DNA from: a virus
Strand: one strand, 5' to 3'
DNA: 40,671 bases
IMG/VR virus record: IMGVR_UViG_3300044679_000108
Location: 1-40,671 of that record
A program made the position numbers and the translations under genes. Shown one piece after another: positions 1 through 40,671 of this stretch. Each line of letters starts with the position of its first letter. Position 1 is the first letter of the stretch. Under the pieces are notes generated by a model that ran no database searches, was not told the DNA's origin, and saw only the letters and a list, made by a program, of their open reading frames with translations.

Positions 1-127
1 ACGGGAACGGGTACGGGTACGGGAACATCCCCGACAGCTTCTTGGGCCGCGGCGCGGGAACCGGCGGCTACCTCCTCGCGCTGCGCGACGGCATCAACGG
101 CGCGACGGTCGCCGATCTCGTCATGCT
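1..127. repeat. Terminal overlap, copy 1 (identical to 40545-40671)
   Basis: Bases 1-127 match 40545-40671 exactly. A 127-base exact end overlap is what a k-mer assembler leaves when it closes a circle, so I read it as an assembly overlap on a circular or circularly permuted molecule. A biological terminal repeat is possible but less likely. Confidence 0.9.
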
Positions 128-188
128 CGCGCTCGGCTCCCCGATGCCGATGCCCGCGCGCCTCGCGAAGCGAGGCGGTGAGTCGTGA
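1..188 (+). CDS. Gly-X dipeptide-repeat protein, C-terminal part (gene crosses the contig junction)
   Basis: This is the end of a gene that begins at GTG 40328; joining base 40671 to base 128 gives one uninterrupted 134-residue frame. The first codons still belong to the GGG-NAC repeat (Gly-Asn/Tyr). They are followed by a unique 53-residue tail starting [18 protein letters not shown] and ending [11 protein letters not shown] at TGA 186-188. The stop overlaps the GTG start of the next gene (GTGA, 185-188), the same coupling used across this operon, which supports the frame. The tail has a short hydrophobic stretch ([12 protein letters not shown]) too weak to call a membrane helix. Function unknown. 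See the entry at 40328 for the repeat itself. Confidence 0.75.
   Translation, partial: GNGYGYGNIPDSFLGRGAGTGGYLLALRDGINGATVADLVMLALGSPMPMPARLAKRGGES
153..177. repeat. 25-bp direct repeat with hairpin, copy 2
   Basis: Bases 153-177 are identical to 40299-40323. The core GCCTCGCGAAGCGAGGC (160-176) is a 7-bp perfect stem with a GAA loop. In both copies it is read in the same frame as PARLAKRG, close to a stop/start overlap. In circular coordinates the copies are 398 bp apart and bracket the Gly-X repeat gene. Confidence 0.9.
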
Positions 189-730
189 CTGCGCCCAAGC
201 CACGCGAGCCCGAGCGATTCGGCCGCACCGAGCTCGAGAACGAGCTCCATCGCCTGCTGACGGTCGCGAGCCTCGCGGAGCTGACCTCTGTCATGGTCGC
301 GCTCGGCGAGCTCGAGATCGATCGCGTGCGGGATGCTCGCGGCCGCCGCATCGTCGTGGACCTCGACGAGCTGCCCGAGCTCATCGCGAGCTCGGTCCGA
401 GCCGTGCTCGCCACGCACGAGTACGCGGTCGCGCACGACCCGGTCCTGCCCGACCCGGCCGAGATGCCGGTCGCGTTGCGCCGGTGCGCCCTGCCCGCGC
501 CCAAGCGGCTGACCATCGCCGAGACGCACCAGCTCCTGGGCGAGCTCGGCCGCAACGTCGCCGGCGTCATCGCGGTGATGAGCGTGCGGCTCGAGCAGCT
601 CGGCCGCATCGAGTTCGTCTGCCCGGTCTGCGGCGACACCTCGCTCGACGAGTTCGATCGCACGCACGGCTTTTGCGCGAAATGCCAGCGCGACACCGGC
701 AAGGCGCCGCGCGCGGGAGGTTCACGGTGA
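185..730 (+). CDS. Small protein with C-terminal Cys4 zinc-ribbon-like motif
   Basis: This 181-residue protein starts at a GTG overlapping the previous stop by 4 bases and ends in a GTGA overlap with the XRE/Fis gene. Near the C-terminus two CxxC pairs (CPVC and CAKC) about 20 residues apart form a zinc-ribbon-like knuckle. The N-terminal part is Leu/Glu-rich and probably helical. I do not recognise a family. Its position inside the rightward operon beside DNA-binding regulators suggests a nucleic-acid or regulatory role, but this is inferred from context and the Cys motif only. Confidence 0.7.
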   Translation: MTAPKPREPERFGRTELENELHRLLTVASLAELTSVMVALGELEIDRVRDARGRRIVVDLDELPELIASSVRAVLATHEYAVAHDPVLPDPAEMPVALRRCALPAPKRLTIAETHQLLGELGRNVAGVIAVMSVRLEQLGRIEFVCPVCGDTSLDEFDRTHGFCAKCQRDTGKAPRAGGSR

Positions 731-1203
731 CGGTGACGGTCGTGAAGGTTCTGCGGCGCGACGGCATCGCCTGGCGAACCGGGCGCGCCCGGCGCGTCGA
801 CTACGACGTCAAGGCCAGCCCCGAGTACCACACGCTGACCCGGTTGATCGGCGAGGCCGTCCGGCGCGCACGCGAGGCGCGCGACGTGCCGGCGGCCGAG
901 CTCGCCGCCGCGATCGGCGTGTCCGAGTCGGTCATCCGGCGCTGGGAGTCCGGCGCGCACGCGCCGACCCTGGCGTCGCTCCTGGCGATCGCCGGCGCGC
1001 TCGACGTCGCGCTCGGGAGCCTCATCCCCGAGCATCGCGGCGTCTCGGTCGTGCGCGAGTCCAAGGAAGAGCGCGACGAGCGCGAGCGCAGCCGGCTCTC
1101 GGCCGCGTTGCGCGACGCCGGCGGTAGCTACACCGCGGCCGCCCGCATCCTGGGCTGTTCGCGCGGCGGCGTGCGGACCAAGATCGCGAGGCTGCTCGCG
1201 TGA
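727..1203 (+). CDS. XRE-family HTH regulator with C-terminal Fis-type HTH
   Basis: This 158-residue protein carries two different DNA-binding folds. Residues ~41-100 look like a Cro/CI (XRE) helix-turn-helix, with the segment AAELAAAIGVSESVIRRWESG being typical of that family (shown here to 20 residues at most: AELAAAIGVSESVIRRWESG). Residues ~123-158 resemble the Fis-type HTH at the end of NtrC-class activators (AAARILGCSRGGVRTKIARL). The GTG start overlaps the upstream stop (GTGA). It is the best candidate for a lysogeny or early-gene regulator, since no separate CI-like repressor is visible. Likely targets are the palindromes at 38973-39156, on circular map upstream of this same operon. 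Target and sign of regulation are inferred. Confidence 0.8.
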   Translation: MTVTVVKVLRRDGIAWRTGRARRVDYDVKASPEYHTLTRLIGEAVRRAREARDVPAAELAAAIGVSESVIRRWESGAHAPTLASLLAIAGALDVALGSLIPEHRGVSVVRESKEERDERERSRLSAALRDAGGSYTAAARILGCSRGGVRTKIARLLA

Positions 1204-1559
1204 CACCGACCGATGCGCAGCGCGAGATGTTCGCGGCGTGGCTCGCCGAAGATGCGCCTGGCCGCGCGCGCATCGCCGAGGTCGCGCGGCGTTTCGGGTT
1301 CGATCCGTGGACGCGGTATCGGCTGATGACGACCGGACAGGTCGCCTGGGTCCGCGGGTTCCTCGAGGGCCATCTCAGCTGCGGGGAGACCAAGTGCAGC
1401 GAGACGTGCGCGCGGCCGGCTGGTCACGACGGCGGCCATGACGAGAACGGCGACGTCACCGTGTACATCTACGCCGAGCACCCCGAGCTCGGCGCCATCT
1501 CGGGCGTCCACGTGTTCGGCATCGCGCCGGCGACGCTCGTGCCCTGGCCAGACTCGTGA
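1200..1559 (+). CDS. Hypothetical protein
   Basis: 119 residues, coupled to both neighbours by GTGA overlaps. The middle holds a Cys/His group, C-GETK-C-SET-C-ARPAGH, which could bind a metal. The C-terminal half is compatible with a small beta fold. The N-terminus (residues 1-45) has a helical, possibly HTH-like pattern (ARIAEVARRFGFDPWTRYRL), but I would not call it a DNA-binding domain on this alone. Function unknown. Confidence 0.65.
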   Translation: MTPTDAQREMFAAWLAEDAPGRARIAEVARRFGFDPWTRYRLMTTGQVAWVRGFLEGHLSCGETKCSETCARPAGHDGGHDENGDVTVYIYAEHPELGAISGVHVFGIAPATLVPWPDS

Positions 1560-1756
1560 ACGCACGTGAGCTCGCCCGCGCCGAGCTGCTCGCTGCACGC
1601 GTGCCGTGTTCGATGTGCGAAGCGCGCGCGGGCAAGCCGTGCGTGACCAAGCATGGCGCCCGCGCCGCGGCGCCGCACCGCGCGCGGGTTCGCGCCGGCG
1701 CGCGGCTGCCGGAGACGTTCTTCGTGCGGCGCTTGCTCAGGAGCTCTATCGAGTAG
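1556..1756 (+). CDS. Small phage zinc-finger-type protein (CxxC...C...H)
   Basis: 66 residues. The central sequence has C-x2-C, then G-K-P-C, then an H followed two residues later by Arg (PHRAR). This arrangement is typical of the short zinc-binding domains common in phage and actinobacterial proteins that are thought to bind DNA. It begins with a GTG overlapping the previous stop and is the last gene before the structured spacer at 1757-2028, so it probably closes this operon. Confidence 0.7.
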   Translation: MNARELARAELLAARVPCSMCEARAGKPCVTKHGARAAAPHRARVRAGARLPETFFVRRLLRSSIE

Positions 1757-1822
1757 CCGCGCGTCGGGGACTGACCGCGCGCGGTCGGTGGAGCTGGGCC
1801 TGAACCAGCGAGAACCAGGAAG

Positions 1823-1863
1823 GGGCTCGCGAGCTCGTCGTTAGCAGCGACGAACGGGAGCCC
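1823..1863 (+). promoter_or_regulatory. Two-part hairpin 1 with TTAGCAG loop
   Basis: Outer stem GGGCTC (1823-1828) pairs with GAGCCC (1858-1863). Inner stem TCGTCG (1835-1840) pairs with CGACGA (1848-1853). The apical loop is TTAGCAG (1841-1847), with a small internal loop between stems. It lies in the non-coding spacer upstream of the initiator-like gene. The next hairpin has the same loop on a different stem. It could be a structured leader, a protein-binding RNA, or a cruciform in DNA. Confidence 0.75.
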
Positions 1864-1873
1864 AGAGACAAAC

Positions 1874-1921
1874 GGCCCGGTCGGGGTACCCCGCTGTTAG
1901 CAGCAGCGGGCCGACCGGGCC
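1874..1921 (+). promoter_or_regulatory. Two-part hairpin 2 with the same TTAGCAG loop
   Basis: Outer stem GGCCCGGTCGG (1874-1884) pairs with 1911-1921. Inner stem CCCGCTG (1890-1896) pairs with CAGCGGG (1904-1910). A five-base bulge GGTAC (1885-1889) lies on one side only, and the loop is TTAGCAG (1897-1903). The 18 bp of perfect pairing is far beyond chance. No T-run follows, so it is not a standard intrinsic terminator. Confidence 0.8.
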
Positions 1922-2028
1922 AACGGGGATCTGCACCTTGGAAGGTAACCCGTGCCTGTGACTGTGCCCGATCATTTCGGGACAGGGCAACAGATCGGGA
2001 AGGGTGCGTCCCCAGGAAGGCCACGTCC

Positions 2029-3399
2029 GTGGACCGATCCCGGGATCTGCTCGAAGACTCGCCGGCGCTCGCCGGCTCCCTCGTTGACAACCGAACCACG
2101 AAGCCACGCGCCAGCGCGCGCGGCGTTCACGACCGGCCGCGGTGGAAGGGCGCCAAGCCTCCGCCGACCGCCGACTGGTCGCGCCAGAAGTGCGAGGCGA
2201 TCCGCGCGAAGCACGCGTGGGTGCGTGCCCAGCTCGGCGGCGCGGTGCCCAAGCCCTATGACTGCACGCTCGGCGACGACTACGCCGTGCGCGTCGCCGA
2301 GGGCAAGCTCCACCCCTACCCGCTCGTGTATCGCGTCTGCGATCGGACCAAGCTCCCGCCGCACGCGAAGTGGCGGCTGACGTCGCGCCACCTCGAGCTG
2401 CTCGCGCACTTCGTGACCGCGCACCTGGTGGTCAAGAGCCAGGGCTTCATCGCGTCGCACGGCGACATGGCCCGGCTCATCGGCTGCTCGGAGCGGACGG
2501 CCGGTACGCGCGTGCGCGAGCTCGTCGCCTGGGGGCTCCTCGATCGGCTTCCGGGCTTCGTGCCCGGCGGCATGGTGACGTGGCGCGCGCGCAGCGTGTA
2601 CCGCGTGACGGCGTTCGCGATCACGCTCTTCGACATCGGTCCGCGCCGCGGCCGCAGGCCGAACCGGGAGCGAAGCGAGGGCGCCGAGTTAGCTGGTAAG
2701 AGTTACCAGGCAGAACTAACCGGCCCTTCGGTCCGGATTAGAAAAGGAGACGACCGACAAGCGGTCGTCGATCGTCAACCCGACGCCGGCGAAGGACCTG
2801 CGCCGATCGCGACAGGCGTCAAGACGCGAACCGAAACGCTGCCGGAAGCTGTTCAGCAGGTGAAGCGGAAGCAGCCCGGCTTCCTCTCGCTGCCGGCGAA
2901 GGCGCAAGCGCAGCTCGACCAGCGAATGACCTCGCTGGTCCACCAGGCCGCCGAGCTCGCGACCCAGGCCGCGGCCGCGGCGAAGCCGCCGCGCCGCGAG
3001 GTGTCGCCGGCGGCGCCGCACGACGTGTCGCGCCTCGAGGCGGCCGACGCGTCCCAGGTCGCCGGCCGCGTCCGGCGCGAGAATGGGCCGGTGTCGCCGG
3101 CCGCGATCCCCTCGGCCGACGAGCTCCGCCGCGAACAGGGCGGCGACGAGGCCGAACGCGCCCGGTTCCGGCAGATCGACGAGCAACGCCGCCGCCGGCG
3201 AGAACGCGAACGCGGAGTACTCGGAGGCGTCTCCGACGACGACCTCGCCGACCAGATCGAAGCCACGCTGAAGTCGCACGCTCGAGGCGGCGAGATCGGC
3301 CCCGTGAACTACAAGCTCCTCGCCCAGCTGCGGCGCGCGAGCGACCTGAAGCCGCCCGGCGGTGGCGGCGGAAACAACGGAACCGGAGGTGCTTCGTGA
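2029..3399 (+). CDS. Replication-initiator-like winged-helix protein
   Basis: 456 residues starting at a GTG about ten bases after AGGAAGG. Residues ~115-175 hold a winged-helix/HTH unit (LTSRHLELLAHFV, then SHGDMARLIGCSERTAGTRV, then ELVAWGLLDRL) like those in phage and plasmid replication initiators. A Gly/Arg-rich linker follows near residue 205, then a long charged, Ala/Arg-rich, probably helical C-terminal half ending in a Gly/Asn tail. The linker-coding DNA (2688-2769) is packed with inverted repeats, a layout reminiscent of the lambda origin inside gene O. No helicase, primase or polymerase gene is visible, so this is the likely recruiter of host replication proteins. The initiator role is inferred from domain and context. 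Confidence 0.6.
   Translation: MDRSRDLLEDSPALAGSLVDNRTTKPRASARGVHDRPRWKGAKPPPTADWSRQKCEAIRAKHAWVRAQLGGAVPKPYDCTLGDDYAVRVAEGKLHPYPLVYRVCDRTKLPPHAKWRLTSRHLELLAHFVTAHLVVKSQGFIASHGDMARLIGCSERTAGTRVRELVAWGLLDRLPGFVPGGMVTWRARSVYRVTAFAITLFDIGPRRGRRPNRERSEGAELAGKSYQAELTGPSVRIRKGDDRQAVVDRQPDAGEGPAPIATGVKTRTETLPEAVQQVKRKQPGFLSLPAKAQAQLDQRMTSLVHQAAELATQAAAAAKPPRREVSPAAPHDVSRLEAADASQVAGRVRRENGPVSPAAIPSADELRREQGGDEAERARFRQIDEQRRRRRERERGVLGGVSDDDLADQIEATLKSHARGGEIGPVNYKLLAQLRRASDLKPPGGGGGNNGTGGAS
2688..2769 (+). other. Inverted-repeat cluster inside the initiator-like gene; candidate origin
   Basis: GTTAG-CTGGTAA (2688-2699) pairs with TTACCAG (2703-2709) and CTAAC (2716-2720), giving 12 bp around a GAG loop. 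A second perfect 8-bp stem, GACGACCG (2749-2756) with CGGTCGTC (2762-2769), encloses ACAAG. The stretch between them is unusually A-rich (ATTAGAAAAGGAG). Location in the linker of the initiator-like gene suggests a replication origin; activity is not demonstrated. Confidence 0.45.
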
Positions 3400-3701
3400 G
3401 GCTCACCCGACGCCAGATCGCGCGGCTCCACGACCAGGCGATCGCCGTGGTCGCCGTCCTCGAGGCCGACGAGTTCGTCGTCGAGCTCTCGGTCCACGTC
3501 CACATGCTCTTGCTCTCGCTCTGCGAGGCGCTCGAGTTCGGGGACCGGAACCTCGTCCGCGAGCTCGCGGAGCTGATGCCGGAGGCCTGGCGCGATCGCC
3601 TGCCCCAGCAGGCCTTGGCGATCGCGAACGCGATCCGTCGCGCCGGCGCGGGTGACCGCGCGCAGGCGATGGCGATGCACGCGATCGGAGGTGCCTCGTG
3701 A
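3396..3701 (+). CDS. Hypothetical helical protein
   Basis: 101 residues, GTGA-coupled to the initiator-like gene and to the next ORF. The sequence is Leu/Ala/Glu-rich, without Gly or Pro over long stretches, and likely all helical. There are no Cys pairs, membrane segments or motifs I recognise. Its tight coupling suggests a role linked to replication or early development, but nothing in the sequence shows it. Confidence 0.6.
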   Translation: MRLTRRQIARLHDQAIAVVAVLEADEFVVELSVHVHMLLLSLCEALEFGDRNLVRELAELMPEAWRDRLPQQALAIANAIRRAGAGDRAQAMAMHAIGGAS

Positions 3702-3883
3702 ACGAGCTCTACGTGCACAGAAACCGAGTCCCCGGCGAGGTCCTGGTCGAGCTCGATGAGCTCGTGCGCGACGACGGCGCGTGGAGTGTCTGGGGCGAGG
3801 AGTTCGACGACGTGCCGCGCCGTCGCAAGCGGTACGCCGACGACCCGACCCGGCCGCGGCGCGCGCAGGACGGTTCGCTGTGA
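3698..3883 (+). CDS. Small acidic/basic hypothetical protein
   Basis: 61 residues in the overlapping series 3396-4484, with GTGA junctions at both ends. The N-terminal half is acidic (ELDELVRDDGAWSVWGEEFDD) and the C-terminal half is Arg-rich (RRRKRYADDPTRPRR). This charge split would suit a nucleic-acid-associated protein, but no family is recognised. The overlaps at both ends are the main reason to accept it. Confidence 0.55.
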   Translation: MNELYVHRNRVPGEVLVELDELVRDDGAWSVWGEEFDDVPRRRKRYADDPTRPRRAQDGSL

Positions 3884-4239
3884 AGAACCCCGACAAGGTC
3901 CTGCGCGAACTCGCGTACCGCGCGCGCTCCGGCATGATCGGCGAGCTGGAGAGCTGCACCTGCAGCTTCCCGCTCGAGCACTTCGAGACCTCGAGCGGAC
4001 ATCACGAGAGGTGCGCCGCGCATGGCTGTCACCTGTCGTCGGTGGAGGTCGCGACGCGTGACCCCGGCAAGCTCCTGGTCGTGCAACCGCAGCCGTTCCC
4101 GATGTGGGCCACGGTCGGCGGCTGGACGGCGCGCTGTCGCACGTGCGGCGCGGAGCCGTTCGCATGTTCGATCTCGCAGCTCGCGGCGCTGATGGTTGTC
4201 GAGCACGGCCACGCGTTGCCCGCGGGAGGTGGCTCGTGA
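3880..4239 (+). CDS. Cys/His-rich hypothetical protein, probable zinc binder
   Basis: 119 residues from the GTG overlapping the previous stop. Two Cys/His groups are visible: CTC followed by HHERCAAHGCH near residues 30-50, and CRTC followed by a further Cys near residues 88-100. These could coordinate one or two metal ions. No enzyme motif is seen. It is GTGA-coupled to the next gene. Confidence 0.6.
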   Translation: MKNPDKVLRELAYRARSGMIGELESCTCSFPLEHFETSSGHHERCAAHGCHLSSVEVATRDPGKLLVVQPQPFPMWATVGGWTARCRTCGAEPFACSISQLAALMVVEHGHALPAGGGS

Positions 4240-4484
4240 CCGCCATCGTGGTCGACGGGCCGATTCGCGCGATCGTCACGCGCATCACGTGGCAGCCGGG
4301 CGACCAGCGCGAGCTCGCGTGCGAGGGCGTGATCGTCGGTCGCGCGATCGTGACGCTACGCGACGGGCTCATCACGGTCAACGCGTTCGTCGTCGCGAGC
4401 AGCGACCCGCGCACGCTGGGCGAGAAGCGGGCGGTGTTCTTCGATCCGATCGACGAGCGGATCGTGGCGCTGCCGATTGGTTAG
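4236..4484 (+). CDS. Small beta-rich hypothetical protein, last gene of the rightward run
   Basis: 82 residues with an alternating Val/Ile pattern (AIVTRITW, GVIVGRAIVTL, LITVNAFVVAS) predicting a small beta fold. It starts in a GTGA overlap. Its TAG stop (4482-4484) overlaps the TAA stop of the leftward lipoprotein gene (4481-4483 on the other strand), so the two transcription units collide tail to tail with no spacer and no obvious terminator hairpin. Confidence 0.6.
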   Translation: MTAIVVDGPIRAIVTRITWQPGDQRELACEGVIVGRAIVTLRDGLITVNAFVVASSDPRTLGEKRAVFFDPIDERIVALPIG

Positions 4485-5158
4485 TGACAGCTGGTCGTGG
4501 TCGTGATGCCGACGGTGTTGGACGTGCAGTGAACCGTCGGCGTCGGGGCCATCGCGGATGACATCGCCGAAGAGAAGGCCCCGAGCGCGGCGCCGATCCG
4601 TTGGCGATGCTCCGCTTCTTCGGCGTAGGCGCGTTCGAACTCGGCCGCGTACCGGTCGTTCGTCTGCTGGAGGGTCCGCTTGTTCCAGTCGACGACGCCT
4701 TCGTTGTGCGAATCGATGGCCCATAGCTCAACTTGCAGCCACTGCCTGCAGTCGAGCGGGTGCGCGGTGCACTTATTGTCGACGGCGGTCCAATCTGCAA
4801 ACACATACCGCTCTCGGAGGCGAGCCATGAACGTTTCGAGCAACCGCTGGTCGCAGGTCGCATCTTCGCGGCCCGCGCACATCCCATCGACGAAGCGCGT
4901 GAGTTCGTTTGGCGCAAGGATCTCGGCCGCCACAAGCCCACAGGGTTGCATGCCCGTTCTCTCGCCGACCTTGAAGGGGCGGGTGCCAGGCGGCTCGGGG
5001 GTTGGGGGCGACTCGGTGCAGTCCGGCGAGATCAGCTTCGCGAGCGCCATGCCGGTGACGCGCGCGAGTTCAGTCTGGCGCGCCGTCTCGATTTCGCCGC
5101 GCCGGCTCGAAAAGCAACCGCTGAGAGTCAGGCCAACGACGAGCGGCGACAGGCGCAT
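4481..5158 (-). CDS. Phage-encoded lipoprotein
   Basis: 225 residues from the ATG at 5158. The N-terminus MRLSPLVVGLTLSGC is a classic lipoprotein signal with lipobox LSGC and Cys15 as the lipidation site. The mature part is periplasmic or outer-membrane anchored, with several Cys (possible disulfides), a helical segment rich in Gln/Arg/Glu near residues 160-190, and a Thr-rich tail between two Cys. I chose this ATG because longer starts would bury the signal peptide. It is the last leftward gene, next to the lysis genes. An envelope role (lysis, superinfection exclusion or host modification) is inferred. Confidence 0.7.
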   Translation of the reverse strand: MRLSPLVVGLTLSGCFSSRRGEIETARQTELARVTGMALAKLISPDCTESPPTPEPPGTRPFKVGERTGMQPCGLVAAEILAPNELTRFVDGMCAGREDATCDQRLLETFMARLRERYVFADWTAVDNKCTAHPLDCRQWLQVELWAIDSHNEGVVDWNKRTLQQTNDRYAAEFERAYAEEAEHRQRIGAALGAFSSAMSSAMAPTPTVHCTSNTVGITTTTSCH

Positions 5159-5172
5159 CTGATCATCGTAAT

Positions 5173-5216
5173 GCAGTTCGACGGGGGTGCGCCTGCAGTT
5201 CGACGGGGGTGCGCCT
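5173..5216. repeat. 22-bp tandem duplication
   Basis: The 22-bp unit beginning GCAGTTCGACGGGGG occurs at 5173-5194 and again at 5195-5216 without change. It sits between the endolysin stop (5238) and the lipoprotein start (5158). It looks like a recent slippage event; a doubled regulatory site is possible. Confidence 0.9.
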
Positions 5217-5237
5217 GCCACAATTCGCGGCAGGGCC

Positions 5238-5849
5238 TCACGGCAACGCGCGAATCAACTCCGACCGATGCTCGGGCTTGGGCCAGAGGTGGTCGTGCTG
5301 GTTCCAGATCGACCCGTCCGATGCAACGACCGCCGGCGCGCGGCCGTTGGGGCCGCAGCACTGCGCGACGTCGAGCAGCGACCAATCCGGCTTGGAGATG
5401 TCGAACGCGGCCGCGCGCGACACGCCGACCACGATGCACTCGTGCCCACAGAACGGCGGGTGACCGGGCAGGTAGATCGTCGGGTACGCGAGGATGTCGC
5501 CCGGCTGCGGCGCGTCGGTGACGACCGCGAACAGGTCGCGGCCGTGCCGCGCGTCCTCGAGCTTGCTGTTGCAGTTGAGGTCGTCGCTGCAGGTCGACCA
5601 CGGGCCGCGGTTGTAGCCGGGGCGGTGGCGCGGGAGCTTGTAGCACCAGCAGCCCGCGAACCCGGCGCAGTCGGAGCCACGCGCTCCGAGGTCGTTGGTC
5701 GTCCACGGGAGGTCGACGTCGGGTGCGCCCGGGAACGTTGGCTGCGGCCGGTAGTCGCCGGTGCCGAGCTCGTACTGGCCGCCCTTGCCGACGATCGACA
5801 GCGCGCGCGCGACCGCCTCGGCGGCGCTGCAGGGCCGCGGTTCGGTCAC
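5238..5849 (-). CDS. Endolysin-like NlpC/P60-type cysteine peptidase
   Basis: 203 residues from a GTG overlapping the stop of the small lipoprotein gene (GTGA). The NlpC/P60 layout is visible: SDCAGF with putative nucleophile Cys61, PGDIL at 116-120, and GHECIVVG with His136 before a beta strand. These enzymes cut peptide cross-links or stem peptides in peptidoglycan. The many extra Cys (Cys67, 69, 87, 93, 134, 138, 164, 165) may form disulfides in the periplasm. There is no signal peptide, so release would need a holin; the multi-span membrane protein at 6112-6678 is the candidate. The family is fairly secure; the lysis role is inferred. Confidence 0.7.
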   Translation of the reverse strand: MTEPRPCSAAEAVARALSIVGKGGQYELGTGDYRPQPTFPGAPDVDLPWTTNDLGARGSDCAGFAGCWCYKLPRHRPGYNRGPWSTCSDDLNCNSKLEDARHGRDLFAVVTDAPQPGDILAYPTIYLPGHPPFCGHECIVVGVSRAAAFDISKPDWSLLDVAQCCGPNGRAPAVVASDGSIWNQHDHLWPKPEHRSELIRALP

Positions 5850-6073
5850 TTCGCAGAACCGCTGCCGGCGGCGGCCTTCGCCGCGGCGGCCTTCTGGGCG
5901 CACTGCCAGACGTCGGCGGCGAGCTCGGCGGCATTGCCGGCCTGCAGCGCCTGGAGCAGCAGCACGTCCTCGCTGCCGAGGCAGGTGAGGCCAGCCTTCT
6001 CCTCCGCGCGCTGCGCGCTGGAACACGAGGTCGCGATGAACAGCGAGAGCGCGAGTAGGCGTTGACGGAGCAT
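5846..6073 (-). CDS. Small lipoprotein, candidate outer-membrane spanin
   Basis: 75 residues: a short signal with lipobox (LSLFIATSC, Cys17), then a mostly helical mature region with two further Cys and an Ala/Lys-rich end. The start ATG is preceded by TTGGAGC. It overlaps the endolysin start. Size, lipobox and position beside an endolysin are what an Rz1-like outer-membrane spanin would show, but it lacks the usual Pro-rich segment, so another envelope role is possible. Confidence 0.65.
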   Translation of the reverse strand: MLRQRLLALSLFIATSCSSAQRAEEKAGLTCLGSEDVLLLQALQAGNAAELAADVWQCAQKAAAAKAAAGSGSAK

Positions 6074-6103
6074 GCTCCAACGGTCGCGCGCGGCCGCCGC
6101 GGC

Positions 6104-6113
6104 CTGAAAGGTT
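6104..6113 (-). promoter_or_regulatory. AACCTTTCAG motif 30 nt before a start codon
   Basis: On the minus strand AACCTTTCAG lies 30 nt before ATG 6073, starting within the stop codon of the preceding gene. The same decamer lies 31 nt before the start at 7376, and AACCCTTCAA lies 31 nt before the start at 37852. Likely a promoter or binding site; function inferred. Confidence 0.4.
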
Positions 6114-6678
6114 AGGAGCTCGAGCTCCGCGTCGCGGTCGTCGGATGGACGAGGCCGACGACGGCGACGCCGGCGGCGAGCAACGCCGCGGCCCACGACC
6201 CGCCGAGCAGGACCGCGTTGTAGCCCGCGGCCGCGACGGTGCTCAGGCCCGAGACGATGACAGTGCGACTGCCGACCGCGAGCCAGGTCGCCACCGCGCC
6301 GAGTCCCGGCGCGTTCTGCAGCGAGGTCGAGCTCAGGTAGGCGAGGAGCTTGGTCACCATCAGCAGGACCCCGAACACCGTCGCGGCCCAGCCCGCCCTC
6401 GCGAGCAGCTTCACGTCGCCGATGGCCGCGAGGGGGGACTCGGCGGGATCGGGGAGCTGGCCTGCGGAGGGCAACAGCGAGGAGCCGACGATCGGCGCGC
6501 CGGTGACGCCGGCGTCCATGTGGAGGGTGGACGTGACCTCGGTCAGCGGCGCGCCTGAATCGGCGTTCGCCGAGCGGCACCGGCCGGTGAAGACGGCGAA
6601 TGCGATGAGGACGGCGACGACGAGGGCCTGGGTGAGAGCGCGAGACGGAGCGGCGAGCGAGAAGGCGTGGCGCGGCAT
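6112..6678 (-). CDS. Multi-span membrane protein, holin candidate
   Basis: 188 residues with four hydrophobic segments at about 15-31, 95-115, 127-150 and 153-177. The first is separated from the others by a polar, probably periplasmic loop of about 60 residues. AGGGAGA precedes the ATG at good spacing. A protein of this kind next to an endolysin is a natural holin candidate, although it is longer than most holins and has no family signature I recognise. The Ser-rich cytoplasmic tail is unusual. Confidence 0.6.
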   Translation of the reverse strand: MPRHAFSLAAPSRALTQALVVAVLIAFAVFTGRCRSANADSGAPLTEVTSTLHMDAGVTGAPIVGSSLLPSAGQLPDPAESPLAAIGDVKLLARAGWAATVFGVLLMVTKLLAYLSSTSLQNAPGLGAVATWLAVGSRTVIVSGLSTVAAAGYNAVLLGGSWAAALLAAGVAVVGLVHPTTATRSSSS

Positions 6679-6693
6679 GGCGGATCTCCCTGG

Positions 6694-7020
6694 CTAGCGT
6701 TTCTTGAGCGGTTCGTAGTCGGTCGGGTACGTGACGCGGTTGGCCGCGGCGAGCTCGCCGAGCTCGAGCTCGTGGCGCGTGAAGCACTCGCGGCAGAGGT
6801 GCTCGTCGAGGAGGTAGTCGCGCATCGAGTGCACCTCCGGGATGCGCGCGCCGCACGCGCACTCGCCGTCGATGGCGCCGCGGCGGTGGAACACGCCGCC
6901 CGGGGCGATGCGGACCTGGTAGTCGGGGAGCATCACGATGCTCGCGACGACGACGGCGCCGCGTCTGATGGTTCGGCGCTCGAGCGGGACGGCATAGCCG
7001 ATGGACAGGGTCGCGGTCAT
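6694..7020 (-). CDS. Hypothetical protein with CxC...CxxC zinc motif
   Basis: 108 residues. ATG 7020 overlaps the upstream stop as ATGA. The N-terminal half is beta-like (TLSIGYAVPL, AVVVASIVMLPDYQVRI). The second half has ECACGARIPEVHS and then HLCRECFTRHE, a CxC plus CxxC arrangement with nearby His that could hold one zinc. It sits between two membrane-protein genes of the lysis region, but nothing indicates a lytic function. Confidence 0.6.
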   Translation of the reverse strand: MTATLSIGYAVPLERRTIRRGAVVVASIVMLPDYQVRIAPGGVFHRRGAIDGECACGARIPEVHSMRDYLLDEHLCRECFTRHELELGELAAANRVTYPTDYEPLKKR

Positions 7021-7376
7021 GGCTTGCGGCGAGGCGCGAGGCGTTGCTGGTACGCCGTCGGCGACAACGGCGGCGGCGCTGGTGGCGGGGCTGGTGGGGT
7101 CGGCGCCGCGGTGCCGCGCGGCCGCGTCGCGGTCTCGAAGTCGTCGACCTCGACGATCGGCACGCCGTGGACCGGCGTGTGGTCGCCGACCCAGTCGAAG
7201 ACGACGTCGATCTTGGTCGACAGCTTCGACATCTCGCGGGCATGCGTGAGGCTGGCGCTGGTATTGCGGTCCAGGGCCGTCGTGATGCGGGTGACTGCCC
7301 AGCGCAGGGCCGCGATGAGGCTTCCGCCGGCGCTCGCGGTGAGCGTGATAACGGCGGCGAACTGCGCGTCGGTCAC
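7017..7376 (-). CDS. Single-span membrane protein with Pro-rich tail
   Basis: 119 residues from a GTG. Residues 6-30 form one hydrophobic segment (AAVITLTASAGGSLIAALRW), followed by a helical, possibly coiled-coil region to about 65 and a C-terminal Pro/Ala-rich tail with a basic end. This N-terminal anchor plus periplasmic coil resembles an inner-membrane spanin (Rz-like), which could pair with the lipoprotein at 5846-6073. Small phage membrane proteins of other function look similar, so confidence is moderate. Confidence 0.55.
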   Translation of the reverse strand: MTDAQFAAVITLTASAGGSLIAALRWAVTRITTALDRNTSASLTHAREMSKLSTKIDVVFDWVGDHTPVHGVPIVEVDDFETATRPRGTAAPTPPAPPPAPPPLSPTAYQQRLAPRRKP

Positions 7377-7407
7377 GCCCTCGAGCGTGCGGGGTCGCGG
7401 CGCGGGT

Positions 7408-7417
7408 CTGAAAGGTT
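7408..7417 (-). promoter_or_regulatory. AACCTTTCAG motif 31 nt before a start codon
   Basis: Second copy of the decamer described at 6104-6113. It lies in the 68-base spacer between the fibre-like gene and the membrane-protein gene starting at 7376. It may mark the start of a separate lysis transcript. Confidence 0.4.
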
Positions 7418-7444
7418 GGGCGGCGCCGGCCGCCGACGCTCAAG

Positions 7445-9253
7445 TCACTGAACCTTCCAGCACATGTAGTCATACGTCGTCGATGCGATGTCGACGCTCA
7501 TGGTGATCGCGGTCGCGCTGTTGGCGAACGTGGGCTCGGTCGAGACCCCCTCGGCCTCCACGATGCACGCCGGCGGGTTCGTATAGGTCGCGCCGAACGT
7601 CAGGGTGCAGGTCGTCGCGCCGGTGCCGGTGGTGAAGCGGCCCGCGATGTCCGATCCATGGATCGACGAGCTGCTGCCACACGACGTGAGCGTCGGGGCC
7701 GTGGCGCCGACCGTCGAGACGTGCGCCGATGGGCCGCTGAAGGTCGCGTTGCCATCGATGGTCGTCGAGCCACCGAGGAAGTTGAGGACCACGTTGTTGT
7801 CGGCCGTGAACGTGGTTCCCAGGACCGTGGTGTTGCCGCTGATGACGTTCAGATCGACGTCGCCGTTGTCGGTCCAGATCGCGACGTTGTCGACGCTGCC
7901 TCCGGTGCCATTCGCGTTGCCATAGATCGCGACGTCGGTCAGCGTGTTGGTGCCGCTCGAGATCGTGGCGGCGTTCGACGCGTTGAGCCCGTACGACGTG
8001 ATCGCCGCCGACGTCGTGTTGTACGTGCCCGTGTTGGTGAGCGCCTCGGCATCGGTGCTGCCGGTTCCGGCAGTGAACGCGTAGCCCACGATCAGCGATT
8101 CGTTCGCGTTGCTCAGCCCGGAAACCGTGAGGCGCCCCGTCGACGTGGTGCCTAGCGCTGTCGAGTTGGCGGTTGCCGTTAAGCTTCCTGGTGAGACTAC
8201 GAGCGCAGGCAGATAGACATTGAGACCGATCCGCCAACCTCCGAGCGTGCTGTCATAGATCAGCCGTGTATAACCACCAACATCGTTTAGCGTGTATGTG
8301 GTCTGCGCTGTGGTCATATTGAATCGGTTAGTCGACGTGCTGCCTAGGTTGGCGATGTCCAGGGTGCATAGACCGGAAGATGTGGCGCAGAAGAGGTCAA
8401 CGGTACGACCGGAAACCCCGCCCGTCATGCCGGTAAGCGTGACGCTCGACGATCCGGTGAATACCAGCACCGTTGTCGTCGCCCCGAGCGAGTAGTTGTT
8501 GACGGTTCCGGTGGTGGTCGAGTCCTGTTGCACGGTGCCGGCGAAGTTGCCGACCGTGAAGGTGGTGCCGTTGTCGGCAGTGGTGCCGTTGCCGACCGAT
8601 GTCGACGTCGCCCAGACTGGAGTCGAGCCGACGGTCCCCGTGCCGGTGACGGTGCCGCCGCCCGAGGGGGCATCCCACGAGCCGTCGGCGCGCAGGTAGT
8701 TGGTCGTGCCGCCGCCCGAACTCGGCACGCAGCCCCCGGCGCCGGAGGTGAAGTTCGGGCAGCTGATCGTGTTGGCCGAGCTTGATAGGTTGGTGCCGGC
8801 GACATCGAATACGGCGGCCCACGAGCCGTCCGCGCGAAGGAAGTTCCCGATGCCGCCGCCGCTCGCTGAGACGCAGCCTTCCGTTCCGCTGGTGAAGGTC
8901 GAGCAGGTGATGGTGCCGCTGGTCGTGATGGGGCCGCCGGTCAGGCCCGCCCCAGTCGCCACCGATGTGACGGTCCCGGTGCCGCCGCCGCTCGGCGCCG
9001 ACCATGAGCCGTCGGCGCGGAGGAAGTTCGTGGTCCCGCCGCCCGACGCCGAGACGCAGCCTGATCCCGTGCTCGAGAAGTTCGCGCACGCGGCGTTGAT
9101 GTTGTCGCCGGGCGAGAGCTGCTGGATGCGCCCGTTGAGGATGACGAGCGGCGTGCGCGTCGTCGCCTCGGATGAGATGCCGACGATCGCGAACGCAGCC
9201 ACGGCGATCGCGACCAGCGCGGGCAGCACGACGCGAGGACGCCTGACGGTCAC
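7445..9253 (-). CDS. Fibre-like protein with repeated FLRADGSW motifs and N-terminal hydrophobic helix
   Basis: 602 residues from a GTG overlapping the upstream stop (GTGA). After a hydrophobic segment at 8-26, three copies of a Gly-rich repeat carry F/Y-LRADGSW at 77-84, 138-145 and 186-193. This motif is common in the shafts of phage tail fibres and collar-type proteins. The rest is Ser/Thr/Gly-rich with a low-charge beta pattern. A receptor-binding fibre is the natural reading. The odd part is the N-terminus: a basic start followed by a hydrophobic stretch looks like a signal or anchor, which virion fibres normally lack. A phage-encoded surface protein is therefore an alternative. Confidence 0.6.
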   Translation of the reverse strand: MTVRRPRVVLPALVAIAVAAFAIVGISSEATTRTPLVILNGRIQQLSPGDNINAACANFSSTGSGCVSASGGGTTNFLRADGSWSAPSGGGTGTVTSVATGAGLTGGPITTSGTITCSTFTSGTEGCVSASGGGIGNFLRADGSWAAVFDVAGTNLSSSANTISCPNFTSGAGGCVPSSGGGTTNYLRADGSWDAPSGGGTVTGTGTVGSTPVWATSTSVGNGTTADNGTTFTVGNFAGTVQQDSTTTGTVNNYSLGATTTVLVFTGSSSVTLTGMTGGVSGRTVDLFCATSSGLCTLDIANLGSTSTNRFNMTTAQTTYTLNDVGGYTRLIYDSTLGGWRIGLNVYLPALVVSPGSLTATANSTALGTTSTGRLTVSGLSNANESLIVGYAFTAGTGSTDAEALTNTGTYNTTSAAITSYGLNASNAATISSGTNTLTDVAIYGNANGTGGSVDNVAIWTDNGDVDLNVISGNTTVLGTTFTADNNVVLNFLGGSTTIDGNATFSGPSAHVSTVGATAPTLTSCGSSSSIHGSDIAGRFTTGTGATTCTLTFGATYTNPPACIVEAEGVSTEPTFANSATAITMSVDIASTTYDYMCWKVQ

Positions 9254-9513
9254 GCTGTTGTCCTCAGCGGCGCAGTGTCGGCCTCCGGGACGTATAGGCC
9301 TTCCTTGCCACATACATCGCAGCGACAACGGGCGACCATCGTCACCGCCGTTCGGCGAACCGTCGGGTAGTTGTCGTGCTCGTCCTGTGTCGGCGCGCGC
9401 AGGTCCTCGAGCTGGACTAAATGGTCGGCATCACAGTTTGTGCATCGGCAATCGGGGATCTGATTCATGCCGTCGAGGCTAGAGCAGGCGGGCAGTATGA
9501 CGCGCGGTTTCAT
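9250..9513 (-). CDS. Small protein with two CxCxxC motifs
   Basis: 87 residues. AGGAGT, overlapping the preceding TAG, lies six bases before the ATG. The motifs CRCTNC and CRCDVC, about 42 residues apart, could together bind one or two zinc ions in a ribbon or rubredoxin-like knuckle. No family recognised. It is GTGA-coupled to the fibre-like gene, so it may act in fibre assembly or simply be carried there. Confidence 0.65.
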   Translation of the reverse strand: MKPRVILPACSSLDGMNQIPDCRCTNCDADHLVQLEDLRAPTQDEHDNYPTVRRTAVTMVARCRCDVCGKEGLYVPEADTAPLRTTA

Positions 9514-9523
9514 TGGGCGACTC

Positions 9524-9961
9524 CTATAGGGCTACCGGGGGGATCAACGTGATGCGTGCCTGCGTCGGTGACAGGCCGATGAGCAGGGGGCACACGAACT
9601 GGCCGATCGTGGTAGGCGCGGTCGCCGTGTACGCGCCGGCGGTGGTCGCGCTCAAGTAGTAGACCGCGTCGTATGCGAGGCCCCCGGTCGTGCCGGCGAT
9701 CGCATCCCACTGGGCGGTCGTCAGCGTGATCACGTCATCGCCCTGTAGCGGGCCGGCCTGGCCCACCGCGAGTGACGGCGACATCGCGACCAGGCCGATC
9801 ACGATGGACGTGCCGAGTGCGTTCGCCTGTGCGAGGCTGAACGAGCTGACGCCGGCGGCGTAGACCGGCTGGCCGACCAGCGCGGCCGCGGAGCTGATGT
9901 TCGTGTACGCGTTCGGCGATGCGATCGAGTAGCCGGTGCCGCCGACGGGCATGTGGCTCAC
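9524..9961 (-). CDS. Small beta-rich virion-type protein
   Basis: 145 residues from a GTG overlapping the upstream stop (GTGA); MPVGG three codons later is an alternative. The sequence is Ala/Gly/Thr-rich with motifs such as GGLAYDAVYYLS, TAPTTIGQFVCPLLIG and ARITLIPP. These resemble the compact beta domains found in small phage head-fibre or decoration proteins. It has almost no charged residues. A structural role is inferred from composition and position. Confidence 0.6.
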   Translation of the reverse strand: MSHMPVGGTGYSIASPNAYTNISSAAALVGQPVYAAGVSSFSLAQANALGTSIVIGLVAMSPSLAVGQAGPLQGDDVITLTTAQWDAIAGTTGGLAYDAVYYLSATTAGAYTATAPTTIGQFVCPLLIGLSPTQARITLIPPVAL

Positions 9962-12099
9962 GTGCCGTCTCCCATCTCGCGCTTCTCGGACGCGGTGTAG
10001 TCGGGCACCTTGACCGAGCCGAACGCGGGTTTTGGGGTCGGGCTCTGCGTCCCGCCCTGGGAGCCGTCTTCCTTGGCGTACTGCCCCTGCAGCACGGACA
10101 GGATGCGCGGGTCGAGCGCGGGATCGAGCGCCTGCCCGGTGAACATCGAGAGCGCGAGCCGGCGCTGGAACGGGATCGACTTGCCGCCCTCGGCGACCTT
10201 GCCGAGCACGGCCTGGGTCAGCGCCTGCGCGCGCTGGGGGTAGACCGCGCGGTAGGCCTCGACGTCCTCGGGGGTGAGCGAGCCGTCGATGATGCGGCGC
10301 TCGACGCCGGCGGGGTCCTCGACCGCCGCGGCCTTGCGCGCCCACGTCCGCATCTCCATGTTCGACGGCTGCCACGTCGCCAGGCCTGCGGGGATCGCCG
10401 CGATGTCCGGCATGCGCGGGAGCGCCGCGGACAGGTACTCGATGCGGCGTGCCGCCATCGTCTCGAGGCGGTCGGCAAGCACCGGCGACACTGCGCGCAC
10501 CGGCGCGAGCCGCTCGGCGACAGCCGCGCGCGCCGGCGGTGTCATCCGCGGGTAGCCGGCCTCGTCGTATGCGGTCTGGCTCTTGACCTCGGCCGAGCGC
10601 TTCGCGAACAGGCCGGAGAGGTCCTTGGGCTCCGCCGCGGCCGCGGTCGCCGCCGACGACGGCGCCGCGTACCGAACGGCGCCGAGCGTCGTGGTCGCGA
10701 GCGGGATGGCGGAGCGCGTGACCTTGGCGCCGGTGTTGACGACCGCGTCGGCGACGTCGGCCGCCTTGCCCGTGCTCGCGGCGATGGTCTTGCCGAGCTT
10801 GCCGAACACCAGGTCGGAAGCGAACGAGGCGGCCTTCGCGCCGACCACGTGGGCGGCGACCGAGCTGCCGGGGATGGGGAGCGAGTGCATCAACCCCGCC
10901 GCGGCGCCGAACACCGAGCCTTCGAGCATCCGCTGCGGGAGCCCGGCCTCGGGCACGGGCGGCGGGACGGGCTTGGGCGCGCTGAGCGCGTCGCGCGCGG
11001 CGCCGATCGCGGTCAGCCGCGGCGAGCTCGGCTCCGCGGTCAGCTCGGCGATGCGCTGCTGGAGCGCCTTGTTCTTCTCGAGCTGCCCGGGTAGTGCGTC
11101 CAGCGCCGCGGCGCGCGCGCCGGTCTCGTCGCCGGCGAACGCGGTGCGAAGCTCGGGTTCCTTGGCGATCATCTCCTCGAACGCCGACTGCTGCATCCGC
11201 AGGCCCTTGAGCGCGGCCTCGGGCTTCTGTGCGAAGCCGATGGGGTCGTCGTAGAGCGCGCGCAGCGACTTGTCGGCCTTGCTGGCGCGCGCGGCGAGCG
11301 CCTTCATGCCCTCGACCTGCTCGCCGGCGGCGCTCTTCGCGCCGTCCTGGCCGACCAGGAACACCTTCTTCGCGCCGTTGTCGTCGCGAAAGCCGCGGAT
11401 ATCGTCGGCGAGCTGTTGGCGCAGCGGCGCCCGCTCCTGCTCGATTCGTCCGAGCTCGGTCTGCTCGGCGCCCTTGAGGCCGGGCTTGTCGAGCCCGGCG
11501 AGATCCGCGGGCACGGCCGCCTGGGCGGCGTGCGCGTCGGCGGCGTCGCTGAGCGCGCCCTGGGCCTTCGCGAGCCCGCGCTCCGCCGCGCCGGCGCCCT
11601 CGCCGAGCTCGCCGCCGTAGAGCATCGACGACGACAGGCTCGCGCCGGCGTGCTCGATCGAGAGCGGGTCGGCGGCAAGGCCCGCGAGTCCGGCGACGTC
11701 GCCGGCGAACAGGGGGGCGACCACGCCGGCAACCTGGCCGGCGACGTCGGCGCCCTGGTTGAACTCGCGCTCATCCTGAAACGGCGACACCGCGCCCATC
11801 GTCAACGAGTGGACGAATCCGCCGCCGAGCGCCTTTCCGGCCGCGACGACGCCGGTGTTCTCGGTCTTGCGCTCCTGGTGCGCCTGCGCGACGACGGCCT
11901 TCGTCGGGTCGATCGTCTCGGCGGTCGCGCCCTGCTGCGCGACCTGGTCGGGCGATGCGAAGTTGTCCTCGCCGAACTGGCGCACCGCGATGGCCTGCGG
12001 CGCGATGTACTTCTTGCTCGCGAGCAGCGCCGGCACCTCCGACTCGTCGTGGACTTCATCGACGCCGGTCTCGCGATTGGTGAGGGTGACGTTGCCCAT
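9958..12099 (-). CDS. Large Ala-rich virion protein, internal/ejection-type candidate
   Basis: 713 residues. GGAGG precedes the ATG, which shares one base with the upstream stop (TGATG). It is strongly helical and Ala-rich with long heptad-like segments (residues ~160-380), hydrophobic Gly/Ala patches near residue 95-165 and a Ser/Pro-poor helical end. No enzymatic motif is visible. Length, composition and position downstream of the tail hub match internal core or DNA-ejection proteins of podoviruses, which are very divergent; I infer the role from this. Confidence 0.55.
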   Translation of the reverse strand: MGNVTLTNRETGVDEVHDESEVPALLASKKYIAPQAIAVRQFGEDNFASPDQVAQQGATAETIDPTKAVVAQAHQERKTENTGVVAAGKALGGGFVHSLTMGAVSPFQDEREFNQGADVAGQVAGVVAPLFAGDVAGLAGLAADPLSIEHAGASLSSSMLYGGELGEGAGAAERGLAKAQGALSDAADAHAAQAAVPADLAGLDKPGLKGAEQTELGRIEQERAPLRQQLADDIRGFRDDNGAKKVFLVGQDGAKSAAGEQVEGMKALAARASKADKSLRALYDDPIGFAQKPEAALKGLRMQQSAFEEMIAKEPELRTAFAGDETGARAAALDALPGQLEKNKALQQRIAELTAEPSSPRLTAIGAARDALSAPKPVPPPVPEAGLPQRMLEGSVFGAAAGLMHSLPIPGSSVAAHVVGAKAASFASDLVFGKLGKTIAASTGKAADVADAVVNTGAKVTRSAIPLATTTLGAVRYAAPSSAATAAAAEPKDLSGLFAKRSAEVKSQTAYDEAGYPRMTPPARAAVAERLAPVRAVSPVLADRLETMAARRIEYLSAALPRMPDIAAIPAGLATWQPSNMEMRTWARKAAAVEDPAGVERRIIDGSLTPEDVEAYRAVYPQRAQALTQAVLGKVAEGGKSIPFQRRLALSMFTGQALDPALDPRILSVLQGQYAKEDGSQGGTQSPTPKPAFGSVKVPDYTASEKREMGDGT

Positions 12100-14591
12100 C
12101 AGTCCTCCGGCGGGAGGCCGCGCTTGGCGTCCTCCTCCTGCTCCTTCTTCTTCTCGGCGTCCGCGTCGCGTTGCGCGCGCTCACGCCAGGTGTGGTTCTC
12201 GACGACGTCGCTGCGGTAGTCCTTGGGCAGCGGAGGTGCGTCCTTGGGGATATCGCCCATCCCGCTCCAGCCCGGCGCCCGCGGCGGCTTGTCGACGGTC
12301 GCGTCGGGCGGCCACGCCGGCGCGTTCAGGAACAGGGTCGGGCTGCGGGTGGCCATGAGGTTGCGCATCTTCGAGTACTCCTCGTGCGCCTCGACGACCT
12401 TGCCGGCGGCGTCGGCCACCTTCTGGTCGTGTGCACCCTGGGCGGCCGCGAGGTCCCCCTTGCCCGTGATGCCTTTCTTCCAGGACTCGTCGCCGGCGAC
12501 GGCGTGGAACTGGTCGAGGAGCTGACCGTAGGTGTTACCGAGCCTGTTGTGGAGCTGGACGAATGCGATGTCGCGCGGGTTGCTGCGGGCGTCGCTCGCG
12601 TCGAGCGGCTTGGGCGCCGGAGGCAGGCCGACCGCCACCTGCACGTTGGTCTTGTCCTGTATCGCCTTGGCTGCCTGATCCTTGAGGCGCTGCGCGGCGT
12701 CGGCGCGAGCGCGATCCGCATCGGCGCCGTTCCCGGCGGTCAACGCGGCCTCGTCGGCCATCAGCGCGTCCGGTGTGGGCGCCGGCTTCCGCATCGCCTT
12801 GGCGTTGTTGATGATGGAGTCGCCGTCGGCGCCGACGATATTCATCGCGCCCTTGAAGTCGCGGTCGGCGCGATCCTGAGCGTCGCCGATCATCTTCCCG
12901 ACGTCGTGGGTTGTGATGACGTCGTTGAGCTCGGGGATCTGCTTGGCCTGGGCCTCGATCTGCCCGGCGCGCGGCGTGTCGCCAATCGACTTGACCAACA
13001 GTACGGCCGTCTTTTCGCGCGCGGCCTCGTACTCGCGCGTGTCGGTGTCGGCGAAGTGCGACCACATCGCGCCGGCGAGATTCTTGTGGCCGTTCGCGCG
13101 CGCCGCGATGGTCGCGAGCTCCTTGAACGCGTTCTGTAGGCCCGAGTACGCGTCGAGCTGCTTGGTGACGTTCTCGGGCTCCTTCTCGTCGACACCCTTG
13201 CCGCCCGCCTTGCCCAGACCACGCTTGCCCATGACCGGCTGGCCGGTGAACGGGTCGAAGAGGCCGGTGGCGGTCGTATATACGGGGTTCGACGGCGTGG
13301 CGCCGGCGGAGCTTCCGCCGCCGGCCCCCTCGCCGCCCGCGCCGGCGCCGCGGCCCTTCTTGAGCACCGCGTTTTCTTCCATCGCGGCGTCATGTCGCGC
13401 GCGCTCGTCCTCGCGCGCCTTGTCGGCATCCGCCTTGGCCTGCTCGAGGTTCTCCTTCGCGCGCTGCGCGCGGTATCCCTCGGTGACTGCTTGCTGGCGC
13501 GCGGCAAGGTCCTGCTTCGCGCTCGCGATCGAGCGAACGGTGGTCCCACGTGGGTCGTAGTTCTGCGCCTGCGCGTCGAGCTGGTTCATCGCAGACTGGT
13601 AGGCGCCGACGCGATAGGCGGTCGTCGCGCGGTCGAGGTCGCCGTGGCGCGCGAGCTCGTCGCCGATCGCGGTCTGCTTGAACTGCAGCCCCTTCCACTT
13701 GTTCGCGATGTTGTCCTTCTGCGCGGCGACGTTGCGGTCGATGTTCTTCTCGAACTGCTCGAGCGCGAGGTTGCGACCGCCGGTGAACTGCGACATCGCT
13801 CCGCCGATGCCCGAGAACAGCACGCCGGCGATCGTTGCCCCGAGCCCAAGCGGCTGCGGATCGATCTTGGTCGCTGCGAGCGCCTGGCCGTCCTGGACGA
13901 CCTGGGCGGTGGCGGCCGTCGCCTTGTCGTAGGCCGCCTTCGTCGCCGCCATCTGCTGCGCCGCCTGCGTCTGCTGGTCAGCGGCGAGCTTGGACTGCTG
14001 CGCGTACCACTCCTGCTGCGCGGCGTGGTTCGCCGCAACGGTGTCCTCGACGAGCTTCTCCGGGTGCTGCCGGTAGTACTCCTCCTTGGCCGAGTCCTCC
14101 TGCGCTTGCTGCTGCGCGGAAGCGTGCATCTCCGCGAGCGACGGCGGCTGCTCGATCGGCTGGCCGTCGGGACCGACCGCCGGAGCTTGCGGGGCGGCTG
14201 CGCCGAGCTGTGCGGCCGCGGGCGGCGAGCCGGGCGGCGGCGGCGTGAGCTGAACGGGCGCGGCGCCCGCCCCCGAGAGCGCATTCTGGATCGGTAGGCC
14301 GGCGCTCGGGGCGCCAGGTCCCGCGTTCGGTCCACCGGAGCCGTCGTCGGCGGGCGCTGGTGGCGGTGACGCCGACGCCGGCGCCGGCGCCGGCGAGCTC
14401 GCGGCGGCCGCCTGGTCGAACGCGCTGCCAGGCGGCGGCGGCGGCACGGGTGGCGTCGCGGCGGGCGCGGACGCCCACTCCGACGGCGGCCACGTCAGGT
14501 CGTATGCATACGGCGACGCCGCCGGCGCGCCGACCACGGCGCCTGGCACGTCCTGCGCCTCCACGGGGCCGCTGTCGTCGCCGTCGGCCAC
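12099..14591 (-). CDS. Large virion protein with Pro/Ala-rich N-terminus and coiled-coil core
   Basis: 830 residues from a GTG preceded by GAGGA. Residues 1-150 are low-complexity Pro/Ala/Ser/Gly. About 155-240 and 355-420 are Gln/Ala/Glu/Lys-rich and probably coiled coil. A Gly/Ala-rich hydrophobic stretch (LGLGATIAGVLFSGIGGAMS) lies near residue 250 and could insert in membrane. The rest is helical. It forms a unit with the two neighbours and is likely an internal or ejection protein. The composition is similar to bacterial Pro-rich envelope proteins, but there is no signal peptide. Confidence 0.55.
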   Translation of the reverse strand: MADGDDSGPVEAQDVPGAVVGAPAASPYAYDLTWPPSEWASAPAATPPVPPPPPGSAFDQAAAASSPAPAPASASPPPAPADDGSGGPNAGPGAPSAGLPIQNALSGAGAAPVQLTPPPPGSPPAAAQLGAAAPQAPAVGPDGQPIEQPPSLAEMHASAQQQAQEDSAKEEYYRQHPEKLVEDTVAANHAAQQEWYAQQSKLAADQQTQAAQQMAATKAAYDKATAATAQVVQDGQALAATKIDPQPLGLGATIAGVLFSGIGGAMSQFTGGRNLALEQFEKNIDRNVAAQKDNIANKWKGLQFKQTAIGDELARHGDLDRATTAYRVGAYQSAMNQLDAQAQNYDPRGTTVRSIASAKQDLAARQQAVTEGYRAQRAKENLEQAKADADKAREDERARHDAAMEENAVLKKGRGAGAGGEGAGGGSSAGATPSNPVYTTATGLFDPFTGQPVMGKRGLGKAGGKGVDEKEPENVTKQLDAYSGLQNAFKELATIAARANGHKNLAGAMWSHFADTDTREYEAAREKTAVLLVKSIGDTPRAGQIEAQAKQIPELNDVITTHDVGKMIGDAQDRADRDFKGAMNIVGADGDSIINNAKAMRKPAPTPDALMADEAALTAGNGADADRARADAAQRLKDQAAKAIQDKTNVQVAVGLPPAPKPLDASDARSNPRDIAFVQLHNRLGNTYGQLLDQFHAVAGDESWKKGITGKGDLAAAQGAHDQKVADAAGKVVEAHEEYSKMRNLMATRSPTLFLNAPAWPPDATVDKPPRAPGWSGMGDIPKDAPPLPKDYRSDVVENHTWRERAQRDADAEKKKEQEEDAKRGLPPED

Positions 14592-14594
14592 CGA

Positions 14595-15497
14595 TCAGTC
14601 CTCGTCTCCGTCGTCGTCGGCCATCGGCTTGCTCTTGCCGCTGGACTTCTCGAGCTTCGACACCCGCTGGTGCAGCGCAGCGATCATCGCGGTATTGGCG
14701 CCGGCGAGCTTGCCCACGTGAAGCACTTTGCCCTTGGGCGTGTCGATCACTGCTTGTTTGAGCCCGGCCTTCTCGAGGTCCTGCGCCATCACGCCGAGGT
14801 GCTTGCCCTGGCCCAGGCTCTGGTCCTTGTACGAGTAGGTCTTGGCCTTCAGGCCGGACATGACCTTGCTCGCCTCGTCGTCGCCCGACTTGATGTCGGT
14901 CTTGAGCGTCTTGTCGGACTTGATGGCTGCGGCGCCCGCGGAAGCGAGGCCGCTCAGCGCACCGCCGATCGTGCTTCCCCATGTCTTCTGCGGCGTGCCG
15001 AGCGCGGTGCCGTACGCGCCGGTCGCCGCGTTGAGGCCGCCGAGCGCGGTCTGGCTCGCATTGCTCTGCATCCCGAGGTTGAGGTTCGAGAGGTTCTGGG
15101 TGGCCTGGTTGCGCTCCTGCAACCCGGCGACCGCTTGCTGACCGGCGAGTCCGTTCGCGGCCTGGCCCATGTTCTGGGCCGCGTTGCGCGCGGCCATCGC
15201 GGAGTTGTTCGGGTTCGCGCTCGCGGCCATCGACTGCTGCGTCGCGAGGTTCTGTTGTAGCCCCTGCTGCAGCTGCTGCATCGAGACCGAGTCCTGCCCC
15301 TGCATCTGCCCCTGTAGGTACGACTGCTGCGAGCCGAGCGCGTTCGTCGCGTTGGTGTAGTTGCCCGTCGCGGTGGCGGCGAGCCCGGACGCGGTTTGCC
15401 CGACGCCGCCCTGGCCGCCGAGCGCGTTGCGATACGGGTTGCTCGGGTCACCGCTGCCGATGCCGAGTGCGCCGCTGACGTCTGACCAGAAACCCAT
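14595..15497 (-). CDS. Virion protein with C-terminal peptidase S74 intramolecular chaperone domain
   Basis: 300 residues; AGGAGGT lies six bases before the ATG. Residues 1-190 are Gln/Asn/Ala-rich and helical. Residues ~194-285 match the S74 chaperone/autoprotease domain: SDKTLKTDI with the candidate Ser194-Lys199 cleavage dyad, then YSYKD, HLGVMAQDLEKAG, and a final helix AMIAALHQRVSKLE. In endosialidases and fibres this domain trimerises the upstream part and cuts itself off. Here it is attached to a helical Gln-rich protein rather than a beta-helix spike. A trimeric tail or ejection component is likely. Confidence 0.75.
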   Translation of the reverse strand: MGFWSDVSGALGIGSGDPSNPYRNALGGQGGVGQTASGLAATATGNYTNATNALGSQQSYLQGQMQGQDSVSMQQLQQGLQQNLATQQSMAASANPNNSAMAARNAAQNMGQAANGLAGQQAVAGLQERNQATQNLSNLNLGMQSNASQTALGGLNAATGAYGTALGTPQKTWGSTIGGALSGLASAGAAAIKSDKTLKTDIKSGDDEASKVMSGLKAKTYSYKDQSLGQGKHLGVMAQDLEKAGLKQAVIDTPKGKVLHVGKLAGANTAMIAALHQRVSKLEKSSGKSKPMADDDGDED

Positions 15498-15508
15498 ATG
15501 GTGACCTC

Positions 15509-18500
15509 CTAGACGCGTGAAGCCGGCGAGAGGCCGGAGAACAGACCGGGCTCGATGCCGACGTCGAGCGCGATGCCGGTGAGGGTGCACGCCTCCGCGC
15601 TCGGCCCCGGCGAGCCGTTCGGCTGGAGCGCGGTCAGGCGTACCTTGATGGCCTGGCAGCGCTTCTGCGATGGGCCGTGGCGCACCTGCTCGGGTCCGCC
15701 CACGACGGTCGAGCTCGGCGTCCACGTCATGTTGTCGAGGTAGAGCGGGTTGCCGCTGCCGTCGAGCTGGTAGTTGTAGGCGACCCGCACCTGCAGCGCA
15801 TGGGCTCCGCGATATTCGCCCAGGACCTGGATGTTCCGGACGTAGCCGCGGCCCTGTAGGTCGTTGAGCTTGATCCAGCCGGTCTCGACGTCGATGCCGT
15901 AGCCGAGCGGTGGCGTGAGCGTCGACTCCTCCACCTGCGGACCGTTGACGGGGTCAAGGTAGACGTACTGGCCCTGCCAGATGCACGCGTGGAGAGCGCC
16001 GGCGACCGACCAGGTCGACCACTCCTGGACGATGTAGTCGTAGACGAGGATACGGTTCGTGGTGACCGCGCGGACCTGGTTCTGGCCGGGCACGACGTGG
16101 CATGCGACCACGGTCTCGCCGTCGAACTCCGCGACGCCCTCGCCGACGTACTGGATGTTCCGGCCGGTATCCATCGTGTACCAGCCCTTGAGCGTCTTGA
16201 AGATGAGGCCGAACGGACCCAGCGCGATCGCGTCGGGCCCGACCGCGCCGACGTCGGTCGAGATGAGCTGCGGTGCGTAGTTCGTGCCGCCGCCGGTGTT
16301 GTCGTAGCCGTCGCCGGGGAACGCGAAGATAGCGCTCTGCCGGAACACGATGAGCGTCTCGGCGAGGAACTGCATCGCCGTGATCGGTCCGGCGCCGGGC
16401 GGGACGTCGATCGTGAGTGCGTCGTTGAACGCGGCGACGTCGCCGTCCTCGCGCAGGAGTGAGTACCAGACCTGGTCGGGGTAGCCGGCGATGCCGGCGA
16501 GGAAGATGCGGTAGTAGTCGGCGGCGATGAGGGTCGCCGCCGGCGGCGCGAGGTTCGAGAGCACGCCGCCGTTCTCGTTGTTGGCCTCATGCGTGGTCGC
16601 GGTCGCGTCCGCCTCGCCGTCGGTGAACGCCGACGCGAAGCCGGTCGCCGGCGCCGGGATGTAGGGGTTCGCCGATGCGCCGCTGTTGGCCGGGTTCTGG
16701 TCGGTGATGAGGTACATCGGCGCCTGCAGCGTCGGGTTGTCGGCGGTGCGCCAGACCTCGAGCGCGGGCGGGTTGGCCGTCTTGTGCGTGATGGGGCACG
16801 CCGGACCGGCCTGCATCGCGAACGCGGTGCCGGTGTTCGTCGCGTTGGCGAGCGTGGCCGTGGTCGATCGCTCGCTCTCGCCCTGCGCGTTGTACCAGCG
16901 GAACGTCCCCTTGTATCCGTATGTGCCGGTGGCGATGGAGCCCGAGCCGGAAACGATCGCGTCGAGGTACCACGGGTAGATGTGGAAGCCGACCTCGTAG
17001 AGCGCCGCGCCGTCGTACTGCAACACCTCGCCGGCGGCGACGTACGTCGTGAGGCCGAGACGCTCGGTCTGCCGCGCCTGGTTCGAGTCGAACGTGAACG
17101 TCACGCTCTGCGGCGAGCGCATCGCGTAGGCCGAGGGCACCGGCAGGGCGGCGCCGGTCGTGGTGTTGCCAGTGCCCACCGAGATCTGGCGGCGCTTGCT
17201 CAGGCAGACCGTGAACGTCGTGTTGACGGCTCCGACCTGGACGGTGGGAAGGCGGCCGATCGACGGCGACAGGCCGGCGCCGCTTTCGTATACGGCCTTG
17301 GCGAGGCACTGCGAGCCGGGCGCGCCGTTCCCGCCGGTCTGGGGCGCGTAGCCCGTGAGGAGGTCGGCTGGCCCATAGAGGAAGTACGCGTTCTCGAACG
17401 CGCCCGTCCCGCTGACCATTGCGGAGCCCTGGCCGACGCCGCAGGTCTGGCCGAACGCGAGCCAGACATGGGGCTCGTTGTTGTAGAGGAACGCGCGCGA
17501 CGCGACGCCGCACCAGCCGGCGGCGATGGCAGGTGTGCCGATGGTTCCGGTCTCTGTGCATGAGCCGATCTGCGTCGAGAACGCGGAGTTGTTGCCGGCG
17601 TTTTCGTTCGATGAGACGAACGCATAGCAGGTAGGGGTCGAGCCGCCGGTCATGACCGCGGCGATCTGGTTGATGGGCGTGCTCGCGACCGTGAGTAGTG
17701 TCTTGTTGATAACGCTCGTATCCGCGAGGGTCGCGATCGTGATCAGGTCCGCGATGACCGCGGTACCGTCGCCGCGCACGACCATCATGTTCGTGCCGGT
17801 GGCGTCGCTCGCCACCGAGACGGGGCCGTCTGCGGTCCGCGTCTTGTTGGCCGTGGCGAGCGTCAGTGAGCTCGAGATCGAGAACACACCATACTGGGAC
17901 GCCGACGTGACGTGAGACGCGCCGATGGCGACGTCGCTGCCGATCTGTTGTGTCGCGTCGTAGTACGGCAACTCGACCCCGAAGCTGGAGATTGAGGTCG
18001 GTGTCGTGGCCGCGCTGGTCGCGATGTTGTTCGGATCGAGTGCGACCGCCACGAGAGTCGCAGCCGAAACGAAGAACCACAGCACCTTGGTCTCGAGCGC
18101 GACGAGCTTTGCCCGGGACGCGCCGTTCGCGGCGATGTAGGAGGTCACCGTCGGATTGAGCAGGACGTTGCCGGTGTTGTTGTCGATCGCGGCGATATAG
18201 ACGTTGGTGGTCGACGCGTTCGGCGATCCCGTCCATGTGAAGAAGGTGACGTTGCCCAGGGTTGCCTGGTCCTGATCGATCTGGTCATCGGTGGTCGCGA
18301 ACGTCGTCTGCTCGCTGACCTGGGCGGCGTAGTGGTTGCCCTTGGCCACCCATCCGCCGGCGCTGGTGTCCCAGCTGTAGAGCCCCGTGCTCGTGAACAT
18401 CAGCAGCTCGTTGCCGTTGACGGCCAGCCGGCGCAGGTTCGTGAGGAAGCCCCCGGTGACGGTCTCGGTGCCGAGCGCGAAGTACGGCTTGCGCGTACGC

Positions 18501-18640
18501 AAAGCGCCCCACTCGTCGAACTCGACATCGGTGGCGATGTCGAGACCCGACGGCTGCATCGCCTGTGGCGACTGCTTCGTCTTGAGGCCCATGACGAACG
18601 GGACCTGGACGAGCTGGAACTGCAGGCCCTGGGCGCCCAT
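15509..18640 (-). CDS. Tail hub / nozzle-type protein (P22 gp10 or T7 gp12-like role)
   Basis: 1043 residues, by far the largest virion protein. The start is set by the TGATG overlap with the upstream gene. The N-terminus fits tail tubular or stabilisation proteins (VPFVMGLKTK, then ATDVEFDEWGALRTRKPY, a description of reading a boundary protein). The segment FRQSAIFAFPGDGYDNTGGG with TDVGAVGPDAIALGPFGLIF and then KTLKGWYTMDTG is characteristic of phage hub/nozzle proteins. It is beta-rich throughout. Position next to the connector gene supports this. The exact structural class is not certain. Confidence 0.75.
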   Translation of the reverse strand: MGAQGLQFQLVQVPFVMGLKTKQSPQAMQPSGLDIATDVEFDEWGALRTRKPYFALGTETVTGGFLTNLRRLAVNGNELLMFTSTGLYSWDTSAGGWVAKGNHYAAQVSEQTTFATTDDQIDQDQATLGNVTFFTWTGSPNASTTNVYIAAIDNNTGNVLLNPTVTSYIAANGASRAKLVALETKVLWFFVSAATLVAVALDPNNIATSAATTPTSISSFGVELPYYDATQQIGSDVAIGASHVTSASQYGVFSISSSLTLATANKTRTADGPVSVASDATGTNMMVVRGDGTAVIADLITIATLADTSVINKTLLTVASTPINQIAAVMTGGSTPTCYAFVSSNENAGNNSAFSTQIGSCTETGTIGTPAIAAGWCGVASRAFLYNNEPHVWLAFGQTCGVGQGSAMVSGTGAFENAYFLYGPADLLTGYAPQTGGNGAPGSQCLAKAVYESGAGLSPSIGRLPTVQVGAVNTTFTVCLSKRRQISVGTGNTTTGAALPVPSAYAMRSPQSVTFTFDSNQARQTERLGLTTYVAAGEVLQYDGAALYEVGFHIYPWYLDAIVSGSGSIATGTYGYKGTFRWYNAQGESERSTTATLANATNTGTAFAMQAGPACPITHKTANPPALEVWRTADNPTLQAPMYLITDQNPANSGASANPYIPAPATGFASAFTDGEADATATTHEANNENGGVLSNLAPPAATLIAADYYRIFLAGIAGYPDQVWYSLLREDGDVAAFNDALTIDVPPGAGPITAMQFLAETLIVFRQSAIFAFPGDGYDNTGGGTNYAPQLISTDVGAVGPDAIALGPFGLIFKTLKGWYTMDTGRNIQYVGEGVAEFDGETVVACHVVPGQNQVRAVTTNRILVYDYIVQEWSTWSVAGALHACIWQGQYVYLDPVNGPQVEESTLTPPLGYGIDVETGWIKLNDLQGRGYVRNIQVLGEYRGAHALQVRVAYNYQLDGSGNPLYLDNMTWTPSSTVVGGPEQVRHGPSQKRCQAIKVRLTALQPNGSPGPSAEACTLTGIALDVGIEPGLFSGLSPASRV

Positions 18641-18957
18641 CACATCACCATCAGGTCGACGGTGACGGTCGCCCCCCAACCGGAGGCCTCGAGGACGACG
18701 ACGGTCGCGTTGCGGAGGACCTCGGCGATCGCGCCGTTGCTCGACCCGCCGCGTGCCGGCGACGGCGCGACGAACATCGGGACGCGGCCCAGGCCGTGGG
18801 GGACGGAGACCTGCGTCGCGTTCGGCAGCGCGACGTTACGGACCACGCGCGCGGCGACCGCGGGCTGCTTCTGTATCTCGTCGATGCGCTCGCGGTGGTT
18901 GCGGTTCGCGCGCTCGGCCACGGGGTCGGCGAGCTGGACGGTGACGCCCGCCCTCAT
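18640..18957 (-). CDS. Small virion-associated protein with HGLGRVP motif
   Basis: 105 residues. After a charged helix (residues 12-35) the sequence VPHGLGRVPMFVAPSP and a beta-rich end (TVVVLEASGWGATVTVDLMVM) follow. The HGLGRxP motif occurs in many small phage structural proteins and fibre domains. It lies between connector and hub genes and is probably a minor tail component. Confidence 0.6.
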   Translation of the reverse strand: MRAGVTVQLADPVAERANRNHRERIDEIQKQPAVAARVVRNVALPNATQVSVPHGLGRVPMFVAPSPARGGSSNGAIAEVLRNATVVVLEASGWGATVTVDLMVM

Positions 18958-18967
18958 CGGTTGGCCC

Positions 18968-19681
18968 TCATCGATCGAGCCACCACTCGCCGTCGCGGTA
19001 CGGCTCGAAGTAGTCGTCCTCGTCCTCGACCATCATGCGCGGCGGGTCGTTGAACGCCCGCATCGCCGCCCACTCGACCAGCTTCTCGCGCGCGGCATCG
19101 CGCTCGGACATCGCGACCGAGGCGTCGCTCTTGATCTTCGCGAGGATGCGGACCGCGGTCCCCCAGATCATGAACTGCTCGCCGTACGGCGAGACGACGT
19201 CGACCAGCGCGGAGTCCGCGTAGCTCTGCAGGTCCGGCGGCTGGTTGACGTACCGCAGGATGTAGACGTCGTTCGCCGGCGGCGTCGGGTAGAGGTAGAT
19301 GGTGTCGTCCACGAGCTCGTAGCGGCGCGCGTGGCCGGTGCGGCCGGCCCACATCGCACGCTCCTGCGGCTGCATCTGGCGCAGCCGCCGGAGCCGGCCG
19401 GACGGCGCGATCACGCGCTCGATGGTGTCGACGGTCGCGTAGTGGTCGACCGGCTCGCCCCAGGTGTTCGTGCCGCCTGGGGTCGTGAACGTGGTCGACG
19501 TCTCGAAGTAGCGAAGGCCGGGCTCGGCGACCGCCGAGTAGAGGTCGCCGTACTGCGCGCTCATCATCGAGTTGACGAGCGTGGTGGCGGTCGACGAGCC
19601 GAAGAACTGCAGGTCGTACTCGACGTCCGCCTGCTGCAACGCACGCGTGCGCAAGTCGCTCATGGCGAAGCGACGTGGCAC
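18968..19681 (-). CDS. Head-tail connector / adaptor-type protein
   Basis: 237 residues from GTG 19681 with GGAG ten bases upstream; an in-frame ATG at 19663 (MSDLRTRALQQAD) is the alternative. The pattern matches phage adaptor or tail tubular A proteins: an N-terminal LRTRALQQADVEYD helix, an LVNSMMSAQYGDLYSAV helix, then a beta region with YELVDDTIYLYPTPPANDVY, and a helical end. These proteins link the portal ring to the tail hub. Position directly upstream of the hub gene fits. Confidence 0.7.
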   Translation of the reverse strand: MPRRFAMSDLRTRALQQADVEYDLQFFGSSTATTLVNSMMSAQYGDLYSAVAEPGLRYFETSTTFTTPGGTNTWGEPVDHYATVDTIERVIAPSGRLRRLRQMQPQERAMWAGRTGHARRYELVDDTIYLYPTPPANDVYILRYVNQPPDLQSYADSALVDVVSPYGEQFMIWGTAVRILAKIKSDASVAMSERDAAREKLVEWAAMRAFNDPPRMMVEDEDDYFEPYRDGEWWLDR

Positions 19682-19687
19682 GCCGGC

Positions 19688-20119
19688 TCAGCTCCGCGAG
19701 GCCTTGAAGTAGAAGCTCAGGTCGAGCAGGTTGGTCGTCGCCATGTCGACGGCGGCGAACGAGCTCTGCCCGTTCCACAGGTCGACCTCGATCGACCAGC
19801 TCGGCAGCGTCGCCCCCGAGCCCGCGTTCGCCACCAGGAGGCCGGCGGTGGCGTTGTATCCCTTCACGTTCCCCTGGGTCGTGGTGTCGCGGAACGCGAA
19901 GCCAAAGCCCATGAACAGGCCCGGGTTGTCCGCGAACACGACGTTGATGCGGCCGGTCGCGACCCACGAGATCGTGGTGCGCTGACCGTACGTGGTCGTC
20001 AGGTTCGCGGTGGTGCTCGAGGCAAGGACCGGCGCGGTGCCCGCGCCCGTCCCCAGGAGGAACACCAACCACTCGTGGACGCCCGCGAGGTTGACGTAGT
20101 ACTGCTCGAACTCGACCAC
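19688..20119 (-). CDS. Hypothetical virion protein
   Basis: 143 residues from a GTG six bases... after the upstream stop (TGAGCCGTG). It is beta-rich and low in charge (TTISWVATGRINVVF, SWSIEVDLWNG), with aromatic residues spread evenly, like small capsid-associated proteins. I do not recognise the family. It lies in the capsid-to-connector interval, where decoration, adaptor or closure proteins are usual. Confidence 0.6.
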   Translation of the reverse strand: MVEFEQYYVNLAGVHEWLVFLLGTGAGTAPVLASSTTANLTTTYGQRTTISWVATGRINVVFADNPGLFMGFGFAFRDTTTQGNVKGYNATAGLLVANAGSGATLPSWSIEVDLWNGQSSFAAVDMATTNLLDLSFYFKASRS

Positions 20120-20122
20120 GGC

Positions 20123-20878
20123 TCAGCGCTCCCAGTAGCCGACCGTGAACTGGTAGGTGCGCGCAGCCGCCTGCGCCGCGGCCCACTCGCTCAGGTAGTA
20201 GTTCTGCTGCGGGCCGATGATGACGGGACCGCAGGAGAGCTGCGAGAAGCACTGCAGCGTGCCGTCCGTCGGCATGCCCGGGCCCTGCGGGACCGTGTTG
20301 CCGAACGTCAGGAGCACGTAGTCGTTGGCGACCGGGATGACCGACCGCACGAGGTGGTTGTGAACGAGCCGCGCGGACGCCGACGCCGCGGCGAGCACCA
20401 GCGCGCCGAAGTTGACCGTCGCGTTGCTCTTGCTCGAGGTGTTCATGTTCGGCGACACCGGCGTGATCGCCGAGCCGCCGCTCGACCAGCGGGACGGACC
20501 CGCATCGAGCTTCCCGGTCAGGTTGTAGTTCGTCGAGGAGGTCCCGACGGCCACGACCTGGAGCAGGATGAAGTCGAGGTAGATCTGCTTGCCGCTATTG
20601 CTGACGGTGTTGTTGTTGAAGATCGACAGCAGGCCGACCGTCTCGGAGAACGCCGTCGGCGCGGTCGCGCCGGCGATCGCCGTGCCCGGCGTCGGGTTGG
20701 TCGCGACGAAGTAGGAGCCTTCGTCGGCCAGGGCGTGGTGGCGCGCGCCGTGGAGCGGCTGTGCGACCACCTCACCGTAGCGGCTGATGCGAAGCGGGCT
20801 GTTGACCTGGTCGCCGACCGCCGGGTTGGGAAGGTTGCGGTTGGTGAGGGCCCAGAGCAGGACTTGTGACGGGTTCAT
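20123..20878 (-). CDS. Minor structural protein
   Basis: 251 residues; AAGGGAC precedes the ATG. It begins with a short helix and then LRISRYGEVVAQPLHGARHHALADEGSYFVATN, a beginning seen in structural proteins next to major capsid genes in podovirus-type phages (quoted: RYGEVVAQPLHGARHHALAD). The remainder is beta-rich with hydrophobic strands. It is only 16 bp downstream of the capsid gene and probably shares its transcript. A decoration or minor head role is inferred. Confidence 0.6.
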   Translation of the reverse strand: MNPSQVLLWALTNRNLPNPAVGDQVNSPLRISRYGEVVAQPLHGARHHALADEGSYFVATNPTPGTAIAGATAPTAFSETVGLLSIFNNNTVSNSGKQIYLDFILLQVVAVGTSSTNYNLTGKLDAGPSRWSSGGSAITPVSPNMNTSSKSNATVNFGALVLAAASASARLVHNHLVRSVIPVANDYVLLTFGNTVPQGPGMPTDGTLQCFSQLSCGPVIIGPQQNYYLSEWAAAQAAARTYQFTVGYWER

Positions 20879-20894
20879 GGCGTGGTGGTCCCTT

Positions 20895-22115
20895 TCAGAT
20901 CGCGGTCACAGCGCCGACGCCGTTGGAGCCGGTGTCGTACTGGATGTAGTTGCCGATGAAGCGGGCCCGGATTTCGAGACCGTCGGTGTTGGCGTCGCGC
21001 AGCATCGGGCGCCCGTCGTCACGGATGATGTGGACGAGCTCCTCGAGGTGCTTGATGCAGTGGGCGTCCGGCCGATTGAGCCGCACGCGGTCGTAGCGGG
21101 CGTCGGGGTCCGACATGACCTTCAACGCCCCGCCGGCGGTATGCAGGATGATGAATTCGAACCCGACGTCGGCGGTGCCGCCGATGTCCGAGCCCATGTA
21201 CTCGACCTTGGCGCCGAGCCGCTTGACCATCGCCTGAAACGTCGAGGGGAAGACCTGGCAGTCGACCGCCTTCTTCGCGATGATCTGCATCTCGACCGCG
21301 ATGTCGCCGATGAGCTCCTCGGGGTAGCGCGAGGTGTCGTTGATGCGGACACCCGAGAGGGCTTCGGCATCGACCGACCGATCGATGCCGCGGAACGAGT
21401 CGCCGGCGACCGGCACGGAGAGCGGTGTGCACAGCTCCATGCCCTCGATGCAGTTGCCCGGGTCGCCGTTGCGGAACAGGTAATCCGAGTCCGCGAAGCC
21501 GACCAGGGTCGCGGCGTTGTCGAGCGTGATGGTGCCGTTGGTGCGGTTGAGGCCGACGACCGTCGCGAAGCCGCTGCGCGCCGACGTGCCGTTGGAGTTC
21601 TGCGAGGCGATGACCTGCATGCCGCGCTTGAAGTGCTCGACGTCGCGGTAGAACGTGAGCGTGACGACGTTGCCGGTGAGGCCGCCGGTCGCGCGCTGGC
21701 CGCGCTGACCGGACTGGTCACGGAACAGGTCGTAGGCGATGTTCGCCCCGAGCTCGTCGAGGATGCCGTCCTGCGAGCGGGTGATGAGGTCGTAGAACGA
21801 CCCCTTGCCGCCGCGCGCGCGCAGCATCGAGGGGCCGTCGATCGTCAGATCGCCATACTTGGTGTAAGGGATCGCGGCGAGCTGGGCGCCCTTGAGCGGC
21901 GCGGCCGCGCCCTGCGCGGTGCCGAACACCGAGGAGATGCCCTGCGGGTTGCCGGTCGTGATCGCGTAGTTGAAGTCCGTGCCGTCGAACGCGCCTTCCT
22001 TGGGAATCGCGTAGAACGTCGGGTGATCGCGGAGCGCGATCTCGGTTGCCTGGCGGTCGGAGTACCGATGCTTGTAGATGTAAGCAACGGTTGAAATGGT
22101 TGAGCTGTCGGCCAC
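20895..22115 (-). CDS. Major capsid protein
   Basis: 406 residues from a GTG preceded by GGAAGGGAC; upstream codons are in frame but would include the ribosome site. Size, position immediately after the scaffold gene, and sequence style all fit a HK97-fold coat protein: an N-terminal region (RDHPTFYAIPKEGAFDG, GNPQGISSVFGTAQG), a long helix (SFYDLITRSQDGILDELGAN), and a C-terminal HTAGGALKVMSD beta segment near PDARYDRVRL. The conserved structural features cannot be verified here, but no other gene is a better candidate. Confidence 0.75.
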   Translation of the reverse strand: MADSSTISTVAYIYKHRYSDRQATEIALRDHPTFYAIPKEGAFDGTDFNYAITTGNPQGISSVFGTAQGAAAPLKGAQLAAIPYTKYGDLTIDGPSMLRARGGKGSFYDLITRSQDGILDELGANIAYDLFRDQSGQRGQRATGGLTGNVVTLTFYRDVEHFKRGMQVIASQNSNGTSARSGFATVVGLNRTNGTITLDNAATLVGFADSDYLFRNGDPGNCIEGMELCTPLSVPVAGDSFRGIDRSVDAEALSGVRINDTSRYPEELIGDIAVEMQIIAKKAVDCQVFPSTFQAMVKRLGAKVEYMGSDIGGTADVGFEFIILHTAGGALKVMSDPDARYDRVRLNRPDAHCIKHLEELVHIIRDDGRPMLRDANTDGLEIRARFIGNYIQYDTGSNGVGAVTAI

Positions 22116-22130
22116 GACGGTCCCTTCCGA

Positions 22131-22148
22131 GCCCACCGGGCGGTGGGC
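22131..22148. promoter_or_regulatory. Hairpin just upstream of the capsid ribosome site
   Basis: GCCCACCG (22131-22138) pairs with CGGTGGGC (22141-22148) with a two-base centre. It lies on the leftward transcript 15 nt before the capsid start codon. It may be a processing or stability element for the highly expressed capsid message. There is no T-run for an intrinsic terminator. Confidence 0.6.
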
Positions 22149-22212
22149 TTAGCGAGCGGGTTGGTGCCGTCGGTCGTGTTGGCGGGGACAGGTCGGGTCG
22201 TCGTCGCAGGCA

Positions 22213-22228
22213 GGCGCGCGAGCGCGCC
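22213..22228. promoter_or_regulatory. Short GC hairpin between scaffold and capsid genes
   Basis: GGCGCGC (22213-22219) pairs with GCGCGCC (22222-22228). It is eight bases beyond the scaffold stop codon. Together with 22131-22148 it brackets the 120-base scaffold-capsid spacer. Confidence 0.5.
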
Positions 22229-22235
22229 GGAAACG

Positions 22236-23426
22236 TCAGTCGTCGAGCGAGATCTGTCCGCGCTCGAGCTTGTTGATGTTCTCGATCATCGTCTTGCGGT
22301 CGGGCAGCACGCTCTTGCCGTTCGTCGGCGCAACCGCGGCGAGCTGCGCGGGCGTCGGCTTGCCGCCGGCGGTCGCCGCGGCCGCGCCGGGCTTGCCGGC
22401 CGGTTTGCCCGCCGTGGTCGTGGTCGCGCCGGCGCCGCCGGCGAGCTTGTCGAGTAGCGGGCGGTCGCGCTCGAGCGCCTTGCGGCGGATCTGCTCGTAC
22501 GTGCGCGCGACCTTCTTGGGGTCGGGCATCTCGCCGTCGCGCTGGTGGAGCTGCAGCGCGACCCGGCGCAGCCGCTCGCGCGTCGCGTCGGGGCGCGCGT
22601 CGAGCTCGGCCTTGAGCAGCGGGGTCTCGTCGGTGGCCGACTTCGCGACGCGCGATAGGTAGCGCAGCGCCGCGGCGTTGGACTCCTGTTCGGCCGCGCT
22701 CTGCGTCGTCCGCTCCTCGATCGCCTTGATGCGCTCGTTCGCCGTGCGGAGCTCCTCGCGGAGCTCGCGGTTCTGCTTGAGCTGCATCGCCGCGGCCTTG
22801 TACTTGGGGTCCTTCTGCCCGGCCTTGGACATGCCGTACAGGATCTGCGAGACCTCCTCGAGGTCATCGTCACCGACCCCGAGCGCCTGCAGGACCGACA
22901 GCGGGTCGCCCTTGGCGCGGGCCTTGAGCCGCTCGAACTCCTGGGCCGCCTCGATCTTGGGCTTCCACTCGGCGAGGACCTGCTGCTTCTCGGTCTCCCA
23001 GCTGCGCCGCTCGGCGGCGAGCTGCTCGCGGCCGCGCTGCTCTGCGCGGCGGACCTTGCCGAGGCGCCGCTTGGTGTCCTCGTCTTCCGAGCCGCCGTCG
23101 GCGTCCGGCTTGGCGGCGAGCTCGTCGTCGTCCTCGTCGTCCAGGTCGTCGAGCTCGACGTCCGGCTCGTCATCGGCGGCCTCGCCGGCGCCGGCGTCGG
23201 CATCTGGCTTGGCGGCGGGCTTGGGGTCGGGCTTCGCCGGCGCGGCGGGCTTCGGCTCGGGCGTGGCGTCGCCGGCGGGCTTGGCGAAGTACTCGTCCGG
23301 CACCTCGGACATGAAGGCCTCGCGCGCAGCCTTGTCGGCCGCGGCGCGGTCCGCGCGCGAGACCGGGATCGGCGTCGCGGCGGTCGTGCCGGTCGTCTCG
23401 AGCTGAGCTGCTGCTTCGCCAGCCAT
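22236..23426 (-). CDS. Capsid scaffolding protein
   Basis: 396 residues. It shows the usual scaffold composition: a Pro/Ala/Lys-rich then very acidic region at ~70-115 (DDEPDVELDDLDDEDDDE), followed by a long charged coiled coil at ~120-260 (RRAEQRGREQLAAERRSW and so on), an Ala/Thr/Gly linker, and a short charged C-terminal helix that would contact the coat protein (KTMIENINKLERGQISLDD). It directly precedes the capsid gene. I use ATG 23426; a TTG three codons upstream is possible. No protease domain is visible, so scaffold release is probably without proteolysis. Confidence 0.75.
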   Translation of the reverse strand: MAGEAAAQLETTGTTAATPIPVSRADRAAADKAAREAFMSEVPDEYFAKPAGDATPEPKPAAPAKPDPKPAAKPDADAGAGEAADDEPDVELDDLDDEDDDELAAKPDADGGSEDEDTKRRLGKVRRAEQRGREQLAAERRSWETEKQQVLAEWKPKIEAAQEFERLKARAKGDPLSVLQALGVGDDDLEEVSQILYGMSKAGQKDPKYKAAAMQLKQNRELREELRTANERIKAIEERTTQSAAEQESNAAALRYLSRVAKSATDETPLLKAELDARPDATRERLRRVALQLHQRDGEMPDPKKVARTYEQIRRKALERDRPLLDKLAGGAGATTTTAGKPAGKPGAAAATAGGKPTPAQLAAVAPTNGKSVLPDRKTMIENINKLERGQISLDD

Positions 23427-23463
23427 GCCCGACAAGGGTTAGCGATCGCCGGTGGCATCACGA

Positions 23464-23474
23464 CGAATAGGCCC
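23464..23474 (-). promoter_or_regulatory. GGGCCTATTCG motif 37 nt before the scaffold start
   Basis: On the minus strand GGGCCTATTCG ends exactly 37 nt before ATG 23426. The same 11-mer ends exactly 37 nt before the start at 28753. This suggests a shared promoter or activator element for two late transcripts. Confidence 0.45.
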
Positions 23475-23477
23475 CGT

Positions 23478-23521
23478 TTGAAAAGTCCGGGCAGAGATGC
23501 GGCGCGGCCGAACTTTTTCAA
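23478..23521. repeat. Imperfect AT-rich inverted repeat
   Basis: TTGAAAAGT (23478-23486) faces ACTTTTTCAA (23512-23521) across 25 bp, with one bulged base. It is among the most AT-rich spots in the virion region. It lies between the divergently read scaffold and methyltransferase genes, where promoters are expected. Confidence 0.55.
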
Positions 23522-23649
23522 CGTACGGGCGTTCCTGGTGCGATGACGGCCACGAGGGTTCGCGGGGTTGCGCGATCTGTCGCGCGACCCTGGAGGTGGC
23601 GGATGCGTCGCCGCTTGACAGACGCGACACGTTCCTCGAGGCTCGACAC

Positions 23650-24354
23650 ATGCGGTCCTGCGCGTGGTGTCGCCAGCAGCTCGACGCGACGAAACGGTGC
23701 GACACGAGGACGTGCTCGAAGCGCTGTCGGCAGGCCCTCCATCGGTTCGGCCGCGAGGCGTCGCGTAGGGCCTACGCGACACTTCCGCGCCGGGTTGCCT
23801 ATGCCGACCCGCCCTACCCCGGGCTCGCCCGGCGGTACTACGCGGAGCACCCCGACTACGCCGGCGAGGTCGACCACGCGGCGCTGCTGTCGCGCCTGCA
23901 GCGCTACGACACCTGGGCGCTGTCGACGTCGTCTCGCGCGCTGCCCGTCGTGCTCGACGTCGCGCGACAGCTCGGGCTCACGCCGAGCGTGGCGGCGTGG
24001 TTTCGCGGGATGCGGTCCGTACCGGCGCTCGGTCCGCTGCAGGCCTGGGAACCCGTCGTGTACGCCGGCGCGCGACAGGACCTTTCGCTCGGGTTCCGCG
24101 CGGATGCGACCATCTGTCACGCTCGGCCGCGCGCGACAGATCCGGGTCGCGTCGTGGGAGCGAAGCCGGCGCGGTTCTGCTACTGGCTCTTCGAGTTGCT
24201 CGGCGCCCTGCCCGGCGACTCGTTCGATGACCTGTTCCCTGGCTCCGGCGGCGTGTCGCGCGCGTGGGGCATCTACGTGTCGCGCGCCGGCGAGCTCGAC
24301 GTGTCGCCACCAGGTGCACGCGACGCGTCGCGCGTCGACGTCGGCGACGCATAG
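23650..24354 (+). CDS. Adenine-specific DNA methyltransferase-like protein with N-terminal Cys motif, inserted gene
   Basis: 234 residues on the strand opposite to all its neighbours. The methyltransferase motif DPPY is at 53-56. The C-terminal block KPARFCYWLFELLG, GDSFDDLFPGSG and GVSRAW is typical of phage N6-adenine methyltransferases of the Dam/MT-A70-like group. The N-terminus has a Cys cluster (CAWC near 4-7, then C17, C22 and C26 in CSKRCRQALHRFG) resembling a small zinc finger. ATG 23650 keeps this motif; longer GTG starts exist. Its stop is one base from the portal stop. Opposite orientation, AT-rich flank and distinct hexamer content mark it as a moron. It probably protects phage DNA or alters host expression. 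Confidence 0.75.
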   Translation: MRSCAWCRQQLDATKRCDTRTCSKRCRQALHRFGREASRRAYATLPRRVAYADPPYPGLARRYYAEHPDYAGEVDHAALLSRLQRYDTWALSTSSRALPVVLDVARQLGLTPSVAAWFRGMRSVPALGPLQAWEPVVYAGARQDLSLGFRADATICHARPRATDPGRVVGAKPARFCYWLFELLGALPGDSFDDLFPGSGGVSRAWGIYVSRAGELDVSPPGARDASRVDVGDA

Positions 24355-24355
24355 G

Positions 24356-26287
24356 TCATCCGTGCCCGGCGACCAGGTTCATCGCGGGCGCGGCGAGCGC
24401 CGCCGCCGGTGTCCCGCCGCCTGGCTGGTTGGCCATGAACGGCGCCGGACCCTGCCCCGCCGCCGGCGGCGCGCCCGGCGCGTTGGTGTTCGCCGGCGGC
24501 GCGTTGAGGCTCGCCGCGGCCTGGTCCATGTTCTGGTTGGCCGCCTGCGGGTTGCTCATCCAGGCCGCCTGGTTGACGAACTGCCGCAGCGTCTCGAGCC
24601 GGTCCTCGGGGGCGCCGTCGCCCTCCCACTTGAGGAGCTCGCGCTGGCCGCGCCAGACGCACATCGACAGGTTCATGTACGGCTCGGGCATGATGGTCTT
24701 GCCGTCGGCGATCTCGTCCATGCACTGCTCGCAGGCCTCGAGCGCCGCGGTGTAGAGCGAGAGCTCGGCCTCGACGTCGGGCATCTGCAGCATCCGCGTC
24801 GCCGAGTCGGTCGACACGATGCCAGCCTGGGCGAGCTCGAGCACGAACTGCTTTCGGCCGGCCGGGGTCTGAGGCAGGTCCGAGGCGACGTGCATCTGCA
24901 CGCGGACCTCGCCCATGTCGACGTCCTTCCACTTGATACGCCGCGGCCCGAACCGGCTGTGACGGATCATCGTCGGCGCCTTGTCGCCGAGCTTCTTGCA
25001 GACCTTGATGACGAGCGCGAGCACGTCGATGACCAGCTGCTCGAACGCCTTCTCCTGGGGTCCGAAGCGGTCGGTCGTCTGGTCCTTGAACTCGCGCAGC
25101 GCGGCGCCGCTGTCGAGGCCGGGGGGCTTGGCGCCGCGCGTGGCCATCGAGCTCTGCCCGAACTCCTCGCCGGCGCTGTTCCGCAGGTCGATGCGGCTCT
25201 GGTAGGTCTCCTTGCCGACCGCCTGCGGGCTGATGGTCTCCGGGTAGTCGCCCTTGATGACGGCGACCGCGCCGATCTTGCTCGTCTTGACGCCGAAGTT
25301 CGCGTCGGCGGGCCGCACGAACGTCGTCGGCAAGGCGATCAGGTCGTTCTGCTTCTCGATGTGCCAGTTGCGGCGATTGAGTGCGCGCTGGATGCCGGCG
25401 ATGCGCTCAGCGCCCGATATGCCGTACCAGGACTTCGCGCGCTCGGTCCACACGATGACCGCGTAGGGGAAGTCGTCCTCCCACGGCTCGTCGAGGAGCG
25501 TGTAGCCCTGGATCGAGATGACATGGCGCCCGGGCGCGTAGCCGGTCTCGCCCTTGACCCCGGTCGAGAGCCGATAGCTGTCGAGGTAAATGACCGAGTT
25601 GTCGTAGAGCGGCGTGTAACGGCCGTCGATCCGCCAGCTCTGGCGCATCGAGCGCGCCTTGTAGATCTCGTCCTCGTACCTTGGGAACCGCGCGACGAGC
25701 TCGTCGGCGTCACAGCTGACCCACTCGTGGCAGTGGGTGGGCGCCTTGCCGTCCCGGGTCTCCCACGCGTCCACGACGAAGTTCTCGACCATCACCTGCT
25801 GCACCCATGGGCGTCCGAACTTCTCCTCGACCTTGACCAGGCCGTTGCCCTTCTTCGCGCTCTCCTTGAAGCCGCCGCGGCAGTGCTTGAGCACGTGGAG
25901 CTTCTGCTTCTGCTCGTCGGCGTACCACTCGAGGTGGCGAGCTCGCCGCTGCTGCTCCCAGTCGGCGCCGTCGGTCTCGAACCGGACCTCGATGTCGGCG
26001 GTCGAGATGATCGCGTGAACGGTGTCGATGTTCGAGGCGATCGCGTTCTCCTGGACGGCGCCGCGCCGGTTCTCGGGGCTGTCGGTGACCAGCGGCGAGA
26101 ACGGGTCGTAGAGGATCTCCAACTTGTGGAACCGCTCGAACAGGTCCGACTGCAGCATCTCCATCCGCCGGACCTGGCGGAACACCCAGTCGTGCGCCTC
26201 GCCCTCGGGCGCGCGCCACCACATCTCGTCGGGGGAGCCGCGGCCGCGGCCGCGACCGGCGGCCGGCTTCCTCGCCGACTTGCTCAC
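24356..26287 (-). CDS. Portal protein
   Basis: 643 residues from a GTG overlapping the upstream stop (GTGA). It forms the dodecameric DNA gate at one capsid vertex. Position between terminase and scaffold, size, and sequence match large podovirus portals: an N-terminal segment with LYDPFSPLVTD, then HLEWYADEQKQKLHV, RIDGRYTPLYDNSVIY, the conserved segment SWYGISGAERIAGIQRALNR, and a helical C-terminal region ending in a Pro/Gly/Ala-rich tail. The basic start (RGRGRG) may contact DNA. Confidence 0.8.
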   Translation of the reverse strand: MSKSARKPAAGRGRGRGSPDEMWWRAPEGEAHDWVFRQVRRMEMLQSDLFERFHKLEILYDPFSPLVTDSPENRRGAVQENAIASNIDTVHAIISTADIEVRFETDGADWEQQRRARHLEWYADEQKQKLHVLKHCRGGFKESAKKGNGLVKVEEKFGRPWVQQVMVENFVVDAWETRDGKAPTHCHEWVSCDADELVARFPRYEDEIYKARSMRQSWRIDGRYTPLYDNSVIYLDSYRLSTGVKGETGYAPGRHVISIQGYTLLDEPWEDDFPYAVIVWTERAKSWYGISGAERIAGIQRALNRRNWHIEKQNDLIALPTTFVRPADANFGVKTSKIGAVAVIKGDYPETISPQAVGKETYQSRIDLRNSAGEEFGQSSMATRGAKPPGLDSGAALREFKDQTTDRFGPQEKAFEQLVIDVLALVIKVCKKLGDKAPTMIRHSRFGPRRIKWKDVDMGEVRVQMHVASDLPQTPAGRKQFVLELAQAGIVSTDSATRMLQMPDVEAELSLYTAALEACEQCMDEIADGKTIMPEPYMNLSMCVWRGQRELLKWEGDGAPEDRLETLRQFVNQAAWMSNPQAANQNMDQAAASLNAPPANTNAPGAPPAAGQGPAPFMANQPGGGTPAAALAAPAMNLVAGHG

Positions 26288-26556
26288 AAGTCACCGCCGT
26301 CGGGCTCGGACGGCTCGGACTTGCCGCGGCGCCGCCCGCGCGGAACCGGCTGGCCGCGCCGCCGCCCGAACGTCTCGGGGTCCTCGAGCGGGTTGAGGTC
26401 GTCGGGCTCCTCATCCTCCGCCGGCAGCGCCGAGCTTGCGATCGGGTCGGGGCCGATCGTGAACTCGAGCTCGCGGAGCTTGACGTGCAGGACGCCGGCG
26501 GCGCGCAGCTTCGCGGCGCGCGCGATGATGAGGTCGATGGCCTCGGCGGGCGTCAT
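26284..26556 (-). CDS. Small protein between terminase and portal genes
   Basis: 90 residues, ATGA-coupled to the terminase gene and GTGA-coupled to the portal gene. An N-terminal helix (PAEAIDLIIARAAKLRAAG) leads to a short strand VKLRELEFTIGP. The rest is disordered and charged with an Arg-rich end. Small ORFs of this kind with an LEFTIGP-like segment recur beside portal genes in many phages; the role is unknown, perhaps packaging. Confidence 0.65.
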   Translation of the reverse strand: MTPAEAIDLIIARAAKLRAAGVLHVKLRELEFTIGPDPIASSALPAEDEEPDDLNPLEDPETFGRRRGQPVPRGRRRGKSEPSEPDGGDL

Positions 26557-28244
26557 AGGTCCCAGCCGCCGCCGTCTGGGCCGTCGTCGTCATCGGGCTC
26601 GAGGTTGCCGAACAAGCTATCCAGATCGTGCCCGTCGTCCTCATCATCACGACGATTAGCCAGGGCGGCGGCCACGAACGGGTCCGCGTGGACGGGCATC
26701 GAGGCCTTCTCGGCGACGACCACGCCCATGTCGAACAAGATCGCGATCGCCCGGCGGCCGTAGACGAGGCAGTCGGTGGAGTGGTTCGCCTGCGCCTTGT
26801 CCTCGCGGAGCATCCCGTACTCGTCGGGCTTCCATTGCAGGATGGTGAGCTGCTGGGCCAGGGCCGAGTCCTTGATGATCTTGAGCCGGCCCTCGACGAA
26901 GTCGCCGTTCGTCAGCTCGATCGCCCCGAACTTGTAGTCGGCCTTCCGCTCGGCTTTCTTGCAACGCAGGCCGTAGACCTTGCCGAGCTCGTCGATGAGC
27001 GCCTGGTCGGCGTCGATCTCCATGCCGTCGGGCCAACCGATGACGCCCAGGACCCCGGCGAGCTGCGCGTGGTCGAGGCCGGGCCCGAGCAGGATCTCGG
27101 CGATCGCCTTGGCATACATCGCGGTCCGCTCGAAGCACCAGACGTGGAAGATGCGGCGCTCGGCGTCGGTCGGCGAAAACGCGAAGACGTTGCACGCGAA
27201 CGGGTCGCGGCTGCCCATGTCCATCGCGATGAAGTAGTGGAACGTGCCGGCGTCCCTGGGCAGCGCGGCGACCGCGGTACGGAGCGCGTCGAGGCCCTCG
27301 AGCGCCCGGTCGCCGAGCGGGTCCCACTGGTTCCACGGCTTGCCGTCGAGGTGAGGCCGGTACCGGAACACCTTATCGGTGTGGTCGGCACTCCACAGGC
27401 CCAGGTGTTCGCGCATCCAGACCGGGTGGTCGTCGGACCAGCCCTTGCGCTCCTTCTGGATGAGCGCCTCCTGCCAGTTGGCGACCAGCGCGGGGTATCG
27501 CCGCTCGGCGTCGGGCAAGGCGACGACGTCGGCGAGTGACCACGCGTGCGAGCTCCACTTGAGCCACCGCGCGAACTCGGGCTTCTCGCGGTCGCGGTAC
27601 GGCCGGTGCTCCGCCGACCCCAGCCGCGTCGCCTCGTAGAACGTGCCGCGCTGGTCGAGCCCGGGCGTGCCGCCGATGACGATAGCGCCGCCGCGCTCAC
27701 CCATACGCGGCGCCGCGATGCGGTCGATGGTGTGCTCGAGCAGGCGCGGGTCCCATGACCCGCACTCGTCGAGCTGGAGCTCATCGAACGGCTGGCCGCG
27801 GAGCTTCTCGGCGTCGCGCTTGTCCTCGATGCCGAACAGCCGGTAGGTCGCCCCCGTCCGCAGGCAGGTCATGCGGAGCTTGGAGTCGAGGAACGAGAAG
27901 TCCTTCGAGACGCCGTAGGCCTCGACCAGGTCCTTGAGCTTGAACCACATCAGCTCCTCGGCCTGGGCGCGCGAGGTCGCGCAGTAGACGACGATGCCGC
28001 GGGGGATGCGCGCGCACTTGATGAGCCCGCGCGCGCGCTTCGTCGTCGTCTTCGCGCCGCCGCGGCCGACGCAGAACGCGACGCGCGTGGACGGGTCGAG
28101 GATCCCGTCGGCCTGGGCCGGGTGCGCGTCCGCGAGGATCCGGCGCGTGAGGTCCGCGGCCCACTGCTCATCCGGCGAGAGCAGGCGCGTCCGGGCCTTG
28201 GCCTTGGTCCACGGCCGCGCCGGCGATGCCTTGGCGCGCGTCAC
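26553..28244 (-). CDS. terL: Terminase large subunit
   Basis: 563 residues from a GTG overlapping the upstream stop (GTGA). It is the DNA-packaging ATPase and nuclease. The ATPase has Walker A GRGGAKTT (60-67), the Walker B motif ELQLDE (155-160), and the coupling-type motif near IVIGGTP. The C-terminal RNase H-like nuclease shows FIAMDMGSRDP (first acidic residue), a middle acidic residue near WPDGMEIDADQ, and a final acidic residue near STDCLVYGRRA. The Asp/Gly-rich C-terminus probably docks to the portal. No frameshift is seen. Confidence 0.9.
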   Translation of the reverse strand: MTRAKASPARPWTKAKARTRLLSPDEQWAADLTRRILADAHPAQADGILDPSTRVAFCVGRGGAKTTTKRARGLIKCARIPRGIVVYCATSRAQAEELMWFKLKDLVEAYGVSKDFSFLDSKLRMTCLRTGATYRLFGIEDKRDAEKLRGQPFDELQLDECGSWDPRLLEHTIDRIAAPRMGERGGAIVIGGTPGLDQRGTFYEATRLGSAEHRPYRDREKPEFARWLKWSSHAWSLADVVALPDAERRYPALVANWQEALIQKERKGWSDDHPVWMREHLGLWSADHTDKVFRYRPHLDGKPWNQWDPLGDRALEGLDALRTAVAALPRDAGTFHYFIAMDMGSRDPFACNVFAFSPTDAERRIFHVWCFERTAMYAKAIAEILLGPGLDHAQLAGVLGVIGWPDGMEIDADQALIDELGKVYGLRCKKAERKADYKFGAIELTNGDFVEGRLKIIKDSALAQQLTILQWKPDEYGMLREDKAQANHSTDCLVYGRRAIAILFDMGVVVAEKASMPVHADPFVAAALANRRDDEDDGHDLDSLFGNLEPDDDDGPDGGGWDL

Positions 28245-28753
28245 GTGACCATTCCGGCGAAGTGCCGCCGGGTCGCGACCGACCACACCGCGCCGGCGTC
28301 GGCGACGACGCCGAGCCGTCGGCGCAGTGTTTCGTAGGTGACCGGGCCGACGGCCACGACGCGAGGTCGCGGCGCGCGGTCGAGCATCGCGAGCAGTGGG
28401 TGCTCGCGCATCGACATGGTCGCGATGCGGTCCTCCGAGTAGTAGCTCTTGAGGACGCCGTCGTACGACGAGGTCTGCAGCGGTCGTGGCGGCTCGCGCC
28501 ACGCCCGCCAGCCGATCGCGCGCCACTCTCTGAGCTGGCTGCGGCGCTGGTCCTCGAGCGGCTCCGGGTCGCCGTCCTCGTCGTCGTAGGCGCCGTAGTC
28601 GGTGACGAGGTACGGCCGCGGGTGGCGGAGCTGTGTCCGGCGTCCGCGGTACGCGAAGTCGGGCCCGAGCTCCGCGAAGATCGCGAACGCCTCGCCCCAG
28701 CGCCGCTCGGCGAGCGCGTCGCGGGCGATGGAGAGCAGGTCCGCCGGGTGCAC
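28241..28753 (-). CDS. Hypothetical protein in the small-terminase position
   Basis: 170 residues from GTG 28753, GTGA-coupled to terL. Nothing resembles a known small terminase HTH, although the N-terminus is helical (PADLLSIARDALAERRWGEA). The middle is acidic and Tyr-rich and the end has beta-like segments (PRPRVVAVGPVTYETL). As the gene directly before terL it occupies the usual small-subunit position, but the sequence supports no function. The start agrees with the shared upstream motif at 28791-28801, which is 37 nt away. Confidence 0.6.
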   Translation of the reverse strand: MHPADLLSIARDALAERRWGEAFAIFAELGPDFAYRGRRTQLRHPRPYLVTDYGAYDDEDGDPEPLEDQRRSQLREWRAIGWRAWREPPRPLQTSSYDGVLKSYYSEDRIATMSMREHPLLAMLDRAPRPRVVAVGPVTYETLRRRLGVVADAGAVWSVATRRHFAGMVT

Positions 28754-28790
28754 CGCCGACGAGCGTGCGGCGGGTCAGCGTGCGGGCTGG

Positions 28791-28801
28791 CGAATAGGCC
28801 C
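28791..28801 (-). promoter_or_regulatory. GGGCCTATTCG motif 37 nt before the first packaging gene
   Basis: Second copy of the 11-mer described at 23464-23474, at the identical distance from a start codon. It lies in the 128-base gap 28754-28881, the first real gap after a long series of overlapping genes, so a late promoter is plausible here. Confidence 0.45.
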
Positions 28802-28881
28802 GGCTAGCCACGCTCCGTTCCCACGGCCTAGGCTGCGGTGATCCACCTCGGACCGGGCGAGGCCGAGGCCCTGGGGAACCG

Positions 28882-29214
28882 TCAGACCTCCCAGGAGCAC
28901 CACGACTCGGGCACCAGGATGACCACCTCCGTCGAGGTCGCGCGGTTCGTCTTCTTGATGACGAGCCGGTGGGCGCGGAACTTGTGGAGGTAGTCGATCT
29001 TCACGTCCTCGGACGCGCGGATCTTGGCGACGCCGCCGTTCGTGCCCGGGATGGGCAGGTCGGGGCCGGACGGTCGCGCGCCGAAGAACGTGAGCTCATG
29101 CACCGGGAAGCCCTCCTCGGCCTTGATCCTGGCGATCAGCGCGGTGCGGTCCGGGTTGATGGCGGGCGGAAGCGGCGCCGGGGCCGGCCTGTTCTTCGAG
29201 CTCATGGTCTCCAT
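28882..29214 (-). CDS. Hypothetical protein
   Basis: 110 residues. A Pro-rich start is followed by a helix (RTALIARIKAEEG) and an alternating pattern with two basic strand-like segments (EDVKIDYLHKFRAHRLVIKK, TSTEVVILVP). The start overlaps the 3' end of the GNAT-like gene by 13 bases. ATG 29205 is an alternative start. Function unknown. Confidence 0.55.
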   Translation of the reverse strand: METMSSKNRPAPAPLPPAINPDRTALIARIKAEEGFPVHELTFFGARPSGPDLPIPGTNGGVAKIRASEDVKIDYLHKFRAHRLVIKKTNRATSTEVVILVPESWCSWEV

Positions 29215-29663
29215 GCGTCAACGCTCCTCATGTCGGCGTAGCGAGCCACGTTCGGGACGTGCTTCGCATGCGGGATGCGGTCGCGAAGCTTGTGGACGTA
29301 GGGCGTGTCGCACGCGTAGACGAAAGGCTGCGCCGGGTCGATGCCGAGGGCGCCGAATAGCGCGCGGGCGCATCCCCGCTGCCGGAAGTCGTCCTTCACG
29401 GCCACGAAGTAGATGACCGGGTGTCGCTGCTCGACGTCGCCGGCGATGAAGCCGTAGACGAAGTCCGGGTCGTCGCGCTCGAACGCGACCAGCGTGCGTG
29501 TCGTGGGTCGGTCGAGGATCTTGCGGATGGTCGGGTGCATGACCGAGGCCCAGTCCTCGGTGGCGATGATGCCGGCCGACCGTGCGGACTTGAACCCGCG
29601 CGACCACATCGAGACGGCGAACTCGCGGTCATCGAGGTCGGCCGGCCGGGTTGCGAAGCTCAT
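29202..29663 (-). CDS. GNAT-type N-acetyltransferase-like protein
   Basis: 153 residues from ATG 29663 (ATGA overlap). The central part has the GNAT pattern: a strand TLVAFERDDPDFVYGFIAGD, then VIYFVAVKDDFRQRGCARAL with R-Q-R-G-C-A in place of the acetyl-CoA-binding Q/RxxGxG/A loop, and a helix ALFGALG. GNAT proteins move an acetyl group from acetyl-CoA to amines. Phage members may modify host or virion proteins; the substrate here is unknown. Confidence 0.65.
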   Translation of the reverse strand: MSFATRPADLDDREFAVSMWSRGFKSARSAGIIATEDWASVMHPTIRKILDRPTTRTLVAFERDDPDFVYGFIAGDVEQRHPVIYFVAVKDDFRQRGCARALFGALGIDPAQPFVYACDTPYVHKLRDRIPHAKHVPNVARYADMRSVDAWRP

Positions 29664-30289
29664 CGCTTCCGTCTGAGCGCGGGGAAGATGGCGCCGAACT
29701 CGTTGCGCGTCGCCTCGAGCCTGGGACGGCCCGCCCCGGGGTCCCATCGCCACGACCGGATGAACAGCTCGCAGTCCTGGCGAAAGAGGCCGCGCTCTTC
29801 GCATGCGTCCAGCGCGACCATCACCGCGGTGTCGTCGAGGACCTCCGTGAACAGCAGCTGGATGAAGCGGGTCGCGACGAGCGCATCGACCATCGCCTCG
29901 AAGCGGCCGCGGATGCTGAGCGTCGAGTCGCGCGCGAGCTCGAGGATCCGATTCGGGTTCGGCTGGGGCTCGGTCAATAGAACGGTCGCCATCGTCTCGC
30001 GCTCTTCCGGCGTCAGCTTGCCGTCGCGTAGCTCGACGAACCGCATACCGTCGTTCCAGTAGTCGCGGTCGGCCGGGTTCATCGCCGCGTTGCGCTTCCG
30101 CTCCCAGGCGTGCCGCTCGGCCGACGCCGGCGGCGGCGCGCCGGGGATCCATCCTGGCCAGGCCGCGGCGAGCGCCTCCGCGGTCCGGTAGCGGTACACG
30201 ACCGGCGTGCGCTTGCCCTTCGGTGTCACCGAGACGGCGTGGTGCTCGAACGGGAACTCGCCGGCGTACGGCGGCTGCTCGATGGTCAC
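29660..30289 (-). CDS. Hypothetical protein
   Basis: 209 residues from a GTG overlapping the upstream stop. The first 50 residues look beta-rich (FEHHAVSVTPKGKRTPVVYR), and the rest is helical with many charged residues. No motif recognised. It lies in the series of overlapping genes upstream of packaging, probably co-translated with the GNAT-like gene. Confidence 0.6.
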   Translation of the reverse strand: MTIEQPPYAGEFPFEHHAVSVTPKGKRTPVVYRYRTAEALAAAWPGWIPGAPPPASAERHAWERKRNAAMNPADRDYWNDGMRFVELRDGKLTPEERETMATVLLTEPQPNPNRILELARDSTLSIRGRFEAMVDALVATRFIQLLFTEVLDDTAVMVALDACEERGLFRQDCELFIRSWRWDPGAGRPRLEATRNEFGAIFPALRRKR

Positions 30290-30708
30290 CCGCTGCCCCT
30301 CGCCATCGACTCGTTGTGCTCGCGCGCGAATCGGACGACATCCTCCTTGCGCTTCTCCTCCCAGACCCTCGCGCGGTCCTCCTTCCACTCGTGGAGCGGC
30401 TGGCCCTCGCCGAGGTTGCGCGTGTCCGTGAACGTCTTGCGCTCGGGCTTCTGCCACGCGCCCTTGACGGCCTCGACGCGGCGAACCCGCACGAGCGGCG
30501 CGCTGATGCGGTACTCGGCGCGGTGGCCGCAGGGCGAGAACCCGTTCTCCGGCTGCACGTCGGCAGGGACGAGGCACACCACCACGGATGGCGGGTCTCC
30601 GTTCGGGTCTCGCGGAACGGTGAGCTCGAACCTCCCGTGTACCGGGCATTCGTAGTCGGCGATCGCCGTGCAGGGCGGCGAGCCGCGGACCTTGACGACG
30701 AAGGTCAC
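30286..30708 (-). CDS. Hypothetical protein with zinc-ribbon-like N-terminus
   Basis: 140 residues from a GTG (GTGA overlap). The N-terminal half has YECPVHGRFE, a following Cys in VVVCLVP, and SPCGHRAEYR. This resembles the FmdB-type zinc ribbons that phages often carry (YECPVHG motif). The C-terminal half is a charged helix. A regulatory or nucleic-acid role is possible. Confidence 0.6.
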   Translation of the reverse strand: MTFVVKVRGSPPCTAIADYECPVHGRFELTVPRDPNGDPPSVVVCLVPADVQPENGFSPCGHRAEYRISAPLVRVRRVEAVKGAWQKPERKTFTDTRNLGEGQPLHEWKEDRARVWEEKRKEDVVRFAREHNESMARGSG

Positions 30709-31043
30709 AGCTTGCCGCCGTACCCGCGCTCATCGAGCTCGCGTTCGCGGCGGTCGGCCGATGCGTGCGCCGCCTCGAGCTCGGAGCTGGCGAGGGCGGC
30801 GAACCGCGAGGCCGCCGACGTTGGCGCGGTCACGTTGTCGATCATTGCCGCGGGGTGGACGTACTCGCCGGACTTGAGCGACGACCGCTCGGTCGTCTTC
30901 GCGGGCACCAGCCTGCAGCGCACGGTCGCCGTCTCGGTCTCGACCACGGCGAAGATGTCGCCGTTGGCATACTCGGCGATCGCCATCGCCGGCGCGAGCA
31001 CGTCGCCGGCGATGGTGAGATAGGTGGTTCCGATCTTCGTCAT
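30705..31043 (-). CDS. Hypothetical protein
   Basis: 112 residues; the ATG shares a base with the upstream stop (TGATG). The N-terminal half is beta-like (TTYLTIAGDVLAPAMAIAEY, GDIFAVVETETATVRCRLVP), perhaps a small barrel, and the C-terminal half an Ala/Arg/Glu helix. No recognised family. Confidence 0.55.
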   Translation of the reverse strand: MTKIGTTYLTIAGDVLAPAMAIAEYANGDIFAVVETETATVRCRLVPAKTTERSSLKSGEYVHPAAMIDNVTAPTSAASRFAALASSELEAAHASADRRERELDERGYGGKL

Positions 31044-31285
31044 CACAGCGCTACTCCGTTGATGCCGACGCATAGCGCCGTCGGGTTGCTGGTGTCGACG
31101 ACTACGTTGCCGACGAAGAACCGCTGCGCCGCCGGGTCCATGCGGCCCACGAAGTCCATGAACCGCGGCGAGTTGTGCGCGTCGAACTTGAACAGGCCGA
31201 GCGTCTGGGCGAGGCGCTTGCGGTCGCCGTGCTTGCAGTCGCGCTGCATGCGGTGGAGGAGCTTGACGAATGTGAGCGCCGCCAT
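31043..31285 (-). CDS. Small hypothetical protein
   Basis: 80 residues from ATG 31285; a GTG one codon upstream would restore the GTGA form of overlap and is equally possible. Basic N-terminal helix (LLHRMQRDCKHGDRKRLAQT) then a mixed segment with NVVVDTSNPTALCVG. Function unknown. Confidence 0.55.
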   Translation of the reverse strand: MAALTFVKLLHRMQRDCKHGDRKRLAQTLGLFKFDAHNSPRFMDFVGRMDPAAQRFFVGNVVVDTSNPTALCVGINGVAL

Positions 31286-31728
31286 CACGGCGCCTTCTGG
31301 AGCAGCCGCCGGATGATGCCCGGCGGCGCGGCGGCGTGCGGCTGGCCAAACGTCAGTCGGAGTGCCTCATCGGCGACGTCGACCATCTCGAACACGTGGA
31401 TGCACAAGCCGGTGTGGGCCGATACCGCAGTCCCGCAGTACTCGGCGCGCTCGCGCCGGACCATCGCGCCGCCCTCGCCGTCGACCACAGGGCGGTCGCT
31501 CGTGTCGTCGATCTGCTCGCCGTTGCGCAGGACGACGAATCGCCGCGTCCGCTTTGGGGCGTCGAGGTCACAGTCGACAAAGATGACCGGCATGTCCGGC
31601 GGGACGCCCGGCGCCTTGACCGGGCTCGGATTTGGGACGAACGCGACGCAGCAGATCGTGCCTGGCAGCGGGATCTCGCCGGAGACCTCGCGGTCGGTCA
31701 GCGCGATTGGTAGGACGGCGTGTTTCAT
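31285..31728 (-). CDS. Hypothetical beta-rich protein
   Basis: 147 residues; ATGA overlap at the start. The pattern of short strands (REVSGEIPLPGTICCVAFVP, MPVIFVDCDL, TRRFVVLRNGEQIDD, GLCIHVFEMVDV) is like the small beta proteins often found in phage accessory regions, some of which are catalogued as domains of unknown function. I cannot assign a family with confidence. Confidence 0.55.
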   Translation of the reverse strand: MKHAVLPIALTDREVSGEIPLPGTICCVAFVPNPSPVKAPGVPPDMPVIFVDCDLDAPKRTRRFVVLRNGEQIDDTSDRPVVDGEGGAMVRRERAEYCGTAVSAHTGLCIHVFEMVDVADEALRLTFGQPHAAAPPGIIRRLLQKAP

Positions 31729-32069
31729 GCGAGTCCACTCCTCTCCTTGTTCGCCACCATCCTCGTGAGCTGCCGTAGAACGGCCTGCTGGCGGTCGTCG
31801 GGCAGCGCGGCGAACCACTCGTGCACCGTGGGCTCGTTGATCTTGTCGAACCGCTTCGCCGCCGCGCGCTTGTTGCGCTCGATCGAGTCGTTGAGGGTCG
31901 ATGCGGCCCTCGCGACCAGCGCGGACTCGCGCAGGACGGTCGTGTTGAGCTCGCCAGAGCTCGCCGCGGCCTGAACGCGGTCGAGAAGCGAGGCGACGAC
32001 CGCGATCGCTTGTTCGATGAGTGTCCTCGGCGCCGCCTTCGGCTTCTTCTTGGGCTTGCCGAGCTTCAT
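31725..32069 (-). CDS. Basic helical hypothetical protein
   Basis: 114 residues from ATG 32069 (ATGA overlap). It starts with a Lys/Pro-rich tail (MKLGKPKKKPKAAPRT) and continues with helices, one ending in NEPTVHEWFAALPDDRQQAV. A basic tail plus helices would suit DNA binding, and a small terminase subunit is conceivable, but it is several genes away from terL and no HTH is evident. Confidence 0.55.
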   Translation of the reverse strand: MKLGKPKKKPKAAPRTLIEQAIAVVASLLDRVQAAASSGELNTTVLRESALVARAASTLNDSIERNKRAAAKRFDKINEPTVHEWFAALPDDRQQAVLRQLTRMVANKERSGLA

Positions 32070-32344
32070 TTCGGCTCGGTACGACCGTTTTCGGCCGGAA
32101 AATCGCGCGAGCGGCTCCCATCGAGTGCGACCGGGGAGGCGACCGCGGGGCATCCCTCCCCGAGGGCGGTGGGCGCGCCGATCGTGACGATGGGGTTGTT
32201 CATCAGCTCGAGCGTGCGCACGAGCTCGAGCGTCGCTTTCGTGTTTGCGTCGATGCTCTCGCGCAAGGCGTCGAGGCCGGACCAGACCGCGCCTTCGACG
32301 TCGCTGATAGCGTCGAGCATCTGCGACTCAATGCTGTCCCTCAT
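32066..32344 (-). CDS. Small hypothetical protein
   Basis: 92 residues, ATGA-coupled to the upstream gene. The first 55 residues form a helix with heptad-like spacing (SQMLDAISDVEGAVWSGLDA, LRESIDANTKATLELVRTLE), possibly a coiled coil; the rest is Pro/Gly/Ala-rich and disordered. Function unknown. Confidence 0.55.
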   Translation of the reverse strand: MRDSIESQMLDAISDVEGAVWSGLDALRESIDANTKATLELVRTLELMNNPIVTIGAPTALGEGCPAVASPVALDGSRSRDFPAENGRTEPK

Positions 32345-32571
32345 GTAAGCGTCTCCCGTTCGAGCCCGGACAGTGCAACGCCTGCGTATTTCCCAGCGAG
32401 ATCGAGGATGCGCAGGCAACGGACGCAGGTGACGTCGGCGATGGACTGCGGTCGCGCCGCGATGTCGCGCATCATCGGGCCGTAATGGTCGGGGCGACCG
32501 TGAATGCGCATGCGGCCGTCCTCGCACGCCGGAATGCCGTAGTCCTGCATGACATGCTTGACGACGCTCAT
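32341..32571 (-). CDS. Small hypothetical protein
   Basis: 76 residues; ATGA overlap with the HNH-like gene. It contains one CVRC pair and a lone Cys upstream. No wider motif is visible. Accepted because it fills the gap in the series with coupling at both ends. Confidence 0.5.
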   Translation of the reverse strand: MSVVKHVMQDYGIPACEDGRMRIHGRPDHYGPMMRDIAARPQSIADVTCVRCLRILDLAGKYAGVALSGLERETLT

Positions 32572-32939
32572 GCCGCCGCCCTGCTGCAGGTCCTGCACAC
32601 GCGGCCGCGCTCGGGCGTCCACATTCCGGTGAGTGAGAGGTCGTGGCCATGCACGCAGTGCTTGCGCGCGGCCATCGCGCGGAACGACTTCGCGAGCTCG
32701 TTGTCCGCCTTCGACTTCGGCTCGAGATGCGCCGGGGCGACGCACTTCGTACGGCGACAGAGATGGTCGAGCACGAGGCCGGGTGCGATCGCGCCGACCT
32801 CGAGCTCGTACACAGCTCGATGTGACCACTCGCGCGAGCCTTCGCGCACGACTGGATAGCCGTTGTCCGCCGTGGGCCCGATCCACAGCCAGCAGCCGAA
32901 GATCGGGTCGACCGCGACAGGCCACGTGCAAGCCGCCAT
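32568..32939 (-). CDS. HNH homing-type endonuclease
   Basis: 123 residues. The HNH_3-like core is clear: CWLWIGPTADNGYPVV, then SHRAVYELEVGAI, then LVLDHLCRRTKCVAPAHLEP with the catalytic His in LDHLC and a second His in APAHLEP. A CVHGHD and CRTC pair near the end may bind zinc. Such enzymes nick or cut DNA and are often mobile; some assist packaging. The stop-start spacing to the upstream gene (TGAGATG) breaks the usual overlap, which could mark an insertion. Confidence 0.75.
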   Translation of the reverse strand: MAACTWPVAVDPIFGCWLWIGPTADNGYPVVREGSREWSHRAVYELEVGAIAPGLVLDHLCRRTKCVAPAHLEPKSKADNELAKSFRAMAARKHCVHGHDLSLTGMWTPERGRVCRTCSRAAA

Positions 32940-32940
32940 C

Positions 32941-33429
32941 TCAGCCCTCCTCGGTGGCAAGCGACAGACGCTTCACGTGAGCAAGCGCAGCGCGTACATG
33001 GCGCCCGACCGCATCAGCGCTGAGGCCGAGCAGCTCGGCGAGTTGTGGATAGGAGATGCGCGCGCCGTCGCGCAGGTGTTCGCCGCGACGCTCCGCGGCC
33101 TCGGCGACGTCGAGCGCGCAGCTCGGCGGCGTTGGGTATTCGAGCCACCGCGGAGCGATCGTCGTGCCCGGCGGCACGCCGTTGCGCCGGATCCCGCGCC
33201 GGTCGGGACCATCGACGCGCCACAGGTGGTGGCGACAGCGCACGAACGGACACGGCCGCTCGCCGGCTTCGCACTCTGCGCGGCCGCCGCTTGGCAATCC
33301 TTCGCGCGGCATCCACGTCGGATCGGTGGGCAACGCGAGCACCTTGCGCAGCCATGCCCGCGTCTGCTCCTCGCCGGATAGCTGCACCTCGCTCGTGTGC
33401 GAGGCCTCGTTGCTGCGAGCGCGCGTCAT
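32941..33429 (-). CDS. Sigma-region-4-like Cys/His protein, paralogue A
   Basis: 162 residues, ATGA-coupled to paralogue B. A Cys/His block (C53, C60, PFVRC65 and HH67-68 followed by LW) leads to SCALDVAE (from 103), then a helix-turn-helix at ~126-152 (ISYPQLAELLGLSADAVGRH) like sigma-70 region 4. The block and its spacing are shared with the next gene. The HTH is more divergent than in paralogue B. Probably a transcription regulator that binds DNA or RNA polymerase; inferred from the fold. Confidence 0.65.
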   Translation of the reverse strand: MTRARSNEASHTSEVQLSGEEQTRAWLRKVLALPTDPTWMPREGLPSGGRAECEAGERPCPFVRCRHHLWRVDGPDRRGIRRNGVPPGTTIAPRWLEYPTPPSCALDVAEAAERRGEHLRDGARISYPQLAELLGLSADAVGRHVRAALAHVKRLSLATEEG

Positions 33430-33896
33430 CGCATCGCCTCCAGCATCGCGAGGCTGACGCCGCCGGCGCGCAGCTTCGCGAGGCCTGCGCGCTCGATCTG
33501 ATTCACGCGCGTCGCGGTGAGGCCCAGGATGCCGCCCACCTCTTCGAGTGTGATGCCGCCGCGTGCGGCGACGTCGAGCGTGCAGCTTGCGGCCATCGGG
33601 CGCAGGGTCGTCTCGCCCTGGATGCCCATCGCCGGATTGCCGGCGCGGCTCGCCTGCTCGAGCAGCCACAGATGATGGCTGCACGAGACGAACGGGCATG
33701 GGCGCGGCATGTCCACGCAGTCGGCGCGGGTCGGCGGCACGCCGGCGCGGAACTCCCAGGACGCCGCCAGCGCGATCGGCTCGAGCACCGGCAGGCGACG
33801 GCCGCGGCCGCCGACCTGCTGCTCGACGATATGGTCGTGCTGTGCGCCAGGTGCAATGACCAGTGGCCGGGGCTTCCTGGGCTTGCGCCGGCTCAC
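33426..33896 (-). CDS. Sigma-region-4-like Cys/His protein, paralogue B
   Basis: 156 residues from a GTG overlapping the ParB-like stop. It has the same order as paralogue A: C60, C67, PFVSC72 and HH74-75 before LW, then SCTLDVA (from 104), then a clear sigma-70 region-4-like HTH at ~115-143 (GITLEEVGGILGLTATRVNQ). An N-terminal basic tail (SRRKPRKPRP) may add DNA contacts. It lacks region 2, so it cannot be a complete sigma factor. A role in switching host RNA polymerase to phage genes is an inference. Confidence 0.65.
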   Translation of the reverse strand: MSRRKPRKPRPLVIAPGAQHDHIVEQQVGGRGRRLPVLEPIALAASWEFRAGVPPTRADCVDMPRPCPFVSCSHHLWLLEQASRAGNPAMGIQGETTLRPMAASCTLDVAARGGITLEEVGGILGLTATRVNQIERAGLAKLRAGGVSLAMLEAMR

Positions 33897-34669
33897 GCCG
33901 CGCTCCTCGTCGAGGCCTGCTGGACGAGCTGCACGAGGTAGACGCGGCCGGCGAATCCGACGTGCACGCCCTTGGCGTCGAGTCGCGCGCACGTGCCGCC
34001 GATGCGCGTTATGGCGTGCTCGATCGCATTGAGGAGCTGCATGGTCGGCGTGCGGGATGTTCCGTCGCCCTGCTGGTCGAGTAGTGCGCGCACCGCCTTG
34101 CCGGCGATCGGGCCGGTCGGCTGCTCGAGCTTGGCGATCGCCGCGCGCTGCTCCTCCGCGGGCAGCCTCACGAGCTCCTCGGCGGCGCCGAGCGCGAGCT
34201 CGCCGCGGTCGATGGCGGCGACCACCTCGGGCACGGCCTGGTCGAGCACGTGGCGCGCGCGGGACACGCTGCGCTCGCCGACGTCGGCGCGCTTGGCGAC
34301 GTCAGCCTGTCGAATCCCCGCCGTTTGGCGGCCTTTCGCGGGCCGGCCGGGCACGAGGGCCGCCATGCGCGCGGCGGCGAGAGCGCGCTGCGATGGGTTG
34401 AGATTGCGACGCGGGCCGTTCTGCGACCAAACGAACGCGAGGATCTTCGCGGGTCCGCCCCTGAATACGCGGAATCGCGGCTTGACGCCGGCGATGATGC
34501 AGGCCTTCGCGCGATTGCGGCCGTCGAGGATGAGCTCGCCCTCATCCGTCCAGATCGGCTCGTTGAGGCCGTTCGCGAGGATGTCGGCAGCGAGCTCGGC
34601 GAGCTCGTCGCCGACCATCAGCGGGAACACGTCAGCCGCCGGGTGCGTATCGTGGTCGCCGATCTTCAT
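33893..34669 (-). CDS. ParB/Srx-domain DNA-binding protein
   Basis: 258 residues, ATGA overlap at the start. Residues ~10-70 match the ParB N-terminal domain (ELAADILANGLNEPIWTDEG, then LILDGRNRAKACIIAG, where DGRNR replaces the usual GERR box). An HTH follows near residue 115-140 (ADVAKRADVGERSVSRARHV). Phage ParB-like proteins can be partition factors, nucleases or transcription regulators. No ParA is encoded, so simple partitioning of a plasmid prophage is unlikely, and the integrase argues against it. Confidence 0.7.
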   Translation of the reverse strand: MKIGDHDTHPAADVFPLMVGDELAELAADILANGLNEPIWTDEGELILDGRNRAKACIIAGVKPRFRVFRGGPAKILAFVWSQNGPRRNLNPSQRALAAARMAALVPGRPAKGRQTAGIRQADVAKRADVGERSVSRARHVLDQAVPEVVAAIDRGELALGAAEELVRLPAEEQRAAIAKLEQPTGPIAGKAVRALLDQQGDGTSRTPTMQLLNAIEHAITRIGGTCARLDAKGVHVGFAGRVYLVQLVQQASTRSAA

Positions 34670-34977
34670 GCCGCGCCGCGGCGCAGCTCGCCGACGATGC
34701 GCGCGGCCTCGCCGGTGCCGGCGTCGCGATCGTACAGCCGCGGACTGAAGGTCTTCGTCTCGCGGTTTAGGGTGACCTTCAGCGGCCGGCCGCTGAAGTA
34801 GTCGATGTGGATGCGCCCTTTGTCCGCGTTGTAGTTCGCGAGCGCGGCGCGAACGTCCTCGATGGCGAGGCGCTCGTTGTTGTGGAGATAGCCCATGCCG
34901 AGCGGCCGCGTCCCGTGATAGAGCGCGTGCACAAGCTCCGCCTCGTCGATCCCGTCGTAGCTGATCTCGTCACCCAT
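34666..34977 (-). CDS. Conserved phage protein of unknown function (GRPLKV / LYDRD type)
   Basis: 103 residues; GAGGAGG precedes the ATG at good spacing, so translation is initiated independently. The sequence LVHALYHGTRPLGMGYLHNN, then IDYFSGRPLKVTL, then LYDRDAGTGEAARIV, is a pattern seen in many unrelated tailed phages. The function of that family is unknown to me. Confidence 0.65.
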   Translation of the reverse strand: MGDEISYDGIDEAELVHALYHGTRPLGMGYLHNNERLAIEDVRAALANYNADKGRIHIDYFSGRPLKVTLNRETKTFSPRLYDRDAGTGEAARIVGELRRGAA

Positions 34978-35034
34978 CGAGCGCCTCCTCGACCGGCGGC
35001 CTCCTTCACGGAGACCTGTAGCGCGGCCGTTCGT

Positions 35035-35265
35035 TCAGATCTCTCCCAATGGCGACTCGGGCGCGAGGGTGTGAATCAACGGCGGCTCGGTGACACGCCG
35101 CGCCGCGCGGCGCTGGTCGCGGAGGCGTTGCATGCAGATGCGCGTGCGCTCGCGGGCGAGCTCGCGGCAGTCCCTGCAGAGGCAGTGGTCGTCGGCGGCG
35201 GGCGCGCCGCAGCGCGTGCAAAGGGGCTCGGCGGCGGTCTTGCGCTCGAGATAGAGGGCTGTCAT
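35035..35265 (-). CDS. Small zinc-ribbon protein
   Basis: 76 residues; ATGA overlap. CTRC followed by CLCRDC forms a compact Cys4 or Cys5 knuckle near residues 16-34, followed by an Arg-rich helix (ERTRICMQRLRDQRRAARR). Short basic zinc-ribbon proteins are common phage regulators, but the target is unknown. Confidence 0.6.
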   Translation of the reverse strand: MTALYLERKTAAEPLCTRCGAPAADDHCLCRDCRELARERTRICMQRLRDQRRAARRVTEPPLIHTLAPESPLGEI

Positions 35266-35444
35266 GCCATGCCTGCCGACGCCGACACCCAGCAATCGCC
35301 GATGGCGCTCCAGAGGTAGGTCGCGCCGCCCTTGAGGACGATCATGATGCTGTCGCTGCGGAGGAGGATACGCGCGACGATCGCCGGGCTCGGGGGTCCG
35401 CGATCGGAAAACGGCTCGCACCTGCGGGCGCAGGTGTCCGTCAC
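35262..35444 (-). CDS. Small hypothetical protein near the integrase
   Basis: 60 residues from GTG 35444; internal ATG 35342 is possible. It overlaps the next gene by ATGA. Strand-like end (IMIVLKGGATYLWSAIGDCW). The assignment depends mainly on coupling with the zinc-ribbon gene. Confidence 0.4.
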   Translation of the reverse strand: MTDTCARRCEPFSDRGPPSPAIVARILLRSDSIMIVLKGGATYLWSAIGDCWVSASAGMA

Positions 35445-35483
35445 AGCGCGCCACCGCGTGCCATCAATCCGAAATCGTAGCAG

Positions 35484-35516
35484 CGATCGCAGTGGTCTAG
35501 AAAACCACTGCGATCG
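35484..35516. other. 13-bp perfect inverted repeat beside the integrase; candidate attachment site
   Basis: CGATCGCAGTGGT (35484-35496) pairs with ACCACTGCGATCG (35504-35516) across the seven bases CTAGAAA. It lies 23 bp past the integrase stop. No T-run follows on either strand, so terminator function is unlikely. A core attP site or a recombinase/operator site fits better. The bacterial partner site cannot be seen here. Confidence 0.55.
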
Positions 35517-35538
35517 ACGGCGAAACACCCTGCATTCG

Positions 35539-36648
35539 TCATGACTTGCCTCCGTTCTTCGTGGGATCGTCGGACACGCTTGGGACACCAATAGCGAGCG
35601 CCACGGCGCGCGAGATCGACGCCTTCTCGCCGGCGTCGGCGATGGAGTAGTGAGAGACCATCTCATCGGTGACGTGGCCGGTGATGGCCATGAGCGCCTC
35701 GCGCGAGCCGCGGCGACGACCCGCGTCGTTGAAGGTGCGGCGCAGCCCGTGGGTCGTGACGCGCGGAACGCCGGCGGCCGCGCAGGCCTTCTCGAGCACG
35801 CTGCGCAAGGGCGAGCCGCGATGAAGGCCGCCGCGGCGCGAGGGGAACACGAGCTCGTCATCGCCGCGCGGTCGACCGAATAGCGCGACCACCTCGAGCA
35901 GCGCGGGGACGTCGCGATAGCTGCCCTTCGTCTTGGGCTCGACCAGGGCGCCGCGATCGTTGCCGCGCCGCACCCGCGCGACGTCGTGTCGGAGGTCGCC
36001 CCAGCGCAGCGCTGTCGCCTCCCCGATGCGGAGGCCCGTGGTCATCAGGAGGAACACCAGCCCGATCCAGTGGCGCGGCACGCGCGCGAGCACGCGCGCG
36101 GCCTGGTCGGGCGTGAGCAGGTTCGGGTCGTCCTCGGTGTAGCGCCGCACGCGCGGCGGCCGCACGCGATCGCACCAGTACCTGACGGCGTAGCCCTCCG
36201 CGAGGCTGTCGCGCGCGATGGTGCGCAGCATGCGGAGCTCGTTGAGCACCGTGTTGCCGGCGGCGCCGGCGCGAGTGCGGCGCGCAACGTACTCCTCGAT
36301 GTGACTCGGCGCGATCGCGTCGAGCCAGAGCGCGCCGAGCGCAGCGCGAACGTGCCGCAGCGAGAACTCGTACTTGCGGGCGACACTGCCCTTGAGCTGC
36401 ACGCGCCGACGCGCGAGCCACTCGGCGGCGAACTCGGCGAGCGTCTTGCGCAATGGCCGCGAGCTCGAGCTCGCGAGCTCGGCGCGGATGCGGTCGCGCG
36501 CGTGAAGCGCGTCGGCCTTCGTGCCCGCGATCGTCGCCTTGCGGTTGACGACCTTGCGCGTACGCGAGTCGACGCGGCGCACGCGCACGAGCCAGCGGCC
36601 GCGCTCGAGCTGCCGGATTCCCTCGTTGAGCTTCGCCGCGGCCGCCAC
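35539..36648 (-). CDS. int: Tyrosine integrase
   Basis: 369 residues from a GTG (the preceding in-frame TGA is 12 bases upstream, so this is the first possible start). Residues ~65-165 form the N-terminal core-binding domain. The catalytic set is complete: Arg207 (GLRIGEA), Lys241 (KTKGSYRDVP), His300 and Arg303 (THGLRRTF), His325 (GHVTDEM) and nucleophile Tyr334. It integrates the phage DNA into, and excises it from, the host chromosome. It argues strongly for a temperate life cycle. Confidence 0.92.
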   Translation of the reverse strand: MAAAAKLNEGIRQLERGRWLVRVRRVDSRTRKVVNRKATIAGTKADALHARDRIRAELASSSSRPLRKTLAEFAAEWLARRRVQLKGSVARKYEFSLRHVRAALGALWLDAIAPSHIEEYVARRTRAGAAGNTVLNELRMLRTIARDSLAEGYAVRYWCDRVRPPRVRRYTEDDPNLLTPDQAARVLARVPRHWIGLVFLLMTTGLRIGEATALRWGDLRHDVARVRRGNDRGALVEPKTKGSYRDVPALLEVVALFGRPRGDDELVFPSRRGGLHRGSPLRSVLEKACAAAGVPRVTTHGLRRTFNDAGRRRGSREALMAITGHVTDEMVSHYSIADAGEKASISRAVALAIGVPSVSDDPTKNGGKS

Positions 36649-36660
36649 CGATGCGATGGG

Positions 36661-36930
36661 TCAGATATCGAGGTGGATGCGCTGGACGCTGAGCGTGAGG
36701 TTCGCGCTCCATCCGTCCGATCGCGAGCCGCTCGCCTCGACCTTGACCGCGTTCGCCCAGTCGGTGTCGAGCTTGAGGTCGTTGACCGCGGCGATCGCCC
36801 GGTCCTTGACCGCGAGCACGTCCTTCTCCTCTTCCTTGCCCGCGTACTGCGCGGCCGCCTTGTCGAAGTCCTCGGCGAGGACCGCGAGAACCTTCTCCTT
36901 GGAAGCCGTGCGACTGATGCTCCAGCTCAT
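36661..36930 (-). CDS. Small hypothetical protein
   Basis: 89 residues; AAGGGAGAAC precedes the ATG, so it is well initiated. Helical N-terminal half (EKVLAVLAEDFDKAAAQYAG) and a beta-like end (VKVEASGSRSDGWSANLTLS). Not recognised. It directly precedes the integrase gene and may share its transcript. Confidence 0.6.
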   Translation of the reverse strand: MSWSISRTASKEKVLAVLAEDFDKAAAQYAGKEEEKDVLAVKDRAIAAVNDLKLDTDWANAVKVEASGSRSDGWSANLTLSVQRIHLDI

Positions 36931-36966
36931 GCTCGTTCTCCCTTGCCGCGGTTCGCGGCGAAAGCG

Positions 36967-37218
36967 TTAGGCGGCGATGTGGCCGCGGCGGATGAACAGG
37001 CGCGCGAGCTCGACGTTGTTTCGGCAGCCGAGCTTCGCCAGCAGGTGACCGCGGTGCGTGTCGACCGTCTTGATGGAGATCCCGAGCGCCTTGGCGATCT
37101 CGCGGTTCGGCTCGCCGCGGGCGAGCATCGCGACCTCGCGCTCGCGATGCGTCAGCGCCTCGAGCTCGTCTCGAGGCGGCTCGCTGGTGACGACCAGGTC
37201 GGCGCCGACGTCGCTCAT
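36967..37218 (-). CDS. Stand-alone LuxR/GerE-type HTH protein
   Basis: 83 residues; ATGA overlap with the upstream gene. Residues ~21-80 match the GerE HTH (LTHREREVAMLARGEPNREI, AKALGISIKTVDTHRGHLLA, KLGCRNNVELARLFIR). There is no receiver or ligand domain, as in some small sporulation-type or phage regulators. It may control integrase or adjacent genes; this is inferred from position. Confidence 0.75.
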   Translation of the reverse strand: MSDVGADLVVTSEPPRDELEALTHREREVAMLARGEPNREIAKALGISIKTVDTHRGHLLAKLGCRNNVELARLFIRRGHIAA

Positions 37219-37448
37219 CGCTTGCCTCGGTGCGTCTGTCGAGCGCGTTGGCGCTGTTGAGTCCACGAGACGAGCTCGGGCAGGCTCATGCTCTGCGAGC
37301 CGAAGTGTCGGGCGCGATCGCGGCGTTCGGCGGCGGAGCCGATGCGGAGCGTCTCTCTTATCGTGAGCTGCGCGGCCGACTTGATGAGGCCTGCAGCCAT
37401 CAGCCCGTTGGCCACGGCGACCGCCGCGACCGCGCGCATCCTGCTCAT
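37215..37448 (-). CDS. Small membrane-anchored hypothetical protein
   Basis: 77 residues with one hydrophobic segment at ~4-28 (MRAVAAVAVANGLMAAGLIK) and a basic, Gln/Arg-rich tail. ATGA coupling at both ends. A small inner-membrane protein of unknown role. Confidence 0.5.
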   Translation of the reverse strand: MSRMRAVAAVAVANGLMAAGLIKSAAQLTIRETLRIGSAAERRDRARHFGSQSMSLPELVSWTQQRQRARQTHRGKR

Positions 37449-37852
37449 CGACCGGCCTCGACGCCCCACTCGCGCGGCGCGGCGAGCACATTGGTCGCGC
37501 TGCCGGTCGTGGTGAACTTCGGCAGCTCCCGCTCGAGGCGCGCCGCGGGAACGAGCGCGCGGGCGAGCGACTCCCAGTCGACCTTCGTCGCGCCGGCGCG
37601 CGGCTGTAGCGCGACCGTGCCGCTCGAGCTCGCAATGAAGCGCACCGCGTGCCGGTCGAATGCGGCCTTGACCACGCCGCGCGCGAGCTCGAGGACCTGT
37701 TCGGCCTTCGACTTCGCGATGTGCGCCGCTTTCCAGGCGGCGATCTGCGCGTCGGTCTCGCGATCCGCAACCATGCCGGGATTCCCGGCGGGCGGCGCGG
37801 CCGCGCTGGCGGCGGCCTGATGGTTCGATGCGCGGCCGTTGCTCTTGCCCAT
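37445..37852 (-). CDS. Hypothetical protein
   Basis: 135 residues from ATG 37852. Disordered start, then a helix (TDAQIAAWKAAHIAKSKAEQ) and a mixed region (VKAAFDRHAVRFIASSSG, ATKVDWESLARALVPAAR). It is the first gene of the integrase transcription unit, with an AACCCTTCAA motif 31 nt upstream. Function unknown. Confidence 0.55.
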   Translation of the reverse strand: MGKSNGRASNHQAAASAAAPPAGNPGMVADRETDAQIAAWKAAHIAKSKAEQVLELARGVVKAAFDRHAVRFIASSSGTVALQPRAGATKVDWESLARALVPAARLERELPKFTTTGSATNVLAAPREWGVEAGR

Positions 37853-37883
37853 CGCGGCGAGCCTGCGCGGCCGCACGCGCGGC

Positions 37884-37893
37884 TTGAAGGGTT
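37884..37893 (-). promoter_or_regulatory. AACCCTTCAA motif 31 nt before a start codon
   Basis: Third member, two mismatches from the copies at 6104 and 7408, at the same distance from a start. It is within the 174-base spacer 37853-38026, which otherwise shows no clear feature. Confidence 0.35.
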
Positions 37894-38026
37894 GTGTTGG
37901 TGGCCCGTCGATTTCCGTCCGAGCGTGTGGCTGCGCGACCTCGCCAATCACGCGGCGCTGCAACGCGCAGTCAAGCGGTAGCCGGCTGAGTCAAGTCGGT
38001 TGGCGCGTTTCGCTCCGGACCGCCAC

Positions 38027-38686
38027 CTACGTTGCGGCGGTGGCGGGGGTGGCAACGCCGTTGCGAGCCGACTTCAACGCGCGGAGGGTCTTCGGGGCGG
38101 CCTCGGCGGCGGCTTCCTCGCGGAGTCGGCGATGGAGGACGCTGTCCGGGATACCGAGCTCACGCTCGATCTCGCGCAACGATGCGCCGGCGGCGCGTAG
38201 TGCGTGCACCTTCTTCATTGGGACGCGCCGGCGTGGGCGGCCCAGCGAGCGAGCTGCGCTGGCGCGCGCCATGCCGAGCGTGTGACGTGCCTTGCGGATG
38301 ACATTCTCGAATGAAGCGAACGCCTGCACGAGCTCGAGCAGCGGGCCGGCCGCCGTCGCGTTCGTGGTGTCGAGCGGCGGTTCGCGTGCGCTGACGAAGG
38401 CGACGTCGTTCTCGCGCAGGACCTCGAGTACTACAACGAGCTCGTGCAGCGTCCCGAACATCCGGTCCATGCTGCTAACGACGAGCACGTCGTAGCTGCG
38501 CGCGCGCGCGCCGGCGAGAACTCGCAGGATGCCAGGGCGTCGTCGGACATCACGCTCGCGGTTCGTCGGATCGCCGAACGTCGTCACGAGCGTCCAGCCT
38601 CGGCTCTTCAGGAGCTCGATCGCATCGCCCTGCTCCATGTAGCCGGCATCCCCCGGCGATCCCTTCAGGTACAGCGCGGCCCTCAT
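38027..38686 (-). CDS. Serine recombinase (resolvase/invertase type) with altered active site
   Basis: 219 residues from ATG 38686; ATG 38695 is an alternative. The resolvase order is clear: N-terminal AALYLKGS with candidate nucleophile Ser10, RRRPG (50-52) in the place of the mobile Arg, YDVLVVSSMDRMFG (65-78), a long helix with FENVIRKARHTLG, and a C-terminal HTH (VHALRAAGASLREIERELGI). Compared with gamma-delta resolvase, Arg8 is Lys and Arg71 is Gly, so catalysis may be weak or lost. A second recombinase besides the integrase may control inversion, excision or gene expression. Confidence 0.75.
   Translation of the reverse strand: MRAALYLKGSPGDAGYMEQGDAIELLKSRGWTLVTTFGDPTNRERDVRRRPGILRVLAGARARSYDVLVVSSMDRMFGTLHELVVVLEVLRENDVAFVSAREPPLDTTNATAAGPLLELVQAFASFENVIRKARHTLGMARASAARSLGRPRRRVPMKKVHALRAAGASLREIERELGIPDSVLHRRLREEAAAEAAPKTLRALKSARNGVATPATAAT
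38299..38301 (-). other. No separate feature in 37853-38026 beyond the motif at 37884
   Basis: Note only: the 174-base spacer downstream of the recombinase gene was read on both strands. Apart from the AACCCTTCAA motif no hairpin, ORF or T-run stands out. This entry marks the check and carries no claim. Confidence 0.1.
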
Positions 38687-38972
38687 GACCGACATCGTAG
38701 ATGCTGCGCAGCCACGTGCGCGCGTTCTCGATCGCATCCGCTGCGCGCCGCCACTCCGGATCGTCGAAGCCGCGACCGACCGCATCGGCGAGCTCGCCGA
38801 GCGAGCGCAGCATCTCGCCGAACGCGGGCAACGTCCGCCGCGGCGTGATTGGCTGGTTGCGCCACGTCCGCAGCTCGGTTGGAGGAGCTCGAGCGGCCAG
38901 CGGTGCTGTCGCGACGACCGGGATCGTGAGCTGACGCGGGTCGGGCTTCGGGTTGGGCTTCCTGGTGGCCAT
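38550..38972 (-). CDS. Hypothetical protein overlapping the serine recombinase
   Basis: 140 residues as read; the first ~95 look genuine (TELRTWRNQPITPRRTLPAF, then DDPEWRRAADAIENARTWLR), the rest lies over the recombinase gene in another frame. Nearly all other junctions here are 4-base overlaps, and a one-base shift just before 38686 would end this gene with exactly such an ATGA. So the true product may be about 96 residues, with an error or a real frameshift near its end. First leftward gene after the switch region. Confidence 0.55.
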   Translation of the reverse strand: MATRKPNPKPDPRQLTIPVVATAPLAARAPPTELRTWRNQPITPRRTLPAFGEMLRSLGELADAVGRGFDDPEWRRAADAIENARTWLRSIYDVGHEGRAVPEGIAGGCRLHGAGRCDRAPEEPRLDARDDVRRSDEPRA

Positions 38973-39156
38973 CGAAGCGCCTATCGACCGCGGCGCGGCG
39001 GCGATTCTTCGACGGAGGCCCGATCACCGCGACAATCTGTCATATTGAAGCCTGAACGCGCTAGCAGTGCAGATCTCCAGGCCGCTGATCGATCAGATTG
39101 TGTCCCGCCTGCCCTCCAGAATTCTGGCCATGGCAGGATGAGTGGAGTAACGACGA
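38973..39156. promoter_or_regulatory. Divergent switch region with palindromes
   Basis: The only place from which transcripts can leave in both directions. It holds the perfect palindromes CTGATCGATCAG (39085-39096) and CCAGAATTCTGG (39116-39127), and an inverted pair ACAATCTG (39032-39039) and CAGATTGT (39094-39101). It is notably AT-rich for this genome (CATATTGAAG at 39041). Operators and back-to-back promoters for the lysis-lysogeny choice are likely. Confidence 0.6.
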
Positions 39157-39393
39157 ATGAGCGGCGGTCGATATAGCGTGAGACGAACGGTGTCGCGCCC
39201 GCGGGTGATGACGACAACCTACACGATGCGGGTAAACCCTGATGAGCTCCTGCGCTGGAAGGCGGCCGCGCGACGCGCGGAGCTCGGCCTCAGTGCGTGG
39301 ATTCGTGCAATCGTCGACGTGGCTGCTGCCGACGGCGACGAGGAGCAGCTCCTGTTCGCGCGCCCTGCCCCGTCCAATCCGGAGGCTCGGTGA
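39157..39393 (+). CDS. Ribbon-helix-helix-like DNA-binding protein
   Basis: 78 residues from ATG 39157 (GGAG nine bases upstream); ATG 39208 is an alternative. The part from residue 18 (TTTYTMRVNPDELLRWKAAA, then RRAELGLSAWIRAIVDVAA) has the strand-helix-helix pattern of Arc/MetJ and mobilisation-protein repressors. As the first gene after the switch region it could act as an autoregulator there. Confidence 0.6.
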   Translation: MSGGRYSVRRTVSRPRVMTTTYTMRVNPDELLRWKAAARRAELGLSAWIRAIVDVAAADGDEEQLLFARPAPSNPEAR

Positions 39394-39460
39394 TGCCGGA
39401 TCGGGGCGTTCCGCGAGTTGACCGGTACGCCGATTCTACGACCGCAGGACGAGGTCATAC

Positions 39461-39754
39461 ATGACCGCGCCGCGTCGCCGCCGCGGCGTTCCGCCCAAGA
39501 GCGTTCTCGCGTTGCGCGCGCAGGGACGCAGCCTCGAGCGCGCGATCGCGCGGACGATGGGCCGCGAACGCGAGCAGCTCGCGCTCGGGCTGCCGAGCGA
39601 TGCCGGGCCGCGGGCTCGTCGATCCAGCGCCCGGCGACTCGCTAGGCCGACGCCGACACGCTCGAGCTCGCAGCTCGCGCTGCGGATGCCGGCGACCTGC
39701 AGCGAATGCGGTCGCCGCAACTACCACCTGCGGTCGTGCTCGCGGCGCCGCTGA
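39461..39754 (+). CDS. Small basic protein with C-terminal CCHC-like knuckle
   Basis: 97 residues; GAGG precedes the ATG. The N-terminal half resembles a simple HTH (PPKSVLALRAQGRSLERAIA, RTMG), the middle is Arg/Ser-rich, and the end carries CSECGRRNYHLRSC (C-x2-C-x5-H-x3-C), a possible zinc knuckle. DNA or RNA binding is likely; target unknown. Confidence 0.6.
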   Translation: MTAPRRRRGVPPKSVLALRAQGRSLERAIARTMGREREQLALGLPSDAGPRARRSSARRLARPTPTRSSSQLALRMPATCSECGRRNYHLRSCSRRR

Positions 39755-39770
39755 CACGAAGGAGCATGAG

Positions 39771-40671
<901 letters not shown>

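Follow-up and report, generated by a model that had tools for sequence, protein, structure and literature searches.

Genome and locus

The window analysed here is the whole of an IMG/VR virus record, 40,671 bases long, with a G+C content of 70%. It carries a direct terminal repeat of 127 bp (1–127 is identical to 40545–40671), a sign that the genome is probably complete and closes as a circle. A hexanucleotide-type array (GGGAAC/GGGTAC/GGGGAC) at about 40336–40560 precedes the terminal repeat and runs on into ORF 3–188. The virus encodes a large terminase, and its portal-like and adaptor proteins resemble those of phage SU10, the portal match lying below the curated cut-off. The phage is temperate, as it also encodes a tyrosine integrase and a resolvase. 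In the terminase ORF (26553–28811, − strand), similarity to most relatives starts near residue 190; the listed ORF is probably overlong at its N-terminus. The product of 33893–34669 (− strand) matches a ParB-like partition protein family (phrog_4715, E 2e-14), here in an integrase-bearing phage.

Ten ORFs on the + strand, from 3 to 4484, overlap by four bases throughout. The sole break in this series is the gap at 1757–2028, and the operon has the same orientation upstream and downstream of it. The features of the locus are as follows.

1556–1756, + strand: gene directly before the leader, encoding a zinc-binding phage protein of 66 aa (PF24623, E 1.7e-10)
1757–2028, + strand: untranslated gap of 272 nt, the presumed leader of the downstream operon
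1823–1863, + strand: hairpin H1, with a 6-bp outer stem, a 1×1 mismatch, 2 bp, a 3×1 internal loop and a 6-bp inner stem
1841–1847, + strand: loop of H1, TTAGCAG, closed by a G-C pair (1840/1848)
1864–1873, + strand: single-stranded linker between H1 and H2, AGAGACAAAC, 10 nt
1874–1921, + strand: hairpin H2, with an 11-bp outer stem, a 5-nt bulge on the 5′ side and a 7-bp inner stem
1897–1903, + strand: loop of H2, TTAGCAG, closed by a G-C pair (1896/1904)
1925–2013, + strand: H3, a third folded element made of a single long imperfect hairpin (z −2.96)
2014–2042, + strand: predicted small hairpin that pairs the ribosome site GGAAGG (2015–2020) and the GTG start (2029)
2029–3399, + strand: first gene after the leader, a 456-aa ORF with coding composition and a weak helix-turn-helix match

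The matches of ORF 2029–3399 are all sub-threshold (HTH_36, E 0.06–0.2; phrog_8102, 'replication initiation protein', E 0.16). These helix-turn-helix matches hint faintly at the 'initiator-like' gene that the sequence-only reading had placed behind the hairpins. The predicted structure of its product has a mean pLDDT of 45.6, which is too low for use.

As RNA, the gap folds with a z-score of −5.15, and none of 200 shuffles reached equal stability. In the small hairpin over the ribosome site the pairing probability is at least 0.9 at most positions, and its stability is similar to that of shuffles (z −0.69). The motif GGAAGG occurs four times within 205 nt of the leader (1818–1823, 1940–1945, 1998–2003 and 2015–2020). 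None of 300 shuffles reached this clustering, which was counted post hoc and includes one copy that is the ribosome site.

Two hairpins with one loop

The two adjacent hairpins that carry the same loop on different stems were confirmed as stable folds at 1823–1863 and 1874–1921. Both have the build described in the earlier reading: an outer stem, a mismatch or bulge, an inner stem and a loop closed by G-C. Loop plus closing pair read GTTAGCAGC in H1 and in H2, and the stems are unlike. The pairing probability is at least 0.97 for the stem pairs checked, also within a 550-nt context. Compared with shuffles, the fold z-scores are −4.4 for H1 and −5.5 for H2. The hairpins also fold with DNA parameters. 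They had been thought to fill the spacer, but they cover 99 of its 272 nt. The description of the loop as a heptaloop holds for Watson–Crick stem pairing and not for the minimum-energy RNA form, as a U·G pair (probability 0.98) and a U-A pair (0.57) in the + strand RNA can narrow it to the triloop AGC.

The twin hairpins are a real, non-random feature. Within the window, H1 and H2 are the sole pair with identical loops (5–8 nt, stems of at least 5 bp, no more than 150 nt apart, either strand). Pairs with an identical 7-nt loop and 6-bp stems were absent from 20,000 dinucleotide shuffles of the gap and from 300 shuffles of the window. In the window itself, GTTAGCAGC is found three times against an expectation of 0.07. 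Both 5′ arms also contain perfect 10-bp palindromes, a feature that was dropped since the background rate of such palindromes is 4.8 per kb.

Three of the six inner pairs differ between H1 and H2 on both sides, with pairing intact in all six. As many compensating changes were seen in 66 of 500 shuffles, in a comparison that consists of two sequences only. Because of this frequency, and because no homologous leader was found, selection on the structure, which the sequence-only reading had taken from the differing stems, is not demonstrable.

Search for relatives

We found no homologue of the leader in IMG/VR, in phage or plasmid records, or in some 300–400 Actinomycetota genomes, and no relative of ORF 2029–3399 in viral contigs, phages, plasmids and 296 Actinomycetota genomes. 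This phylum was chosen from one distant relative of the terminase and may not be that of the host. Searches with the upstream genes 185–730 and 1200–1559 gave no relatives, and gene 727–1203 gave a single short match. When IMG/VR was scanned for two copies of GTTAGCAGC, the matches listed were due to chance or repetitive; with GGAAG added upstream there were 21 matches, with paired stems in none. The pattern of the pair was matched once in 396 Actinomycetota genomes, by an A+T-rich stretch judged to be chance.

Distant relatives were reached via the terminase alone (L122–L133), and these are mostly short fragments. None of them has ORF 2029–3399, and the virus records among them are without the nonamer. 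A covariance model of the inner hairpins (R1) gave its two founders as the only significant matches in the loci searched. All searches for relatives may exclude records very near the window, and close relatives could exist unseen.

Comparison with known systems

A search of Rfam 15 gave no matches at the gathering threshold, the sub-threshold matches being miRNA hairpins only. No tRNA gene was found. A mimic of an anticodon arm, with a loop of seven nucleotides, U at position 2 and AGC in the middle, was considered and not retained. The boxB hairpins of the lambda nut site are comparable in having a conserved loop that a phage protein recognizes. They differ in that each boxB is one short hairpin, with a GNRA-like pentaloop, and lies beside boxA.

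A further likeness is offered by the targets of ANTAR proteins (eutP, nasF and amiE type), in which adjacent leader hairpins also share loop residues, differ in their stems and are joined by a short linker. An ANTAR-target RNA has two stem-loops with a linker of 2–25 nt (PMC8164766) and hexaloops with A1 and G4 (PMC8164766; PMC3369931). The two stem-loops and the linker are present here, and the 10 nt between H1 and H2 also fall within the 5–12 nt of the eut twin-hairpin sites (PMC3369931). The hexaloop with A1 and G4 is not: the loop is UUAGCAG (7 nt), or AGC if narrowed. The stems of H1 and H2 are also much longer than those of ANTAR targets. A search of the phage with PF03861 gave no ANTAR domain; the host could supply such a protein.

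The put sites of HK022 (putL and putR) are likewise two adjacent bulged stem-loops in a phage transcript. In the part of PMC9378689 on which we draw, put is a V-shaped pair of stem-loops of about 70 nt that binds the zinc domain of RNA polymerase. Its stems meet at a bifurcation point, whereas H1 and H2 span 99 nt with a 10-nt linker, and identical loops are not described there as a feature of put.

The seqA and seqC sites of P4 resemble H1 and H2 as two target sequences within the untranslated leader of replication genes. Their control needs a CI-type RNA from the same leader that is complementary to both sites (PMC4825925). Here, no RNA complementary to H1 and H2 was found between or near the sites or elsewhere in the leader, which also speaks against the wider proposal that the loops pair with an antisense RNA, by analogy with P4 immunity and the control of plasmid copy number. 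Such an RNA would come from the opposite strand at this site or from another part of the phage. This proposal draws on UUAG in the loop, which is a YUNR U-turn motif as seen in the recognition loops of antisense systems (PMC4485353), and on the + strand at 38471–38486, where 16 nt of H1, among them the loop, and 9 nt of H2 have their sole exact complement outside the leader. However, this stretch sits antisense within a recombinase gene, and promoter-like sites were found on neither strand in 1–5000. With no plausible partner, we consider antisense kissing improbable. The stretch, in the resolvase gene, repeats 16 nt from the 5′ arm and loop of H1 in inverted orientation (GCTCGTCGTTAGCAGC); as a partner it was judged to be chance, 26 inverted matches of 16 nt being listed in the window.

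Termination and replication origin as rival explanations

Tandem termination is the strongest rival explanation, albeit a somewhat unlikely one. H1 and H2 would be tandem intrinsic terminators, or an insulator, for the genes in 1–1756; ORF 2029–3399 would be transcribed from a promoter past H2, and the shared loop would be incidental. The two hairpins are strong and neighbouring, and H1 begins 67 nt past a stop codon; in one study, 98% of the correctly identified terminator sites lay at most 80 nt from a stop (PMC8355165). The same study describes hairpins less than 15 bases apart as forming clusters, mostly of two, reports such clusters near stops as terminators without poly-U, and argues that poly-U is unnecessary (PMC8355165). 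Nevertheless, no U-tract follows H1 or H2 on the + strand, their tails being AGAGACAAAC and AACGGGGATC, respectively, where a classical terminator has a T-rich tract. A terminator scan selected neither hairpin. An identical heptaloop is not required for termination, and the operon in which the hairpins sit extends past them on the same strand.

The palindromes could also be DNA elements of a replication origin, extruded or single-stranded, and bound by the product of ORF 2029–3399. The hairpins lie next to a possible initiator gene, they fold as DNA, and the nonamer GTTAGCAGC forms a direct repeat. But there are only two copies of the nonamer in the pair and no iteron array, and ORF 2029–3399 is itself no more than a putative initiator gene. 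The least G+C-rich stretch nearby is 2700–2779 (56%), inside ORF 2029–3399, which fits an origin better and makes an origin at the hairpins less likely. Such a role, one of those offered by the sequence-only reading, is accordingly less favoured, and we regard it as quite improbable. Inverted repeats (GTTAG-CTGGTAA...TTACCAG-...-CTAAC) lie at 2688–2720 within the same gene; 2688–2720 and 2700–2779 together are a candidate replication origin inside the gene.

A possible bipartite site in a leader RNA

The reading that we favour, tentatively and at a little under even chances, is that H1 and H2 are a bipartite docking site in a structured leader RNA that controls the replication-type genes behind it. 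A double-stranded DNA operator would keep its arms and vary its spacer. In H1 and H2 the loop is kept and the stems are unlike. This opposite pattern suggests that the loop is what is recognized, in single-stranded folded nucleic acid and not in double-stranded DNA arms. Loop recognition, together with the place of the hairpins in the gap of a same-strand operon, points to a bipartite docking site within a leader RNA. The strand preference is consistent with this, as folding is more favourable on the + strand than on the − strand for H1 (−25.1 versus −21.7 kcal mol−1) and for H2 (−39.1 versus −37.0 kcal mol−1).

In the proposed mechanism, the second half of the rightward operon would have the transcribed gap as its structured 5′ leader RNA. 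Both identical GUUAGCAGC loops would be read by a factor acting in trans, for which a dimeric RNA-binding protein is the likeliest candidate; the stems would hold the loops side by side, their exact sequence being of little importance. Binding of the factor could alter transcription past the leader, by attenuation or antitermination, or could alter access to the masked ribosome site of ORF 2029–3399. The outcome would be expression of the replication-type genes at the right stage. From the position of its gene, the zinc-binding protein of 1556–1756 is, as a guess, one candidate for the factor.

Several observations weigh against the docking site. No known RNA-binding regulator was recognized in the phage. 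The stems are G+C-rich, and a structural switch is not obvious with such stems. The hairpin that would mask the start codon is, as noted above, of a stability similar to that of shuffles. The paired binding site or leader element put forward in the sequence-only reading thus fits the anatomy, that is the strand, the sole untranslated gap and the same loop on different stems, while the regulatory role of the twin hairpins is plausible but unproven.

A more specific proposal, which we think unlikely, is that H1 and H2 represent a novel class of leader RNA in phages: twin U-turn loops of seven bases would be presented to a factor of the phage's own, perhaps the zinc protein of the gene just before the leader, and would act as a two-point switch of the replication operon. 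If the hairpins do form a loop-reading switch, regulatory RNAs with twin hairpins would gain a member outside all the known families tested. The early genes of the temperate phage that carries it have no relatives in the collections searched, and the switch would offer a small system for testing bipartite recognition of RNA.
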